Shown: positions 1 through 64,000 of the stretch, in pieces | Layout of the letters: each line of letters begins with the position of its first letter | Position numbering within the stretch: the first letter of the stretch is position 1 | Source of the DNA: Deltaproteobacteria bacterium | GTDB taxonomy: Bacteria; Myxococcota_A; Polyangia; JAAYKL01 | NCBI GenBank assembly: GCA_030595125.1 | Contig: JAUVDV010000009.1 | Span: 18,954 to 82,953 of the forward strand | DNA length: 64,000 bases | Reading direction: 5' to 3' | The notes under the pieces: generated by a model | Told to the model about the DNA's origin: nothing | The model's input: the letters and a program-made list of their open reading frames with translations, nothing else | Database searches by the model: none | Translations under genes and position numbers: made by a program

Positions 1-763
1 TGTATCCGTTCGTCGAAACCCTCACCTCTGTCTGCGCCCCGTACCCGTCTTCTGGAAAGAAAATGAATCCAAAGCCTATTGGAACATCGGAAAAGGCGTT
101 GTCCGTCCCGGATTGATCCCAGATTGTAGTGAAGGTCGTCAGCTCGGTGAACCAGGAGGCCGGCGTGGTCGCCGTGTACGAACCGGACGGCGCCGCTATG
201 GGGATCGCCGGGTCGTCGAGATCCGGCATCGCGTTCTTGTAATCCTCGTAACCTACCAGATAGCCGGCAATCGAATCGGCTACTCCCTCGGTGACCACCG
301 AGGCGTCCGAGAAGTTCACCAGATCGGAGACGTTAATGTCCCGCACAATCGCCTGCCCGAGGAAGTTGCCCAGAGACATTTTCTTCTCCTCGACGGCGAT
401 TGCTATCTGCGCGGCGTCCATATTCGCGAGTCGGTGATGCCGGGGATCCAGTTCGCGCACATCGCCTATCTCCCCGGCCAGCGCGTGCTTGTATGTTTCA
501 ATTCCTTCCAGGCGCTCGATGATGCTGTCTCGCAGGCCGGCGATATCCCGCGCGGACCAGCCCGGCAATGCAGCCCGCTCGTTGATGATGGGATTGCCGA
601 ATCTGTCCGAAGGAGCGCCCGCCTTGTGGACGCCGATATCGGATGAAACAACGGCGTCGCCTGACGAGCCGATATCCTCGTAGAAACCGTCTTCACAACT
701 GCTGAAGAAAGCCGTTGCCGTTGCCACGCTAATAATGATGAGGACCAATTGATTCTTTAGCAT
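1..763 (-). CDS. Partial secreted lipoprotein (C-terminus beyond left edge)
   Basis: Reverse strand reads MLKNQLVLIIISVATATAFFSSCEDGFYEDIGSSGDAVVSSD... from ATG at 763, open to position 1; lipobox-like FFSSC; absent from the ORF track because no stop lies in the window. Confidence 0.75.
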   Translation of the reverse strand, partial: MLKNQLVLIIISVATATAFFSSCEDGFYEDIGSSGDAVVSSDIGVHKAGAPSDRFGNPIINERAALPGWSARDIAGLRDSIIERLEGIETYKHALAGEIGDVRELDPRHHRLANMDAAQIAIAVEEKKMSLGNFLGQAIVRDINVSDLVNFSDASVVTEGVADSIAGYLVGYEDYKNAMPDLDDPAIPIAAPSGSYTATTPASWFTELTTFTTIWDQSGTDNAFSDVPIGFGFIFFPEDGYGAQTEVRVSTNGY

Positions 764-916
764 CTTGATCTCCGGGAAAAGTTTTCAAGTGGATATCATA
801 TCGCAATATGAGGTTGGAGACATCCGAATTTTCGATTCGGAAAGCCCACCGGAACGGGAATTTGCATTCGTCCGGCCCGGATTGTCGTCAGGCGGTGTCT
901 CCGCTAGTATGGCCCG

Positions 917-2437
917 ATGAAAAAGAAGAAGAACCTGTTCGGTCGTATGCTCGACAGGGTGGAGATCATGGGCAACGCGTTGCCCCATCCTGCCACGATC
1001 TTTGCCCTTCTTGCCGCAGTCGTCGTCGTCGTCTCGGGGATCACTGCTGCCCTCGGTGTGACCGCGATCCACCCGGGGACGGGAGAGGAGATCTTCGTGC
1101 GGAGCCTGTGTACAGGCGAGGGTGTCCGCTGGATGTTCGAGAACGTGACGGAAAACTTCGTCAGGTTTCCACCGCTGGGGCTGGTGCTGGTGGCGATGAT
1201 CGGCATCGGCGTCGCCGAGGGCTCGGGCCTGCTGACAGTGCTGATCAGGGCGCTGGTGCTAAAGGCGCCGCGCCGGTTGATCACCTCGGCCCTGGTTGCA
1301 GCGGGGGTGCTCTCGCACCTTGCCTCCGAGGCCGGCTACGTGGTGCTGATCCCGCTGGGCGCCGTTATCTTCCTGACCCTCGGGCGCCACCCAATAGCCG
1401 GGTTGGCCGCCGCATTCTGCGGAGTGAGCGGGGGATTCGGCGCAAACTTCCTGATCGGCAGCGTGGACCCTGTTCTGGCCGGTCTGACCCAGAGCGCCGC
1501 CCAGATTATCGACCCCGAGATCCAGATCAGTCCGGCGACCAACATCTACTTCATGTTCATTTCCGCGATCATGATTGTCGTTGTGGGCACGTTCGTCACG
1601 GAAAAGATCGTCGAGCCGAGGCTGGGCAAGTACAAGGGTTCCGAGACAGTGCCCAAGCTCGAGCGATTGACGCCCGTGGAGCGCAAGGGGATACGACTCG
1701 CCGGACTGAGTCTTCTGTGCGTGATCGTCCTGTTCGCCGCTGTCGTCGTACCCGAGAACGGGCTGCTGCGCCGGCCGGGCGAGGGCGTGCTCCAGTCGGC
1801 GTTCTTCCACGGGATGATCACCGCGATCATGATCTTCTTCCTCGTCCCGGGCGTAGTTTACGGCTGGGTGACGGGCAAGATCCGCAACGACAAGCAGGGG
1901 ATCAAGGAGATGATCACCTCCATGAGCCACCTGGCCACCTACATCGTGCTGGTCTTCTTCGCTGCTCAATTCGTCTACTACTTCCGTTACACCAACCTGG
2001 GGTTGATCCTCGCAGTCGAGGGCGCGGATATGCTCAGGAATGTGGGCCTCGAAGGAATACCGTTGATGCTGCTGTTCATCGTGGTCAGCGCGCTGATAAA
2101 TATGTTCATGGGCTCGGCCTCGGCCAAGTGGGCGATCATGGCGCCAGTATTCGTGCCGATGTTCATGCTGCTGGGCTACCACCCGTCGTTGACCCAGATG
2201 GTCTTCCGTATAGGCGACTCGTTGACCAATATCATCACGCCGATGATGTCCTACTTTGCGCTGATAGTGGCCTTTGCCGAGAAGTACTCCAGAGACTACG
2301 GACTGGGCACGATCATCTCGACCATGTTGCCCTACTCGATCATTTTCGGCATCGTCTGGTCGCTCCTGCTGGTTGCCTGGATGGCGTTCGGCCTCCCGGT
2401 CGGTCCGGACGGTCCCCTGCACTACACCGCGCCGTGA
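917..2437 (+). CDS. abgT: AbgT family transporter (p-aminobenzoyl-glutamate transporter-like)
   Basis: 506 aa polytopic; HPATIFALLA, SHLASEAGYVVLIPL, SGGFGANFLIGSVDPVLAG, SASAKWAIMAPVFVPMFMLLGYHPSLTQ typical of AbgT. Confidence 0.9.
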   Translation: MKKKKNLFGRMLDRVEIMGNALPHPATIFALLAAVVVVVSGITAALGVTAIHPGTGEEIFVRSLCTGEGVRWMFENVTENFVRFPPLGLVLVAMIGIGVAEGSGLLTVLIRALVLKAPRRLITSALVAAGVLSHLASEAGYVVLIPLGAVIFLTLGRHPIAGLAAAFCGVSGGFGANFLIGSVDPVLAGLTQSAAQIIDPEIQISPATNIYFMFISAIMIVVVGTFVTEKIVEPRLGKYKGSETVPKLERLTPVERKGIRLAGLSLLCVIVLFAAVVVPENGLLRRPGEGVLQSAFFHGMITAIMIFFLVPGVVYGWVTGKIRNDKQGIKEMITSMSHLATYIVLVFFAAQFVYYFRYTNLGLILAVEGADMLRNVGLEGIPLMLLFIVVSALINMFMGSASAKWAIMAPVFVPMFMLLGYHPSLTQMVFRIGDSLTNIITPMMSYFALIVAFAEKYSRDYGLGTIISTMLPYSIIFGIVWSLLLVAWMAFGLPVGPDGPLHYTAP

Positions 2438-2455
2438 TCGGTTGACACCCTGGTT

Positions 2456-3799
2456 TTAGATCCGCGCTATGCCGAGACACACAGCGTGCAGGGATACGAC
2501 GATCGCCAGAAAAATCAGACGGATTGCAGGTGTGCGAAACTTGCCGAAAGAATAGACCAGTTGATTGGTCTTGCACTTGCCCACGCAGTCACCGCAGAGG
2601 GTGCAGGACAGGCCGACCATTCGTTGTTCTATGTGTGATTTTTCAAGAGCGCCGAAGCGGCAGGAGGGTCCGCAAGCTCCGCACCCGTCGCAGCCGTCGG
2701 AAAAACGTAACCGAAAAGGCGAGATCTTGCCGAGAACGTTGGCGATGAGCCCGATCGGACAGAAGGCCACACAGTGAAACATGGTCCCCAGTTTTCTGGA
2801 AACCAGGATCATCACCAGAACCCCCAGAGATCCGAATCCCAGGGCAGCGCCGGCAGCGGCGGTAGTGGATGCGCCGAGAACTCTGAGTACAATTGCCGTC
2901 CCGATGACAACGGCCAGGACGACCACGCGAAGATGAGTGCTCCAGCGGGGGAGCGCTCCGGGTCGTTTCTTTCGATCTGAAGCGAGTTGATCCCACGCTC
3001 CCATGTAGCAAAGGTGGCTGCACCAGGCCGGGCCGACGATAATCATGGTGGAGAGGAAGAGCACGGGCATGAAGAAACTGTCACCTCTGAAAATCGGCCC
3101 CGCGAGTATGACCGCAGGCACGGGGATGTGCATCTTGCCGCTCATGAGGAACGTCTCGGAGACAAAAAGCCCAAGGATGAGTTGAGTGAAAAAGACAACG
3201 GAGAAAAGCAGCCAGATTCTCTTTCGCCATACTGCCGACGCCTTGACGTCCGCCATCTTTTCGACAATCCATGCCGAGTATGTGGACAGCGCGAGTATCT
3301 CCAGCCAGCCGCCGCCGGGCCAGAACCGTTCGAGGAGCAACATCGGGCGATTGACCTTGAGTTGAATGATCGTCAGCAACATCGCAGTGATAAGAAATGC
3401 CGCAGCGCTCGCATTGCCTGTCTCGGGATTCCGGTCAAAGAACAGTTTTGACTTTTTGGAAAGAAAGGCCATGCCCGAGGCAGCGGTGAACAGAGACACC
3501 GCGCCCAGAATGATCGCCATCTTCATCCATGGAGCGCCCATGATGCGACGTATGAAGATCAGCTCGTACGCTGTGTCTGCCCAGATGAGAGCCGCGGCAA
3601 TGAGCAAGAAGGGCGCAACTGTTTTGAACCATCGTTTTTTGAAAAAGATAAGAGCGAAGGCGCAGAGACAGGCGAGTATCTGGGCGGAACCGCCGGACCT
3701 CAGGAAATGCGCGCACAGGATGAGAACCCCAAGCACAACCGGTATCAGTCGGATAATCATTGCTTCGAAGAGACTACAGCCAATTCTGTCGGAGAACAT
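2456..3799 (-). CDS. Membrane polyferredoxin (NapH/NosR-like 4Fe-4S protein)
   Basis: Multiple TM helices, CDGCGACGPSC and CTLCGDCVGKC 4Fe-4S motifs, GPAWCSHLCYMGAWD. Confidence 0.75.
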   Translation of the reverse strand: MFSDRIGCSLFEAMIIRLIPVVLGVLILCAHFLRSGGSAQILACLCAFALIFFKKRWFKTVAPFLLIAAALIWADTAYELIFIRRIMGAPWMKMAIILGAVSLFTAASGMAFLSKKSKLFFDRNPETGNASAAAFLITAMLLTIIQLKVNRPMLLLERFWPGGGWLEILALSTYSAWIVEKMADVKASAVWRKRIWLLFSVVFFTQLILGLFVSETFLMSGKMHIPVPAVILAGPIFRGDSFFMPVLFLSTMIIVGPAWCSHLCYMGAWDQLASDRKKRPGALPRWSTHLRVVVLAVVIGTAIVLRVLGASTTAAAGAALGFGSLGVLVMILVSRKLGTMFHCVAFCPIGLIANVLGKISPFRLRFSDGCDGCGACGPSCRFGALEKSHIEQRMVGLSCTLCGDCVGKCKTNQLVYSFGKFRTPAIRLIFLAIVVSLHAVCLGIARI

Positions 3800-3837
3800 C
3801 TTCTTTTAGGTTCATTCGGATCCAGCCGCGCTGACAT

Positions 3838-3945
3838 TTACCGCAGCATGAATGCTGCGGTAAGGATGTGCTCACGCACAAGCCCAGAGGGCTCAGGAAT
3901 CACCCCTCCCCGCAATGGGGAGGGGCTGGGGGTGGGGTCGGAAAA
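3838..3945. repeat. Compound palindromic intergenic element (several hairpins)
   Basis: Perfect 12-bp inverted repeat TTACCGCAGCAT-ga-ATGCTGCGGTAA (3838-3863), then TGTGC-tcac-GCACA, AGCCC-aga-GGGCT and CCCCTCCCC-gcaat-GGGGAGGGG. Confidence 0.7.
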
Positions 3946-3974
3946 GTGATATGTATGCTTTTTATGGAGGTAAC

Positions 3975-4559
3975 ATGAAAGCAGTCGCGTTCTGCGGAAG
4001 CCCCAGGAAGGGCGGCAACACCGAGGTCATGCTCGGGCGTTGCGCGAAGGGTCTCGAGGCGGCGGGCATCGAGACCGATCTGGTCCTGCTGGCGGGCAAG
4101 ACGATAGAGCCCTGCACTGCGTGCGCTAAGTGCAAGGAAAAAAAGGATTTGAAGTGCTCCATCAGGAGGGACGATTTCCACGGCTGTTTCGAGAAGATGC
4201 TGGCCGCAGACATCATCCTGGTGGGTTCCCCTGTTTACTTCGGCTCCGCCACACCCCAGACCATGGCGTTGCTCGACCGCGCGGGTTACGTCGCCAGAGC
4301 GAACGGTAACCCCCTGTCCAGGAAACTCGGCGGCCCGGTGGCGGTGGCGCGCAGGGCAGGCCAGAACTTCACCCTGGCCCAGCTGCTCTACTGGTACCTC
4401 GTAAATGACATGGTGGTGGTGGGATCCACATACTGGAACATGGCAATAGGGCGAGATCTCGCCGATGTCGAGGCGGATGACGAGGGCCTCGCAACCCTGG
4501 ACCGCTTTGTCGAAAACCTGGTGTGGGCGGCAGAAAAACTGGCCGGCAGACCGGCCTGA
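3975..4559 (+). CDS. NADPH-dependent FMN reductase / flavodoxin-family protein
   Basis: MKAVAFCGSPRKGGNTEVMLGRCAKGLEAAGIETDLV...; RBS GGAGGTAAC before ATG at 3975. Confidence 0.85.
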   Translation: MKAVAFCGSPRKGGNTEVMLGRCAKGLEAAGIETDLVLLAGKTIEPCTACAKCKEKKDLKCSIRRDDFHGCFEKMLAADIILVGSPVYFGSATPQTMALLDRAGYVARANGNPLSRKLGGPVAVARRAGQNFTLAQLLYWYLVNDMVVVGSTYWNMAIGRDLADVEADDEGLATLDRFVENLVWAAEKLAGRPA

Positions 4560-4573
4560 TACGGGAGGTAACC

Positions 4574-4900
4574 ATGAAGATATTTTTCATCCTGCTGATT
4601 TTCACTTGTCTTCTTGTGGGGCTCGGTTCGTGCGACGACGGGGAGACGGTCGATAGCGCGGAAGCCACCGCCGCGTGCGACGACTACTGCCAGAAGTTGT
4701 TCGACTGCGGGATCACCCTCCCGGCCGATATGACAGAGGAGCAGTATCAGGATGTCTGCGATGATGACTGCTACGACGCCCTTACCGGCGCCTCCACCGA
4801 ATCGGCACAATTCGAGATAGAGAACAACTGCGGCCCCCTCGACTGTGACGTTTCCGCCGACTGCGGAACGTGGCACCAGTGCATTAACGACTGCGGTTAG
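4574..4900 (+). CDS. Small Cys-rich lipoprotein
   Basis: MKIFFILLIFTCLLVGLGSCDDGE lipobox, many Cys; RBS GGGAGGTAACC. Confidence 0.7.
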   Translation: MKIFFILLIFTCLLVGLGSCDDGETVDSAEATAACDDYCQKLFDCGITLPADMTEEQYQDVCDDDCYDALTGASTESAQFEIENNCGPLDCDVSADCGTWHQCINDCG

Positions 4901-5808
4901 CCTGCATCTCCTCCGGCCAGGTTGTCGGTAACGGCGAGTAACCAGGAGACGAACTCTTCCCAGAAGTCGGGTCCGCGTACACTTCGATGGGGGACAGGAA
5001 GCCGGGCCGTTCGGATTGCGTCGTCCAGCTTCTCGATGAGAGCTCCGGTCTCGACCGCGCGGACGGCATGGCTCTTCGACTCGAACCTTGTCATCGTCTC
5101 GAACGCCGACGTGAGCACGTGGAGAACGGACGGCCAATGCACGAAAACCTCGGGTAGCGGAATGAGCTGTTCGCGAAGCTGGTCTTCGCGTTCGCGAGGC
5201 ATTCGGAAATGAATCTGGTTGCGGATGGGGAACGCCTGTACGATATCTCCGAGACGCAGCGCGTCAAGCGCCTGTGCAACGTTGCGTTTAGTATAGCTGG
5301 TCTCGGCGGCCAGGTCGGCGGCGCTGAAAGCCGTGCCCGGCGAAGCCAGGAAAGCGCGGAGGATTTCGGCGCGGGCACCGACCCCCAAAAATCCTCGCAG
5401 GCGCAGAACGAGCTGCGATGCTCGGTTGAAAGCCTGGATTTTGGGACGCTCTCTCGGCCTGTGTTTGCGCCTTGTCGTTCGTTCGGGCCAGCGTAGAGAA
5501 GAATGTTCGGCCACGGTCGCGGCGAGCTCACCGTAACCGGCGCGGACGCGGTCGTTTTCGTGGGTGAGCAGGTTCTTGAGGCGTGCACCGGAGACGAGAC
5601 TCCCATATCGGATGCACCAGTCCGTGGCCTCGTCGCGCAGCCGTGGGTCAGTGTCGCCGAGCGCGGAGGTGAAGATGATGAGCGGCTCCGGATCGATGGC
5701 GTGATCGTGATGATTATCGATCTGCCCCGACACACCGAGTCCGGTCCACAGGCTCCAGGCGAGATCGAGCAACCTCTCGCGCACTTTCTTGCTAGCGGGG
5801 GACATCAT
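4897..5808 (-). CDS. Winged-helix-type protein partnered with a nucleotidyltransferase
   Basis: ILRAFLASPGTAFSAADLAAETSYTKRNVAQALDALRLGDIV wHTH-like region; overlaps upstream gene by 17 bp. Confidence 0.6.
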   Translation of the reverse strand: MMSPASKKVRERLLDLAWSLWTGLGVSGQIDNHHDHAIDPEPLIIFTSALGDTDPRLRDEATDWCIRYGSLVSGARLKNLLTHENDRVRAGYGELAATVAEHSSLRWPERTTRRKHRPRERPKIQAFNRASQLVLRLRGFLGVGARAEILRAFLASPGTAFSAADLAAETSYTKRNVAQALDALRLGDIVQAFPIRNQIHFRMPREREDQLREQLIPLPEVFVHWPSVLHVLTSAFETMTRFESKSHAVRAVETGALIEKLDDAIRTARLPVPHRSVRGPDFWEEFVSWLLAVTDNLAGGDAG

Positions 5809-6373
5809 CCTCCTCCACTCCGAAGTATGCGAGCGCCTGGCGCGACATCTCTTGGAACTCCGGCGACGGATCGTGTCCGCGTGCCCACTGCGTCGCGTCG
5901 AGCAATTCGTCGGCTGTCGGTTTCAGTCGCCGCAGGTCGTCGACGTGCTTGCTGCGGGGCCCCCGGTCAATGGCGGCGTAGAACTTGAAGAAGATCTGAT
6001 CCAGCCGTCCGGCCAGATGCACGGTCAGGCCGTGATAGCGCTTCGTGATCATCCGCTTCTCGAATCCTTCTGGCAATCCGAAATCCAGAAGTTGCGTGGG
6101 TCCGGAGTTTAGCCAGTCACCTGGCAGGCCGAGTGTTGTGGCGACGTCGTCGCGTGCACGCGTTAGCTCGGATGGCAATGTCTGCGCGCTGACGAATCGG
6201 CCGTCGAGGATAAGCGCGACGATATCGATATCCTTGGTTGAGCGTGAGATGAGTCCCAGCAGCGACAAGGCGCCTCCCCCAATCGCAACGACCTCGCAGT
6301 GGAAACCGCGTGACTCCATCACCTCGCCGAGGGTCGAAAGGGCTTCTTCAAAGTTGATCATTTCATCACTCAT
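5792..6373 (-). CDS. DUF6036-type nucleotidyltransferase (AbiEii/MNT-like fold)
   Basis: VVAIGGGALSLLGLISRSTKDIDIVALI matches the GGxAL...R.T.DIDV nucleotidyltransferase signature. Confidence 0.65.
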   Translation of the reverse strand: MSDEMINFEEALSTLGEVMESRGFHCEVVAIGGGALSLLGLISRSTKDIDIVALILDGRFVSAQTLPSELTRARDDVATTLGLPGDWLNSGPTQLLDFGLPEGFEKRMITKRYHGLTVHLAGRLDQIFFKFYAAIDRGPRSKHVDDLRRLKPTADELLDATQWARGHDPSPEFQEMSRQALAYFGVEEDDVPR

Positions 6374-6389
6374 AAAGAGAATGTTATAC

Positions 6390-6402
6390 TCTCGAAACGA
6401 GA
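6390..6402. promoter_or_regulatory. Palindromic operator candidate upstream of nucleotidyltransferase
   Basis: TCTCG-aaa-CGAGA, flanked on the minus strand by TTTACA and TATAAC hexamers. Confidence 0.5.
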
Positions 6403-6437
6403 ATGTAAAGTACACGCACTGGGCTGGCCAACACTTT

Positions 6438-7334
6438 TCAGAGAAACAGCAGGGCGGCGCCGCCGACAGCGACGAACGCGCCGATGATTGCTCTTGGCGA
6501 GATGCGCTCCTTGTTGATCCAGATGGCGGGCGGGATGATTATGATCGGAGTAAGCCCCATGAGGGTGGCAGCCACACCCGCCTCTGTATGCTGGACCGCT
6601 ACGAGGGATAGCGAGACGCCGAGGAAGGGGCCGAATACGGCACCCAGGGAGATGCGCGCCATTGCCCCCCGGTTCTTGAGCGCAGAAAAGACGCGGGGCC
6701 ACCAGCCGATAAAGAGGAACAAAACCGAGAAGCCGACGATCCCCGCGATCACGCGTATCTGCGTCGCGGCAAAGGGGTCATAGCTTCCCATGCCAAGCTT
6801 GCTCAGAACCAAGCCGAGGGACTGACCGGCCGCGCCGGCGATGCCCAGGAGTATGCCCGAGCGGGACGGTCGCTCGGTTTTTATTTCGCCGACCGGCCTG
6901 CGTTCGAGCACCACCCATGCGACACCGCCGACAATGAAGGCCATGCCCATCCAGTCCATGGGCTTGAGGGTTTCCCCCAGCAGGACCCAGCCGAGGAGGG
7001 CGGTAAACGGTGGCACCATGGTCATCAGGAGCATGGAGATACGCGCGCCGACAACAACGAACGCCCGGAACAGGCACAGGTCGCCGATGGTGAAACCGAT
7101 GATTCCGGATATCGAGAGCCAGAGCCAGGCGTGGGCCGAGGCGTCATCCGGAAAGGGGCGCCCCCGCGTGATCCAGCCAAAAACTGCCAGGAAGACGAGC
7201 GCCATCACCAGTCGAATCAAGTTGACCGACATGGAGCCGACTTTCTTGCCGGCCGACTCGAAGGACATGGACGTGATCGTCCAGCAAAACGCCGTACTGA
7301 GAGCGGCGATCTCGCCTATGTGGGAAAATGGCAT
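6438..7334 (-). CDS. EamA/DMT-family permease
   Basis: 298 aa, ten hydrophobic segments, two EamA-type repeats (FTALLGWVLLGETLKPMDWMGMAFIVGGV). Confidence 0.85.
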   Translation of the reverse strand: MPFSHIGEIAALSTAFCWTITSMSFESAGKKVGSMSVNLIRLVMALVFLAVFGWITRGRPFPDDASAHAWLWLSISGIIGFTIGDLCLFRAFVVVGARISMLLMTMVPPFTALLGWVLLGETLKPMDWMGMAFIVGGVAWVVLERRPVGEIKTERPSRSGILLGIAGAAGQSLGLVLSKLGMGSYDPFAATQIRVIAGIVGFSVLFLFIGWWPRVFSALKNRGAMARISLGAVFGPFLGVSLSLVAVQHTEAGVAATLMGLTPIIIIPPAIWINKERISPRAIIGAFVAVGGAALLFL

Positions 7335-8063
7335 CTAGAGGTTTGCCTGTCCGCGTCCGTAGATGATCTCCATATCCGGACCCTCCGTGCAATACATATG
7401 GACCCAGATATAGGCGTGTTGAAAGAGGGCCAGAACCAGTGCGTTCCACGAGCCGCAGAGCAGGCCAATCCCCCACAAGCCCAGAAAGACAAAGCTGTAC
7501 ATGGCATTCGAGGAATAGCCAAAAGCGCCTTTTTTTACGAGCGGCATGTTCGCGTATCGATCGAAGAAGTGGTCCCCGCCAAGGGCGCGGCCGATGCCGA
7601 AATATTTCAGGACCGAATGCGCCGCCCATCCGGCGGGCAGCAGAAGAAGGACCCCACCCAGAAGCTGCAATACGCGATTGCCTTCCAGCGAACCCATATC
7701 CGCCACGCCCGCGCACAAGAGCGCAAGGGGACGACCGAAAAGGAAGGGCAGGAATACAGCGCCCCATACCTTCAGTGCATGCTTGCCAAAGAGACGCGTC
7801 ATGAGACCAAGGTGGAGTTGCAGGCGAAAGACCACGGCGACGATGATCTGATGGACAAGGGTGACCGCGATCGTGCCGGCGGCCCAATTCATGACTCCGA
7901 ATCCGAGGAAGCGGCCGGTGCTGTCCCGCAACAGCCAGTATGTCCCTGCGGTCAGTAATGCCGCGATCATGACGTGCTGAATCTGGCCGCGGAAGATCTC
8001 GGTTTTTCCGGTGTTGGCTCGTATTTCTTCGAGAGCGATCATGAGGGATCCCTGTGTTTGCAT
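7335..8063 (-). CDS. PEMT/isoprenylcysteine-type membrane methyltransferase-like protein
   Basis: Polytopic; C-terminal HAYIWVHMYCTEGPDMEIIYG resembles phospholipid methyltransferases. Confidence 0.55.
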   Translation of the reverse strand: MQTQGSLMIALEEIRANTGKTEIFRGQIQHVMIAALLTAGTYWLLRDSTGRFLGFGVMNWAAGTIAVTLVHQIIVAVVFRLQLHLGLMTRLFGKHALKVWGAVFLPFLFGRPLALLCAGVADMGSLEGNRVLQLLGGVLLLLPAGWAAHSVLKYFGIGRALGGDHFFDRYANMPLVKKGAFGYSSNAMYSFVFLGLWGIGLLCGSWNALVLALFQHAYIWVHMYCTEGPDMEIIYGRGQANL

Positions 8064-8122
8064 CTACACGAGGGTTCTATAGCAGAACCATTGGGATGTC
8101 AGGGAATTCGAAGCGCCTTCAC

Positions 8123-11100
8123 TCAGGTGGGGCGTCTGCGCAGCCGCAGGGCTATCTCGTCGAACAAGTCATAGAGCACCGGGATGAAGACCATGGTCAA
8201 CACCGTTGCCGCTGTCATGCCTCCGATGACCGCGATGGCCAGCGGCGAGAATCGCTCCGCGCCGAGCGCCCATTCGGCGGCCAGGGGTGTCATGCCGACG
8301 ATGGTGGAGAGCGAGGTCATCATTATCGGCCGAAAGCGGGTCTCGACCGACAATACCAGGGCATCGCGTCGCGCCATATCCTGTTCGCGCTTTTGTCGAA
8401 TGAACTCGATCAAGATGATGGCGTTGTTGACCACCGTGCCGACCAGCAGGATCATTCCGACCATGACCGGCATGGAGGCCGGTTTTCCCGCCAGCCACAG
8501 GGCCGCGAAGACGCCGATCAGACTGAGAGGGATGCTCATCATGATCGTGAGCGGCTGCAGAAACGAACGGAGCTGCGCCACGAGCACCAGATATACTGCC
8601 AGCAGCGCGATGGCGAAGGCGCTCAACAACTCGGTCCTGGCTTCGTCCAGATCCGATTTCTCGCCGGTCAGGCCGATCTCGTAGCCGTCGGGAGCCACGA
8701 GATCCTGCATCACTTTTTCCACGTCGGCGATTATGAAGTTCAGCGGACGGCCTTGCGTGAATGCGGAGACCTCCAGGGTGGGGGCCATATCTTCCCTTGT
8801 CACGACACCCTGGCCGCGTTCCTGTTCGAGGTGCGCCACAGAACGCAACGGCACGGCGTGCGGCGATCCGGGCACAAAAACGGGGTATTCCAGCAGGCTG
8901 TCGGATTTTGCCTGCTCATCGCTCCGATACTCCACCTGGATCGGATCGGGCGAGCCGTGGACGCCGTAGAAATACCCTGCCGGCACACCGTAGGATCCCA
9001 TTGTCATGGTGGCGGCGACCTGGTCAGGGGAGAGCCCGAGTTGTCCGGCTCGCAACTCATCCACCTTGACCAGCTCCCGCTCCTGATCGAAGCGCCAATT
9101 GCGCGTGGGTTCTATAACGTTCGGCACCCCGGCCAGGCGGCGCTTCACCTCGTCTCCCAGCTTGTCCAGCACCAGGGGATCGTCTCCGGAGAGGCGTACG
9201 ATAATCGGGGCAGAGGTCGTGGACTTGGCAGTGTTGCCCAGCTCGCGAACAGTCGACGCGCGGATGCCCGGGATCAGCGCTAGACGCTCGCGCACCCTGG
9301 CCTCGATTTCCCAGATGGTATCCTTCCTGTCGGTGCGGTCGGTCAGCGTCACCGTGATGAAACCCTGTGTCGGCCCCTGAACACCGAAGGAGGAGAAGGA
9401 GCGCATGCCCTGTTCGAAGCCGACCTGCGATTGAACCTTGATGACCTCGGGCTCCTGCTTGAGCGTCGCTTCAACAGCGCGCACGACTTGCTCGGTTTCT
9501 TCCAGGGAGGTGCCCGAAGGTGTTTCCAGTGTGATGAAGAAGCTGCCACCGTCCATCTTGGGCAACACTTCCATCCCCTGGTTGAGCAGTCCGACCATCG
9601 ATCCCGCGAAGAGGATCAGCAACGTCAGGATTGTCAGCAGGCGATGGTTCAACGCCAGTTTCAGTGTTCTCACATATCCGCCCCGCAGGCGATCCATGAG
9701 CCATCCAAAAGGCCGGGTCGCCATGGTTGCCCAGCTGTCCAGGCGGGTTTTCTTTGCCGTGTAGAGCGTCAACACCGGAACCAGGAGGAGGGCAACCAGA
9801 ATCGAGGAGGTGAATGCGAAGATCAGGGTCATCGCCAGCGGCCCGAAGGTCATGCCGATGAACCCTCCCAAGAAGAGCAATGGAATGAGCACGACAAGGG
9901 TCGTCGCCACACCCGCCAGGACGGCCAGTCGCACTTCGTCGGTGCCCTGCACGGCGGCCTCCTCCGGTGAAAGGCCTTCCTCATCGCGTTTGCGGGTGAT
10001 GTTCTCCAGGATAACCACCGTGGAATCCACCACCATGCCGACCGCCAGGATAACCGCCGAGAGCGTCACCATGTTGAACTCGACCTTGAAGGCGTGCATC
10101 AGGGCGAAGGTGAGCCCGTAAGACAGCGGCATGGAAACGATAGTGACCGCAGAGCTCTTGATGCGCCCCAGAAACAGGAAGATGATCACAGACGCGAACA
10201 GGAGCGCCTGCCAGATGTTGGCCAGCAGGTTGTCGATCGACGCTTCGGTGAAGCTGGCACTTTCCTCGCCGGCCAGGAATTTGTAGCCGGAGTAGCTGTG
10301 GCCAAGTTCCTTCACTTTCTTCTGGACCGCGCGCACCACGTCGACCGTGTTGGCTTCGTCGGTCTTGAAGACCTGCATGGCGATTGCCGGCTCGCCGTCA
10401 ATGGCGAACCGGGCGTCGTCGTCGAAGGCGCCATGGCCAATCGTCGCGATCTCACCGAGCAGAATGCGTTCACCGTTGGCCATCGTGATGGGGATGCGTT
10501 CCAGTTGTGCGATGTCCTGCGCACGGCTCTCCAGACGAAACATCGTCTGACTGCTCTGTGTCCGGATCTGCCCGGCGGGACGAGCGCTGTTGTATTGGCG
10601 AATGGTATCGACGACCTTCCCGAGCGGGATACCGTAGGCCTTCACGTCGCGCTGGTTCACTTCGACGAGGACCGCCGGTTGATTGCCGCCGAAGACATCT
10701 GTTGCCGCCACGCCGGCTATTCGCTGTAGCTCGGGTGCGAAGCGATCCTCGGCCATCTTGCGCGCCTGTACCAGATCATCGGCCACCACTCCCACGGAGA
10801 TGATCGGGCGGTCCGAGGTTGAAAACTTCAGCACCTGCGGTTCGCGAATTCCGCTCGGAAGATCTCCGCGAATTCGGGCGATGGCGTTTTGCACATCCAC
10901 TGCGGCCAGATCTACCTCCCGGTCATAATGAAACTCGACGGAAATGATCGAGAGGTTGTCCTGCGAAGTCGCCCGGATCTTGACGACGCCTTCGAGTGAG
11001 GCGAATTCCTCTTCCAGGATCTGGCTCAGGGCCTCGTCCACATCTTGGGCGTTCGCGCCGGGGTAGGCCGTTACGACGTTTACGAGCGGCGGCGCGGTAT

Positions 11101-11215
11101 CGGGAAACAGCTGCATTGGAATGGAGGTGTAGGCACGCGCACCGAAGATGGCCACAGCTATGAGCAGCGCCCAGATGGCGTAGCGATTATTCAGCGTGGC
11201 TCTTGTCAGGCTCAT
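8123..11215 (-). CDS. RND (AcrB/MexB-type) efflux permease
   Basis: 1030 aa; NNRYAIWALLIAVAIFGARAYTSIPMQLFPD, GMVVDSTVVILENI, GTVVNNAIILIEFIRQ. Confidence 0.95.
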   Translation of the reverse strand: MSLTRATLNNRYAIWALLIAVAIFGARAYTSIPMQLFPDTAPPLVNVVTAYPGANAQDVDEALSQILEEEFASLEGVVKIRATSQDNLSIISVEFHYDREVDLAAVDVQNAIARIRGDLPSGIREPQVLKFSTSDRPIISVGVVADDLVQARKMAEDRFAPELQRIAGVAATDVFGGNQPAVLVEVNQRDVKAYGIPLGKVVDTIRQYNSARPAGQIRTQSSQTMFRLESRAQDIAQLERIPITMANGERILLGEIATIGHGAFDDDARFAIDGEPAIAMQVFKTDEANTVDVVRAVQKKVKELGHSYSGYKFLAGEESASFTEASIDNLLANIWQALLFASVIIFLFLGRIKSSAVTIVSMPLSYGLTFALMHAFKVEFNMVTLSAVILAVGMVVDSTVVILENITRKRDEEGLSPEEAAVQGTDEVRLAVLAGVATTLVVLIPLLFLGGFIGMTFGPLAMTLIFAFTSSILVALLLVPVLTLYTAKKTRLDSWATMATRPFGWLMDRLRGGYVRTLKLALNHRLLTILTLLILFAGSMVGLLNQGMEVLPKMDGGSFFITLETPSGTSLEETEQVVRAVEATLKQEPEVIKVQSQVGFEQGMRSFSSFGVQGPTQGFITVTLTDRTDRKDTIWEIEARVRERLALIPGIRASTVRELGNTAKSTTSAPIIVRLSGDDPLVLDKLGDEVKRRLAGVPNVIEPTRNWRFDQERELVKVDELRAGQLGLSPDQVAATMTMGSYGVPAGYFYGVHGSPDPIQVEYRSDEQAKSDSLLEYPVFVPGSPHAVPLRSVAHLEQERGQGVVTREDMAPTLEVSAFTQGRPLNFIIADVEKVMQDLVAPDGYEIGLTGEKSDLDEARTELLSAFAIALLAVYLVLVAQLRSFLQPLTIMMSIPLSLIGVFAALWLAGKPASMPVMVGMILLVGTVVNNAIILIEFIRQKREQDMARRDALVLSVETRFRPIMMTSLSTIVGMTPLAAEWALGAERFSPLAIAVIGGMTAATVLTMVFIPVLYDLFDEIALRLRRRPT

Positions 11216-12342
11216 GGGGCATTCCCTTCAGATGAAACAGGGTAAACGGCCATTCCGTCGCGCAACATGTCCAGGTTGCTCACCACTACCCGGTCGTCAC
11301 CTTTCAGATTCGCCTCGATCGCTATCCATCCCTTTTCGCGAATTGACGGCGCCACGCTTTCCCACCGGGCCACATCGTCACGAACAACAAAAATACCCAT
11401 GCCGGGATCTGCTTTTTTCACGGCGTTCACCGGTACCATCACCGCTTCCTGTTTCTCGCCGAGCACGAAGGCGACATCGACGGACATCCCATGCCGGAAC
11501 AGGGCGGCATCCTCGTCCTTCAGGGGAATGCGGATCTCAAACATGCGGCCAGGCCCGGTCGCCATGGGAGCTGCGAAGCTCACCTCGGAGCGAAGTGGAG
11601 AGGAATGCTCGGGCGACAGAATTGCGATGGTTCCTTTCTCAATTCCCGCCGACACATCCTTCTCGTGCACCTGGACGCGCACCTCCAACGGTTCATCGCC
11701 GAGTATCAGGATCGGTCGGCCCGGCATCACATTTTCACCCGGCTCGGCCAACCATTTGAGCACCTTGCCGTCAAACGGGGCGAGTTCGACCGTGTTGCCC
11801 GCCAGAACCTTCAGTTCGCGCAAGCCGGCTCTCGCCGCTTTCAGGGCGGCCCGGCTGCTCGTGCACTTCTGCCGGCTGCCGTCGGCCCTGACCCTCGGAA
11901 TGGTGTCCGAGCGCGCCAACTCCTTGTCGATATCCGCCTGTTGACACAGAAAGACCGATTCCTCCCTGACCCGTGACACATCGGCTCGCAGACGGGAGAC
12001 TCGTGCGCCGGTCTCCGGCGCGGCGATTCGAGCAAGCACCGCTCCTTCCTCGGCTGATTCACCCTCGGCGACAGGAAACTCCTCCATCTTGCCGGCCAGG
12101 CGCGCCAGGACATTGATCTCATTTTGCGAATGCACCGTACCCACATAGCGAAGCGTCTCCCGGATGGGACCCGTGCGAAGCTGAGTTGTCCGTACGGCCA
12201 GAGGGCGTGTCGGTTCAGCCGCAGGAGGAGGGGACGTGCACGACGAGAAGAAAACAAAGAGAGCAAGGATACCAAGGCCTGGCTTGTAAGCACTTGCGAG
12301 CTTCTCCGGGTTGAAAAAAAGTTTCTGGGTCATAATGACCAC
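11212..12342 (-). CDS. RND efflux periplasmic adaptor (MFP)
   Basis: 376 aa; lipoprotein signal, HlyD-like barrel-sandwich hybrid; overlaps permease start. Confidence 0.9.
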   Translation of the reverse strand: MVIMTQKLFFNPEKLASAYKPGLGILALFVFFSSCTSPPPAAEPTRPLAVRTTQLRTGPIRETLRYVGTVHSQNEINVLARLAGKMEEFPVAEGESAEEGAVLARIAAPETGARVSRLRADVSRVREESVFLCQQADIDKELARSDTIPRVRADGSRQKCTSSRAALKAARAGLRELKVLAGNTVELAPFDGKVLKWLAEPGENVMPGRPILILGDEPLEVRVQVHEKDVSAGIEKGTIAILSPEHSSPLRSEVSFAAPMATGPGRMFEIRIPLKDEDAALFRHGMSVDVAFVLGEKQEAVMVPVNAVKKADPGMGIFVVRDDVARWESVAPSIREKGWIAIEANLKGDDRVVVSNLDMLRDGMAVYPVSSEGNAP

Positions 12343-12930
12343 CTATCTCCTGATCAACGATATCAGGGTTTGCCACACATGTGCGGCACGTTTTTCGATT
12401 GGTTCTTCAATGGCCTTGTCCTGGACGATTAGTAGAAAACCCATCACCGCACCGTTGAAAAGCACAAGAATATCAGTCAGATCGAGATCGTGACGAATGA
12501 GCTTTTTTTCCGATGCTTCGAGAAGACAGGACTTGATGAAGTCCCGTCCCTGCTTCCGCAGTTTCATAACCCTTTTGAGCCCGGCTTTGCCACCCGCGTG
12601 GGATAACTGGTTTGAGAACAAGAGGGATTGAACTCCCGGCTGGCTCCCGACGATCTCGAGCCGGGCCAGAAAAAACTCTCCGAGGCGCTTCAGGGGATCG
12701 TCGTTTGGGGGTGGTATCGTATCGTTCAAGACCCCCTCCAATCGATCGAGCACCGCCATGACTATTTCGTTTTTGTTTTTGAAATGCCTGAAGATGGATC
12801 CGTCCTTGATGCCCACCTCCCGGCCTATCTGAGCTGCGGTAAACTCCCGAAGGCCTTTCTCTCCGATTATCTTGATCGCGGCATCCACAATCTGTGCTTT
12901 TCGCTCTGCTGTCGGCATTCGAGTTGTCAT
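12343..12930 (-). CDS. TetR family regulator
   Basis: MTTRMPTAERKAQIVDAAIKIIGEKGLREFTAAQIGREVGIKDGSIFRHFKNK. Confidence 0.95.
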   Translation of the reverse strand: MTTRMPTAERKAQIVDAAIKIIGEKGLREFTAAQIGREVGIKDGSIFRHFKNKNEIVMAVLDRLEGVLNDTIPPPNDDPLKRLGEFFLARLEIVGSQPGVQSLLFSNQLSHAGGKAGLKRVMKLRKQGRDFIKSCLLEASEKKLIRHDLDLTDILVLFNGAVMGFLLIVQDKAIEEPIEKRAAHVWQTLISLIRR

Positions 12931-12942
12931 TACAGTCTCCTG

Positions 12943-12962
12943 GCTAGCAAACACTTGCTAGC
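12943..12962. promoter_or_regulatory. TetR operator candidate
   Basis: Perfect inverted repeat GCTAGCAA-acac-TTGCTAGC 13 bp upstream of the TetR start codon. Confidence 0.75.
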
Positions 12963-13008
12963 ATAATAACCCTGGTCAAAAGAATGTCAATGCCGGTCCC
13001 TAAAAAAA

Positions 13009-13734
13009 TCAGCGTGGGGGGCGATCTCGGCGCGTCACCCGTCGCGTGATGATGGCGGCGACAACCAGGACGAGGATGGCGCACCATACCCTCGAGACAA
13101 CCATCAGGGTGGATTCTTCACCGATTCCCGAGCCGATGAGGGTGAAAACGATGCCCTGTGGCAGAAATCCAAAGAAGGATCCGATGAGAAACGTGCGCAA
13201 CCGTACGTTGTTACTGCCGAGGAGCAGATTGATGAAGACGCCCCAGATGGGTATATGGCGAAGTAGAAAGACGTCCATGACCGATGGGTTCTGCAGATGC
13301 TCTCGCGCTATTTTGAACGAACTCAACTTTTCCGTTACCCACTCCCGGGCACTCCACCTGGCAAACAGGAACGGTCCGAGCGAACCGAGCAGGGTGGCCA
13401 TTTGCGACAGGACGAGCCCCTCGACAAAGCCGAACAGCGCGCCTCCGAGAGCGCAGAAAATCAGGCGGGGGGCGCCGACGAATATCAGGGTCGCGGCGAG
13501 CCCGAAAAAGACGAGGGGCGCCCAGGCTCCCGTGTCGGAGACCACGGTTTGCAGCTCTTCCACATTAAGGTACTCCCCCACAGGGGTGAGGTTTAGAAGC
13601 ACCACGAAAAGGGCAAGGAAAAGCACGACCATCCCGGTCTTGAGGTATGCGCGCTTGAAATTGGGGACCGGCAGCTTTTCGAGATCAGCAGGCGATCTGT
13701 CGTCTTGCTTGTCTGTCCCGGAATTCTCAGTCAT
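13009..13734 (-). CDS. TVP38/TMEM64 (DedA-like) membrane protein
   Basis: APLVFFGLAATLIFVGAPRLIFCALGGALFGFVEGLVLSQMATLLGS. Confidence 0.8.
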   Translation of the reverse strand: MTENSGTDKQDDRSPADLEKLPVPNFKRAYLKTGMVVLFLALFVVLLNLTPVGEYLNVEELQTVVSDTGAWAPLVFFGLAATLIFVGAPRLIFCALGGALFGFVEGLVLSQMATLLGSLGPFLFARWSAREWVTEKLSSFKIAREHLQNPSVMDVFLLRHIPIWGVFINLLLGSNNVRLRTFLIGSFFGFLPQGIVFTLIGSGIGEESTLMVVSRVWCAILVLVVAAIITRRVTRRDRPPR

Positions 13735-14455
13735 CTATCCGTCTGTTTCCGGGGATCGCCCTGGCGCGATACCATTTGAGCGCAAAGCAGTCGCGAATTC
13801 CCCGCCATAACCGGTTGTTGATGCCGTATTTCGATTGACCCAGCGCCCGTTCGCGGTGGCTTATTTGAATTTCGGCCACGCGGTACCCTTGCGCCTGCAG
13901 AATTGTGGGCAGGAATCGATGCATGCCGTTGAAAACAAACAGTTCCTTCAGGGCCTGCTGTCGAATCACGCGAAAGGCGCACCCGGCGTCGGTGACAGTG
14001 TCTCCTATGACAAAACTTCTGAATCCGTTTGCGATCTTCGACGACGCCCGGCGCACGAATGTATCTCTTCGGATGGCCCTAATCCCGCATACGCAGTCCA
14101 CCCCGTCACTCAGGGTGGAAAGGAGTTTGGGAATATCCGCCGGGTTGTTTTGTCCATCCGCGTCGAGGGTAATGATGATGGAGCCCCTGGCCAGCTGAAA
14201 TCCAGTTGCCATCCCGGCGCTTTGTCCGAGATTTGTCACGTGGGATGCCCATCGCAGCTGTTTGTATTGCGACGTGAGTTCTACGAGAACGTCCCGTGTA
14301 CGATCATCGCTTCCGTCGTCGACAATGATGATTTCATATTGCCGGTCCAGGGGCTTCATGGCCTCTGCAATTTCCCCAATGAGGACCGGAACGCTCTCCT
14401 CTTCGTTGTAGGCGGGAACCACGACGGAGATGTCGATATTTTCGGTAGTAGGCAT
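13727..14455 (-). CDS. Family 2 glycosyltransferase (dolichol-P-mannose synthase-like)
   Basis: DISVVVPAYNEEESVPVLIGEI...IIVDDGSDDRT...ITLDADGQNNPADIP. Confidence 0.93.
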   Translation of the reverse strand: MPTTENIDISVVVPAYNEEESVPVLIGEIAEAMKPLDRQYEIIIVDDGSDDRTRDVLVELTSQYKQLRWASHVTNLGQSAGMATGFQLARGSIIITLDADGQNNPADIPKLLSTLSDGVDCVCGIRAIRRDTFVRRASSKIANGFRSFVIGDTVTDAGCAFRVIRQQALKELFVFNGMHRFLPTILQAQGYRVAEIQISHRERALGQSKYGINNRLWRGIRDCFALKWYRARAIPGNRRIDD

Positions 14456-14463
14456 ATCGCGCG

Positions 14464-16485
14464 CTACGGTGACCTTCCCGGCTTCCGTTTGTGGACCTTG
14501 ATTCCGTTCTCGTTCAAGACCATGTCGTAGTCATCACTCTTTTTATAGTACTTGACCCTTGGTATTTGAATTTTCTTATCTTTTTTCCTTTTCAGGTCTG
14601 TATTCCAAATAATTACCCAGTCGGGAACCTGGCCTTCCTCCTGGTGTCTGTGAAAAGACCAGACATCCTTTCTCAGGGAAAAGTGCGCGCCCACGCGACG
14701 TGTCGCGAGCACGGACGCGTCGTCCGGTATCATGGATTGGATTTTCTTGATTGTCTCGTAGCGTGCAGCGTGCTCCGGTGTGGTAATTCGTTGGAACCCC
14801 ACGTAACCGGGACGGAATGAAGAGTTCGGCCAGAATACGCCATACAGGCTGGACATTGAGATGGCGCAAAGCACCATGCCCATGGCCAGTGCTGGTCTTA
14901 TCCGCCTGGGATCGATATCGAGGGCGCGGACCAGCCGTCCCTTGCTGATGTTGTCGATGGCAAAGGGAACGGACGCCAGCATGAACGGTAGCCAGTAGAC
15001 TGAATACTGGGTCCCGAGCCTTATGAATCCGACCCACGAACCGAAAAACGTCGTGGCCAGGCCCCACGTAAACAGGATGTAATGTTTTTTGGAAAACAGG
15101 GGCAGCATCATGAGGGGCATAAACATCTTCAGGATGTAAAGAATCCGCTCCTCCCCGAGGGCGTACTTGATGACAAACCCCGGATTGGTGAGAAGCGAGA
15201 TGAAAATGCTTGAGGTCGGAGAATGGCCCTGGAGTTTTATCTCTCTGAAATAGTAAGTGTAGGAGTAGGCGTTCGCCATGACGACGAGGTTGACGAGCAG
15301 ACCGTATACAGTGGCGAGGACGATGGTTATCGCTGCCACCCGGTACAACCTGCCGCTGATAATCATGTAGAGGGCCATCATGGCTGCGAGCGCCGGTGTG
15401 TCTTCTCTGATGAGGAACAGGAGGGCAAGGAACCCGTAGTAGGTCTTGATTCGCTCAGTCTCCAGGCAGTACATGCACCACAATAGAACCGGGAAGGCCA
15501 GCACGATGGAATGAAAATCATACATGTTGGGCCCGTGAACCGCAGGGTGAAAGAGATACACCAGGCTCAGGGCAATGCCGAACAGGGGATTCCCCAACTT
15601 GTGTTTTGCGAGGAGGTACAGGGGGATAGCCCCGGAAGCCACCCACGCCGCCTGAAAAACAATGAGGGTCTCCGCCTTGTTGTAAATCAGCAGGATGGGG
15701 GATATTAGCACCAGGATAGGATCGAAATGGCGAGTGATATGGGTTCCCTCGGGGATGAAAGAGCACCCGAGAAAATTGCCGCGCAGGCTGTGCCAGAGAC
15801 AATTGATATACAACCCAAAATCCCAGTTCCGTGTGCCGAGGTTGTGATGGTGTATCGTCTGCAAATGCGTGAGCGCAGCCATGTAGGACAGGGCGAGTAG
15901 AATCACGACAATCAACGGTATCCATCGCGAGCGTCCACGTTCAGACCCCATCCCGGCCTTCCCCTGAGATAGGGGAAGGGGAAGATGATGGAGGCCAGCC
16001 TTGAAGAACGACCACTGCCTTACCTTTGCAATTTGGTAGGCGAAATAGGCCCCGATGAGTCCGATCCCCAGAGAGGCAATAATCGATATGAACGGGTGTT
16101 CCTTTCCGAGGTGGTCTGTCCGCAAGAAGAGAAAGATGGGCACTATGCAGATGATCACAGCGAACCGGTTCATTTTTCTCGTGAATTCGTGCAAGTTGAT
16201 GTCGGACTTGCGGCGCGATCGCCGGTACATTACGGCGTAGAAGAAAATTACTGCGAAAACGCAGATGGCCGTCCAGGCGAGGAGTTTGTATCGCTCTTCG
16301 TTGCCGGCCTGGTCGTCGGCGATATGGCCGATAATCTCCGGCTGAAATAGAAACCAGGTGGAGAGCCCCAGGCAGATACCCACAGCGAGCGTCGTCGGCA
16401 GCCAGCTTGTCACCGATGCGAGCATGCTGCGAAAATTGTCAATCCAGGTGTCTATCGATTGCAGCTTGTTCCTCGGCGAGCGCAT
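14464..16485 (-). CDS. DUF2079 polytopic membrane protein (putative GT-C glycosyltransferase)
   Basis: 673 aa; LGTRNWDFGLYINCLWHSLRGNFLGCSF, THITRHFDPILVLISPI typical of DUF2079. Confidence 0.8.
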   Translation of the reverse strand: MRSPRNKLQSIDTWIDNFRSMLASVTSWLPTTLAVGICLGLSTWFLFQPEIIGHIADDQAGNEERYKLLAWTAICVFAVIFFYAVMYRRSRRKSDINLHEFTRKMNRFAVIICIVPIFLFLRTDHLGKEHPFISIIASLGIGLIGAYFAYQIAKVRQWSFFKAGLHHLPLPLSQGKAGMGSERGRSRWIPLIVVILLALSYMAALTHLQTIHHHNLGTRNWDFGLYINCLWHSLRGNFLGCSFIPEGTHITRHFDPILVLISPILLIYNKAETLIVFQAAWVASGAIPLYLLAKHKLGNPLFGIALSLVYLFHPAVHGPNMYDFHSIVLAFPVLLWCMYCLETERIKTYYGFLALLFLIREDTPALAAMMALYMIISGRLYRVAAITIVLATVYGLLVNLVVMANAYSYTYYFREIKLQGHSPTSSIFISLLTNPGFVIKYALGEERILYILKMFMPLMMLPLFSKKHYILFTWGLATTFFGSWVGFIRLGTQYSVYWLPFMLASVPFAIDNISKGRLVRALDIDPRRIRPALAMGMVLCAISMSSLYGVFWPNSSFRPGYVGFQRITTPEHAARYETIKKIQSMIPDDASVLATRRVGAHFSLRKDVWSFHRHQEEGQVPDWVIIWNTDLKRKKDKKIQIPRVKYYKKSDDYDMVLNENGIKVHKRKPGRSP
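15944..16001. repeat. GC-rich palindromic element inside the DUF2079 coding sequence
   Basis: ccccatcccggCCTTCCCCTgagatAGGGGAAGGggaagatgatggaggcc; related to copies at 41994-42119. Confidence 0.75.
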
Positions 16486-16549
16486 CGACGCATTCTACTA
16501 GGGATACATCACGGTTACAAATGTTGTTTGGAGCCTGTCTTGCCGGGCT

Positions 16550-17368
16550 TTAGACGATTTTTCCGTTAATAGAAATGGTGTTGGTTTGAACCATTGAGAA
16601 TTTCCCTGCCTTTTCCATTGCGGCTTGCACGATCCGTTCAATACCGCCACAACAGGGAACTTCCATCTTGACGATGGTTATTGACTTGATGTTCTGATTT
16701 TTGAATATATCAGCCAGTTTTTCAATGTAGGATTCGATTCCCGAATCGAGCTTGGGGCAAAAATTGATCACGATCTTCCCCTTGACGAACCTTTGATGAA
16801 AGTCCGCAAATGCAAAGGGGACGCAATCCGCAGCTATCAAGAGGTCGGCATTTTTCAGATAAGGAGCATTCGGATTTATGAGATGCAATTGTACCGGCCA
16901 TTGCTTCAATTCGGACTTCATTTCCATTTTTAGAGCTGTAACAGATTCTTCTTCTCGATCTATTGAATGTGCCGCAACTCCCGGACAGGTCGTGCAAGCG
17001 AAGACTTCTTCTTCTATTATTGGAATAGGAAGTTCCTTTTTGGCCAGGATGGCAACGGCCTGCTCATAGTATTCATCCTGGTTGTGGTCCTTCAAATGTT
17101 TCAGATGTGCCTTGATGGTATTTGGACCGGCTCTTACAATGTTTTCCATTACTTGCGCCTCATCGTAAGGCGCGGCTTCTCTCTCGACCGTAGTGATCGC
17201 TCCTTCCGGGCATTCTCCGATACAGGCTCCGAGTCCGTCACAGAACAGGTCACTTATCAGTCGTGCCTTGCCGTCAATTATCTGTAATGCTCCCTCCGGG
17301 CAGTTGGGAATGCACAGTTCGCAACCGTTACATTTTTCCTCGTCAATTTCGATGATCTGGCGTTTCAT
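16550..17368 (-). CDS. 4Fe-4S ferredoxin-type protein with C-terminal Cys-containing domain
   Basis: CNGCELCIPNCPEGALQII and CDGLGACIGECPEGAI motifs. Confidence 0.85.
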   Translation of the reverse strand: MKRQIIEIDEEKCNGCELCIPNCPEGALQIIDGKARLISDLFCDGLGACIGECPEGAITTVEREAAPYDEAQVMENIVRAGPNTIKAHLKHLKDHNQDEYYEQAVAILAKKELPIPIIEEEVFACTTCPGVAAHSIDREEESVTALKMEMKSELKQWPVQLHLINPNAPYLKNADLLIAADCVPFAFADFHQRFVKGKIVINFCPKLDSGIESYIEKLADIFKNQNIKSITIVKMEVPCCGGIERIVQAAMEKAGKFSMVQTNTISINGKIV

Positions 17369-17381
17369 TGTACTGATTTCC

Positions 17382-17720
17382 TTACGTCATTATGGTTTTT
17401 GCTGTCGGCCTGGGGAGTTTCATTACGAGCACACGCACGTCTGCATCAGTTTCGTTGTAGATGCAATGAACAATGTCTTTCGGGCTTTCGACGATATCAT
17501 CCACCTTTACCTGGACTTTTTCGTCTCCAACCATGATTGTCGGGCTTCCTTCCAGAACATAGAAGGCAACATCGACCGGTGTGATGTGCGGTTTCAAGCT
17601 CTCACCGACCTTCAGGTTCAGATGCATGATAATGGCGTGATCCTTGTCGTAGAGCTTGTTGGCAATAATCCCGTGCGGCGTTTTCGCCAACTCAAGTTCT
17701 TTGTAATTTCTGATTTTCAT
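17382..17720 (-). CDS. Cupin-domain protein
   Basis: MKIRNYKELELAKTPHGIIANKLYDKDHAIIMHLNLKVGESLKPHITPVDVAFYVLEG. Confidence 0.85.
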   Translation of the reverse strand: MKIRNYKELELAKTPHGIIANKLYDKDHAIIMHLNLKVGESLKPHITPVDVAFYVLEGSPTIMVGDEKVQVKVDDIVESPKDIVHCIYNETDADVRVLVMKLPRPTAKTIMT

Positions 17721-18856
17721 TTTTCTTTCTCCTTGGTATCGACGCAATGTTGACAGGTCATGTCCGGGACCTTGTAATTCCCTTTCATGTCGATTAGCTC
17801 CTTGTTTCTCCCGGCAAATCTACTTGAAATACTTCTTGCAATTGAGAGCACTATTAACCCCGAAAGAAGAATCGCCGAGAGCGTTTTCAGCCAGAACGGA
17901 AGCATTTCCATTCCGCCGGTCAGCAGGTTCATATCTTTGTCGGAAATTTTCCAGATATAGTCGACCAACAACCCGAAAAGAAGAGCGGTAACAATTATGG
18001 AAAACAGGTAGGTGAATAAGGTTCGTTTACCCAGTTTTCCAGAAACAAAGGCCAGGGTAGCGGTATTGGTAGCTGGACCGGCGATCAGAAAGATCAAACC
18101 TGCGCCGGGAGACATTCCCTTGATGACAAGAGAGGCAGCAATAGGAATCGAACCGGTGGCGCAGATATACATTGGAATCGAAATTACCAGCATGATGGGG
18201 TAAGCAAGCAGGGGATTGCCGAGGTATTGTTCAATGAAATCTCCCGGAATGAGAAATTCGATAACGCCGCCTGCAACAACCCCGATCAATATCCATTTGC
18301 CGGCATCATCGATCAATTCAATGAACCCATATTGGAAAATATTTTTTGTCTTTTCCAATAAGCCATGCGAATGGGGTTCCTCTATATTACAGATATTGCA
18401 GGAATATCCCCCGGGAGGTTCCATGTTTTCAATATCCTGCTTTTTGTCCAGAAGCCCGGTCAGAGAACCGCTCAGGATTCCGGCAAAAAAAGCCGCAATG
18501 GGCCTGATGATGGCAAACAAGGGCCCGAGCAGAGAATATGTCGCGAGGATGGAATCAACTCCCGTGGTCGGCGTGGAAGAAAGAAAAGATACCGTTGAAC
18601 CTCTACCCGCGCCCTCTTTTCGCAAGTAGGCGGCAACGGGAATTACTCCACAGGAGCACAGGGGCAAGGGAACTCCAAAAAGCGACGCCTTGGCAATTGC
18701 GCCCAATTTATTCCCAGATAAATGCCTGTAGATCTTCTCTCTTGGGATGATGAGATTCAGAACTCCGGCAATGAGAAAACCGAAAAGAAGATACGGCGAC
18801 ATTTCCAGAAGTAAAAACCAGATCGATTTTGAAATTCCTGTAAATATCTCATACAT
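17717..18856 (-). CDS. DUF318-type permease (ArsP / SO_0444-like metal efflux transporter)
   Basis: MSPYLLFGFLIAGVLNLIIPREKI, GVPLPLCSCGVIPVAAYLRKEGAGRGSTVSFLSSTPTTGVDSI; terminal MTCQHC. Confidence 0.85.
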   Translation of the reverse strand: MYEIFTGISKSIWFLLLEMSPYLLFGFLIAGVLNLIIPREKIYRHLSGNKLGAIAKASLFGVPLPLCSCGVIPVAAYLRKEGAGRGSTVSFLSSTPTTGVDSILATYSLLGPLFAIIRPIAAFFAGILSGSLTGLLDKKQDIENMEPPGGYSCNICNIEEPHSHGLLEKTKNIFQYGFIELIDDAGKWILIGVVAGGVIEFLIPGDFIEQYLGNPLLAYPIMLVISIPMYICATGSIPIAASLVIKGMSPGAGLIFLIAGPATNTATLAFVSGKLGKRTLFTYLFSIIVTALLFGLLVDYIWKISDKDMNLLTGGMEMLPFWLKTLSAILLSGLIVLSIARSISSRFAGRNKELIDMKGNYKVPDMTCQHCVDTKEKEK

Positions 18857-18864
18857 TACGATAC

Positions 18865-19269
18865 TTACTCAACAAAATCGGACAATTTTATTGTCTTGAA
18901 AGTCTGGTAAACATTATTTGAAATATTTTTTAGACCATCACCGAATATGCAAGTTTCAAAGGTGCACACCGCCTTATCAAGAGGGCAGTCATTCGGGACA
19001 ATTTGGGATTCCACAATCTCGTAAATATCAAGGAAGCTGATTTCTTCTGCGGGTTTGTTCAGCACAAACCCACCCAAGGGCCCCCGGAAAGATCTGACGA
19101 GCCCGCTCTTGCTCAGTCTCTGGAATATTTTGGCAAGGTGAGCCTCGGATGCATTTAATTTCTTCGCCAGGTACTTCACATTTGTTTTCCTGGGACTTTG
19201 GCGTGCCAGAATCGCCAGTCCGTGCAGAGCCAGCGAAGCACCTTCCGAAATATTGATAAAATGCGACAT
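18865..19269 (-). CDS. Rrf2 family regulator with Cys cluster
   Basis: ASLALHGLAILARQ...KYLAKKLNASEAHLAKIFQRLSKSGLVRSFRGPLGGF; NDCPLDKAVCTFETC. Confidence 0.9.
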   Translation of the reverse strand: MSHFINISEGASLALHGLAILARQSPRKTNVKYLAKKLNASEAHLAKIFQRLSKSGLVRSFRGPLGGFVLNKPAEEISFLDIYEIVESQIVPNDCPLDKAVCTFETCIFGDGLKNISNNVYQTFKTIKLSDFVE

Positions 19270-19290
19270 ATTAACCCCTAAACCCCAAAA

Positions 19291-19327
19291 CAGGTACCAG
19301 AATACCTGAAAGGGATCTTAATGTCAA
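19291..19327 (-). promoter_or_regulatory. Sigma70-type promoter with overlapping operator for the Rrf2 operon
   Basis: Minus strand TTGACA-N17-TATTCT; inverted repeat CAGGTA-ccagaa-TACCTG (19291-19308) overlaps the -10. Confidence 0.75.
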
Positions 19328-19402
19328 GGAGATTTGTGGCTTATAAATCCATGAGCCGGTTTTGTCTTTAAAAGTCTCAATAGACCAAATGGAGGTAAAC
19401 TG

Positions 19403-20392
19403 ATGACAAGAATAATTCCGCTGCTAATACTACTTGGCGCTCTGGCGATGTCCCTGACTCACTGCATCGAAAACGCGGACGGGAGTTCCGATTCGGACTC
19501 GGACTCTGACTCGGACAGCGATTCCGACTCTGATGGAGACAGCGATTCCGATTCCGACACTGATTCCGACACTGATTCCGATACCGATTCCGACACTGAT
19601 TCCGACACCGATTCCGACACTGACTGGGACACGGATCCACCCGACGACATAGGTCCGGCGGGTCAGTTCACAGAGTCCATCAGCGTTGATGGCGTGGGAC
19701 GCTCGTACCAACTCTACGTTCCCCAGTCGGCGGTCGATGACATGGGAACCGGGCCGGTACCGATGCTGATCGCCCTGCACGGTGCGGGCGACAGCGGTTC
19801 CAATTTTATCGCCGCTATTGACATGATCAGCACTGCCAGCACCAACGGGTTCATTCTTGTGGGTCCCGAGGGCTATAACTCAGGCTGGTTCGTCGAGAGC
19901 GCCGAGGGCTGGCCGGGAGCCGACGGCAACGCCAACTCTCTGAACAACGACGCGGAGTTTATGCTGCAGATCATTTCGGAAACAGGTGATTCCTACTGGG
20001 TGGATCACGACATGATCTATGCTGTGGGCCATTCGCGGGGAGCCGGCTTCACCGGGATGATGGCCATTTTCTCGGGAGGGCTGACCATCGCCTCCGGCAC
20101 CTGGTCGACTCCATTCGCCGCCTACGGCATCAATGCCGGATACGATGCGACCGGCGGTGCCCAGAGTCTTACCCCGGCAACTCCAAAACGACCCATCTGG
20201 ATCATTCACGGAGCTAGCGATTCAGTGGTTCCCTATTCGTACGGCGAGAGCTTCTACAACGATCTGAACGCCGCCGGATGGGACGTCGATTTCACCGGAG
20301 TGACGGGAGCATCTCACGTGTGGTTGTGGCGTGACACATACGGGCAGAACAACCAGGATCTCTGGGATTTCTTCGAGAGTAACGCCCTGTAA
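19403..20392 (+). CDS. (SD/TD)n-stalk lipoprotein with PHB-depolymerase/esterase-like domain
   Basis: LGALAMSLTHC lipobox, SDSDSDSDTDSDTD stalk, LIALHGAGDSGSN and GHSRGAG alpha/beta-hydrolase motifs. Confidence 0.85.
   Translation: MTRIIPLLILLGALAMSLTHCIENADGSSDSDSDSDSDSDSDSDGDSDSDSDTDSDTDSDTDSDTDSDTDSDTDWDTDPPDDIGPAGQFTESISVDGVGRSYQLYVPQSAVDDMGTGPVPMLIALHGAGDSGSNFIAAIDMISTASTNGFILVGPEGYNSGWFVESAEGWPGADGNANSLNNDAEFMLQIISETGDSYWVDHDMIYAVGHSRGAGFTGMMAIFSGGLTIASGTWSTPFAAYGINAGYDATGGAQSLTPATPKRPIWIIHGASDSVVPYSYGESFYNDLNAAGWDVDFTGVTGASHVWLWRDTYGQNNQDLWDFFESNAL
19487..19636 (+). repeat. Hexanucleotide (GAYWSN)n tract encoding SD/TD stalk (approximate bounds)
   Basis: gattccgacactgattccgacactgattccgatacc... 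Confidence 0.85.
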
Positions 20393-20401
20393 GAGGTGAG
20401 A

Positions 20402-21406
20402 TCAGATAGCGATTCCGAATCCTATCCTCACGCCCGCGCCGACCCACCAGCCTCCGAAAGTCACGTCGTCGTCGTCGCGTACTTGCGCCACAACTACCGG
20501 CAGGCCGTATCCGCCCTGGAGGCAGAGGCCGATGGTGGTACGGCCGAGCAGCAATGTTGGAGCCACCTCGATCCGCGCCTCGCCCGCGCCGCCGGCGGAA
20601 ACCCTCTCGACAAAGGCCTCGGAATCTCTGGCTCGCCCCTCGATGCGCGCGTACCCCCCCATGAGCAATACCCTGGCGTCCAGTTGAAAACGATGCACGA
20701 TCACCAGCAATCCGGAGATCCCCAGACCGGCCGTTACTGCGAGGGCTCCCACCTCTCCGCCCAGCCTGTCCACGTTCGAGCCCTCCACGTCGATGGCCGC
20801 AACCAGGGCTACTCTCTTGCTAAATCGATAGACGAAGTCGATCTCGCCGTACCCGCCGACGAGCGCCTTGCCCGATCCGAGAGCCCGCGCCCTTATACCG
20901 CCCCCGATCTCGAGATCCAGGCGAACCTGATCTGTGGACTTGGGTTGGGGTTCCGGGGGGGGCGCTGGTGGCTCCGGAGTCGTTGGCGCCACAACAGGCG
21001 GAGGATTGTCCTCTTCCAGCCTCCACAGGGCGCCGGCAAACTGGGCAATGATTAGGGCGATCTGACGCTCTTCGCCCTCGTCCAGTTTCTCCGGCGCAGG
21101 CACCGTTCGCTGTATTTTCTGGGTTCGCTCGGGATTGAAGACATTGACGATCACGCTTGTCTCATCGCAAAACAGTTCAATAGAAAGCGGAGGCAGATTC
21201 TCGACGTTTTCCACCGAGGCCAGTTCCAGATATAGCAATCGCTTGATTTCTTCCCCATCGAGATGCTCACACTCCTGAATGCTCAGGGGAAACGGCTGTA
21301 CGCGGCCTTCGGCGGCAACCGCTCCGGCCGAGGCGAATACAATGCAGAGCAACGAGGTGGCCACAAGGGGCGCCCTCGCCGGGAAATGGGTTTTACTTAA
21401 GATCAC
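20402..21406 (-). CDS. Exported hypothetical protein (outer-membrane-like C-terminus)
   Basis: N-terminal signal sequence; 4-bp overlap with FecR gene; C-terminal beta-rich alternation. Confidence 0.55.
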   Translation of the reverse strand: MILSKTHFPARAPLVATSLLCIVFASAGAVAAEGRVQPFPLSIQECEHLDGEEIKRLLYLELASVENVENLPPLSIELFCDETSVIVNVFNPERTQKIQRTVPAPEKLDEGEERQIALIIAQFAGALWRLEEDNPPPVVAPTTPEPPAPPPEPQPKSTDQVRLDLEIGGGIRARALGSGKALVGGYGEIDFVYRFSKRVALVAAIDVEGSNVDRLGGEVGALAVTAGLGISGLLVIVHRFQLDARVLLMGGYARIEGRARDSEAFVERVSAGGAGEARIEVAPTLLLGRTTIGLCLQGGYGLPVVVAQVRDDDDVTFGGWWVGAGVRIGFGIAI

Positions 21407-22491
21407 TGAGTGATTTTACGCATACGATCGGCGTAAGGTCCATCCGGAAACTTATCCAGGTATCGCCTTGCGGCATTGTTGGCCTCCCGCAGGTGTCCGA
21501 TCCTGTCGAGGGAGATTGCCTCCTGGAAGTGGGCATCCTCCGCGAGAGTGCCTCTCGGCGAACTTCTCCAGCACTTGCGGAATGCCCGGGCAGCGTCCAC
21601 GTATCGGCCTCGCTGACTCTCTACCTTGCCGAGGGTGTAGAGCACGCTGACTACTCTCCCGTCCCCCGGGTATATAGTCACCAGCTTGTGGAGCAATTTT
21701 GCCGCCAGGTTGTTGTCTCCCCGTTTGCGTGCCCGATCCACCTCCCGCATCAGATAGGAGAATGATGGGACGCTTTCGTCGTACTGCTTGGGGGCTCCTT
21801 CAACTACGGAGACGGTTCCTTTTATCAGGGGCGCTTCCGGTTCTTCATCGACCGAGGCCACGCTCTGCTCGTTGGAACGATCCCGGCCGGCCAGCACGAT
21901 TTCCTCGCCCGCCGTCAGCTCCACTACACCGGATCCGCTGTCGACAATCACCACTCCCCGCTCCACCTTCACCCTGACGTCGGTGATATCCACCTCCACT
22001 ATAAACACCGTTCCTACAACCCTCACCTCGACACCGCCTGCGTTCACCAGGAACTCGCGGCCAGGGATCTTCTTTACCTGATATCGAACCTGTCCGTTCT
22101 TGTGCCAGATCTTCACTGCGGACATCGACTGCTCCTCGACATCCACTTCCGCCGTCGTGAGATAGGTGGCCGTGGAGCCGTCGAGGAACCTGAACTGAGA
22201 CAAACCGGCCTTTGAACCTTGTCCCGGGCCCAGGCCGGCGATGTCCAGTTTGGTATTCTCGGGCACCGCCGGGTGCGTTCCGTCGTCGAACATGAACATG
22301 AACAGCCCCAGGATCGCCAGCACCGCAGCCGCAATTGCCGCCGCAACCACGAGCCTGGGCCTCGATACCGCTTTCCTGGATTCTCGACGGTGAGAGAGTA
22401 GCCTGGTAAGGACACGGCGTTCTGTTACCGCGTCCCACCTCGCCTCCTCGATGCCGGTCTTCCAGGCTTCTATTGCATTATCAAGATTCAT
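21403..22491 (-). CDS. FecR-domain protein with TPR-like C-terminus
   Basis: Single TM, FRFLDGSTATYLTTAEVDVEEQ...FLVNAGGVEVRVVGTVFIVEV FecR-type; C-terminal tetratricopeptide-like. Confidence 0.8.
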   Translation of the reverse strand: MNLDNAIEAWKTGIEEARWDAVTERRVLTRLLSHRRESRKAVSRPRLVVAAAIAAAVLAILGLFMFMFDDGTHPAVPENTKLDIAGLGPGQGSKAGLSQFRFLDGSTATYLTTAEVDVEEQSMSAVKIWHKNGQVRYQVKKIPGREFLVNAGGVEVRVVGTVFIVEVDITDVRVKVERGVVIVDSGSGVVELTAGEEIVLAGRDRSNEQSVASVDEEPEAPLIKGTVSVVEGAPKQYDESVPSFSYLMREVDRARKRGDNNLAAKLLHKLVTIYPGDGRVVSVLYTLGKVESQRGRYVDAARAFRKCWRSSPRGTLAEDAHFQEAISLDRIGHLREANNAARRYLDKFPDGPYADRMRKITQ

Positions 22492-23032
22492 TCATTTTTT
22501 CCCTGATTGTTTGTTCCGATTTGTTGATACGCCTCTTCACCGTGGCCACGGAGATCCCGCACACCTCGGCGATCTCCCCCAGGGATCGCTCTTCTAAACG
22601 TCGCAATATCCAGGGGTACAACAGTTTCGTCGGCATGCCTTCCATTGCTCTCACAAGATCCAGGGGTACCGGACGTTCCCTGGGATCGTAGCTCTGGTCC
22701 GTTTCTTTCGAGGCCCAGAAATGTAAAAATCCGATGCGCCTCTTCCTGGCTGACCGGCGCCGGGCGAGTCTCACGGCAATCTTCACCAGCCAGGTTCTGA
22801 AATATTCGGGTTCCCTCAGGCCAATCATTTTCTCCGACGCGGTGACGAACACCTCCTGGACCTGGTCTTCCAGTTCGCCATCGTCACCCGTTATCCCGTA
22901 AATGACACCGGCAATGTATCGTGCGTGCCTGGAGTACAGGGCTGTGAACGCACGATCATCTCCGCGCCTTGCGCCTTCTACAAGAACGGCATCGCTTTCG
23001 TGGGCGGCGATAAGTTTTGCTGAAGTACCCAT
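22481..23032 (-). CDS. ECF-type RNA polymerase sigma factor
   Basis: DRAFTALYSRHARYIAGVIYGITGDDGELEDQVQEVFVTASEK; EERSLGEIAEVCGISVATVKRRINKS. Confidence 0.92.
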   Translation of the reverse strand: MGTSAKLIAAHESDAVLVEGARRGDDRAFTALYSRHARYIAGVIYGITGDDGELEDQVQEVFVTASEKMIGLREPEYFRTWLVKIAVRLARRRSARKRRIGFLHFWASKETDQSYDPRERPVPLDLVRAMEGMPTKLLYPWILRRLEERSLGEIAEVCGISVATVKRRINKSEQTIREKMNES

Positions 23033-23085
23033 GTTGCCCTATTGAGCGCCCCCGAAGGTGAAACGGCTCATTTCCAGACACGCTA

Positions 23086-23105
23086 AAATTATGATAACAT
23101 AATTT
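23086..23105. promoter_or_regulatory. Inverted repeat in divergent intergenic region next to the ECF sigma gene
   Basis: AAATTATG-ataa-CATAATTT. Confidence 0.45.
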
Positions 23106-23110
23106 AGGCA

Positions 23111-23806
23111 ATGGTTGAGAATCTCACATCTCCTGCGAGAACATCACCCTTCCGAGGAATGAGCCTCTGTCTAGCCCTTCTTTGCTGGCTTGCGTCCTGT
23201 TCCATCGTGGAGGTACTGGCGCCTCTGGACGGAGAGAATTCCGGGGATTCCGACTCCGATTCGGACACCGATACCGACACGGATATCGACACCGATTCCG
23301 ATACGGAGCCCGACCCCGACTGTCCCGAGATGCCGGACGACGCCTGCGACAATATCAGCATTGTTGGAGGTGTGAACTGCGAGAATCCGGCGTACATCGG
23401 CAGGGCCATGGTGGGGGGCGGATTGGGGATGAATGACACCCTGGTGGGGGCCTTTGACAATGACCAGGCATGTTCGGGGAACGGCGGTGACCAGTTTTAC
23501 AAGCTGTACATCCTCGCGGGTGAGACACTCATAGTCTTTCATACCGTAAATACACCTGGAGCGTATGTGCCCGTCGTCGCCGTGTTCAAGACATCAGATC
23601 CGTGCCTGGCGACGGGTTGCAACAAGCTGGTTGCTTGTGACGAGAACCTCGATGGAGACGAAACCGCCTCCATAAGCGGCTATACCTCCACCAGCAGCAG
23701 CTGGCACATCATCAAGATAGACAGCCAGGAGGACCTCACGGGTGTGGGAGATCATTCCATCAATGTGGTTCTACAATGTCTTAGTCCGGTTGATTGTGAT
23801 TGTTGA
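23111..23806 (+). CDS. (SD/TD)n-stalk lipoprotein, unknown C-terminal domain
   Basis: LALLCWLASC lipobox; SDSDSDTDTDTDIDTDSDTE stalk (start codon uncertain). Confidence 0.75.
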   Translation: MVENLTSPARTSPFRGMSLCLALLCWLASCSIVEVLAPLDGENSGDSDSDSDTDTDTDIDTDSDTEPDPDCPEMPDDACDNISIVGGVNCENPAYIGRAMVGGGLGMNDTLVGAFDNDQACSGNGGDQFYKLYILAGETLIVFHTVNTPGAYVPVVAVFKTSDPCLATGCNKLVACDENLDGDETASISGYTSTSSSWHIIKIDSQEDLTGVGDHSINVVLQCLSPVDCDC

Positions 23807-23853
23807 GCCGATTTTCGATCAACGTGACTCAATATTCGCATGGAGGTGAAACC

Positions 23854-24711
23854 ATGAATAGACTAATGCCCTTGATGTTACTTCTTGCAGCCCTGGCGAT
23901 GACGATGGTCCAGTGTATTGAAGACGGCTCCGATTCCGGGAGCGACAGCGACTCGGATAGCGACTCGGACGGCGACTCGGATTCCGACGGCGACACGGAC
24001 TCGGATACGGATTCGGACACGGACTCCGACGGCGACCTGGTCCCGCCTGCCGGGGGTTCTTCCGGCGGCAGCGGCGGCAGCTCTACCAGCTCCACGGGCA
24101 CAACAGTGACCGCCGGGAGTTTAACCTATCGGATCATCGCTACATCTTCCATAGGCGATCCCGCCAAATTCATGCTTGTCTACAGCGGGACCGAGGGCGG
24201 CGCCATGATGATGCAGAACATCGCCCAGTTCGTGGGCGCCGACTACTACGGCATGGGATCTACTATCGTCGCGATCCTCAGCGGCGACGACTACTTCTCC
24301 GACGGCACTGCCGGGGCTGCGGACGGCGTTACTGTCATTGACGATGTACGTTCCAAGTACAATGTCGACAACGACCGAACCTACCTTCTGAGTGAATCAG
24401 CCGGCACCACCTCGGGGTTGGAGATCGGGTTTCACGTCCGACAGTCCTACTTCGCGGCATTCTGGGCCAACGATGTCAACGCCCAGGACTCGCCCGGGGA
24501 GACGGCGAGCGAGCTGGGGTTCGAGCCATGGGGCAACGCCGGTCCCGGTGGAGATTTCCCCGATGCCAATGCCATAGTTCAGGCAATGGATACTGCGGGC
24601 TATCGCCTTCCCTCCGATGCTCCGTACTCCGGAACGGGCGCCTCCACGCACGGTTCTTCCGAGCAATTCATGGCGGCCATTCAGTTCTTCGATGGCAAGA
24701 GTCGTCAATAA
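23854..24711 (+). CDS. (SD/TD)n-stalk lipoprotein, alpha/beta-hydrolase-like
   Basis: LLAALAMTMVQCIEDG lipobox, SDSDSDSDGDSDSDGDTD stalk; YLLSESAGTTSG nucleophile-elbow-like motif. Confidence 0.8.
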   Translation: MNRLMPLMLLLAALAMTMVQCIEDGSDSGSDSDSDSDSDGDSDSDGDTDSDTDSDTDSDGDLVPPAGGSSGGSGGSSTSSTGTTVTAGSLTYRIIATSSIGDPAKFMLVYSGTEGGAMMMQNIAQFVGADYYGMGSTIVAILSGDDYFSDGTAGAADGVTVIDDVRSKYNVDNDRTYLLSESAGTTSGLEIGFHVRQSYFAAFWANDVNAQDSPGETASELGFEPWGNAGPGGDFPDANAIVQAMDTAGYRLPSDAPYSGTGASTHGSSEQFMAAIQFFDGKSRQ

Positions 24712-24741
24712 AGAACAATTGTTTCACGAGGAGGAAAAACC

Positions 24742-25416
24742 ATGAAGAGACTGTTGCTTATCAACCTGATCTTGACGACGCTGACAGTTGCGGTAGCAGG
24801 ATGCGACGAAGACGGGCCCGTCGATGGCTATTCGGGAGACTCGGATAGCGACTCGGATTCGGACTCCGACTCCGATTCTGATTCCGACACAGATTCGGAC
24901 GGAGACACTGACTCTGATTCCGATTCCGACACGGATTCCGATACCGACACGGACGTGACAGCCAACCCGCCCAGCTATGGTTCGGGCACCACGATGGACG
25001 TGCATGACATGGCCGACTGGGTCAACTCGCAGCGCCAGGGCTACGAGCCCCATGACAGATACTGGGGCATCCCGTTCAGCAACGACCATTTCCACGCGGT
25101 GTTCACATGGCCCATCGTGATGACCTGGGACGATGGGACGGCCGCCATCGCGCAGAACGAGGCCGACTCCATCGCCTCGGGGAACGCTCCTTCTCTCACG
25201 TCGGTGGAAGGCGGAATCATCTACATAAGCGGCCCGTGCACCTCTCCCCATATGGTGCACACGAGCGAGGGGACGATGAGCAGCGTGAACCCCTTCATGA
25301 GGATGGCGGCCTACTACCACGACTTCGGCGGCGAGGGGCCGGTGCTGGACAAGATTGGCATAGGCGCCTCGGACAACGGCGACGGATCCACCGCCTGGGT
25401 GCTGGCCTTTAACTAA
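24742..25416 (+). CDS. (SD/TD)n-stalk lipoprotein, possible CAP-like domain
   Basis: LTVAVAGCDEDG lipobox, SDSDSDSDSDSDTDSDGD stalk; ADWVNSQRQG...MTWDDGTAAIAQNEADSIASG weakly CAP-like. Confidence 0.7.
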   Translation: MKRLLLINLILTTLTVAVAGCDEDGPVDGYSGDSDSDSDSDSDSDSDSDTDSDGDTDSDSDSDTDSDTDTDVTANPPSYGSGTTMDVHDMADWVNSQRQGYEPHDRYWGIPFSNDHFHAVFTWPIVMTWDDGTAAIAQNEADSIASGNAPSLTSVEGGIIYISGPCTSPHMVHTSEGTMSSVNPFMRMAAYYHDFGGEGPVLDKIGIGASDNGDGSTAWVLAFN

Positions 25417-25425
25417 TATTCACAT

Positions 25426-26730
25426 CTAGTTCGCGAGGTCGATGGTGAGCTCCTTGTCGGCAGGGTCGGCGTCATTGTAGAGCTTGGTGATGAGCCCTCC
25501 CACGAGGATCATCACACCGCCCTGGGAGGTGATCTCCGAGACCGCCTGCTGCGCCTCGGTTGTGTACTCCTCGTCCCCCAGCATGTGGGCTTTCCACGCG
25601 TCCTTCATGGCCGGCATGGCGAATGCTGTCTGGGCGGCGGATAGGCCGAAGGTCTGGGCCATGTCGGTGAGGTAGGATTCGAAGGCGATGTCCAGCTGTC
25701 CCTGCGCCCACGTGTCCAGATCCTGCCCGCCGGTATCGAAATCGAACTCATTTGTGGTGGCCGTCGTCATCTCCACCTTTCCGTCCTCGTGGAAGGTCAC
25801 GATACGATAAGGGAAGGGCCAGATGGACAGGCAGGCGGTTTCCGCGTCGTAGATTGTTGCGCCGTCGGTTTCCAGCATCGACACGTCCATGGTGTGGTAG
25901 TGGCCCGTGAAGACCAGTGGAATTCCGGAGCCTGCCAGCTCCTGGGCCACCGCGTCGTGATCATCCACCAGAAATCCGGAGAAATAGGTATCCTGTGAGT
26001 CCACGTGCTCCACAAGACCATGGTGCATCATCGCCACGGGGAACGACCCTTCGGAGAGAGCTTCGACCGCCTGATCGGTGGCCCAGGCGACCGTATCGTC
26101 GGAGAAGGCGCCATTGAGGTGGTAACCGGTCGTGTAAAGGCACGAGTCGAGCATCAGGAAGCGGACGCCGGGCAGGGGCTCCACCGAGTAGCTGAGGGAG
26201 TTTGGATCGGTTGACACCGCCTCTGAGGGGCCCAGGTCGGAGTAGATCTCGGAGAACTCTTCGGGAGTGATGTCGGGAACCGCGTCCTGGAATGTTTCGT
26301 AGCTGACCGCATACTGGTTGTTGACGTCGTGATTGCCGGGCACCACGTAGACCCCGATGCCGGTAGCTTCCAGCCCCTCCAGGAGCTGGGCCACTATTTG
26401 ATGGGATTCGGCGGCGCCGTTGCTGGTGAGATCTCCCGAGATGAGGACCAGATCCACGTCCGAAACCGCGAGATTCTCTACCGTCGCTTCCAGTATCGCT
26501 TCGCTCGCAGCCACCAGCCTGGTCTCTGCCTGGAGGCCTTGCGCCGCCTGGTCAGACATTCCCAGGGTTTCTGCGTAAAGGTGTGTATCGGAGAGAACCG
26601 CCACGACCAGCGGGAAAGCCAACCCCTCGCCGCCGCCGTCCGGACCGGCGTCAACCGCCTTCGATTCATCCTTGTCGCAACCCAGCGCGAGGAGCATGGC
26701 GCATCCGAGCATAATGGAAATGATCTTCAT
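25426..26730 (-). CDS. Calcineurin-like metallophosphoesterase lipoprotein
   Basis: LGCAMLLALGCDKD lipobox; VVAVLSDTHLY, LISGDLTSNG, VPGNHDVNN, MMHHGLVEH, FTGHYHTMD motifs. Confidence 0.92.
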   Translation of the reverse strand: MKIISIMLGCAMLLALGCDKDESKAVDAGPDGGGEGLAFPLVVAVLSDTHLYAETLGMSDQAAQGLQAETRLVAASEAILEATVENLAVSDVDLVLISGDLTSNGAAESHQIVAQLLEGLEATGIGVYVVPGNHDVNNQYAVSYETFQDAVPDITPEEFSEIYSDLGPSEAVSTDPNSLSYSVEPLPGVRFLMLDSCLYTTGYHLNGAFSDDTVAWATDQAVEALSEGSFPVAMMHHGLVEHVDSQDTYFSGFLVDDHDAVAQELAGSGIPLVFTGHYHTMDVSMLETDGATIYDAETACLSIWPFPYRIVTFHEDGKVEMTTATTNEFDFDTGGQDLDTWAQGQLDIAFESYLTDMAQTFGLSAAQTAFAMPAMKDAWKAHMLGDEEYTTEAQQAVSEITSQGGVMILVGGLITKLYNDADPADKELTIDLAN

Positions 26731-26876
26731 GAAGCCTCCTTGTGCAAACCCAGTGCGATCAATATCGAGTTTCGGATGTCCCGGCAGCACTTATCTGCCT
26801 GGACAGAGGTAACGTGCGGAGAATTCTTTTTTGTGGCATTCTAAAACTATCTTAATGAAAAACAGGAGTGTTGAGT

Positions 26877-28538
26877 ATGCGTTATTCCTTGATGGTGTTT
26901 CTTGCGGTCGCTGTCCTGGCCAATTTTGGGTGTGAGCCGGTAAGGGTTGCCCCCAATCCAGGGGATTCGGACTCGGATTCGGATACGGATACCGACACCG
27001 ATACGGACGCTGATAGTGACACCGATTCCGACGTGGACACCGACACCGAGTACACCGGGCCGGCGATCCCCGAGACCTGCGCGGACGCAGCCCAGATCCT
27101 CACGTCTGTCGGTTGCGAATTCTACCCCGTGGATCTCAACAATATCGGCTCTGCCGATGGAGCTCCCTATGCGGTGGTGGTCTCCAACCCCCAGGAACTG
27201 GACTCGGGCTCTGACGCTCACGTCATAATCGAAGACATGCGAGGGGCGGGCAACACTCTGAGGACCGTGCCGGGCATGGATGTAGTTCTCGCTCCGGGGG
27301 ATCTCCACATCTTCGAATTGACCTGCACTTCCGGTTGCCCCGAGCAGTCGACCCAGATAGAGGGCTCGGGCCTCGCGGCCTTATCCGCGTTTCGAATCAC
27401 GTCGGACGTTCCGGTGCTCGCCTACCAGTGGAACCCCTATGGAGAGGGGCTCGCCACCACTGACGCGTCTTTGCTGATACCGTCCACGAGTCTGGCGGAA
27501 GAATACATCGGCGCCGCGTGGAACAACGGGCCCCCCAGCACCACGGAGAAGGCCCAGCTGACGGTGGTGGGTCTCGAGGACGGCACTCAGGTTTTCTTTA
27601 CCCCGACGGTGGCAACCGCTGCCGGCACAGGGGTTCCGGCCATGACGGCGGGCGTCGAGTCAGCCCCGGTGAACATCAACCGATTCGATGCGGCCCAGAT
27701 CGTACCGGCCGTGATGGACCAGATGCTGACGGGAACCTATATCAGGGCAACCAAGCCCATCGCGGTGTTCGGCGGCCACTCCTGTGCGATGGTGCCTGAT
27801 CCCAGTTACTACGCCTGCGACCATGTTGAGGAGCAGCTCCTTCCACTGGTCGCGTGGGGCACGGAGACTGTCCTTGCGCGCCACGAGGTGCGGGCCGGAG
27901 TGACGGCGGACGTGGACCAGGCGCTCTGGCGAATCATCGCCGGCGCGGATGACATGACCATCACCTTCGATCCGCCGGTCGACGGGGTAGGAGCCTCGTA
28001 CAGCTTTGTGACTCAGGGGGAGATGCTCCAGTTCATGAGTCCAATCGACCACTTTGCCACCGCGATCCTCGACAATCCGCCGGATCCGAGCGAGCCGGAG
28101 GCGCCCTTCTTTGCTATCCAGATCATGACCGGAAGATGGTACGTGGGCGGCACGGCATACGAATGGGGAGATCCCATGATGCTTCTGTCCCCACCCGCAG
28201 GCCAATATCTTGATCGCTATGTTTTCAACACCGACAACCAGTTCGACTTCAGCTACGACGGCATCATCATCGTGAGGCCGACTGGGGTAGCGGTGGATCT
28301 GGATTGCCTCGGCGTCATTGCCGATGCGGAGTTCCAGCAGGTGGGGTCATCCGACTGGGAGGTCGCCAGAGTAGATATCGACAATCCGACAGGAGTGCCC
28401 GGATGTGTGGACGGCGCTCATCGCATCGAGTCGGAGGAGCCGTTCGGCCTTTCGGTGGTGGGAGAGGACTTCGCCAACTCATACGGCTACCTCGGCGGCG
28501 TAGGCGTACGTGCCATCAACCCGATCATCATAGAGTAA
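26877..28538 (+). CDS. (SD/TD)n-stalk protein with IgGFc-binding-protein-like domain
   Basis: SDSDSDTDTDTDTDADSDTDSDVDTD stalk; domain with PYAVVVSNPQ, PVLAYQWNPYG, KPIAVFGGHSCAMVP, CDHVEEQLLPLVAWGTE typical of bacterial IgGFc-binding N-terminal domains. Confidence 0.8.
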   Translation: MRYSLMVFLAVAVLANFGCEPVRVAPNPGDSDSDSDTDTDTDTDADSDTDSDVDTDTEYTGPAIPETCADAAQILTSVGCEFYPVDLNNIGSADGAPYAVVVSNPQELDSGSDAHVIIEDMRGAGNTLRTVPGMDVVLAPGDLHIFELTCTSGCPEQSTQIEGSGLAALSAFRITSDVPVLAYQWNPYGEGLATTDASLLIPSTSLAEEYIGAAWNNGPPSTTEKAQLTVVGLEDGTQVFFTPTVATAAGTGVPAMTAGVESAPVNINRFDAAQIVPAVMDQMLTGTYIRATKPIAVFGGHSCAMVPDPSYYACDHVEEQLLPLVAWGTETVLARHEVRAGVTADVDQALWRIIAGADDMTITFDPPVDGVGASYSFVTQGEMLQFMSPIDHFATAILDNPPDPSEPEAPFFAIQIMTGRWYVGGTAYEWGDPMMLLSPPAGQYLDRYVFNTDNQFDFSYDGIIIVRPTGVAVDLDCLGVIADAEFQQVGSSDWEVARVDIDNPTGVPGCVDGAHRIESEEPFGLSVVGEDFANSYGYLGGVGVRAINPIIIE

Positions 28539-28555
28539 CTGAAAATTCCAGAGGT

Positions 28556-29197
28556 TTAGAGGGCGCGCAGGTGGTTGTAGAGGCTGGCCGAGTCGAAGAA
28601 GACGCAGTCCACCTGGCCGAGCTTGATCCTGTTCCCCGGGGCGAGTTGGTGCGGCTTCGACGGACTAATCGGTAAGCTGTTGACCGTTATTCCGGCCGTG
28701 GATTTCATATCGGTCAGCCAGTAGGTGGAATTGTTTTTACCATCAGCGACATCCCTCTTGACGGAGTGGATGCGCGCCTGGAGTTTGGAGACCGACTGAT
28801 GTCGCAAGACCAGGTCGTTGTTTCGGGCGCGACCGATCGCTATCCAGTCCAGCCAACTGTTATCGACGTGTTTTTTGACCTCGTACAAATACGTTCCGGG
28901 GGGCGCGGCCTCGTCATCATCGTCATCATCGTAGTCCTTCGAACGTGCCGCATTGTGCATACCGGCCCTCAGCTTGTCGATGGATATCACGGCGGTTTCA
29001 AATTCCATATCCCAGTCGTCACTGTCGCCGCCGGGAATTATCACCAGCAGGTAGTGGCCGGGCCAGCGCTGGACGAACTGGTCGAACGACGCGTTCCTCG
29101 CGGTTTCGCTGCATTGTGAATAGTGATCGATCTGCGCCATTGCCTTCGAGCCTAACCTGTTTTTGCGCTCGGGAATAGCCTTCACGAATAGTCGCAA
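28556..29197 (-). CDS. FHA-domain protein
   Basis: IAIGRARNNDLVLRHQSVSKLQARIH...YWLTDMKSTAGITVNSLPI. Confidence 0.85.
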   Translation of the reverse strand: MRLFVKAIPERKNRLGSKAMAQIDHYSQCSETARNASFDQFVQRWPGHYLLVIIPGGDSDDWDMEFETAVISIDKLRAGMHNAARSKDYDDDDDDEAAPPGTYLYEVKKHVDNSWLDWIAIGRARNNDLVLRHQSVSKLQARIHSVKRDVADGKNNSTYWLTDMKSTAGITVNSLPISPSKPHQLAPGNRIKLGQVDCVFFDSASLYNHLRAL

Positions 29198-29264
29198 AAA
29201 ATCAATGAATCCGAATCGATACTGTGAGGTGGACGACTGAGGCTTGTTGGACTAACATTTCTCC

Positions 29265-30947
29265 ATGCTAACCTTCAGTAAAAATCCACAGGTCGCCGAG
29301 CAGCAGATGCAGGCGGTAATTTTTTACCTCACAACCTTCGGATACATCGACGGTGACTTCGACGAATCGGAGCGCGTATTCGTGTCCAACTACATCCGAA
29401 AGCTGGTCATTCATCGGGTGGACGTCGGGATGCCCGATGCGGACGAGAAACTGCGGGCCGAGCTCATCGAAAAGTTCACCAGGCATTTTCACGAAGAGTT
29501 CGAGCGCATCGATCAACGTATCAAGGACCTCTTCACCGAGGCGGTTTCCAGCGACGAGGATCAGAACTCGTTTGTGGAATCGAGGCTCAAACTGCGCTGC
29601 TTCGAGATCTTTCAGAGCTTCGACAAGGGTGGGCAGGAAGCCCTCATGGACATCGTCGACGAGCTCCTGATGGCCGACGGCGTCGCCCACCCGGCGGAGG
29701 TGAAATTCAGGGCCGAGTTGTCGGCGTTGCTCGAGTCCGATCTGGGGATTGTGCTGGTGGACGAGGGAGAGAAACCTCCCGTCAGCGTGACGGAGACAGT
29801 CGAGCTGGTGCCCGTGCAGGCCACGCATCCGTTCTTCGATCAATTCGAGCATCATTACTCCGGCAATCTGGAGACACTTCAAAAACAGATCGATGCCGAT
29901 GTCGGGCTTCTGGAAAAGACGATGAACATGTTTGCCGAACAGAGGGTCAGTGGCGCCGGCAAGCTGAACGGCGTGCAGAAGGTGGGCGAACTGGCGGGGC
30001 AGGAGTCGTTCCTCGACGGGCACGTTTACGTTGTGCCGCCCAGGCCGGGGCGCACCTACGATCTGACGGTGGTTGGAGATCTTCACGGTTGCTACAGTTG
30101 CCTCAAGTCGGTGGTCATGCAGTCGCATTTCTTCGAGAAGGTCAACGCGTTCAAGGAAGATCCGGAAAACAACCCCGAGCCCAAGTTGATCTTCCTGGGC
30201 GACTACATCGACAGGGGCATGTTCAGCCTCAACGGTGTGCTGCGTTCGGTCATGCAGATCGCCACCACGGCCCCCGGTCACGTTTACCTTCTTCGGGGGA
30301 ATCACGAATACTACATCGAGTACAATGGACAGGTGTTCGGAGGCGTGAGGCCCGCAGAGGCGATCAACACCCTCAAACCTTTCGTGTCCGAAGACATTTT
30401 CAGACACTACATCAAGTTCTTCGAGGACATGCCCAACATGTTGCTCTTCGGTGAAACACTGTTTGTGCATGGCGGGATCCCCAGAGATCTGTTGCTAAAG
30501 GAGCGCTACAAGGATTTATCTAGTCTCAACGATCCGGATATTCGATTTCAGATGATGTGGAGTGATCCGAGCACCGCCGACGTGATACCCGCAGAGCTTC
30601 AGGAGCAATCGTCCAGATTCCCCTTCGGACGGTTACAGGCGGCGGCGTTCCTGCAGCGTATCGGTTGCCACACCCTGGTTCGCGGTCACGAGAAAGTAAA
30701 TTCGGGGTTCGTTCGCACATACGACGACGAGAACCTGCTGTTGATGACGCTCTTCTCCGCCGGTGGCGAGAACAACGGGGATCTTCCCGCCAATTCGGGA
30801 TACCGGAAGGTGACGCCCAAGGCGCTGACCATGATAGTCAAGGACGGGGAAGTGAAGGTCTCTCCCTGGGAGATCGATTATCAGATGTACAACGACCCGG
30901 AGCGCAATCGTTTTTTCAAAGTATCCCCGACAATCAAACACACATAA
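29265..30947 (+). CDS. TerB-like domain fused to PPP-family Ser/Thr phosphatase
   Basis: GDLHGCYSC, FLGDYIDRG, LLRGNHEYY PPP motifs; N-terminal all-helical FGYIDGDFDESERVFVSNYI TerB-like. Confidence 0.85.
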   Translation: MLTFSKNPQVAEQQMQAVIFYLTTFGYIDGDFDESERVFVSNYIRKLVIHRVDVGMPDADEKLRAELIEKFTRHFHEEFERIDQRIKDLFTEAVSSDEDQNSFVESRLKLRCFEIFQSFDKGGQEALMDIVDELLMADGVAHPAEVKFRAELSALLESDLGIVLVDEGEKPPVSVTETVELVPVQATHPFFDQFEHHYSGNLETLQKQIDADVGLLEKTMNMFAEQRVSGAGKLNGVQKVGELAGQESFLDGHVYVVPPRPGRTYDLTVVGDLHGCYSCLKSVVMQSHFFEKVNAFKEDPENNPEPKLIFLGDYIDRGMFSLNGVLRSVMQIATTAPGHVYLLRGNHEYYIEYNGQVFGGVRPAEAINTLKPFVSEDIFRHYIKFFEDMPNMLLFGETLFVHGGIPRDLLLKERYKDLSSLNDPDIRFQMMWSDPSTADVIPAELQEQSSRFPFGRLQAAAFLQRIGCHTLVRGHEKVNSGFVRTYDDENLLLMTLFSAGGENNGDLPANSGYRKVTPKALTMIVKDGEVKVSPWEIDYQMYNDPERNRFFKVSPTIKHT

Positions 30948-31080
30948 TTGCATTTTTGTCTGTCCCTGGCAGGACGGTGAGTCATTCAAATTACAAATCC
31001 GGAAAGATTTTTATAGTATTTACTATTGTCTTTTTTACTTTCATTTTGTTTGATTCTGGTACTTCATGAAGGTATATGAC

Positions 31081-31098
31081 GTCCACCTTTTGGTGGAC
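31081..31098. promoter_or_regulatory. Leader hairpin upstream of cytochrome operon
   Basis: GTCCACC-tttt-GGTGGAC, 41 nt before ATG 31140, next to an AT-rich segment. Confidence 0.5.
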
Positions 31099-31139
31099 TC
31101 GTTAAAAAGAATAGGGAAATTTTAAATGGAAACAGGCCA

Positions 31140-32612
31140 ATGAAAAATTCCAAAACCTTAATGCTGATGATTCTCTTGTTCGCGGCATCGCTCGTGGTTA
31201 TCAACGCATGCGAAGACGAAGAGAAAGACCCGGACGCCGGTGAAGACGCCTCGGTAGATGCATCCGACGACGATTCCGGAACCCCCGACGGGTTTACGTG
31301 TCTCGAGTGTCACATCGACGAGGACCTGCTGATTGCCGACCTGGAGGCGGACCCACTCCCGGAACCCGAGGAGCCGGAACCCGAGGGAGAGGGGTGAGCG
31401 GGAGAGCTTCCTCCGTTGGAGGACTGGGAGAAGGTAACAATTGACGAAGAGTTCCTCGCCGACAGGCATTTTGTGGAGTTCTTCAACTCTGATTGCAAGG
31501 CATGTCACGGCGGCGTGGAGCCGGCCCTCACGCGGGCGGAGGCGCACGTCGGGCTGACAGCGGCGCCCTCGTATCCCGACGGTCAACTCTGCACCAATTG
31601 TCACGGCCAGGAAGTCGATGACTACCACACATCGCTCCATTTCGAGAACCGGGGCCTCTACGACCTTCAACACGGGGTTGTGGCGCAGCGCGCGAACCCG
31701 GAGATGATGGCGGAACTGGAAGAGGGAATAACAAACCACTGCACCGGTTGCCACATCAAGGCCTGCGGCGATTGTCACATATCGCGGCCTCACCTGAACG
31801 AGAAGGGTTTCGTCAGCGGGCATGTCTTTTTCAAGACGCCCAAGGCAACAAAAAATTGCACCGGGTGTCACGGCGCTCGTGTGGAAAAAGAGATGCTGGC
31901 CAAGGGAGGCGAGGACATCGAGGGCAATGCCGTCGTCGTCACCGCGGACGTCCACTGGAACCCAAACGCCATGACCTGCGACGCGTGTCACTCGGGGCAT
32001 GGAGATCAATCCGGCATTTACCATCGCTACGACGTCAAGGATGCGGCCACGTGCGAAGGTTGCCATCCGGGCGTCAACACGGACACGTCCAACGCAATGC
32101 ACGCCACCCACGCGAACCCGGCGGGAGACAACCCGTTGCTTCAGTGCCATGTCTGTCACTCGCAGCCGTACAACAACTGCAGAAGCTGCCATGTTCTCAT
32201 CAACGAGGATGAACAGAAGACATTTGACTGCGCGTCAAGCTGGTTCCAGTTCAAGATTGGGAAGAATTACCTCAAGAGCGCGAGGCGACCATACGATTAC
32301 GTAGTGGTCCGCCATGTCCCGGTGGATCCGGATACCTTCGCCTACTATGGGGATGACATTCTCTCCAACTTCGACGTTGCGCCCACGTGGAAATATGCTA
32401 CTCCCCACAACGTGATCAGGCAGATCAAATTGCCCGGAGACGACGTGGCCGACTCTCCGCCACAGGCGAGGAGCTGCAATTCATGTCACGGGCACGAGGA
32501 GTTGTTCCTCGGCTCCGGGGACCTGGAGCCCAACGAGGTTGCGGCAAACGCGTCGGTCGTTGTCACCGATATACCGCAGACACTGCCGGACGGAGGTCCG
32601 GATGGGGGCTGA
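31140..32612 (+). CDS. Multihaem c-type cytochrome lipoprotein with in-frame TGA codon at 31395-31397
   Basis: ORFs 31140-31397 and 31416-32612 lie in the same frame separated only by TGA; signal peptide/lipobox and CLECH upstream, ten CxxCH downstream. Confidence 0.7.
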
Positions 32613-32703
32613 TGAGGAGCCCGGACAAAACAATACATAAGCACTCGTGTAAAATGCACCGGGTGTTTCTAACGTGCCCTTGTGGCACACGGAGGATTTG
32701 AAA

Positions 32704-33822
32704 ATGGAAAAGACTAAACTTTTGCTTCTTTTGTTATCGGCCTTCCTGGTCTTCGGCGCGGTAGCATGCAGCGACGACGATGACGTCGAGACGGATGGCG
32801 GAACAGACACTGACACAGACACTGATACCGATACGGATACTGACACTGACACAGACACCGACACCGATACTGATACTGACACTGATACCGACACCGATGC
32901 AGAAGCCGACCGCATCGATGAGATTTTTGATGCACTGGATGGATACGTTGATGACGATACCGTCAAGCCGATAATTAGTGCACAGGATGTTTACGATAAC
33001 ATTGTTGTGCCTGTAGACACCGACTACCAGCTCATCGACGTGAGGCCTACGGCTCATTACGACGGCGGGCACGTGGCCGGCACACTCAATCTTCCATTCG
33101 GCGCCGACTGGGCGACCGACACAGTCCTGGATCAGGTCGACGACTCAAAGACGATCATCGTGATCTGTCACACGGGTCACAAGGCCTCCATGATCACCGT
33201 CTACCTTCGTCTAATGGGCTATGACGCCTTTGCGATGGCTTACGGAATGATGGCCTGGACCACAGACCTTTCCGTGATCGGCCTCGCGGGGACGTACTGC
33301 TCCTCGACCACCATGCCCCATGATTATGCAACGGTTACAGATGCCGTAACGCCTGCAACAGACAATGATATCCCCGAGATCATGAGCGCCCTTACCGGCA
33401 ACGATCTCATGATGGACCTCTTCGACGGATATATGTCTGCCCTGGGAACCGATTCTCCGGTCATCACGCCCGGCGACTACTACGACAATGTATTGGTACC
33501 AGTTGATGACTCCTACTTCCTGATTGATGTACGTTCGGCAGATCATTTCGATGATCATATCGTGAATGCGATCAACATTCCTTACGGCACGTGGAACGCC
33601 AAGACCATCATGGAGATGATTCCCGATGACAAGACGATCATCACCCATTGTTACACCGGCCACACCGCGTCGCAGACGGCTGCTATCCTCAACCTGCTGG
33701 GATACGAGGCCTACGCAATGGCCTACAGCATGATGGGATGGACCTCCGTCACCGACGAAATCGGAATAACGACTATCCTCGATTGCAGCACCGTTACGGA
33801 TAAGCCCGTCGAAACCACCTAG
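32704..33822 (+). CDS. (TD)n-stalk lipoprotein with tandem rhodanese domains
   Basis: LVFGAVACSDDDD lipobox, TDTDTDTD stalk, two copies of QLIDVRPTAHYDGGHVAGTLNLPFG / FLIDVRSADHFDDHIVNAINIPYG and VICHTGHKAS / ITHCYTGHTAS. Confidence 0.92.
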   Translation: MEKTKLLLLLLSAFLVFGAVACSDDDDVETDGGTDTDTDTDTDTDTDTDTDTDTDTDTDTDTDTDAEADRIDEIFDALDGYVDDDTVKPIISAQDVYDNIVVPVDTDYQLIDVRPTAHYDGGHVAGTLNLPFGADWATDTVLDQVDDSKTIIVICHTGHKASMITVYLRLMGYDAFAMAYGMMAWTTDLSVIGLAGTYCSSTTMPHDYATVTDAVTPATDNDIPEIMSALTGNDLMMDLFDGYMSALGTDSPVITPGDYYDNVLVPVDDSYFLIDVRSADHFDDHIVNAINIPYGTWNAKTIMEMIPDDKTIITHCYTGHTASQTAAILNLLGYEAYAMAYSMMGWTSVTDEIGITTILDCSTVTDKPVETT

Positions 33823-33837
33823 AAGAGGTTTTTAGAA

Positions 33838-34440
33838 ATGCTCATGCGCTTTCCGGTTTTTTCTATTGTGCTTTCGCTGGCAGTCGGGTTGTTATCTGTG
33901 GCCTGTCTGGACGTCGCGAACGACTCGGACCACCAGGATCAGGACGCCGGTGAGGGTTGCCTCGCCTGTCACCACACTGGTGATGATTATGGCACCTGTG
34001 CCGACTGCCACGGGGCTCACGGCGATAGCCAGGCGCATGAGAAGCACCTTATGGCCGAGCTGTGGGGGCAACCGGTGTCATGCGAAGATTGTCATCGGGT
34101 GCCTCTCAGCTTGTTTGAGGGAGATCACTTCAACTCAACCGTGGACGTGGTTTTCGCGGAGGGCAGCCTCGCACGAACCGGGGACCTGGAGCCCGCGTGG
34201 AACGGAATGCGTTGTACTAACGTATATTGCCACGGTGCCGGTCTGACCGGCGGCACGTATACGGAGCCCGCCTGGCAGGGTGAGAAGGAGGAGGGGATCG
34301 TCTGTGGGGATTGCCACGGGATCCCACCCCTCGCGCCCCACACCGACGAGACCGGGTGCTCGTCCTGTCACGCCACTGCGTACACCGATGCCGGTACCCT
34401 CGACTTCGATATGCACCTGAATGGTGTGGTTGAGTTCTAG
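33838..34440 (+). CDS. CxxCH/CxxxxCH cytochrome-type lipoprotein
   Basis: CLACH, CADCH, CEDCH, CTNVYCH (CxxxxCH), CGDCH, CSSCH. Confidence 0.85.
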   Translation: MLMRFPVFSIVLSLAVGLLSVACLDVANDSDHQDQDAGEGCLACHHTGDDYGTCADCHGAHGDSQAHEKHLMAELWGQPVSCEDCHRVPLSLFEGDHFNSTVDVVFAEGSLARTGDLEPAWNGMRCTNVYCHGAGLTGGTYTEPAWQGEKEEGIVCGDCHGIPPLAPHTDETGCSSCHATAYTDAGTLDFDMHLNGVVEF

Positions 34441-34477
34441 GGTCACAACCCCCTCACATTTTACAGCCAATTCCGGA

Positions 34478-35575
34478 TTAATTTCCTACGAGGATCTCAT
34501 CCCACCAACCCTGGGAAGAGTCGAAGTTGTAGAAGTCCAGACGACCAAGGCTGGAGACGCTGGTCGATCTGAAAACCCGCCCGGTGGCGATGGATGTGCC
34601 GTTGATATGGACGTCGAACGTGTGGCTCGACCAGTTGATGTTCAATAACTCTATATGATACCAGGTGTTAGCCGAATAGGACATGAGATCCGTCGAGGTC
34701 GCCGATGACGCAACGGCGCGGATGTTGCCGTCATCCTTGAAGTACAGCATCACCATCTGGTTGGTAAGTTCCGGGGTTCCCGGACCGTGCACCACAAAGT
34801 AGGTGTCGGATGATGAGGTCGAACCGGACCTCCCCCAGAACGAAATGGTGGAGGGAGTGAGGCTCGAGAAGGTGTGGTAGAGGCCGTCATAGTGGCCGCC
34901 GGATCCACCGCTGATGCTGAGGCTGTACGTGGTCGAGTCCGCCGCGGTGGCGGTTGTGACGGAGATGGAGTACCCGCCTCCTCCGGTAGACCACCCAACG
35001 TAGTCGCCGTCTTCCCAGTCTTCAAAGAAAATAACCGAGCCCACGCAAGTGCCGGAGACGCACGTCTCTCCCGCCGTGGTGCAGTCTTCGCAGGTGTCCC
35101 CGCAGTGCAAATCGGAATTACACGCGATGCATTCATCGGTATCGCACCACATTGCGACGCCGCACGGAGTGTCGGTGTATGGATAATCACACGCCCCTTC
35201 GTCACACGTTCCGGTGTCGTCGTATTCCCGCAGTGTGTCATCATCAACGCAATAATCCGGGTCCGGCGAATCGCAGACCACGCCGTCGCATGGATCAGAT
35301 CCAGTATCGGAATCGGTATCTGAGTCGGTATCGGAATCGGTATCTGAGTCGGTATCCGAATCGCTGTCGGTATCGGAATCGGTATCTGAATCGGTATCTG
35401 AGTCGGTATCCGAATCGCTGTCGGTATCGGAATCGCTGTCCGACCCGGGGTTGGTGTCAATGCTGGTATTCGCGCATCCGCTAAATAGAAATAGTGTCGC
35501 CAGTAAGAAGACGATCGCGTATTTATCGGCGCTAATAGTGTCACTCAAGTTGGCGATTTGACCGGGATTTTTCAT
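34478..35575 (-). CDS. (SD/TD)n-stalk lipoprotein with LamG/concanavalin-like domain
   Basis: LFLFSGCANTS lipobox, SDSDTDSDSDTDSDTD stalk; FFEDWEDGDYVGWST...WYHIELLNINWSSHTFDVHING. Confidence 0.8.
   Translation of the reverse strand: MKNPGQIANLSDTISADKYAIVFLLATLFLFSGCANTSIDTNPGSDSDSDTDSDSDTDSDTDSDTDSDTDSDSDTDSDTDSDTDSDTDSDTGSDPCDGVVCDSPDPDYCVDDDTLREYDDTGTCDEGACDYPYTDTPCGVAMWCDTDECIACNSDLHCGDTCEDCTTAGETCVSGTCVGSVIFFEDWEDGDYVGWSTGGGGYSISVTTATAADSTTYSLSISGGSGGHYDGLYHTFSSLTPSTISFWGRSGSTSSSDTYFVVHGPGTPELTNQMVMLYFKDDGNIRAVASSATSTDLMSYSANTWYHIELLNINWSSHTFDVHINGTSIATGRVFRSTSVSSLGRLDFYNFDSSQGWWDEILVGN
35302..35446 (-). repeat. Hexanucleotide tract encoding SD/TD stalk (approximate bounds)
   Basis: gtatcggaatcggtatctgagtcggtatcc... 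Confidence 0.85.
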
Positions 35576-35754
35576 TTTGTTTCCTGTTTATTTCAAAATC
35601 TGCCTGGCAGGATAATGATACCACGTTTTCATATCGTGCCTTTGAAGAATATAGGGGTATAGATGCTTTGACCGATATGATTGACAGGTCCAGGTTCAAG
35701 TAGATATTAACAGATCCTTTTTTGGTAATAACGAAGTTGGTAAACAAATACAGT

Positions 35755-38700
35755 ATGTCGGATCATTTCAAAAACGTGGGGCTGGACGTCGGCTCCACGA
35801 CGGTGAAGGCAGTTGTCCTCGACCATCGGGATTGCGTCTTGTGGAAAGACTACCGACGCCACAACGCGCGGCAGCCGGAGCTGGTTCTGGAGTTTCTCAA
35901 CGAGATTGAGAGCGCCTTTCCCGGCGAGGATTTACGGGTCTTCACCACCGGTAACGGCGGCAGGTCTCTGGCTCCCCACATCGATGGTTACCACGTGCAG
36001 GAAGTGAACGGGGTTACTTGTGCGGTGGAGCGGATCCACCCGGAGGCGGGGTCGGTCGTGGAGCTCGGCGGGCAGGACGCAAAGGTGATCGTCTGGAAGC
36101 GGGGCTCCGAGGGCGGGAAATCGGCCATCTCCTTCATGAACGACAAGTGCGCGGGCGGCACCGGCGCCACCCTGGACAAGATCTTCGCCAAGATGGGTCT
36201 GGACCCTGACAGACTCGGAGGGATCACGGGACGGGGAAAGACGGTCCATCACATCGCCGCCAAGTGCGGCGTCTTCGCGGAGACCGACGTGGTGGGGCTG
36301 ATGAAGGCCGGCGTGGATGAGCAGGAGATAGTCGTGTCGTTGTGCACGGCCATCGTGAAGCAGAACATAGAGGTGTTGCTCCACGGGAACGTGCTCCCGG
36401 ACGACGTGCTGCTGCTCGGAGGACCGCACACTTATCTTCCGGTGTTCGAGGAAGTGTGGAGACGACTGGTGCCGGAGATCTGGGAGATTCACCGATGGGT
36501 TCCCAAAAAGCGCCCCGTGGAGGAGCTGATCTATGTTCCGCCGGATGCCCAGTATTTCGCTGCCATGGGCGCGGTTTTCTTTGGGCGGGAGAACGTGGTG
36601 AGGGGTGAGGAGGATTTGCGCATATACGGTGGCGCGGATCGGCTGGAGCACTACATAGCTGCGGGCAAGGAGTTACAGCTCCAGTCCAGCGGCGCCTCGA
36701 AGCCGGGCCTTGTAGAATCGGAAGCCGAGGCCCTGGAGTTTATTTCGGAGTATTCGATCCCGTCCTTCAGCCCGAAGGGGAGGCGCTCGGAGACCATAAA
36801 GGGATATCTGGGCATCGACGGCGGATCGACAAGCTCGAAAATAGCGATCATCGATACTGATGGTGAACTGATCTACAAGGACTACGTTCTCTCCAGGGGA
36901 AATCCCATCGTGGATGTGCGCGAGATGTTCCGACGTCTCACGGCGTGGCTGAACGATACTGGAACCTCCTTTGATCTCATCGGCGCGGGGGTGACCGGGT
37001 ACGCGTCATCGATTCTGCGTGAGGCGTTCGATCTGGATCTGGAGATCGTGGAGACCGTCGCTCACATGAAATCCGCAAGAAGCCTCTACGGCGACGTGGA
37101 CGTTATCTGCGATGTGGGGGGCCAGGACATCAAGGTCCTCATCATCAAGCATGGGCGGGTTGTGGATATTCGTCTCAACACCCAGTGCAGCGCAGGAAAC
37201 GGATATTTCCTGCAGAGCATGGCCGAGCAATTCGGCGTTCCCATGGAGGAATACGCGGATCGGGCCTTCAAGGTGCGCCGGGCGCCGTCGTTCAACTACG
37301 GTTGCGCGGTCTTCATGGAGCAGGACAAGGTCAACTTCCAGCAACTCGGATGGAGCAAGGACGAGATCATGGCCGGGCTGGCACTGGTCCTGCCGCTGAA
37401 CATCTGGAATTTCGTCGTGCAGGAGGCGAACTTGAGGCGGCTGGGGACCAGCTTCCTGTTGCAGGGAGGCACCCAGAAAAACCTGGCGGCGGTCAAGGCT
37501 CAGGTTGATTTCATCAAGAGCAGGGTTCCGGGGGCGACGGTTCGTTGTCACAAGTACGCGGACATCGCCGGCGCCATGGGTGCGGCAATCGAGGTGAGGG
37601 AGAACGCCGGTGACGGTCGCAGCTCCTTCGTCGGTCTCGAACGCGCCGGACAGATAGAGTTCAAGTCCATCAACGATGAGAGCACCGTGTGCAAGTTCTG
37701 CTCCAATCGCTGTCCGCGAACGTTCATCGATATTCGCACATCCCGCGATCGTGAAGTTCGCCACATCACCGGCTACGGATGCGAGAAGGGGATGTCGCAG
37801 GATGTCACGAGCATGCGCGAGCGCGAGAAAGAAAAGCTGACGCTTCGGGATCTCAATTCCAACCTGGTGGAGGCGTCGTGCGATGAGGTCTTCGCACAAT
37901 ACGATTTCGAAAAGTCGCCGTTTGCCGCGACGTCGGATCGGATTCACATGGTTGTTGGAATGCCGCGGCTGCTCAACCTCTACGTATACGCGCCGTTTTT
38001 CAGCACATACTTCCGGTCTCTGGGAGTGGGGAAGGTCGTATACAGCGACTATACGTCTGAAAAGCTCTGGAGCGAGGGCAACAAGTGGGGCGCGATCGAT
38101 CCGTGTTTCCCCGCAAAGGTCGCTCCGGCGCACGTTTACAATCTCTTGTTGAACGACGAGGTGACGCACATCTGCTTCCCCATCATCACGCACCTGGAGT
38201 CAATGGTGAACGACGTGCTCGGGAACAACGCCTGCGTCATACAGATGGGCACCCCGGAAGTGGTCGACGCCGCATTCACCAAGGACAGGGACCATTTTAT
38301 CGAGCGTGGTGTGGAGTACTGGAAGCCGCTGGTCCGGATGGACCGACGAGCCGAGGCCGTGGGGAATCTTTTCGACTATTTCGGCGATCGTCTTTCTCTG
38401 ACAGAGGAAGAGAACGCTTACGCGGCGCAGCAGGGTTTTGGGGCCATGAAGGAGTATTTCTCCAGGATGCGCTCCATGGGCTCAGAGGTGTTGAATACAC
38501 TTGTCGCGGATGACAGGATCGGCATCCTCCTCATCGGGCATCCATACCACCACGATATCGGGTTGAATCACGGTATTCTCGAGGAGTTCAGATTGCGCGG
38601 GTTCCCCATCCTTTGCATTGAGTCCATACCCACGGACAGGGAGTTCCTCGATCCCCTGTTCGGCGGCGACGTGGCGGCCGGTACGGTAAGGTCCGCGGTG

Positions 38701-39030
38701 GATATCTCCGACGTGTGGAAGCGAAACTTCAACAGGAACACCAACGTCAAGATCTGGGCGGCCAAGGTTGCGGCACGTCATCCGAACCTGGCGGTGATCG
38801 ACATCAGCAGCTTCAAGTGCGGGCACGACGCGCCGACATACTCATATGTGGACGCCATCATGGACGCGTCATTGACACCGCATTTTCTGTTTCACGACCT
38901 GGATCAGAACAAGCCTTCCGCCACTATCAAGATCAGGATCCAATCCATTGATTATTTTTTGAGATTGGAAGAAGAGTTACTGCGAAAGCGGGTTGATGGC
39001 ATAGTAAGGAAGTTGGAGGAGATCGCCTGA
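35755..39030 (+). CDS. Double BadF/BadG/BcrA/BcrD-type ATPase fused to DUF2229 / COG3580-like domain
   Basis: DVGSTTVKAVVLD and GIDGGSTSSKIAIID phosphate-1 motifs; FMNDKCAGGTGATLD...AKCGVFAE and NTQCSAGNGYFLQ...YGCAVFMEQD cluster Cys; CKFCSNRCPRTF; SSFKCGHDAPTYSYVD (start codon uncertain). Confidence 0.88.
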   Translation: MSDHFKNVGLDVGSTTVKAVVLDHRDCVLWKDYRRHNARQPELVLEFLNEIESAFPGEDLRVFTTGNGGRSLAPHIDGYHVQEVNGVTCAVERIHPEAGSVVELGGQDAKVIVWKRGSEGGKSAISFMNDKCAGGTGATLDKIFAKMGLDPDRLGGITGRGKTVHHIAAKCGVFAETDVVGLMKAGVDEQEIVVSLCTAIVKQNIEVLLHGNVLPDDVLLLGGPHTYLPVFEEVWRRLVPEIWEIHRWVPKKRPVEELIYVPPDAQYFAAMGAVFFGRENVVRGEEDLRIYGGADRLEHYIAAGKELQLQSSGASKPGLVESEAEALEFISEYSIPSFSPKGRRSETIKGYLGIDGGSTSSKIAIIDTDGELIYKDYVLSRGNPIVDVREMFRRLTAWLNDTGTSFDLIGAGVTGYASSILREAFDLDLEIVETVAHMKSARSLYGDVDVICDVGGQDIKVLIIKHGRVVDIRLNTQCSAGNGYFLQSMAEQFGVPMEEYADRAFKVRRAPSFNYGCAVFMEQDKVNFQQLGWSKDEIMAGLALVLPLNIWNFVVQEANLRRLGTSFLLQGGTQKNLAAVKAQVDFIKSRVPGATVRCHKYADIAGAMGAAIEVRENAGDGRSSFVGLERAGQIEFKSINDESTVCKFCSNRCPRTFIDIRTSRDREVRHITGYGCEKGMSQDVTSMREREKEKLTLRDLNSNLVEASCDEVFAQYDFEKSPFAATSDRIHMVVGMPRLLNLYVYAPFFSTYFRSLGVGKVVYSDYTSEKLWSEGNKWGAIDPCFPAKVAPAHVYNLLLNDEVTHICFPIITHLESMVNDVLGNNACVIQMGTPEVVDAAFTKDRDHFIERGVEYWKPLVRMDRRAEAVGNLFDYFGDRLSLTEEENAYAAQQGFGAMKEYFSRMRSMGSEVLNTLVADDRIGILLIGHPYHHDIGLNHGILEEFRLRGFPILCIESIPTDREFLDPLFGGDVAAGTVRSAVDISDVWKRNFNRNTNVKIWAAKVAARHPNLAVIDISSFKCGHDAPTYSYVDAIMDASLTPHFLFHDLDQNKPSATIKIRIQSIDYFLRLEEELLRKRVDGIVRKLEEIA

Positions 39031-40532
39031 TGGGCACAGGGAAGACAAAACCGACCAAGTCTGTCTCGCTTGCGCCCAAGTACGTGCTCGAGGATCAGTG
39101 GCAAGGCTACCGGACGCTCCCCTGGCCCAAGAAGGAGAAGAAGGACGCCACTGTGATGTTCAACTTCGTTGAACGCAGGAAGTCTTACTTCCTCAAGGCG
39201 TACTTCGATCGCAACGGATTCAAATCCTACGATATGGGCGATCACATCAAGGAGGACGTGCGGTGGGGCAAGGAGTACGGCAACCGCATGGAGTGCAATC
39301 CCATGTACTTCACCTCGGGAAGCCTGCTGCGAAACCTGTTCAAAATCGAGAAGGAGACCGGTCTCTCCAGGGAGGAGATCGCGCGAAAGTACGTGTTTTT
39401 GTGCGGCGGCGGCCAGTGTGGCCCGTGCAGGTACGGCATGTATCCGCAGGAATATATGAAGGTTGCGAACGACGCGGGCTTCAAGGATCTTCGCGTCATC
39501 ATCTTTTCCTCGGATATTGGGGCAAAGGAGATGGTCAAGGACAACGCGCTGCCCATGAACCTCATGTTCAGGATCAATCTGATAATAGCCGTTATCCTGG
39601 CGGATCTGGTTCATGCTGCGGAATGTGCGCTGCTGCCATACGCCCACGACAAGGAACTCGTCCGGTCCACGCTCGAGGAGGCGGAGAAGATGCTCCTGGA
39701 GGCATTCAATAGCAAGGCGTATCTCTTCAAGATCCCGAGGGCCATGAGGAAGGTGGGGGACATGTTGGCGGCGATCCCCCGAAAGGAAGAGAAGCTCCCG
39801 CTGATTTTCGTGACCGGAGAGTTTTTTGCCAACCTGGCTCACAACGACGGCAACTACAACCTCCGGCGGTTCATCTCGGAGGAGGGTTGCGAGGTTATTC
39901 CGGGGAACCTCACGCAGAGGGTACTTTACGACAACTGGCGACGTACGGTGGAGGCTCGTCGTGGGGTCAGATTTGCGGCCGATAACAAGGAACGCAGGTT
40001 CTGGAAAAAATCTCTGAGAAAGCAGCGAAACAGCACCGCAGTCATCAACTGGTTGTACCGAAGGTTCGTGAAGGCTCTGGCTCCGCATAAATTCGGCGCG
40101 AGAACCGAGCTCATAGATCTGGATGAGCTGGCGGATCTGGGCAGGGACCTGTATCACCCCGAGATATTCGGCGGTGAGGGCAACCTGGAGATCGGCGAGG
40201 CGATACACTACGTGGGCGAGGTCGACGGGTTCATTTCGTCCAAGCCGTTCGGTTGTATGCCGTCTTCCGGGGTCTCCGACGGAGTTCAGGCAAAGGTCAT
40301 GGCCATGTACCCGGATCTGAATTTCCTCTCCATCGAGACCAGCGGTGACAACGATGTGAGCATCCTCAGCCGCGTGTCCATGCTGTTGTTCAAGGCCCGG
40401 CACAAGGCGGCCTCCAGGGGCGTGGGCGGCGGGCAGAACTCCGCAGAGGAACCGGTTGCACAGAGCGAGCGATCACCCTCCGGCGGGTTTGTGGTGAAGA
40501 GCGTGGACGATATCGTAACCGAGACGAGCTGA
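39030..40532 (+). CDS. COG3581-like partner (2-hydroxyacyl-CoA dehydratase/BCR-related)
   Basis: Start overlaps preceding stop (TGATG); VFLCGGGQCGPCRYGMYPQEY, SSKPFGCMPSSGVSDGVQAKVM. Confidence 0.8.
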   Translation: MGTGKTKPTKSVSLAPKYVLEDQWQGYRTLPWPKKEKKDATVMFNFVERRKSYFLKAYFDRNGFKSYDMGDHIKEDVRWGKEYGNRMECNPMYFTSGSLLRNLFKIEKETGLSREEIARKYVFLCGGGQCGPCRYGMYPQEYMKVANDAGFKDLRVIIFSSDIGAKEMVKDNALPMNLMFRINLIIAVILADLVHAAECALLPYAHDKELVRSTLEEAEKMLLEAFNSKAYLFKIPRAMRKVGDMLAAIPRKEEKLPLIFVTGEFFANLAHNDGNYNLRRFISEEGCEVIPGNLTQRVLYDNWRRTVEARRGVRFAADNKERRFWKKSLRKQRNSTAVINWLYRRFVKALAPHKFGARTELIDLDELADLGRDLYHPEIFGGEGNLEIGEAIHYVGEVDGFISSKPFGCMPSSGVSDGVQAKVMAMYPDLNFLSIETSGDNDVSILSRVSMLLFKARHKAASRGVGGGQNSAEEPVAQSERSPSGGFVVKSVDDIVTETS

Positions 40533-40722
40533 CCTGCATAATGTCTCCACAGCCACGTGGCTTGATCCACAACCGGCAAATCTGGTAGGTTTGAAACCTC
40601 GGTTCAATATTGATTTCTTCGAGAGATGAATTTTTTCGTCCACGCGCCAACAGGTACGTGGAAAACAAAGCGCGGTTCGGAATCACCCGGGCCGGCAACA
40701 ACCGAACGTGGAGGGAAAGACA

Positions 40723-41139
40723 ATGTTCGCATTTTTCACAATGGGATTCCTTGTTGCCGGCGGCATCCTTGCTGCTGCCAGCCTTATAGTAGCGAGAAAA
40801 CCGAACGCACAGGACTTGATCGACAAACTGACACCCTATCAGGGATGGATTGGCATTGTACTTTTCTTCTGGGGTTTCTGGGACATCATCAACGGTCTCG
40901 GTTACATGACCTTCAGCTTTATCGGCGGGACGATCTGGCTTGTCTGTGGAATCGTAGAAATCTTGCTGGGATTCCTGCTCGGCTTTGGTCTCATATCCAA
41001 GTTTGCCCTGAGCAAGAACGAGCAGGCGATGGAGAAAGGCCAGAAGATTCGCGCCAAGCTGGCTCCGTTCCAGGGAATACTGGGCATCATCGCAATCATC
41101 ACCGGCGTGGTGTTCGCGGTAACCTATTTTATTTTCTAG
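40723..41139 (+). CDS. Small membrane protein
   Basis: 143 aa, three to four hydrophobic helices; RBS GGAGGGAAAGACA. Confidence 0.6.
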   Translation: MFAFFTMGFLVAGGILAAASLIVARKPNAQDLIDKLTPYQGWIGIVLFFWGFWDIINGLGYMTFSFIGGTIWLVCGIVEILLGFLLGFGLISKFALSKNEQAMEKGQKIRAKLAPFQGILGIIAIITGVVFAVTYFIF

Positions 41140-41876
41140 ATCCCGACGCTCATTCCTCCGTCCACAAATATGCACTGACCTGTGATGAAGTTTGCCTCGT
41201 CGGAGGCCAAAAACAGGTGCGCCCGCGCGATGTCTATGGGGGGAATGGCCTCGCCGAGTGGGATCATTTCGATCATCTTTTCGCGCATCTTCTCGGGAAC
41301 CGCCTGCAACATGGGGGTATCCACTGCTCCGGGCGCGATGGCGTTGATGCAGATTTTCTTGCGGGCGTACTCCAATGCCAGGGTGCGGGTCAGACCGATG
41401 ACTCCCATCTTGGAAGCGGCGTAGTTGGACTGTCCCTTGTTGCCCAGGGTTGCGATCGACGCGGTGTTTACAACCTTGCCGCCTCGCTCCATCTTCGCCA
41501 GAGCGTACTTGGAACACAGAAAAGTGCCCTTCAGGTTGATGGACATCACCAGGTCCCAGTTTTCGACCGTCATACGAGGGGTGAGCGTGTCGCGAGTGAT
41601 GCCGGCGTTGTTTATGAGTATGTCTATCTTCTCATACTCGCCCAGGGATCCGGCGATCATCTCTTTGACGTCGCTCTCCTGTGACACATCGCACTTGACC
41701 GCAATCGCCTCGCCGCCCTCGGCCTTGATCGATTTGACGATCTCCTCGAGCGGTTCCATGGAGACGTCACAGGCCACCACCTTCGCGCCCTCGGCTGCAA
41801 ATAACCTGGCGGTGGTCTCACCGATCCCCGCGGCTGCGCCGGTGATGATCGCTACTTTTCCATCCAGTCTTTTCAT
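41136..41876 (-). CDS. SDR-family 3-oxoacyl reductase (FabG-like)
   Basis: KVAIITGAAAGIGETTARLF, NNAG, SNYAASKMGVIG. Confidence 0.92.
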   Translation of the reverse strand: MKRLDGKVAIITGAAAGIGETTARLFAAEGAKVVACDVSMEPLEEIVKSIKAEGGEAIAVKCDVSQESDVKEMIAGSLGEYEKIDILINNAGITRDTLTPRMTVENWDLVMSINLKGTFLCSKYALAKMERGGKVVNTASIATLGNKGQSNYAASKMGVIGLTRTLALEYARKKICINAIAPGAVDTPMLQAVPEKMREKMIEMIPLGEAIPPIDIARAHLFLASDEANFITGQCIFVDGGMSVGI

Positions 41877-41993
41877 CGTTAGTCACTCCTTCGTTTTTAC
41901 GGGCGAGATTTTAACTGTTTTGAAAAATGCGCAAAGAGAAAAATGGGCTAGCTCATGTTGCTTAACCGAACACACATGTATAAGGACCTTGAT

Positions 41994-42119
41994 GAACCCC
42001 ATCCCGGCCTTCCCCTGCAAGAGGGGAAGGGGAGGATGATGGGGGCCGACATTAATGAACCCCATCCCGGCTTTCCCCTGCAAGAGGGGAAGGGGAGGAT
42101 GATGGGGGCCGACATATTA
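41994..42119 (+). repeat. Two tandem copies (63-bp period) of GC-rich palindromic element
   Basis: gaaccccatcccggccttcccctgcaagaggggaaggggaggatgatgggggccgacattaat repeated; start positions 41994 and 42057. Confidence 0.9.
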
Positions 42120-42149
42120 ACAGGCACGTACCGGTTGAGGGAGGAATCA

Positions 42150-44198
42150 ATGGGAGCACCAAAGAAAATCGGAATCATCGGAGCGGGAACGATGGGCGCA
42201 GGTATCGCGCAAAAGACGGCTCAGTCGGGACTTGAAGTAGTTCTGATGGATATAGCCGAAGAACCTCTTGCACGCGGGCTCGGGGGAATCCGCAAGATGT
42301 TGGAGAAGGGCGTGGCACGAGGCGTGTTCCGCGAGGGTGAACCGGACAAAATACTCGGGCGCATCAAGGGTACAACCAATATTAGTGACATGGCCGACTG
42401 CGATTTGATTGTCGAGGCCGTTTTTGAGGATCTGGAGATCAAGCGCAAGTTGATTGCCAATCTGGAGGAGGTAGTTCGTCCCGATTGCGTGCTGGGAACG
42501 AACACTTCGTCGTTCAAGGTTGACGCCGTCGCGAAGGGGGCGAAGCATCAGGAGCGGATTGTCGGAATGCACTACTTCTTCCATCCTGCCCAGAACAGGT
42601 TGCTCGAGGTCATTCCCGGTTCCGCGACGTCCTCCCAGGCAAAGGAGATCTCCTGGGCGTTTGCCGAGGCTACCGGCAAGACAGCCATCCATTCGGAGGA
42701 TGCTCCGGGCTTTGTGGTCAATCGCTTCTTCGTGCCGTGGCTCAACGAGTCCGTTAGATTGCTGGAAGAGGGCGTTGCCGATCTGCCCACAATCGATGAC
42801 ACCTGCATGAAGTTCTTCGGAATCGGCATGGGCCCGTTCAAGCTCATGAACGTTACCGGTGTTCCCATCGCTCAACATGCGTCCGAGGGACTCGCCTCCG
42901 AGCTGAGCCCTTTCTACGCCCCGTGTGATCGTCTCAAGGAGCAGGTCTCGGCGAAAAAGGACTGGGATCTGGCGGGTGAACCGTCGGACACAGGCGTGAA
43001 GGACGTGGAGGCCAGGCTTCTGGGAGTGGTGCTCCTCGTTGCTGCGTCTCTTGTGGATGAAGGCGTTTCCACTGCGGAAGATACAGATATTGGCGCAATG
43101 GTCGGCCTTCGCTGGCCGGCGGGACCGTTTGCCCTCGCCAACAGAAAGGGCGTTGAATTGGCCGTGGCCGCCGCCGCAAAAATCGCGAAGAAGTACGATC
43201 TCCCGCTGCCGAAGGCACTGGCCGAGCGTCTGAACAAGGCGACGCCGTTTGTGTTGAACGCGGTCAACCTCGACGTGGAGGACGGAATAGCCCTCATAAC
43301 CATGAACCGACCCAACGCCATGAACGCGCTCGATCCGGAGACGGTGGATTCCCTGGCCGAGGCGTTCGACAAGGCCGCCGGCGACTCTTCGGTAAAGGCC
43401 ATCGTGATCGAGGGCCGCGGCAAGGCCTTCATCGCCGGCGCTGACATCAAGTTCTTCATCAAGGGAATCGATGAGAAAGACATCCCCCGGATAGAGAAAT
43501 TCACGCGCGAGGGGACCGAGCTCTTGCTGCGCATCGACAAGTGCGCCAAGCCGGTTGTCGCCCGCGTCAATGGACTCGCATTGGGCGGCGGAGCGGAGGT
43601 CGCGCTGGCGTGTGACGCCATCATCGCGGACGAGGGAGCGGTCATGGGGTTCCCCGAGACCGGCATTGGGATCTACCCTGGATTGGGCGGAACTCAGCGG
43701 ATGGTCAAGCGTTGCGGTTTGCCCGTTGCCCGCTATCTCCTGTTCACCGGCGACATCGTTCCGGCGGCCAAGGCTGCCGCGTTGGGTCTGGTCGACCGGG
43801 TTGCGCCGTCCGGCGGCACCATGGGCATGATCAAGACTCTCCTGGCCGAGGGAAAGATCGAGGCGGGTGCGGGTGCGGGTGGGCCGGCCGAGCCGTCCTC
43901 TGAGGCTACCGCCGCATACGAGGCCGTTTTCTCGAACGAGAACACGGACAAGCTGTTCGACGGTACTTTCGAGGCCACCGACAAGCAGGGTGAGAAGATC
44001 GCGAAGAAGCTCGGGTTCAAGGCGCCGGTAGCGTTAAAGATGGCCCACGAACTCATGAACAAGGCTTCGGACACCCCCATCGAGGATGGCGTCGAGCTCG
44101 AACTCGCCGGACTGCCCAAGATCTTCGCCACTTCGGACGCCAGGGTCGGCCTGGGGTCGGTGGGCGGCAAGGAGCGGCCTGTCTTCAAGGGAAAGTGA
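42150..44198 (+). CDS. Bifunctional 3-hydroxyacyl-CoA dehydrogenase / enoyl-CoA hydratase (HAD-ECH order)
   Basis: KKIGIIGAGTMGAGIAQKTAQSG; later ALITMNRPNAMNALDPETV...IEGRGKAFIAGADIKFF...NGLALGGGAEVALACD; RBS GAGGGAGGAATCA. Confidence 0.93.
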   Translation: MGAPKKIGIIGAGTMGAGIAQKTAQSGLEVVLMDIAEEPLARGLGGIRKMLEKGVARGVFREGEPDKILGRIKGTTNISDMADCDLIVEAVFEDLEIKRKLIANLEEVVRPDCVLGTNTSSFKVDAVAKGAKHQERIVGMHYFFHPAQNRLLEVIPGSATSSQAKEISWAFAEATGKTAIHSEDAPGFVVNRFFVPWLNESVRLLEEGVADLPTIDDTCMKFFGIGMGPFKLMNVTGVPIAQHASEGLASELSPFYAPCDRLKEQVSAKKDWDLAGEPSDTGVKDVEARLLGVVLLVAASLVDEGVSTAEDTDIGAMVGLRWPAGPFALANRKGVELAVAAAAKIAKKYDLPLPKALAERLNKATPFVLNAVNLDVEDGIALITMNRPNAMNALDPETVDSLAEAFDKAAGDSSVKAIVIEGRGKAFIAGADIKFFIKGIDEKDIPRIEKFTREGTELLLRIDKCAKPVVARVNGLALGGGAEVALACDAIIADEGAVMGFPETGIGIYPGLGGTQRMVKRCGLPVARYLLFTGDIVPAAKAAALGLVDRVAPSGGTMGMIKTLLAEGKIEAGAGAGGPAEPSSEATAAYEAVFSNENTDKLFDGTFEATDKQGEKIAKKLGFKAPVALKMAHELMNKASDTPIEDGVELELAGLPKIFATSDARVGLGSVGGKERPVFKGK

Positions 44199-44202
44199 GA
44201 GC

Positions 44203-45786
44203 ATGAACGACAGCGACATCCAGAATTTCAACGCGGCGGATTACTTCATCGATCGCAATGTGCGACAGGGGCGAGGCCACAAGACCGCCATTATCTCGCC
44301 GGGGCGCAATTACACGTACAACGATCTGCAAAAAATGGTCAACAAGACCGCCAACGCGCTGGTCGATCTGGGGGTCCGCATTGAGGACAGGATAGCGCTC
44401 CTGCTCCTGGACACGCCCGAGTTCTACGCGTGTTATTGGGGGGCCATCCGCATCGGCGCGGTTCCGGTGCCGTGCAACACCATGATGACCTCCGAGGACT
44501 ACCACTACTTTATGAACGACACCCGGGCGAAGGTGCTCATCTGCAGCGCGCCGATCGTTCCGATGATTTACGAGATCACGGGCGATCTGCCCTATCTTCG
44601 AGACCTGATAGTAATAGAGGAAGGGAAGGGCGCCAAGATCCCCTTCAGGCAGAAGTATCGTCGAGCTCCGAGCACGTGCAAGTCGGCGGCCACAACAAGG
44701 GACGACGTGGGGTTCTGGCTTTACTCCTCGGGGAGCACCGGATCTCCCAAGGGAACCATCCACTCCCAATACGATATGGTGGTGTGCTCGGAGAACTACG
44801 CCAAGGGCGTGCTCGGGATGAACGAGAACGACATCACGCTCTCGGCGGCGCGCCTGTTTTTTGCTTACGGACTGGGTAACTCAAACGCGTTCCCACTCGC
44901 CGTGGGTGGAACGGCGGTTATCTATCCCGAGCGACCGACCCCATCGCTGATATACGATCTCCTGGTCAGGCACCGACCGACCCTCTTCTTCGGCGTCCCG
45001 ACACTGTACGCGGCGATGCTCGATCACGCCGAGAAACAGGACAGCAAGGCCCCGGATCCCAACTCCGATCACGAACTCTCGTCGGTGCGCCTGTGCATCT
45101 CCGCGGGGGAGGCGCTGCCGACGGATCTCTACCACCGGTGGAAGGCTCGCTACGGCATCGAGATCGTTGACGGCATAGGATCCACCGAGATGGCTCATAT
45201 CTTTTTGTCCAACCGACCCGGCGAAGTGAGGCCCGGCAGCACCGGCAAGCCCGTGCCGGGATACGAGATCAAGCTGGTCGACGACGACGGAGTAGAAGTG
45301 CCTCCCGGCGAGATTGGTACCCTTCACGTGAAGGGGGACAGCGCCGCGCAGCTGTACTGGCGAAAACGCGACAAGACCAGATCCACCATGGTAGGCGAGT
45401 GGATAAACACCGGTGACAAGTTTCACAAGGACGAGGACGGCTACTACTGGTGCCACGGTCGGGGAGATGACATGCTCAAAGTGGGTGGCATCTGGGTATC
45501 GCCCATAGAGGTAGAGCGTTGCGTCTCGGAGCACCCGGCGGTGGTGGAATGCGCCGTGGTCGGGTACGAGGACAAGGAAGGGCTCATCAAGCCCAAGGCT
45601 TTCGTGGTGTTGAGCGACAGGAGCGCCGCCAACGATGACCTCGCCGAGGAACTGAAGGCTTACGTTCGAGAACGCCTGGCCAAGTACAAGTATCCGCGTT
45701 GGATTCAGTTCGTGGACGAGCTGCCCAAGAACCCTAACGGCAAGATAGTCCGGTTCCGCCTGCGGGAGTTGGAAGAGGACAAGTAG
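44203..45786 (+). CDS. Benzoate-CoA ligase family protein
   Basis: NAADYFIDRNVRQGRGHKTAII, FWLYSSGSTGSPKGTIHSQYDM, ARLFFAYGLGNSNAFPLAVGG, GRGDDMLKVGGIWVSPIEVE. Confidence 0.88.
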   Translation: MNDSDIQNFNAADYFIDRNVRQGRGHKTAIISPGRNYTYNDLQKMVNKTANALVDLGVRIEDRIALLLLDTPEFYACYWGAIRIGAVPVPCNTMMTSEDYHYFMNDTRAKVLICSAPIVPMIYEITGDLPYLRDLIVIEEGKGAKIPFRQKYRRAPSTCKSAATTRDDVGFWLYSSGSTGSPKGTIHSQYDMVVCSENYAKGVLGMNENDITLSAARLFFAYGLGNSNAFPLAVGGTAVIYPERPTPSLIYDLLVRHRPTLFFGVPTLYAAMLDHAEKQDSKAPDPNSDHELSSVRLCISAGEALPTDLYHRWKARYGIEIVDGIGSTEMAHIFLSNRPGEVRPGSTGKPVPGYEIKLVDDDGVEVPPGEIGTLHVKGDSAAQLYWRKRDKTRSTMVGEWINTGDKFHKDEDGYYWCHGRGDDMLKVGGIWVSPIEVERCVSEHPAVVECAVVGYEDKEGLIKPKAFVVLSDRSAANDDLAEELKAYVRERLAKYKYPRWIQFVDELPKNPNGKIVRFRLRELEEDK

Positions 45787-45794
45787 CGGCCAGT

Positions 45795-46049
45795 TTAATA
45801 GACTTCTTTCCGATGTCCGACGCGAACGATCGAGATCAACAGGGTCGTGCCGTCAAATGCGTAAATCACCCGATAGGTTCCGACTCTCAGGCGGCGCAGC
45901 CCCTTCCATTCGGCGGCCAGGAGCTTGCCTTTCAGCGGTTGTTCACGAAGTCCCTCAACAGCTTTGACGATTCGCTTCTGATCGGGTCTGTCAATGCGTG
46001 AGAGTTCCTTGAAAGCTCGCTTTTCCCATCTAATCGAGATCGAGGGCAC
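45795..46049 (-). CDS. RelE/ParE-type toxin
   Basis: SIRWEKRAFKELSRIDRPDQKRIVKAVEGL...RRLRVGTYRVIYAFDGTTLLISIVRVGHRKEVY. Confidence 0.9.
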   Translation of the reverse strand: MPSISIRWEKRAFKELSRIDRPDQKRIVKAVEGLREQPLKGKLLAAEWKGLRRLRVGTYRVIYAFDGTTLLISIVRVGHRKEVY

Positions 46050-46248
46050 GCTTCACCTCATCGTGGTCCATCCACTCGGCCTGCGGATCGCGAATTCTGG
46101 CGAGGGAGTTCTCGAGGTCTTCTCGCGCTTCGAGGTAACGCTCGAGGGCTTCTCGAATGAACGATGTCTTTGACCGTTGCGTGAGTTTGGCGAGTTTGTC
46201 CAATCGATTCGCAAGATCATAAGGCAATCTGACTGTTTGAACGTGCAT
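46030..46248 (-). CDS. Ribbon-helix-helix antitoxin
   Basis: MHVQTVRLPYDLANRLDKLAKLTQRSKTSFIREALERYLEAREDLE; overlaps toxin start. Confidence 0.88.
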   Translation of the reverse strand: MHVQTVRLPYDLANRLDKLAKLTQRSKTSFIREALERYLEAREDLENSLARIRDPQAEWMDHDEVKRALDLD

Positions 46249-46264
46249 GATATCCTCCGATATC

Positions 46265-46286
46265 AATGTAATACACGTATTACATT
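46265..46286. promoter_or_regulatory. Palindromic operator for the RHH/RelE module
   Basis: AATGTAATA-cacg-TATTACATT, perfect 9-bp arms. Confidence 0.75.
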
Positions 46287-46407
46287 AGTGCAACCCGATC
46301 GTGGGAAATTATTAGCACTCTATCAAGATGCAATACCGATCTTATGGCCTAACATTATGAAATAAATGAAGAATAAAAGTGACTGGCACCGTTCTGGGTT
46401 CGTCGCG

Positions 46408-46686
46408 TCAGTTTTTTGTTTGCCACATTTTTTTCGCGACCCGCCAGCAGATCACGGCCAGCGAACAAAAAAGGAGGACCAAACCGGTTCTTATAAGAAT
46501 CTCAGCCAGGGTCTGATCTGTGCTTGTAATCATTATGTAAATGGCCCAGGCGCCCATCAGTACGAGCGCGAGGGCGGCCAGGAGCAAAATGGCCCCGAAA
46601 AATTTGAGAGAAGGTTTATCAGGGGCCGTTTCCCTCAGAATCTCTCCGATGAGCACCCCGAGTAACTCGATTATGAAATTGATCAT
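46408..46686 (-). CDS. Small membrane protein
   Basis: 92 aa with two hydrophobic segments. Confidence 0.5.
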   Translation of the reverse strand: MINFIIELLGVLIGEILRETAPDKPSLKFFGAILLLAALALVLMGAWAIYIMITSTDQTLAEILIRTGLVLLFCSLAVICWRVAKKMWQTKN

Positions 46687-46771
46687 TCCTGAATGCCCCC
46701 GATTAATGACATCCGATTAATCTCCCAGTCTTTAGAAAGAAAAATAAAAGTGAACGGTTCCCGAACCACCC

Positions 46772-47137
46772 CTATTTGGCAATGCGAACATTTCTTTCGG
46801 TGGCCACGACGTATGCGCCTTCCAGTTCTCCCGAAAAGGATGCGAGAAGTCTGGACATAACCTTCACCTTTGCCGCCGGGGTCTCATCTGCCAACCTGAG
46901 CAACACGACACCTTTGTGGGGCGCACCGGACCGGAAGATTTTCTCCCCAAACCCCTTGTCGTTGGTTATGAGCACACGGTTTTCAACAAACGCCTTGTCC
47001 AGAATCCAATCATCGTCGGCTCCCCTTGCAGACGCAAAAACCGAGAACACATCGTATCCTTTCGATGCGAGCCATTGAGCCAGAAAAGGTCCGGCACATT
47101 CATCGACGAGGAACTTCAAGACTTCACGCAACCTCAG
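46772..47137 (-). CDS. DUF5615 PIN-like toxin (start codon uncertain)
   Basis: LKFLVDECAGPFLAQWLASKGYDVFSVFASARGADDDWILDKAFVENRVLITNDKGFGEKIF. Confidence 0.8.
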   Translation of the reverse strand: MRLREVLKFLVDECAGPFLAQWLASKGYDVFSVFASARGADDDWILDKAFVENRVLITNDKGFGEKIFRSGAPHKGVVLLRLADETPAAKVKVMSRLLASFSGELEGAYVVATERNVRIAK

Positions 47138-47384
47138 TGTCGAACGAAACGAACGATGAATCGCCAAGAGCCTGCGACGCAAAGGATAAACAGGCCAATA
47201 TGTCCTCCCGTGCGAGCCCCTTATACTCGGCAAGGATTTCTTCCGACGTCATACCTCGTGCGAGCAGGCCCAAAATGAACTCGACCGAAAGACGCGTCCC
47301 TCTAATCACAGGTCTGCCTACCATTATCTTGGGATTGACAACGATGCGATCTAGCGGCTTCCCGTCATTATCCTGACTGGCCAT
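47124..47384 (-). CDS. DUF433 antitoxin
   Basis: DRIVVNPKIMVGRPVIRGTRLSVEFILGLLARGMTSEEILAEYKGLAREDILACLSFA. Confidence 0.9.
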   Translation of the reverse strand: MASQDNDGKPLDRIVVNPKIMVGRPVIRGTRLSVEFILGLLARGMTSEEILAEYKGLAREDILACLSFASQALGDSSFVSFDTEVA

Positions 47385-47448
47385 GGATATCTCCCTTCAC
47401 TATATCGACCACACGAAAGTACCACGTGACTTCTGCTGGAACAATGTC

Positions 47449-47474
47449 GGAAGGGGAAGATGATAGAGGCCGGC
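47449..47474. repeat. Half copy of GC-rich palindromic element abutting thiolase stop
   Basis: ggaaggggaagatgatagaggccggc resembles the right half of the 42-kb element. Confidence 0.5.
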
Positions 47475-47475
47475 T

Positions 47476-48669
47476 CTAGTTCTCGCGCTTGATTACCATG
47501 GCAGAGGTGACGCCGCCGCCGCCGCAGATGGACGCAATACCGATCTCCTTGTCACGCTGCTTGAGAGCGTTGTACAGGGTGACCACGATCCTTGCGCCGG
47601 AGATCCCGGTGGGGTGACCAAGGGCGATGGCTCCGCCGTTGATGTTGAGCTTGCTGTTGTCCCACTTCAGCATCCTCTCGTTGGTGAGCACCTGCACCGC
47701 GAAGGCCTCGTTCACCTCGTACAGGTCCATGTCGGCCAGGGACATTTTCGCCCTGTCGAGGGCGATGGGGATCGAGATCCCGGGACCTTCGCCCATGTAC
47801 TTGCCGTCGACGGCAGCGGTGGAGTAAGACACGATGCTGAACAGGGGCTTCACGCCGGCCGCAGCCGCGCGCTCACGGGTGGTGATGACGAGGGCGCAGG
47901 CGCCGTCGGACATGCCGCACGCGTTTCCGGCGGTGACGGCTCCGTCCTTTCTGAACGCCGGACGAAGTTTTGCCAGTTTCTCGATGCTGGTTCCCGCGCG
48001 CGGGGTTTCGTCAGTATCGAACTGGAATTCGGGCGTCTTGCGAGTGGCGGGAATCGTGACCGGGACGATCTCGTTTTTGAAACGACCCGCTTCGATCGCC
48101 GCGAGTGCCTTTTTGTGGCTTTCCACGGCAAAAGCATCCTGAGCCTCGCGTGAGATCTCATGTTTCTCCACCAGATTTTCCGCGGTGCCGCCCATGCCGT
48201 ATCCGCAGGTGGGATCGATGGAATCCGACCAGCCGTCCTCCAGGGTCTTGTCGCCCATCTTGAAGCCCGCAAAGCGAACGTTCTTGAGCAGGTACGGGAT
48301 GGTGGACATGGAGTCCATTCCACCGGTCATGTAGACTTCGCCCTGTCCGGTCATGATACCCTGGGCCGCCAGCATGATGGACTTCATGCCCGAGGGGCAC
48401 GCCATGTTGAGCGTGTCGGTCGGAACCTCCGCCGGAATCCCCGCGAAGATCGAAGCGGAGCGGGATGGGTTGGGACCGTTGCCCGCCTGCCGACAGGAGC
48501 CGTAGATCACCTCGGCGAGATCCTTGCCCTCGAAGCCGGAGCGCTCGAGAGCGGCCTTGATGGCCGTGGCGCCAAGGTGAAAAGAGGCGACTTCCTTCAG
48601 AGTTCCGCCAAAGCTTCCCATGGGGGTACGCACGGCGGAAACTGCGACTATATCGTTGAGTTTGGTCAT
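47476..48669 (-). CDS. Acetyl-CoA acetyltransferase / thiolase
   Basis: VSAVRTPMGSFGGTLKEV, NMACPSGMKSIMLA, NVNGGAIALGHPTGISGAR-type C-terminus. Confidence 0.92.
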   Translation of the reverse strand: MTKLNDIVAVSAVRTPMGSFGGTLKEVASFHLGATAIKAALERSGFEGKDLAEVIYGSCRQAGNGPNPSRSASIFAGIPAEVPTDTLNMACPSGMKSIMLAAQGIMTGQGEVYMTGGMDSMSTIPYLLKNVRFAGFKMGDKTLEDGWSDSIDPTCGYGMGGTAENLVEKHEISREAQDAFAVESHKKALAAIEAGRFKNEIVPVTIPATRKTPEFQFDTDETPRAGTSIEKLAKLRPAFRKDGAVTAGNACGMSDGACALVITTRERAAAAGVKPLFSIVSYSTAAVDGKYMGEGPGISIPIALDRAKMSLADMDLYEVNEAFAVQVLTNERMLKWDNSKLNINGGAIALGHPTGISGARIVVTLYNALKQRDKEIGIASICGGGGVTSAMVIKREN

Positions 48670-48709
48670 GAAAAGATCCTCCAAAAGGGCGGGCAGGCCG
48701 CCCCGACAG

Positions 48710-49456
48710 TTATGAGATCAGCTGGCCGCCGTCCACATTGAGCACCTGGCCGGTCACATGGCGCGAGAGGTCGGACGCGAAGAACGCAACCACGTTGGCT
48801 ATTTCATCGGGTTGTCCAATCCTCCCCAATACGATCTCCTTGCGGGAGCGATCCTTGGCCTCCTCGTCCATGGCGGCCACCATTTCAGTTTCGATGAGGC
48901 CCGGGGCCACAGCGTTGACGTTGATGTTCTTGTTTCCAAGCTCACGGGCCATGGTCTTTGTGAACGCGATGATGCCGCCCTTGGACGCCGTGTAGTTGGA
49001 CTGACCGAACTTGCCGCGCAGCCCGTTGATGGACGTCACGTTGATGATCTTGCCGGATTTCTGTTCACGGAATCCGGGCGTGACGGCTCTGGCATAATTG
49101 AAGTAGCCCTTGAGGTTAACCTCGATTACCTTGTCCCACTGTTCTTCGGTCATCTTCCAGATCACGCCGTCCCAGTTGATGCCCGCGTTGCATACCAGAA
49201 TGTCGAGGCCGCCGAAGGTCTCCCTGGCCTGTGCGGCCATGTCCTGAGCGTCCTGGAAGCTGGACACATCGGCCTTGACGGCCAGCCCCTTGACTCCCAT
49301 CGCTTCCATGTCGGCTACGACCTGCTTTGCTTCGGTGTCGTGCTTGCGGTAATTGATTGCCACATTGGCGCCAAGGCCGGCCAGTGTCTTTGCGATTGCT
49401 GCGCCGATACCGAGGCTGCCGCCTGTAACGATCGCGCTCTTGCCTTTGAGATGCAT
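48710..49456 (-). CDS. SDR-family acetoacetyl-CoA / 3-oxoacyl reductase
   Basis: GKSAIVTGGSLGIGAAIAKTLA, NAG, SNYTASKGGIIAFTKTMARE. Confidence 0.9.
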   Translation of the reverse strand: MHLKGKSAIVTGGSLGIGAAIAKTLAGLGANVAINYRKHDTEAKQVVADMEAMGVKGLAVKADVSSFQDAQDMAAQARETFGGLDILVCNAGINWDGVIWKMTEEQWDKVIEVNLKGYFNYARAVTPGFREQKSGKIINVTSINGLRGKFGQSNYTASKGGIIAFTKTMARELGNKNINVNAVAPGLIETEMVAAMDEEAKDRSRKEIVLGRIGQPDEIANVVAFFASDLSRHVTGQVLNVDGGQLIS

Positions 49457-49465
49457 CCTGTCCTC

Positions 49466-50656
49466 CTAGTCGATTTTTATAATCAACGCTCCGGCGGTAT
49501 CGCCGGCGGCGCAACCTGTGAACATTCCATAGCCGCCGCCCTTGATGACCAGTTCCTCGATGAGTTCGATCACCGTACGAAGGGCGGTCGGTCCCTGGGG
49601 GTGTCCCCAGATCATGGAGCTGCCGTAGTTATTCATGTCATTTACGTTGTAATCGAACGCTTTTGCCCATGCGACATCGTTGACCGCGAACGGGTTATGC
49701 GTCTTGACCACTTTGAGGTCGGATATCTTTACGCCCGCGTCCGCAAGCGCGATTTTGGTGGCGGGGATCGTCGCTGCGGCCATGTAGCCCTTCTTTTCGC
49801 GGGCGGTTCCAAATCCGATGAGCTTTATGGTCAGGTTTTTGTCGGCCGAGAGTTCGTCGGCCATTTCCTTGGTGGCGACGATCATGCCGGAGTTACCGTC
49901 CGCGGGGTGGGTCTGCGCTCCGAAGGTGATCGTTCCGCCGGGCATCACGGGTTTGAGGGCTCTGAGTCCCTCGATAGTTGTCGGGAATATTCCCTCGTCG
50001 GTGGTGATGTCCTTGGCTCTCTTGCCTCGGCCCACGGTGACGGGGATCATGAAGCGCTTGTGGAATGCGCCGTCGTCCTTGAGGGCGTCCTGGTATTGCT
50101 CGTTGCGGCGTGCGGCGACATCGTCGTTTTGCTCGCGGGTGACTCCGTGCTCCTTTGCCACGTTTTCAGCGGTTTCGATCATGCCGTTCTTTGCCCATGG
50201 ATCTTCGCCGAAGTTGTCCCATACCCAGTCCTCGGCCTTGCCGGTGGCGCCGGGGGCTTTCTGCGACGGATAGTAGAGGTGCGGTCCGTTGGAGCACCGA
50301 TCGGCAGCGACCACAAGGCTGGCCTTGACGATGTCGGCGTCCACGTCCTGAGCGGCCATCTTGGTGCAGACGATGCCCGTGATGCAGGCCTGGTTGACCA
50401 CCGGTCCCGAGATTCTCTCGCCGCCGAGCATCGCAGCCGTCCATGGGCCGCCGTAGAAACATTGGGTCTGCGGAATGGTCATGCCCAGGTACATGTTTTC
50501 AAGTTTTTTGGGGTCGATCTTCCTGACCTCGAAGAATTTGCGCGCAGTGGTGGCCGCGAGCTCGAGGGCGTGAAGTTCGGCCAGGCTCCCCTGCCATTTG
50601 GCGTAAGGGCTGCTCCAGTAACCACCGTAAGGGATGTAACTCTTTTTGAAGGCCAT
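49466..50656 (-). CDS. Divergent thiolase-superfamily protein
   Basis: NQACITGIVCTKMAAQDV, VKTHNPFAVNDVAWAKAF, WGHPQGPTALRTVIELIEELV, GCAAGDTAGALIIK. Confidence 0.8.
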   Translation of the reverse strand: MAFKKSYIPYGGYWSSPYAKWQGSLAELHALELAATTARKFFEVRKIDPKKLENMYLGMTIPQTQCFYGGPWTAAMLGGERISGPVVNQACITGIVCTKMAAQDVDADIVKASLVVAADRCSNGPHLYYPSQKAPGATGKAEDWVWDNFGEDPWAKNGMIETAENVAKEHGVTREQNDDVAARRNEQYQDALKDDGAFHKRFMIPVTVGRGKRAKDITTDEGIFPTTIEGLRALKPVMPGGTITFGAQTHPADGNSGMIVATKEMADELSADKNLTIKLIGFGTAREKKGYMAAATIPATKIALADAGVKISDLKVVKTHNPFAVNDVAWAKAFDYNVNDMNNYGSSMIWGHPQGPTALRTVIELIEELVIKGGGYGMFTGCAAGDTAGALIIKID

Positions 50657-50698
50657 CTGTTTTCTCCTTTGTCCTGATATTTCGACTGAATCGAATGC

Positions 50699-51481
50699 TT
50701 AGCGGTTTTTCCATTCCGGTTTGCGTTTTTCGAGAAACGAGTTGATTCCCTCGTTCGCGTCTTCACTTTCCATGAGTTCCTTGACGTACAGATGCTCCAT
50801 CTCGTCGAGCCTCTCGGGAAGCTCCCGATACCAGGATGACCGCGAGGCGCGGTTTGCGAACCTCAGGGATTGCGCGCTCTTCGGGGCCAGGTGTTTGGTG
50901 AGCAGCTTGTCCAGGGTCGCCTTGCCGTCTTGCGCCACCTCGTGAACCAGTCCCCAGTTGTGGGCGGTCTGAGCGTCGATGGAACGGCCTGTGAGTATCA
51001 TGTCGTCGGCTCGGAGTTGGCCGATGATCCCCGGCAACAGCTGCGCAGCCACCGGAGGGAGCACGCCGAGCTGAATCTCGGGTTGGCCGAACTTGGCCGA
51101 GGGCTCTGCGATGATGAAGTTGCAAAACAGCGCCAGCTCCATTCCGCCGCCCAGACATTGTCCGCGGACGAGTGCTACGGTGGTGACAGTGGTCGCGAGC
51201 AGTTTTTTGAAGAGCCCGTGGAACGAGCCGATCATCTCCCCGGCTCGCTCCTTTGTGTGCTCCTCTACGCTGGCGCCGAAGCAGAAGTGCTTGCCCTCGC
51301 CCTCGAAAATGATCCCCTTGAGGGATTCCTTTGCGCCTTCCCGGTCCAGGCAATCGACGATCTCCCCCATGGTCGCACCGTCCAGAATATTGGCCGGAGG
51401 TGTCGCGAGGACGATGTGCAGGAATTGATTATCATGTATCAATTCCACCTTGATTTTCGAATATTGTAAATTTTGCGTCAT
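50699..51481 (-). CDS. dch: Cyclohexa-1,5-dienecarbonyl-CoA hydratase-like enoyl-CoA hydratase
   Basis: FGASVEEHTKERAGEMIGSFHGLFKKLL, RGQCLGGGMELALFCNFIIAEPSAKFGQPEIQLGVLPPVAAQLLP and terminal LEKRKPEWKNR resemble Thauera Dch as recalled. Confidence 0.8.
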   Translation of the reverse strand: MTQNLQYSKIKVELIHDNQFLHIVLATPPANILDGATMGEIVDCLDREGAKESLKGIIFEGEGKHFCFGASVEEHTKERAGEMIGSFHGLFKKLLATTVTTVALVRGQCLGGGMELALFCNFIIAEPSAKFGQPEIQLGVLPPVAAQLLPGIIGQLRADDMILTGRSIDAQTAHNWGLVHEVAQDGKATLDKLLTKHLAPKSAQSLRFANRASRSSWYRELPERLDEMEHLYVKELMESEDANEGINSFLEKRKPEWKNR

Positions 51482-51659
51482 TGGCTTGCCACCTTGCTCA
51501 CGCGATGTTTTTTGATTGCGAAGGACGATCTTTATTTCATCTTGTGCCGCGGGCTGTCAAGGGTCTGTGACATGTGAGCGTAGGGATTGAAAATCTATGG
51601 TACGGTTATCTAAATAGCATGCTCATTATCGTCGATTGGCGATGGACGGAGTTTTTCCC

Positions 51660-53420
51660 ATGACAAGAAATGCAACAACGGGTCTTCATTATCTGTCCCT
51701 TGTAATGGTTGCGGGTTTCTTCGGTTGTCAAAACGGGGGCGCGTCTGAAATCAACGCCGACGCGAGCACGGACACGGACACAGACACAGATGGAGATACA
51801 GACACAGACACCGACACAGATACCGATGGAGACTCAGACACCGACACAGATACCGATGATGGGTGCCGAGACGAGTGTTGGTTTGGGGATGTGTCGCCCT
51901 CAGGTCAAGTTTGCACGGCCTGGGACGAGGTCGCGGAGGTCTGGATAGACATCAGCGACGGCGCCGGCTCGACCCACCACCGGGCCCGTTTGTACAACGC
52001 CTACCTCCACGAGAAGATGTTGCCCGCGGGTGGGGTGGCCAACGTTATTTTCACTGACACCAGTTACGACACGATCCATGCGTGGGGCGGGACTGGAGAT
52101 TCTGGCATCTGGACCGGAACCTACCTGGCGGCAGAGTCGCTGCGTGCGCTGGCCACGGGAGCATCGGAGGCCAAGGAAAGCGTGGGCCGGTTGGTGAATA
52201 CGATCCACGACTGGTGGAGCGTCAGTGGTGACGAGGCCTACCTCACTCGCTTTGCCGCGCCGGCATCCAGTGATCCGCTGGTGTTAGATCTGTTCGGCCC
52301 CAGTTCTCCAGATGCGGACTACACCGCCACCTACAAGAGCGAGCAGTGGCATTACAAGGGCCACATCAGCCGCGACCAGCACCAGGGGGTGATGCTCGGC
52401 TTCTCGTTAGCCTACGAGGCTACTGACGATGAAGCGATCAAGGAGCTGATTCGCGAGGACGTGGTCGATTTCGTCGAGCATTTGATGATTTCGCAAACAA
52501 AGATAGTGTTGGTCGCCTCGTCGCCGTCCGACACCCCGGTCCCGATGCCCCTGAATCTACGGTACTGCATTTACACCACCCACGAGACCCCCTCGGGCGC
52601 CCCGGAGATCATCATCGACACAAGCGATATCGAGAGTTCGACCGCCACGGGATTCCTGGAATTCGGACCACTGTTTTACAACGAAATCGCCTTGCAAATT
52701 CCCTTCCTTGGCTGGATCCCGGAAATCCCTCGCTCGGGTAGCGCGATCATGCTCACCGCAGCCTTCCGGGTGGCGCTGCAGGTGACCGAGGGGGTGCCGG
52801 CTTACGCCGGCCGGCGAATGTTGATCCAGCAACACTACGATGACAACGTCGGCTGGTGGCTCGACGTGGCCGAGAACCCGCTGGGATACGGGACCACCTA
52901 CACCTGCGGTGACAAGTACTACAGCAAGAACATCCGCTTCGAGCCCATGTACAATTTGGCTCGGCTGGAGAGCGACGCGGCGTTGCTGACACGGATTCGC
53001 GGCACCATTCTCGACGGCATCATGTGGCCCCAGGTCGAGGACCATAAAAATGTATTTTTCGCTTACATCTACGCAGCCAATCAGACAGCGAGCACGACCA
53101 TCCAGGACATCGCCGACTACCACACCGACCAGCTGGTCCAGTTCCGTCTACCACCCAACGCCGACATCCCGTTGGACCTGACCGGGCTGTACCCGGACGA
53201 CCCGGAGTGCCCGGGTCTATCGACAACGGCCACCGACGTCGGCGATCGCGCAGTGGGGGACTTCATGTGGCAGCGCCACCCGTGGGATCTCATCGATAAC
53301 GATACCTCGCAACTGGTCTACCCCGGGGTCGACTACATGGTCGCCTACTGGATGGGACGCCACCACGGTTTTATCGAGGATGACGCACAGGGAACCTGTT
53401 TGCAGTGGAAGGACCCATGA
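51660..53420 (+). CDS. (TD)n-stalk lipoprotein with uncharacterised ~500-aa domain
   Basis: VMVAGFFGCQNGG lipobox, TDTDTDTDGDTDTDTD stalk. Confidence 0.8.
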   Translation: MTRNATTGLHYLSLVMVAGFFGCQNGGASEINADASTDTDTDTDGDTDTDTDTDTDGDSDTDTDTDDGCRDECWFGDVSPSGQVCTAWDEVAEVWIDISDGAGSTHHRARLYNAYLHEKMLPAGGVANVIFTDTSYDTIHAWGGTGDSGIWTGTYLAAESLRALATGASEAKESVGRLVNTIHDWWSVSGDEAYLTRFAAPASSDPLVLDLFGPSSPDADYTATYKSEQWHYKGHISRDQHQGVMLGFSLAYEATDDEAIKELIREDVVDFVEHLMISQTKIVLVASSPSDTPVPMPLNLRYCIYTTHETPSGAPEIIIDTSDIESSTATGFLEFGPLFYNEIALQIPFLGWIPEIPRSGSAIMLTAAFRVALQVTEGVPAYAGRRMLIQQHYDDNVGWWLDVAENPLGYGTTYTCGDKYYSKNIRFEPMYNLARLESDAALLTRIRGTILDGIMWPQVEDHKNVFFAYIYAANQTASTTIQDIADYHTDQLVQFRLPPNADIPLDLTGLYPDDPECPGLSTTATDVGDRAVGDFMWQRHPWDLIDNDTSQLVYPGVDYMVAYWMGRHHGFIEDDAQGTCLQWKDP

Positions 53421-53496
53421 ACATCCGATTGATTCCACTCTTGACATATTTGGATGTGTAACCGATGGTTTGAGAAGCAAGTTAAAGAATTTGATC

Positions 53497-54543
53497 ATGA
53501 AAAACCAAGAGTCCAGCAAGCGAGTTTTGTGGCGGACGCTATTGTGTGTCTTCTCTATAGGGTTAATGGCCTCGGTGATGGCATTGCCCGCTCCTGTCCA
53601 TGCAAACAGCGCGAAGGAAAAGGCCAAGGCCAAGGCTGCCTTTCGCAAGGGGATAAAGCTGTACGATGCGGAAAACTATGTAGAGGCGAGCAAGGTGTTC
53701 CGCGAGGCCTACGAAAATTCTCCACACTGGAAGCTGTTCTATAACATCGCGCAGTGCGAGGCCGCGTCCAGGCACTACGGACTGGCTCTGGATGCTTTCG
53801 AGTCGTACCTTATTTCCGGAGGAGATGACGTGCCCACCGATCGGCAGGACGAGGTTCGTCGGGAAATCTCGCGCCTTCGGGATCTTTGCGGGGACGTCGA
53901 GATAGAAGCTCCACCCGGTTCCGACGTGTTCATCAATGACGTCAAGCGCGGTCGTACGCCGATCGCGAGTGGGATCCCCATCGGTGCAGGGATGCATGTT
54001 GTCAAGATTGTCCGGGACGGCGTCGTGTTGCTTGAGCAGGAGGTTCAGGTTCGAGGGGCGAAGACCGTCACCATCAAGGCCGGCGCTGCGGCCGCACCCG
54101 GACCCCCGGAGGCGAAGCCCGGTGGCGAGACCGAGCCCTCGGCCGAAACCGAGCCGGCCCCTGAGGAAATGCCCGCTTCGCCGGAAGATCTGCCACCGAA
54201 CCGGATGCTCGTGATTGGGAGCGTGCTGACGGCGGTGGGAGGGGCCACTCTGATCGCGGGGGTCGTCACCGGCAGTGTCTCCCGGGCGAAGACCAAGGAT
54301 CTCGAGGACAAGTGCCCGGACAAGCAATGCCTTGATCCGGGTGACGAGACGTTACACGATCAGGCGTCGAATCTGTCTCTGGCGACTGATGTGCTGCTCC
54401 CGGCGGGTGCGGCGATCGCCATTGCCGGCGTGGTGCTTGTAATGGTGGGTCGAAAAAAAGAATCCGCAAATGAACCGAATGCCGAATTGGCAGTAGCAGC
54501 CGGCGCGGGGTACGTCGGCGCGGCGTTCACAAGGAGGTTCTAG
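53497..54543 (+). CDS. PEGA-domain protein with TPR-like N-terminus and TM segments
   Basis: AFRKGIKLYDAENYVEASKVFREAYENSPHWKLFYNIAQCE; VEIEAPPGSDVFINDVKRGRTPIASGIPIGAGMHVVKI. Confidence 0.8.
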   Translation: MKNQESSKRVLWRTLLCVFSIGLMASVMALPAPVHANSAKEKAKAKAAFRKGIKLYDAENYVEASKVFREAYENSPHWKLFYNIAQCEAASRHYGLALDAFESYLISGGDDVPTDRQDEVRREISRLRDLCGDVEIEAPPGSDVFINDVKRGRTPIASGIPIGAGMHVVKIVRDGVVLLEQEVQVRGAKTVTIKAGAAAAPGPPEAKPGGETEPSAETEPAPEEMPASPEDLPPNRMLVIGSVLTAVGGATLIAGVVTGSVSRAKTKDLEDKCPDKQCLDPGDETLHDQASNLSLATDVLLPAGAAIAIAGVVLVMVGRKKESANEPNAELAVAAGAGYVGAAFTRRF

Positions 54544-54546
54544 AAA

Positions 54547-54894
54547 ATGACTAGAATGCTCGTCTTGATGTCGTTGTCGGCGTTGATCGCCCTTGGTGCC
54601 TGTTCCGCGATCAACGATCTCGGCGGGTACTCTTACGGGGCCGACGCGAATACTGATACCGACACAGATGTGGACACAGACACAGATGCCGATACCGACA
54701 CGGACACGGATACGGACACGGACACCGGACCGGAATCCCTGTCGACCACGATGAACGTGACCTCCGGCTCGGGAGCCGTGGTTTCCGAGAGCGTCCGTGG
54801 ATTCATCAGCGTTGGGGGAGTGCTCCCCGCGGGCAGCACTCAAAGCGAATCATACCAGGCCAAACTCGGGGTCGGCTCGATGGTCCATCAATAG
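54547..54894 (+). CDS. Short (TD)n-stalk lipoprotein
   Basis: SALIALGACSAIND lipobox; TDTDTDVDTDTDADTDTDTDTDTD. Confidence 0.75.
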   Translation: MTRMLVLMSLSALIALGACSAINDLGGYSYGADANTDTDTDVDTDTDADTDTDTDTDTDTGPESLSTTMNVTSGSGAVVSESVRGFISVGGVLPAGSTQSESYQAKLGVGSMVHQ

Positions 54895-54907
54895 GAGTCA
54901 GGAAATC

Positions 54908-55786
54908 ATGAAACATAAAGTAATTGCATGCACGGTAGCGTTGGCGCTCTACGGGTTCGCGTGGAACGCAACGGCCACGGTTTCGGATTACCTGCCGGTG
55001 GGGGGCGTGCTCGCCGATCTCGATGGCGTTCCTCTCGACGGCCCTCACAACATGACGTTCGCTTTATACGACGGTGTCAGCGCAGCGACCGCGATCTGGA
55101 CAGAGTCCTACGACTCCCTTGAAATCCAGGATGGGCTATTCACGGTGTACCTGGGAACGGTGACGCCGCTGGCGTTCGATGATTTGATCCTGGCGCCCGA
55201 GTTGTGGCTGGGCGTGACCGTAGGGACCGACTCGGAGATGGAACGAATCGCGCTCGGCACCGTGCCGTTTGCCATGGAAGCCTACCAGTGCCGGGCCGTG
55301 GGGGATCTCGAGGAAGGGGACATCCAGCCGATGCTCTCCGGCACCAACGAGTGCGCGGCCGGCTCGTTTCTCGTGGGCTGGGACGCGACCCTGAGCCAAC
55401 CCATCTGCGAAGTACCCGGCGCGTTAATCGTGACCACGGACTGGACCAATGCCGGTATCGTGTGGACAGCTCCTTATACGGACTCCGGCGGCTATGCTTC
55501 CTCGCTCGAGTACAGGAAAATCGATAACATGGTTTTCCTGAGAGGGACCGGAAATTCCGGCGGCACCCATGTGCAGGCCGGCCAGACGATCGCGACCTTG
55601 CCCGTGGGCTTCAGGCCATCGAGTTATCCTGGCTTCCTCAACCTCATCCGGTGTTGCAGCGACCCTGCCGGGATTGCCTATACCTACATCTCGACATCCG
55701 GAGAAATTCACATCAACGACATAGTCGTGAATCCGGGGGATAGGCAGTTCATCTATTTCGACGGGGTCAGTTTCTCGACGATCTAG
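54908..55786 (+). CDS. Exported protein, beta-rich (DGxFxVxLG... WLGVxVG type repeat region)
   Basis: Signal peptide; NMTFALYDGVSAATAIWTESYDSLEIQDGLFTVYLGTVTPL...LWLGVTVGTDSEMERIALGTVPFAMEA. Confidence 0.7.
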   Translation: MKHKVIACTVALALYGFAWNATATVSDYLPVGGVLADLDGVPLDGPHNMTFALYDGVSAATAIWTESYDSLEIQDGLFTVYLGTVTPLAFDDLILAPELWLGVTVGTDSEMERIALGTVPFAMEAYQCRAVGDLEEGDIQPMLSGTNECAAGSFLVGWDATLSQPICEVPGALIVTTDWTNAGIVWTAPYTDSGGYASSLEYRKIDNMVFLRGTGNSGGTHVQAGQTIATLPVGFRPSSYPGFLNLIRCCSDPAGIAYTYISTSGEIHINDIVVNPGDRQFIYFDGVSFSTI

Positions 55787-55797
55787 CTTCTCCCTTA

Positions 55798-56778
55798 TCA
55801 GGGAATTGCCACCACGCGGATGAATGGAGCCCAGGAGTTGTCACCAGACGGAAATGCGTCGCCTCCGGCCGACTTGCTCTGGACGTTGCCGAAGTAGCTC
55901 GCCACGGTGAACGGTTGGGAGGGATTGCTCTTGTACTGGAAGATCGCGGTGGTCGCCGCCGAGTTGTAGAAGTTCAGAGTGTAGGTTTGTCCCGCCGCGA
56001 GGGTATAAGTGATATCCGAGCGGTACCACTGCTCTATGTTGCTTCCGGACACCGTGGTTCCGCTCGTGAGCAGGGATCCGGAGCTGTTGTATACCCTGGC
56101 GGAGATTGTGCCGCTCGACGGCTGGTTGATGAACCACTCCATGGCGATCAGATCAACGGTGACGGTGGGGGTCACTCTGTAGCCCTTGGACGCCCAGTAT
56201 GGGTCGTCGCTGGTCAGCGCCCCGGTCGGTGGCGTGAGGTCGATGGTTACTTCCGGCGGGAGTTCGGTACAGACACCGCCGTCGCCCTCCCAGCCCGGGT
56301 TGCATTCACAGTCGAACCCCCCGTCGGTGTTGGTGCATGTTGCGTTGACGTCGCAATCGTCGGTGCTGTCGGTGCACTCGTCCATGTCGTCGCACACCAT
56401 TCCGTCGCCGTCATAGCCGTCGATGCAGGCGCAATCGTATGAGCCCTCGGTGTTTGTGCAGTCGGCGTGATACTCGTCGCAGTTGTCCGTTTCATCCGTG
56501 CATTCGTCCAGGTCGTCGCAATCGAGACCGTCGCCCTCCCAGCCCTGATCGCAAACGCACTGGAAGGTGTTCAGGAGGCTCGTGCAGGATGCGTGAGGGT
56601 CACATGGATCGTCTTCGCAGTAGTCCGAATCGCCGTCCGAATCACCGTCCGAATCGCCGTCCGAATCGCCGTCCGCATCGGTATCCGAGGCCTCGTCTTC
56701 CATATCGAGTGAGGTTGATGCACACGAGAGCGCAACCATCGACATCGACACCAGAAATACAAGAATTCGCCAGGGCAT
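55798..56778 (-). CDS. Stalk lipoprotein with calcium-binding EGF-like repeats
   Basis: SMVALSCASTS lipobox; GDSDGDSDGDSDGDSD; DLDECTDETDNCDEYHADCTNTEGSYDCACIDGYDGDG, DMDECTDSTDDCDVNATCTNTDGGFDCECNPGWEGDG. Confidence 0.85.
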   Translation of the reverse strand: MPWRILVFLVSMSMVALSCASTSLDMEDEASDTDADGDSDGDSDGDSDGDSDYCEDDPCDPHASCTSLLNTFQCVCDQGWEGDGLDCDDLDECTDETDNCDEYHADCTNTEGSYDCACIDGYDGDGMVCDDMDECTDSTDDCDVNATCTNTDGGFDCECNPGWEGDGGVCTELPPEVTIDLTPPTGALTSDDPYWASKGYRVTPTVTVDLIAMEWFINQPSSGTISARVYNSSGSLLTSGTTVSGSNIEQWYRSDITYTLAAGQTYTLNFYNSAATTAIFQYKSNPSQPFTVASYFGNVQSKSAGGDAFPSGDNSWAPFIRVVAIP

Positions 56779-56909
56779 CTCTTCTCCTGATATTCGGCCC
56801 CCAAAGATTTCGCACAACGGGGCCGAACGAATCTATTTTGAAATTATCGCATTGTTGAGGGAAAACAGGAATTGTTTTCAGGCTAAAAGTTTAGGTAGGA
56901 TTATCCCCG

Positions 56910-57168
56910 GGGTTCCCCTGACGCGATTTTCCCGTCGGTTCGATGCATCAGGGCGCCCCTGGCTCGATTTTTTCGCCGGTTCGATGTATCAGGGCTCCCC
57001 TGACTCGATTTCCCGGATGGAATTTACATACAGGCTGTAGCTGACTCGTTTTGGAGGCGGGTTTTTTCAATCAGGCTGTAGCTGACGCGTTCAGGAGACA
57101 GGTTTTTCCAATCAGGCTGTAGCTGACCTGTTTTGGCGGGGGGGATTATAATCAGGCTGTAAATTCTA
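56910..57168. repeat. Tandem array of ~41-bp repeats (about seven units, two subfamilies)
   Basis: Three units gggNNcccctgacNcgatttt...atNcatca followed by units ggctgtagctgacNcgtttt...aatca; contiguous, no spacers. Confidence 0.8.
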
Positions 57169-57876
57169 CCCGACGATGAGGTTGCGGTACTCGGCCAGGC
57201 GGTCGGGGTCCTTGCGGAACAGGAACCGCCCCGCAGCGCGGACCTCGCCGCACATGCGCTCAACCAAGGTGACTGCGCGGTCGCGGATATCCTTGGCCTC
57301 GGCCGTCTCTTCCTTGTCGGCGCCGAGCACCTTGCTCAGGTCGGCGCAGAGCTGCGAAGCCTCGGCGGCGACGTCCTTGTCGTGACCGATCCTGGAGAGC
57401 GCGTCGGCGTGGGTTTCGCAAAGCGCGGCCAGGGTTACCAGGTCCTGCAGGAGATCCCGCTTCGACGAGCCCTCGCGAACTTCCGAGAGCGCCCTGGACA
57501 GGCCGGGGGGGTTGAACTTCTTTTCGACGAAACCGAGATCGAGCAACAGATCCGAGCGCACCGCCGGGGCGCGATCGAGCTTCGCCGCCGTCTCCGGGTC
57601 CTTCTCCGGGTTGCTGAAGATAGTCCACTGGGCCTCGGCGTAGTGAACTGACAGCGCCGTCATCCCGAGCAGGTCCACGTTGTCTATATCGAACAGGTCC
57701 GCTTGCGCAAGCCTGTTGAAAACGGCCCGGTCCTTCTCCGCGACCCGCGCGAGCCGCTCCGCCTCCGATATGACATCCTTGCAGTTTCCCCGCGTGGGCG
57801 GGCGCACCTCGTCGCGCGCGATAGCCTCGTAGCGCGGCATCATCTTCTCGTAAGCTTGCTTGGGTGTTATCTCCAT
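57166..57876 (-). CDS. Conserved hypothetical protein
   Basis: 236 aa, helical, good codon-position GC bias. Confidence 0.55.
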   Translation of the reverse strand: MEITPKQAYEKMMPRYEAIARDEVRPPTRGNCKDVISEAERLARVAEKDRAVFNRLAQADLFDIDNVDLLGMTALSVHYAEAQWTIFSNPEKDPETAAKLDRAPAVRSDLLLDLGFVEKKFNPPGLSRALSEVREGSSKRDLLQDLVTLAALCETHADALSRIGHDKDVAAEASQLCADLSKVLGADKEETAEAKDIRDRAVTLVERMCGEVRAAGRFLFRKDPDRLAEYRNLIVG

Positions 57877-58091
57877 CTTACCTCCCCTTCAGATAGGTGT
57901 TTCAAGCCGCAAACGCTACCCGCGCGCAGAAGGGGTGTCAAGGCGTTTTGGATGGATCGTCCATCCGGCCATAGGTCCGGCGGAGGCGGACAAGTGATAT
58001 ATGATGGGTATTGACCCCTTTTACCTTTTACGTTCAAAAAAACGATGGGGCTCCGCCCCAGACCCCAATAATCAAATCACCCAATAATCAA

Positions 58092-58847
58092 TCACGGTCC
58101 CGAGCGCACACAACGGACATAGCTGTCGCTGAAGATGGTGTCGTAGTACACGTAGCCGTAGCTGAAATAGACGTCCCAAGCGTAGCTGGAACCGTACGGC
58201 GACGACGACCAATACCAGGCGCTGCACGAACTACCTAGCGCAGGATCCCAGTAACACCCCCCAGCGCCGGGTCCGCCAAGGGATGAACAGTAGTCGCAAT
58301 CGATTCCGTCGTCGCAGGTAGGGCCGAGACAACCGGGATCTTCCACTCCGCAGGTGCTCACATCCAGACCTCCGGTGGCGACACCGTCCACGCATCCGCG
58401 CATCAGCGAGATCAACTCATCTATATCCGGCATGCGCCAGTCGGTTTCACCGCCCCAGGTTCCATCGCCGCAGTAGTCGACTGCGCCACCGGGATTGTAA
58501 GTGGAATCCGCAGTCCCAGTCGCCTCGTACCAATTCATAGTCGACGTACTCGCCGGATCCTGCCAGCAGAGGTTGGTGAGCGGGTCGAGGTATCCTCCGT
58601 TGCAGGGCACCATCGGGGTAGGGGCGCCGGCATCCGTACCGGCGTCCATGTCCGTGTCCGTATCGGTGTCTGTATCAGTGTCTGTATCGGTGTCTGTGTC
58701 GGTGTCGGTGTCGATATCGGTATCGGTGTCAGTATCGACTGTGCCGGGATTCTGGACTGGGCCGTAATCGCTGAAGTCCAAAGACAAGCCGCATCCCGCA
58801 AAGCAGGTCGTTAGCAGGAGAGTAAGAAGTTTGAGTTGGTCGTTCAC
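58092..58847 (-). CDS. (TD)n-stalk lipoprotein with DUF1566-like domain
   Basis: GTG start 58847; LLTTCFAGCGLSLDFSDYG lipobox; DTDTDTDTD; WRMPDIDELISLM...YWSSSPYGSSYAWDVYFSYGYV...YVRCVRSG. Confidence 0.82.
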   Translation of the reverse strand: MNDQLKLLTLLLTTCFAGCGLSLDFSDYGPVQNPGTVDTDTDTDIDTDTDTDTDTDTDTDTDTDTDMDAGTDAGAPTPMVPCNGGYLDPLTNLCWQDPASTSTMNWYEATGTADSTYNPGGAVDYCGDGTWGGETDWRMPDIDELISLMRGCVDGVATGGLDVSTCGVEDPGCLGPTCDDGIDCDYCSSLGGPGAGGCYWDPALGSSCSAWYWSSSPYGSSYAWDVYFSYGYVYYDTIFSDSYVRCVRSGP

Positions 58848-58946
58848 GGAATACAATCGCTCTCCCACCAGATGATGTCGGTGTCGGTATTTCCACCATC
58901 CAACAGAGATATTCCTGACCTCGAAATACTGGTCATTCGACAATCG

Positions 58947-59984
58947 CTATAAGCACTCATATGCATCCCATTCATAAACTATAGGATTGTTGGTTTGACC
59001 AGGGCTGGCCGCCGAAGCGTGGGCTCCATAAATGCGAATGCTCGTCGTATTGATCGGCGTCGAGAACTGATACTCCCAATCATCCAACTCCCCCGTCACC
59101 ACTCCATCGGTAATCCAATTCGATCCATCCCACCACTGAATGGACCCGCCGGCGAGAGTCGAACCGTACCAGCAGGTGCCTGCATCATCGTACAGGTTGG
59201 TGTCTATCCAGATGCCCCAGAGGGTTATTGCTGTCGCCCATTCCAGCCTGAACCAGGCAGACCCCGGGGTTGCCGACGCGGTGACCCAGGAAAAATTGCA
59301 GGGGGGAGGGATTTCATAGATGCCATTGTTGAGTTGTGGCGGTCCGTAGCTGCCGGTTCCGCCGGCGCTCATCGTGGAACCTGCCGAAGTCGCCACGTTA
59401 CTCCCCTGTGAGCATCCGTCGCATGTTCCAGCGGTACATCCGATTACGCAATCTATACACTGCCCCGGAAAAGAAACGGCATCGCAAACGGAACTTGTCG
59501 AACAATTTTCAGCCAGGTTCCATGCGTGCCAGACGATGTTGTCGCCCGTGCAATCCGGCCCCAAACCCGTGCAATAACGATACGAGTTTTGCTGCTCCAG
59601 AACGGCTCCACAATCAGTATCGGTGCATTGGTATTGGGTATCCTCTACTGCCAGATCGCACTGCACCGAGGTCGCCAGATACATACAGCCGTCGCAACAA
59701 TCTCCAACAGTGCACTCACATTCGGTGTCCGTATCTGTATCCGTATCTGTGTCGGTGTCGGTATCCGTGTCGGTATCCGTGTCGGTATCGGTGTCGGTAT
59801 CGGTGTCGGTATCGGTGTCGGCATCCGTATCGGTGTCGGTATCGGTATCGGCATCCGTATCGGTGTCGCCGTCGCCTGTGCTTGCATCCTGGAATGAGCC
59901 GAGGTTATCAAAGTTCAAAGACAAGCCGCAGCCCGCAATGAAAGTCGTTATAAGGAGCGTAAAAAGTTTTTGTAAGCCGTTCAT
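58947..59984 (-). CDS. (TD)n-stalk lipoprotein with discoidin (F5/8C)-like domain
   Basis: LLITTFIAGCGLSLNFDNLG lipobox; long TDTDTD stalk; WFRLEWATAITLWGIWIDTN...GGSIQWWDGSNW...INTTSIRIYGAHAS. Confidence 0.82.
   Translation of the reverse strand: MNGLQKLFTLLITTFIAGCGLSLNFDNLGSFQDASTGDGDTDTDADTDTDTDTDADTDTDTDTDTDTDTDTDTDTDTDTDTDTDTDTECECTVGDCCDGCMYLATSVQCDLAVEDTQYQCTDTDCGAVLEQQNSYRYCTGLGPDCTGDNIVWHAWNLAENCSTSSVCDAVSFPGQCIDCVIGCTAGTCDGCSQGSNVATSAGSTMSAGGTGSYGPPQLNNGIYEIPPPCNFSWVTASATPGSAWFRLEWATAITLWGIWIDTNLYDDAGTCWYGSTLAGGSIQWWDGSNWITDGVVTGELDDWEYQFSTPINTTSIRIYGAHASAASPGQTNNPIVYEWDAYECL
59728..59873 (-). repeat. Hexanucleotide tract encoding TD stalk (approximate bounds)
   Basis: gtgtccgtatctgtatccgtatctgtgtcggtgtcggtatcc... 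Confidence 0.85.
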
Positions 59985-60157
59985 GGAATACAATCTCTTT
60001 TCTACTAAGTAATGCCATTGGCATTGGCCAACGCGATGGTCATGAGCAGTCGTTTTGTGGCTTTTATTGTATCAACCTTCATTGTCAGGAACCAGTTGTC
60101 GTTGTACGTCCAGCCCTCCGCGATCGAATCCCATGTGGCCAGGGTCATGGGCAAAGA

Positions 60158-63100
60158 TCAGCCGCAGTCGGCCACGCATGATGCTGCGTCCTCCGTGCCG
60201 TTGCAGCAACCGTCGCCGCAATCGGTCCCGCAGTCCTCCCAGCAGTTGCAGGTGTTCTCGCCGCCGTTGCAGGCGCCGTCGCCGCAGCTGGTGCCGCAGT
60301 CCTGCCAGCAGTTGCAGGTGTTCTCGCCGCCGTTGCAGGTGCCGTCGGTGCAGAGAGTACCGCAGTCCTGCCAGCAGGTTGCGGTGGTCTCGCCGCAGTT
60401 GCACGCGGCATCGGGGCAGAACGCCGCCGACGAGCCGCCCGTGCAGGACCCGAAGAAGTCGCAGGTCGTTCCTGTGGTGCAGGAGTCGCTGTCGTCGCAC
60501 GAGGCGGCCAGATTTATATTCCAATCACAAGTGCTCGTGCCGTCACAGAAGTAGTCGTGGCAATCGTCGTCGAGGGTGTCGCAGTCGAAGTAGGTGCCGC
60601 TGACGCAGACGCCGGATGAGTTGCACAGGTCATTGGAGGTACACAGATTTCCGTCGCTGCAGGTGTGCCCGGGAAGCGGGGTGACGTCGCAGGTGGAGGT
60701 GCCGTTGCACGCCCTGTCGTTGCAATCGTCACCCACGCAGGAGGCGGTGCCGCCGCCGATGCAGACACCGGAGGAGTTGCACTGATCGTTGTAGGTGCAC
60801 GGATCGCTGTCGACACAGCTCGCCCCCGTCAGGATGGTATCGACACAGGTGGAGGTGCCGTTGCAGGCGCGATCGACGCACTCGGTGTCAATGCACGAGA
60901 CCGCGTTCCCCGTGCAGGTGCCGCCGCCGCACTGGTCGTTGTAGGTGCAGAGATCACCGTCGTTGCACCCCGTGGTGGTTCGCCACTCCCACGTTCCGCC
61001 GAAGTTGGTGCAGTAGTAGGCGGTTCCGCCGCAGGAGATCTCCTCGCACGGGGTGTGGTTGGTGGCGTTGCAAGCATATGACGTTCCGTTGGCGCACACG
61101 CCATTGGCCAGGTTGGCACCGCAACCCGTGCACGTCTTGCCCACAACCAGCATCAACAGGTTGCTGCAATCGTCGGGAGTTGCACACGCGCCGTCGACGG
61201 TGGAGCAACCGGTCACAGCGTCACACTGGGGCAGGCAGCACTCGTTTGTCAGGCCCACATCGCACACCGTGGTGCTTGTTGAGCAGGCGCAAGAAGCGCA
61301 GGCGCCGACGCCGTCGCAGTAGTTGGTGCACGTGGCCGGATAGTCGTACCAGTCTCCGGCGCTACAGTAGTCCCCCGAGCAGGCGGTGGTGTCGCAAGCC
61401 GTGGTCACCGGCAGATTGACCTCGGTACAGGACATGGTGCCGTTGCAGCTTCGGTCTATGCAATCATCGTCGATGCAGGAAATTGACGTGCCCGAGCAGC
61501 TTCCGGAATCGCAGTAATCTCCGTATGTGCACGGGTTGCCGTCGTCACACTGGTTGTTGCCCAGCCGCCACTCCCACGTGCCGCCGAAGTTGGTGCAATA
61601 GTACGTGTCGGTGTTGCACGTCACCACATCGCACGATGCGGAACTGTCGCATACGTGCGACGTTCCGTTCGCGCATATCCCGTTTGCGAGGTTAGCTCCG
61701 CAGCCCAGGCAGCTTTTTGATGTCACCAGCGTCGTCGGGTCGGTGCACTCGTCTGTGCCATCGCAGTTGCCGGCGTTTGTGCTGCAACCTAGCACGGGAT
61801 CGCACCCGGCCAGACAACACTCGTTGGTGGCGCCAACGTCGCAAACTGTAGAAGCCATGGTGCATGTGCACGGATCGCAGAATCCGATGCCGTCGCAATA
61901 GCTCGTGCATGCGGGGGGATAATTGTACCAGCTACCCGCGCTGCAGTAGTCCGCCATGCACGTGGTGGTTCCGCAGGTTACGGCCGCGGTCATGGGAACC
62001 TCGAAGCAGTTCTCCGTTCCGTCGCAGGTGCTCGACAGGCAGTCGGTGTCGGTGCAGGTTATCGGCGTGCCCAGACAGGTTCCTCCTGCTCCACACGTAT
62101 CGTCGTAGGTGCAGAGGTCTCCGTCGTCGCAGTCGGGAGTGAGTCCCCACTGCCAGTTCACACCGACATTGGTGCAGTAGTACGTTGTTCCTCCGCAGCT
62201 CACTATCTCGCAAGAGTTGTGCTGCGTGTCGTTGCAGATGAATGTGCCGCCTCCACCGCAGAACCCGGCCGCTCCCATGGGCCCGCAACCCGAGCACACG
62301 CTGTCCACGTATAGGCTATTGGAGTCCGAGCACACGTCTCCCGTTCCGCACATCCCGGTCACAGTGAAGCAACCTCCCACGTCGAGGCACGCCGCGTCAC
62401 AACAGACACTTCCATCGGTACACACCGTCTCGGCGGCGGTGCACGTACAATCGACGCAAGCACCGGCGCCGTCACAGTAGCTCGTGCAGTTCGGCTGATA
62501 GTCCCACCAGCTGCCCAGGGCGCAGTTGTCCGCCGGGCACGTTATCGTCCCGCACGCCGTCGTGGGCGCCTCATGCGTATCGATGCAGCTACCCAGACCA
62601 TCGCAAACACGCGTGGTGCAGTCGTCGGAAGGACAGCTGTAAACTGTGCCGACGCAACTGCTTCCCCAGCACACATCCGAGAACGAACAATCGTCCCCGT
62701 CGTCGCACAGCACCGAGATCCTCCACTCCCAGACTCCCCCGTCGTTTGTGCAGTAGTAGGTCGTTCCATCGCAATCGACCTCTTCGCACAGGGTGTGCGA
62801 AAAACTGTTGCATGTGTGCACCGAACCGCCCGTGCATATTCCCTCCGCGTTGGCGGGACCGCAGCCCAGGCAGATATGCCCTTTCAATATGTTGTTGGCT
62901 CCGCAACTGTCATCACAGCCGTCGTCCACCGTGTAGCATCCCGCCGCCGTCGAACACGCTCCCGCGCAGCACTCGTTAGCCACTCCCGGATCGCAGTCGG
63001 TTGGCGCGAGACCCTCGCATGTCCCGAGTCCGTCGCACTGATCGTCCGAAGTGCACGGTTCCAGGTCGTCGCAAACGATTCCCGAGGGAAAGAGCGCGCA

Positions 63101-63535
63101 GCCGCTCACGCCGTTACAAACGCCGTTTTCGCCGCAACTCGACGGGCCTGCGTCGTAGCAATCGTCATCGGGATCCACTCCGTTCGGATAGGACGTGCAC
63201 GTCCCCTCAAATCCCGTGATGTCGCATGCCTCGCACGCTCCGTCGCACGCATCGTTGCAGCAGTATCCGTCCACGCACGGATCTCCGCCGCAGTCCCCGC
63301 TGTCGTCGCATTCCACGGGAGAGGTGTCGGTATCGGTATCGGTATCGCTGTCTGTATCCGTGTCGGTATCAGCATCCGTGTCGGTATCTGTATCCGTGTC
63401 GGTATCAGTATCCGTGTCGGCATCACCTGTGTCGGTATCCTGGAATGGGCCGAGGTCATCAAAGTCCAGGGAAAGACCGCATCCCGCAATGCAGATCGCT
63501 ATCAAGAGCGCGAGAAGTTTGAGTGTGCCGTTCAC
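60158..63535 (-). CDS. Giant Cys-rich (TD)n-stalk lipoprotein with four ~200-aa repeats
   Basis: GTG start 63535; LLIAICIAGCGLSLDFDDLGPFQD; repeated CGGTxYYCTNxGGxWEWR...CDDGDLCTYNDQCG; C-terminal CGDGxCNGGENTCNCWxDCG repeats. Confidence 0.85.
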   Translation of the reverse strand: MNGTLKLLALLIAICIAGCGLSLDFDDLGPFQDTDTGDADTDTDTDTDTDTDTDADTDTDTDSDTDTDTDTSPVECDDSGDCGGDPCVDGYCCNDACDGACEACDITGFEGTCTSYPNGVDPDDDCYDAGPSSCGENGVCNGVSGCALFPSGIVCDDLEPCTSDDQCDGLGTCEGLAPTDCDPGVANECCAGACSTAAGCYTVDDGCDDSCGANNILKGHICLGCGPANAEGICTGGSVHTCNSFSHTLCEEVDCDGTTYYCTNDGGVWEWRISVLCDDGDDCSFSDVCWGSSCVGTVYSCPSDDCTTRVCDGLGSCIDTHEAPTTACGTITCPADNCALGSWWDYQPNCTSYCDGAGACVDCTCTAAETVCTDGSVCCDAACLDVGGCFTVTGMCGTGDVCSDSNSLYVDSVCSGCGPMGAAGFCGGGGTFICNDTQHNSCEIVSCGGTTYYCTNVGVNWQWGLTPDCDDGDLCTYDDTCGAGGTCLGTPITCTDTDCLSSTCDGTENCFEVPMTAAVTCGTTTCMADYCSAGSWYNYPPACTSYCDGIGFCDPCTCTMASTVCDVGATNECCLAGCDPVLGCSTNAGNCDGTDECTDPTTLVTSKSCLGCGANLANGICANGTSHVCDSSASCDVVTCNTDTYYCTNFGGTWEWRLGNNQCDDGNPCTYGDYCDSGSCSGTSISCIDDDCIDRSCNGTMSCTEVNLPVTTACDTTACSGDYCSAGDWYDYPATCTNYCDGVGACASCACSTSTTVCDVGLTNECCLPQCDAVTGCSTVDGACATPDDCSNLLMLVVGKTCTGCGANLANGVCANGTSYACNATNHTPCEEISCGGTAYYCTNFGGTWEWRTTTGCNDGDLCTYNDQCGGGTCTGNAVSCIDTECVDRACNGTSTCVDTILTGASCVDSDPCTYNDQCNSSGVCIGGGTASCVGDDCNDRACNGTSTCDVTPLPGHTCSDGNLCTSNDLCNSSGVCVSGTYFDCDTLDDDCHDYFCDGTSTCDWNINLAASCDDSDSCTTGTTCDFFGSCTGGSSAAFCPDAACNCGETTATCWQDCGTLCTDGTCNGGENTCNCWQDCGTSCGDGACNGGENTCNCWEDCGTDCGDGCCNGTEDAASCVADCG

Positions 63536-64000
63536 GGAGTACAATCGCTCTCCCACCAGGTGATGTCGTGGGTATTGTATGCAGCGCCGAGAATATCCAT
63601 AGCGCCGTCGCCGTCCACGTCCGCCGCGTATACCGAAATGGCGCCGTCGAATGTCCCGTCCACTGTGTGTTCCGTCCAAGCAGTTCCGTCGCCCATCGTG
63701 TTTTCCCACCAGGTTATGTCATCGGCACCCTTAGCCGCGCCGAGCACGTCCATGTCGCCGTCTCCGTCCACGTCCGCCGCGTATACTGACCTGGCGTCAT
63801 CGAATGTCCCATCCACTGTGTGTTTGATCCAAGCGGTACCGTTGCCCGCGGTGTTCTCCCACCAGGTGATGTCGTCGGCAGCAGCCGCCGCGCCGAGCAC
63901 GTCCATGTCGCCGTCGCCGTCCACGTCCGCAGCATATACCGAATAGGCGTTGGCGAATGCTCCAGCCACCGTATGCTCGGTCCAGGCGGTACCGTCGCCT
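63532..64000 (-). CDS. FG-GAP/VCBS-repeat protein, partial (N-terminus beyond right edge)
   Basis: SVYAADVDGDGDMDVLGAAxxADDITWWENTxGxGTAWxxHTVDGTFD repeats. Confidence 0.88.
   Translation of the reverse strand, partial: GDGTAWTEHTVAGAFANAYSVYAADVDGDGDMDVLGAAAAADDITWWENTAGNGTAWIKHTVDGTFDDARSVYAADVDGDGDMDVLGAAKGADDITWWENTMGDGTAWTEHTVDGTFDGAISVYAADVDGDGAMDILGAAYNTHDITWWESDCTP

Follow-up and report, generated by a model that had tools for sequence, protein, structure and literature searches.

A conserved in-frame TGA predicts a selenocysteine-containing multihaem cytochrome linked to exported rhodaneses

Two open reading frames in the window, the 64,000-nucleotide stretch of DNA analysed here, lie at 31140-31397 and 31416-32612 in one and the same frame and are separated solely by the TGA at 31395-31397; re-reading of the sequence bears out the original prediction in this respect. 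Read through on the forward strand (31140..32612), they would give a protein of 490 residues with the TGA at position 86 (termed Sec86 in the following), 11 CxxCH motifs and a TGA terminator at 32610-32612. The N-terminus is a lipoprotein signal peptide (31140..31211, forward strand) with lipobox Cys24, whose residues 2-23 are helical in the structure model. Haem motif 1 (CLECH, residues 54-58, 31299..31313, forward strand) precedes the putative selenocysteine codon (31395..31397, forward strand) and ten CxxCH motifs come after it, which places Sec86 between haem 1 and haem 2, a distribution already seen in the original prediction and now complemented by the located lipobox. Many CxxCH motifs together with an export signal, as well as a match to Pfam Cytochrome_C7 (1.3e-10), characterize the protein as a multihaem c-type cytochrome.

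Downstream on the same strand follow an exported lipoprotein with two rhodanese domains (32704..33822; Pfam Rhodanese 5.1e-26 in two stretches, active-site loops CHTGHK and CYTGHT), which proves to be a conserved partner, and a small multihaem c-type cytochrome (33838..34440), the third gene in this run, which both sister species share. Directly upstream lies a metallophosphoesterase with an N-terminal TerB-like domain (29265-30947), likewise kept in the sister species. Three further ORFs of the window (23111-25416, 26868-28538 and 34478-35575) are lipoprotein-like with long (Ser/Thr-Asp)n repeats past the lipobox, and the rhodanese lipoprotein carries such a repeat as well. The segment 35755-40532 holds a CoA-enzyme activase with two activase domains, followed by an ORF of 500 residues with no NCBIfam match.

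Within the family alignment all 11 CxxCH motifs and Sec86 are invariant, ten additional histidines are universal (110, 136, 167, 228, 272, 287, 321, 324, 392 and 423) and His200 is conserved to 87%. The TGA had been described as lying in a low-complexity Glu/Pro linker; the linker is indeed variable, but the flanks of the Sec position (GxG-U-[GA]-G...P..W) rank with the best-conserved residues of the protein. Structure prediction gave a mediocre model (pLDDT 68.7), built without haems and weak around the Sec loop, with Sec86 at the edge of a low-confidence segment. A Foldseek search of the predicted structure against the PDB matched no solved fold, a PDB sequence profile search returned generic multihaem similarity only, and PHROGs gave no match.

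The same in-frame TGA is found in two sister species (90% identity) and in a further genome of the same class (37%). Two peptide patterns, of which [KR]NCT[GA]CHG lies far from the TGA site, were run against the genome collection and yielded 57 loci, mainly from Chloroflexota but also from Myxococcota, Krumholzibacteriota and Calditrichota, thus from at least four phyla. The site itself was read in a set of 57 sequences, namely the own genome, the two sisters and 54 entries comprising the same-class genome and other collection loci; one gene is entered twice, as L074 and L079, leaving 56 distinct sequences, and L042 and L065 were excluded because their contigs begin too near or past the site (L042 still shows the TGA). 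The original prediction had proposed to see which residue homologues have at this position, and the answer is TGA itself in all 57, never TAA or TAG. TGA is also present in further Anaerolineae loci, in genome G186 and in a very divergent relative within the window's class, where a strong match occurs in 5 of 318 genomes, each with TGA. Among Anaerolineae, 78 of 396 genomes contain the protein, with an in-frame TGA for most matches and at the same column in those viewed; some matches list extra TAA/TAG or a second TGA. Past the internal TGA, dN/dS among the three sister species is 0.09-0.14. On this comparative evidence the two frames appear as one continuous protein under purifying selection, in which a UGA interrupts an otherwise continuous, selected reading frame, as expected of a selenoprotein gene.

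Behind the TGA the sequence gcgggagagct leads into TCCTCC-GTT-GGAGGA (31409..31423, forward strand), a bSECIS-type hairpin located just 3′ of the UGA with the loop starting 18 nt past it and a G opening the apical loop. The original prediction had recognized this element and its geometry; taken alone, however, the window hairpin does not exceed chance, since the single-sequence RNA fold gives z = 0.19 and 11.4% of control codons in the family genes are followed at comparable distance by a stem of 6 bp or more. Across the family, in contrast, every stem reaches at least 6 bp, and the loop start is exactly 18 nt past the TGA in 56 of 57 sequences, with G first likewise in 56 of 57. In a 7-bp model of the 56 distinct sequences, 94.4% of cells are paired against 84.2% in shuffles, and two-sided changes occur in 35 cells against 11.3 ± 2.1; sliding the partner by one base makes the pairing signal collapse. 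Column pair 21-35 is occupied by GC, GU, AU, UA and CG with zero mismatch, and pair 22-34 by GC (32) and CG (22). Covariation of these stem pairs also accounts for an oddity at the protein level, the alternation of A-PLE-P with P-PLE-V/A/G/D.

Synonymous codons within the hairpin are fixed (CCG 55/57, TTG 50/50, GAG 56/56, against a background of 38, 21 and 39%, respectively) and GCT/CCT are likewise frozen, but codon choice for the Glu, Lys and Val that follow shows normal variation; because codon-fixation probabilities ignore relatedness, this within-gene contrast is the safer evidence. G186 has different residues and bases (PEVPA) and nevertheless forms a stem of 8 bp whose loop begins at +18. 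In L073 from Calditrichota (around 6100-6200) the hairpin is shifted by 4 nt and has a longer loop, the predicted fold still placing G first, which in this fold model represents a register change of the SECIS. An Rfam search for a known SECIS family gave no match. The comparisons show an RNA hairpin under selection, and the retention of TGA and hairpin in every relative read at the site is far beyond chance.

The original prediction had called for a genome search for selA, selB, selC and selD, and selA, selB, selD and tRNA-Sec with anticodon tca were all found in the own genome (a 95% complete MAG), the set expected for a selenoprotein. Its selD (C43:6631-7551, L142) also has an in-frame TGA, at GSG-U-ASK, and serves as an internal control. 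tRNA-Sec scores above cut-off in 52 of 53 carriers. Within Anaerolineae it is present in 66 of 78 carriers and 228 of 318 other genomes (p = 0.02), a co-occurrence that is weak evidence because the background is already high. Twelve full-length carriers, G337 included, have no detected tRNA-Sec; nine of them have SelB above cut-off, G488 gives a weak, partial SelB match, and in G525 and G726 neither tRNA-Sec nor SelB rises above cut-off, the SelB scores being of ordinary elongation-factor size. The missing machinery in these last three genomes likely reflects MAG gaps.

Alternatives to selenocysteine had been listed with the original prediction and fare poorly against these data. A nonsense pseudogene or a consensus error would be the obvious reading of an isolated in-frame stop first noticed in a single assembly; both are excluded for practical purposes, as the TGA recurs in the sister species and across at least four phyla without ever being replaced by TAA or TAG, and dN/dS past it is 0.09-0.14. 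Termination at the TGA with reinitiation at TTG 31416 could draw on the purine-rich GGGAGAG ahead of that codon, but its product would lack a signal peptide whereas c-type haem attachment requires export, some relatives have GCG, which is no start, or else GTG or ATG in place of the TTG, and the residues from TGA to TTG are conserved; we regard it as very improbable. A further alternative, equally improbable, is selenium-independent readthrough with insertion of Trp or another near-cognate residue, conceivable in that the inserted residue is predicted from the genes. It leaves unaccounted for a bSECIS-type hairpin of fixed geometry and covariation that decays once the UGA is gone, as well as the Sec machinery of the carriers. 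The gene moreover terminates at TGA in all three sister species, and the terminator at 32610-32612 implies that TGA is also a normal stop here. The conserved TGA, the covarying hairpin, the Sec machinery and the purifying selection past the TGA support the selenocysteine reading instead, and that TGA 31395-31397 is real and encodes selenocysteine is, by sequence comparison, almost certain.

Profile searches for homologues with Cys at the Sec position, a usual though not required companion of a selenoprotein, found none. Relatives that have lost Sec carry Leu (L124), His (L125) or a degraded segment (the L126 paralogue and L138) instead; these losses map to three or more separate branches of the tree, so that Sec disappeared at least three times, and never to Cys. 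The hairpins of these relatives retain at most 4 contiguous bp, and G415, which harbors the Leu variant, retains tRNA-Sec. Contig C10 of G622 holds a Sec copy and, within a few kb of it, a paralogue without Sec (L126/L155), the latter an ORF of up to 863 residues with 21 CxxCH that adjoins a gene for an FeS protein and one for a membrane protein. L127 and L128 (G482 and G599) are distant cytochrome relatives without the Sec segment and possibly form an outgroup for the origin of Sec. The original prediction had taken the lack of an obvious Cys homologue as speaking against a functional Sec. The lack itself is borne out, but it is no argument against Sec, because the predicted Geobacter selenocytochrome ExtKL was also without non-Sec homologues at its first description (PMC1914089) and because the non-Sec relatives found here have lost motif and hairpin.

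An exported rhodanese protein, usually with several domains, is encoded in 55 of the 57 collection loci, downstream in 49 and upstream in 6; the two loci without it are truncated contigs. The downstream cases include L078 (3962-6370), where a single ORF of 803 residues combines the selenocytochrome with two C-terminal rhodanese domains. The three single-copy Sec-lost relatives have no rhodanese on contig stretches of 8-15 kb (Fisher p = 3e-4 against the collection loci, relatedness ignored), and FeS- and membrane-subunit-like neighbours persist in at least two of the three, G415 and G630. In G622 a rhodanese gene is near the Sec copy and the FeS gene beside the Sec-lost copy; the Anaerolineae locus L156 has the TGA but no rhodanese downstream. 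Further frequent neighbours among the collection loci are LysR (28, mostly divergent), 4Fe-4S (23), NrfD (22) and another multihaem cytochrome (33). Comparative evidence thus indicates a near-obligate linkage of the cytochrome to an exported multi-rhodanese lipoprotein.

The nearest precedent is ExtKL (NF040886; GSU2937-2936), predicted in PMC1914089 and discussed in PMC5877670 and PMC6148476, likewise an exported c-type cytochrome with predicted Sec and clustered with a rhodanese-like lipoprotein, ExtH. ExtKL is pentahaem with all five haems before the Sec (PMC1914089), whereas the present family has 10-12 haems and its Sec right after haem 1; the window protein gives no match to NF040886, also when reading through stops, and identity with ExtKL was therefore rejected. 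The selenoprotein form of the octahaem tetrathionate reductase family cytochromes (TIGR04315, PMC13188914) is also a multihaem protein with Sec, but neither the window protein (E up to 0.1) nor eight members scanned singly (E up to 0.01) match this model. ExtM/ExtN and DmsE-type decahaem cytochromes (NF040943, NF040967, TIGR03508) share the generic multihaem CxxCH layout and weak local similarity; their scores are far under the curated cut-offs, and they are not described as selenoproteins in the cited sources. With SelD, FdhA and other SECIS-dependent selenoproteins the family has in common the UGA, the 3′ hairpin with G at the loop start, SelA/B/D and tRNA-Sec. Beyond generic cytochrome domains no NCBIfam (20.0) or Pfam model exists for the protein. 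Among the 119 prokaryotic selenoprotein families inventoried in 2026 (PMC13188914), the cytochromes named are ExtKL and the octahaem family, and the present family is not recognizable in that list; prior mention elsewhere is possible. Our verdict from the sequences is a putative new and widespread selenoprotein family.

Taken as a whole, we consider it likely that this gene specifies an exported, lipid-anchored 11-haem c-type cytochrome with Sec inserted at UGA 31395-31397 and an exported rhodanese as its linked partner. SelB and tRNA-Sec would decode the UGA by means of the hairpin 12-26 nt downstream. On rhodaneses, sulfane sulfur is held as a Cys persulfide, for which a selenol adjacent in sequence to haem 1 is a well-suited acceptor or donor, and haems are able to give or accept electrons; we therefore favour a redox unit of the polysulfide/thiosulfate type. 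The selenol could exchange sulfane sulfur with the rhodanese Cys persulfide via an Se-S intermediate while the haem chain moves the electrons, so that cytochrome and rhodanese would jointly carry out redox chemistry on polysulfide/thiosulfate (or related chalcogen compounds) in the periplasm; in many genomes the adjacent 4Fe-4S/NrfD/multihaem cytochrome module would link the pair to the quinone pool. Gene linkage suggests this sulfur relay tentatively, at somewhat less than even chances; its more specific form, in which tandem rhodaneses pass sulfane sulfur to a selenol on a multihaem wire and haem electrons reduce or form the Se-S bond, is a shade more tentative still.

The main rival, which we rate as roughly a one-in-three proposition, gives the selenoprotein the task of reducing chalcogen oxyanions or metals, or of extracellular electron transfer, in the manner of the Geobacter Ext systems, the rhodanese delivering selenium or sulfur outside the catalytic cycle. 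The extHIJKL cluster of Geobacter likewise combines a rhodanese-like lipoprotein and a predicted selenocytochrome, deletion of extI impairs selenite/tellurite reduction (PMC5877670, PMC6148476), and family members are weakly similar to ExtM/ExtN/ExtS and DmsE-type cytochromes; against this stand the failed match to the ExtKL model, the different Sec position and haem count, and the fact that no porin was recognized beside the window gene. Ten universal histidines facing eleven invariant haems suggest that one haem is possibly open or Sec-ligated, so that the invariant Sec86 might play a structural or electron-tuning role as axial ligand of the haem that has no universal distal His. This is unlikely, as His200 could serve as the eleventh ligand, the model puts the Sec at the margin of a loop predicted with low confidence and the rhodanese linkage is left unexplained.

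Selenoprotein families without Cys homologues escape methods that rely on Sec/Cys pairs, and annotation cuts such genes into two false ones; the putative selenocytochrome has no family model, although about a fifth of the Anaerolineae genomes sampled contain it, nearly always with the TGA, and several other phyla have it too. Natural Sec losses coincide with loss of the hairpin and an absent neighbouring rhodanese, which makes partner and type of chemistry directly testable. If the selenium-sulfur relay is true, many Chloroflexota and scattered members of other phyla would have a tie between respiration and the sulfur metabolism of the periplasm.

Follow-up and report, generated by a model that had tools for sequence, protein, structure and literature searches.

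A split PlsA/PlsR-like gene pair in Myxococcota as a probable ester-to-ether membrane-lipid reductase

Architecture and cysteine content of the gene pair

Two consecutive forward-strand genes, hereafter ORF A and ORF B, lie within the window (the entire 64,000-nucleotide stretch of DNA analysed here) and together resemble PlsA/PlsR (plasmalogen synthase). ORF A runs from an ATG at 35755 to a TGA stop at 39028-39030, and ORF B from an ATG at 39030 to a TGA stop at 40530-40532, so that a single base is common to the stop of the former and the start of the latter (TGATG), in agreement with the overlap described in an earlier, sequence-only reading of the locus. The genes and their domains are:

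35755..39030, + strand: ORF A, PlsA-like subunit (Act1 + Act2 + Fe-S insert + Red1), 1091 aa
35773..36582, + strand: Act1, ORF A residues 7-276, first BcrA/D-type activase (actin-like ATPase) domain
36808..37590, + strand: Act2, ORF A residues 352-612, second activase domain
37954..38625, + strand: DUF2229/PF09989 part of Red1 (first reduction domain), ORF A residues 734-957
39030..40532, + strand: ORF B, PlsR/Red2-like subunit with a predicted BCR/HAD catalytic-subunit fold, 500 aa

Profile searches bear out the earlier description of one chain that combines DUF2229 with a pair of BcrA/D-type activase domains, as PF01869 matches ORF A in two stretches (whole-protein E 4.5e-77) and PF09989/DUF2229 matches it with E 4.7e-42. 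Act1 additionally matches TIGR02261 over residues 8-276 and finds HadI (4eht) in the PDB, Act2 finds HgdC (1hux) and also, with a good match, DCCP-R (7yyl_E), and structure comparison of ORF A returns HgdC, HadI, MbdQ/P and DCCP-R. ORF B has no Pfam or NCBIfam match in profile searches, and PDB sequence searches with the protein alone or with its profile retrieved nothing; only the fold search succeeded, with the top 12 PDB matches of the predicted structure all being DCCP, HadBC, BzdNO or MbdON and the best of them DCCP (7yzm, E 9e-4). As modelled, ORF B is folded like the catalytic half of BCR/HAD family enzymes. The domains and folds of this superfamily thus uphold one part of the sequence-only reading, namely an ATP-dependent low-potential reductase with both activase halves in one polypeptide.

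Every motif quoted in that reading was found in ORF A, and the cysteines of the pair are invariant across 44 ORF A and 52 ORF B homologues. Their positions and putative roles are:

36148..36150, + strand: Cys132 (KCAGGTG), ORF A Act1, putative activator [4Fe-4S] ligand
36265..36267, + strand: Cys171 (KCGVFAE), ORF A Act1, putative activator [4Fe-4S] ligand
37186..37188, + strand: Cys478 (QCSAGNG), ORF A Act2, putative activator [4Fe-4S] ligand
37303..37305, + strand: Cys517 (GCAVFME), ORF A Act2, putative activator [4Fe-4S] ligand
37690..37782, + strand: four-Cys motif C646-x2-C649-x3-C653-x22-C676, ORF A, between Act2 and Red1, putative extra [4Fe-4S] relay
38104..38106, + strand: Cys784, ORF A, putative Red1 cluster ligand
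38233..38235, + strand: Cys827, ORF A, putative Red1 cluster ligand
38818..38820, + strand: Cys1022 (FKCGHDAP), ORF A, putative Red1 cluster ligand
39294..39296, + strand: Cys89 (ECNP), ORF B, putative Red2 cluster ligand
39417..39419, + strand: Cys130 (first Cys of CGPC), ORF B, invariant in the pair clade only
39426..39428, + strand: Cys133, ORF B, putative Red2 cluster ligand
40254..40256, + strand: Cys409 (KPFGCMPS), ORF B, putative Red2 cluster ligand

The set of four activator, four linker, three Red1 and three Red2 cysteines is kept in 62/62 members of the clade formed by such pairs (the pair clade), and the same set is conserved in the PlsA proteins of Listeria, Collinsella, Fusobacterium and Haliovirga. 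No member of the pair clade and none of these four PlsA proteins departs from the four-Cys motif, and most fused paralogues have three of its four cysteines too; Cys130 of ORF B, by comparison, occurs in 62/62 pair-clade sequences, 1/4 PlsA and 2/19 fused paralogues. The invariant cysteines number three in Red1 and four in ORF B, and neither of these two provides the six ligands of an [8Fe-9S] cluster, for which BzdN, with six cysteines, serves as the double-cubane comparison (PMC11971306). In almost every relative examined the two genes have stayed next to each other, and because this adjacency is kept and the cysteines are invariant, we do not regard their pairing as a chance arrangement.

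Relation to ether-lipid-forming enzymes

For phylogenetic placement, the PlsA reference set comprised four proteins, from Listeria, Collinsella, Haliovirga and Fusobacterium, designated PlsA by homology and, for Listeria, also by review; a plasmid collection yielded distant relatives only, which served as PlsA references. In a whole-module tree, 62 sequences form the pair clade at support 0.95, and this clade joins the PlsA set at support 1.0, as its sister rather than within it, with these four proteins as references in place of the experimentally tested C. perfringens PlsA/PlsR and Ger (glycerol ester reductase) sequences. A joint domain tree gives the same sister placement for the Act1 half and for the Act2 half; since each of these two paralogous domains serves to root the other, that result does not hinge on midpoint rooting. 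Identity between the pair and the PlsA proteins is only 25-27%.

The order of two activase and then two reduction domains, distributed over two adjacent genes, is that of the PlsA/PlsR-Ger architecture. The Fusobacterium PlsA/PlsR-like pair (975 + 404 aa) has the same succession of Act1, Act2 and DUF2229/Red1 with a separate Red2, the fused Listeria and Haliovirga proteins match the domain order of ORF A plus ORF B, and C. perfringens PlsA/PlsR (CPE1194-1195) is likewise encoded by two adjacent genes, whereas Listeria and E. faecalis PlsA are single-gene forms. Shared with PlsA/PlsR are also the DUF2229 domain in Red1, the activator cysteines and the three-Cys sets in both Red domains; the pair differs in the extra invariant Cys130 of ORF B and in the longer C-terminal tails of a branch from taxa mostly regarded as aerobic or facultative (the aerobic-taxa branch). 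Ger from Thermotoga maritima and Desulfatibacillum alkenivorans, compared by description only, resembles the pair in having two PF01869 domains, termed a 'BB' architecture (PMC13274423), together with Red domains, although the D. alkenivorans enzyme is a single 159-kDa protein (PMC11150832) and the pair is split. PlsA/PlsR converts diacyl phospholipid esters to vinyl ethers in an ATP-dependent manner and Ger is its alkyl-ether-forming homologue, with published activity for both (PMC12838417, PMC11150832, PMC13274423), and PlsA and Ger are indistinguishable by sequence alone (PMC13274423). The earlier view that fused activase families are largely uncharacterised is out of date: PMC9702350 and PMC11150832 cite work that identified plsA/plsR in 2021 and Ger in 2022.

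Phospholipid genes are over-represented immediately next to the pair in other genomes, with PLD-like/cardiolipin-synthase-type genes (9/94), Lgt (5/94) and one CFA synthase, although the loci behind this signal are related to one another, mostly from Paenibacillaceae and Sulfurovum, and do not count as phylogenetically independent; no PLD-like or Lgt gene is among the 25 most frequent families three to four positions away. Within the genus of the source organism, the genes beside the pair are acyl-CoA genes and not lipid genes. TetR genes adjoin it in several carriers, and a TetR neighbour has been reported for E. faecalis pls (PMC9702350). Neighbour clustering revealed no universal partner beyond the A-B pairing itself.

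Based on the PlsA sister relation, the retained cysteines, the domain order, the folds and the lipid-gene neighbours elsewhere, we propose that the pair is probably a split enzyme of the PlsA/PlsR or Ger type. We infer a scheme in which the activase domains of ORF A would fold together as an ATP-binding pseudo-dimer around one common [4Fe-4S] cluster, with two cysteines contributed by each half, and ATP hydrolysis would drive single low-potential electrons through the four-Cys motif to [4Fe-4S] clusters in Red1, the C-terminal half of ORF A, and Red2, that is, ORF B, each putatively held by three invariant cysteines, a number shared with the catalytic subunits BzdO and HadB. Successive one-electron reductions of a membrane phospholipid ester, with protonation and dehydration, could then yield a vinyl ether (plasmalogen) or, upon further reduction, an alkyl ether.

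Alternative substrates and roles

The sequence-only reading had suggested an alternative ATP-dependent reductase of benzoyl-CoA or another aromatic acyl-CoA. Class I BCR (BcrABCD/BzdNOPQ/MbdNOPQ) resembles the gene pair in its two activases with a common [4Fe-4S] cluster and in the fold of its catalytic dimer. Within 11 kb lie benzoate-CoA-ligase-family and dienoyl-CoA-hydratase-like genes, and partial synteny (SDR, HADH-ECH gene) is kept in one same-genus genome; the proposed benzoyl-CoA neighbourhood is borne out in part, the ligase-family gene passing its curated cut-off and the hydratase-like gene falling short, and the annotated part of the window showed no gene for a benzoyl-CoA reductase. 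ORF A falls far below the BcrA, BcrD and BzdQ equivalog cut-offs (115 vs 578, 84 vs 313 and 99 vs 380 bits), ORF B matches neither the BcrB/C nor the BzdN/O models, no class I catalytic subunits adjoin the pair and, as a difference from class I BCR, no six-Cys double-cubane set is recognisable. DCCP differs too, in that it is homodimeric, has its activase dimer as a separate protein and carries [8Fe-9S] clusters, whereas each Red half of the pair has only three (ORF B: four) invariant cysteines. The genome, moreover, encodes a canonical class II benzoyl-CoA reductase, BamB, on contig 174 (1198 bits to the solved enzyme), and BamA and BamQ on contig 178; PDB scores place an AFOR on contig 178, adjoining HdrA-like genes, nearer to aldehyde oxidoreductase (351 vs 236 bits), so that it was rejected as BamB. 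The sole clear PF06050 protein of the genome, also on contig 178, is HadB-like and below cut-off. BamA is missing from 39/40 other pair carriers, its co-occurrence with the pair among 59 relatives is not above chance (overlap 5 vs 7.1 expected), and the close carriers G004, G005, G012 and G013 are without BamA and do not have the aromatic neighbour genes of this locus beside their pairs. A canonical benzoyl-CoA reductase elsewhere and a pair widespread in genomes without aromatic degradation, here gauged by the absence of BamA, are what the sequence-only reading itself had named as refuting it, and following these presence and co-occurrence tests we reject the aromatic reductase reading as extremely unlikely. 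An aromatic or acyl-CoA substrate finds no support. Among enzymes of studied function, the closest relatives of the pair reduce lipid esters (PlsA) and are not aromatic reductases.

We consider it unlikely, if less remotely so, that the pair is another ATP-dependent radical enzyme of the BCR/HAD superfamily acting on a different ester or thioester, such as a 2-hydroxyacyl-CoA dehydratase or a house-keeping reductase, with a merely architectural likeness to PlsA. The low identity to PlsA, the lack of any neighbour beyond A-B kept across phyla, and the extra invariant Red2 cysteine together with lineage-specific cysteines in the aerobic-taxa branch, which could mean different chemistry, point in that direction; the sister position to PlsA, recovered for the whole module and for each activase domain, the retention of every PlsA cysteine and lipid-gene neighbours in several phyla argue against it. 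Very unlikely is a pure activator role, by which ORF A would serve another catalytic dimer, for example the HGD-D protein of contig 178, with ORF B as an accessory: activase domains do act as activators in HAD enzymes, but the HGD-D gene is directly followed by its own 260-aa activase, Red1 and ORF B carry invariant three-Cys sets of their own, and A and B co-occur as an isolated module.

Distribution and implications

The pair pattern returned at least 588 matches, at least 584 of them confirmed, in hundreds of genomes, and the larger part of the pair clade comes from Brevibacillus, Paenibacillus, Bacillus, Saccharophagus, Kofleriaceae and Sulfurovum, lineages usually described as aerobic or facultative. 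The aerobic-taxa branch has a median of 70 residues after B456, as opposed to 18, and extra conserved, lineage-specific cysteines. With its additional invariant cysteine and this large branch in aerobic or facultative taxa, the pair clade is an uncharacterised subfamily. The ATP-dependent ester-to-ether route is thought to be essentially anaerobic and the superfamily is regarded as highly oxygen-sensitive; we tentatively raise the possibility, on the doubtful side of even, that the pair represents a distinct oxygen-adapted branch of ATP-dependent ester-to-ether lipid reductases whose carriers make ether lipids or plasmalogens. CarF (PF10520), the aerobic plasmalogen desaturase, is absent from the source genome and present in 8/59 relatives, 5 of these 8 also having the pair, with no clear pattern. 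In the Fibrobacter family the close pair is patchy (3/24 genomes) and the labels of metagenome-assembled genomes are uncertain. Fibrobacter (Bacteroides succinogenes) is among the classic plasmalogen producers (PMC9702350), a correlation that we set aside as evidence on account of that patchiness and labelling.

The proposed function would move a widespread gene pair from a possible aromatic reductase to a membrane-lipid role. Should it hold, ether-linked lipids would be made by Myxococcota such as the source organism and by many aerobic or facultative bacteria, with consequences both for the origin of the bacterial ether lipids that serve as environmental markers and for how the BCR/HAD radical-enzyme family tolerates oxygen.

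The overlapping gene pair and its predicted folds

The pair consists of two genes on the same strand, with a single base common to the stop codon of ORF A and the start codon of ORF B:

35755 (ATG) to 39030 (TGA), + strand: ORF A, two activase stretches and DUF2229
39030 (ATG) to 40532 (TGA), + strand: ORF B, predicted catalytic-type subunit

In A, Pfam searches detect the BcrA/D-type activase family in two stretches (PF01869, E 4.5e-77), as well as the DUF2229 domain (PF09989, E 4.7e-42). By sequence, both activase halves are related to solved activators, namely HgdC (1hux), HadI (4eht), DCCP-R (7yyl) and MbdP/MbdQ (9gai). Comparison of AlphaFold models with the PDB matched A (pLDDT 85) to HgdC, MbdQ/MbdP, HadI and DCCP-R. 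B returned no Pfam or NCBIfam matches; the top 12 matches of its model (pLDDT 81.5; best E 9e-4, probability 1.0) are all catalytic subunits of the superfamily of benzoyl-CoA reductases and 2-hydroxyacyl-CoA dehydratases (BCR/HAD), namely DCCP, HadBC, BzdNO and MbdON, which identifies its predicted fold as that of a BCR/HAD catalytic-type subunit. ORF coordinates, Pfam matches and fold searches thus bear out the sequence-only reading of a double activase-DUF2229 chain with an overlapping partner.

Several other genes were recorded in the window. Directly after the pair lies a 143-aa ORF with hydrophobic stretches and without family match (40708-41139), which is 96-97% identical in the two same-genus genomes and was not found beside the pair elsewhere. 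Upstream (31416-34440 and 34478-35575) are multihaem-cytochrome-like proteins, a protein in which rhodanese-like repeats were recognised by eye, and long (S/T)D-repeat proteins. A 3-hydroxyacyl-CoA dehydrogenase-enoyl-CoA hydratase fusion, in the reverse order of FadB (41955-44198), adjoins a benzoate-CoA-ligase-family gene. EGF repeats and an IgGFc-binding domain occur in bacterial proteins encoded at 55798-56817 and 26868-28538.

A separate class II benzoyl-CoA pathway

The pair had also been read as a possible ATP-dependent reductase or activator for aromatic or other acyl-CoA substrates. The genome of the window (5.39 Mb, 95% complete) encodes a class II benzoyl-CoA pathway on other contigs:

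Contig 174, L024:6055-12911, and contig 178, L150:1496-3802: class II benzoyl-CoA pathway (BamB, BamD/E-like, BamA, BamQ)

On contig 174, an aldehyde-oxidoreductase-family protein matches BamB end to end (1198 bits; next solved structure 215), and genes for a CCG (HdrD-like) protein and for an HdrA-like protein follow downstream; on contig 178, BamA (TIGR03200) and BamQ (TIGR03201) reach 538.5 and 511 bits versus cut-offs of 464 and 339, respectively. No class I catalytic subunit adjoins the pair, the sole clear PF06050 gene of the genome is HadB-like (contig 178), and the pair's activase domains fall far short of the BcrA, BcrD and BzdQ equivalog cut-offs. Of 59 related genomes, 28 have a B match above 200 bits and 15 have BamA; both are present in 5, versus 7.1 expected. 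Furthermore, in four genomes of the same family but other genera (G004, G005, G012 and G013) B is 67-68% identical, BamA is absent and the aromatic neighbour genes known from the window do not lie beside the pair. Canonical BamB, BamA and BamQ elsewhere in the genome, together with the wide occurrence of the pair without BamA (absent in 39/40 carriers tested), largely refute the aromatic reductase reading; this is the combination that the sequence-only reading had itself named as its refutation.

As a separate observation, contig 179 (L022:3933-5909) encodes an AFOR-type domain fused behind an Fe-S N-terminus resembling NuoG and [FeFe]-hydrogenase chains.

Kinship with plasmalogen synthase

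The architecture of the pair is that of plasmalogen synthase PlsA/PlsR, a BCR/HAD-family enzyme with domains Act1, Act2, Red1 and Red2, which is encoded by a two-gene operon in C. perfringens and by a single gene in several facultative anaerobes, and whose expression in E. coli leads to plasmalogen formation (PMC12838417); E. coli has also served as expression host for the D. alkenivorans glycerol ester reductase, Ger (PMC11150832, PMC13274423). Our PlsA set comprised the fused protein of Listeria, a listed carrier of pls orthologues (PMC9702350), those of Collinsella and Haliovirga, and the Fusobacterium form, which is encoded by two genes. A tree was built from 85 modules, with these four homologues as its PlsA/Ger references; in it, the 62 sequences of the pair form a clade (support 0.95) that joins the four PlsA proteins at support 1.0, and fused paralogues from the window's own class fall outside. 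Because this placement depends on the root, we built a joint Act1/Act2 tree with single activases, where pair and PlsA are sisters in both halves; the pair proteins are 25-27% identical to the PlsA proteins.

Cysteines common to the pair clade and the PlsA set are A132/171/478/517, A646/649/653/676, A784/827/1022 and B89/133/409. The three cysteines of each reduction domain resemble the three ligands of the BzdO [4Fe-4S]-OH2 cluster, unlike the six of the BzdN double cubane (PMC11971306). Importantly, we find here that the pair clade is set apart from the PlsA set by an additional invariant residue, B Cys130 (CGPC; window 39417-39419), present in 62/62 pair-clade sequences versus 1/4 PlsA and 2/19 fused paralogues. 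Separately, A143 and A234 are near-invariant cysteines of the pair clade's branch in aerobic taxa described below; PlsA is without them.

Alongside the observed domain order, folds, conserved cysteines, adjacency and kinship, we propose a mechanism in which Act1 and Act2 would form an ATP-binding pseudo-dimer around one [4Fe-4S] cluster, and electrons driven by ATP hydrolysis would pass along the four-Cys motif to the three-Cys clusters of both reduction domains, Red1 and Red2. The ester of a phospholipid could then be reduced in single-electron steps with loss of water to a vinyl ether or, alternatively, reduction might be carried on to an alkyl ether. In a published proposal, the ester undergoes two sequential electron reductions, followed by protonation and dehydration (PMC8788747). 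PlsA and Ger are not assignable by primary structure (PMC13274423), and the product type and glycerol position of the pair enzyme lie beyond the reach of sequence.

Neighbours, distribution and a possible oxygen-adapted branch

A and B adjoin in nearly all loci where both are readable, and in L077 they are separated by other ORFs; across phyla, no further partner is kept in these loci. Immediate neighbours (n = 94) include PLD-like proteins (9, with five matches to PLDc_N, as in cardiolipin synthases), Lgt (5) and one cyclopropane-fatty-acid synthase, and PLD-like and Lgt are missing from the 25 most frequent families 3-4 positions away (n = 94 genes). TetR regulators adjoin the pair in several carriers, as one does pls in E. 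faecalis (PMC9702350). Because the loci are related to one another, the neighbour signal is support, not proof.

A B-profile scan of GTDB genomes gave at least 588 pattern matches, 584 of them confirmed. Among the best 80 of the 584, a close clade (55-67% identity) spans Deltaproteobacteria-labelled, Chitinispirillum/Fibrobacterota and Spirochaetales MAGs; at about 33-38%, a broad clade takes in Brevibacillus, Paenibacillus, Bacillus, Aneurinibacillus, Sulfurovum, Myxococcales including Kofleriaceae, Saccharophagus and others. Ger homologues in Myxococcota are already on record from metagenomic surveys that used Ger as query, and members of the pair clade may have been counted among them (PMC11868695). 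The genome of the window itself encodes three more fused proteins of the same architecture (1412-1447 aa; L018:4926-9164, L019:6950-11194 and L020:4989-9332 on contigs 8, 2 and 143), which together with the pair make four PlsA/Ger-family systems.

Finally, the taxa of a large branch of the pair clade are usually described as aerobic or facultative, and C-terminal tails are longer in this branch (median 70 vs 18 residues). Since the oxygen tolerance of L. cremoris PlsA has been tentatively attributed to an elongated C-terminal helix (PMC12838417), to which the longer tails are a parallel only, it is a testable idea that this branch may have adapted to oxygen.
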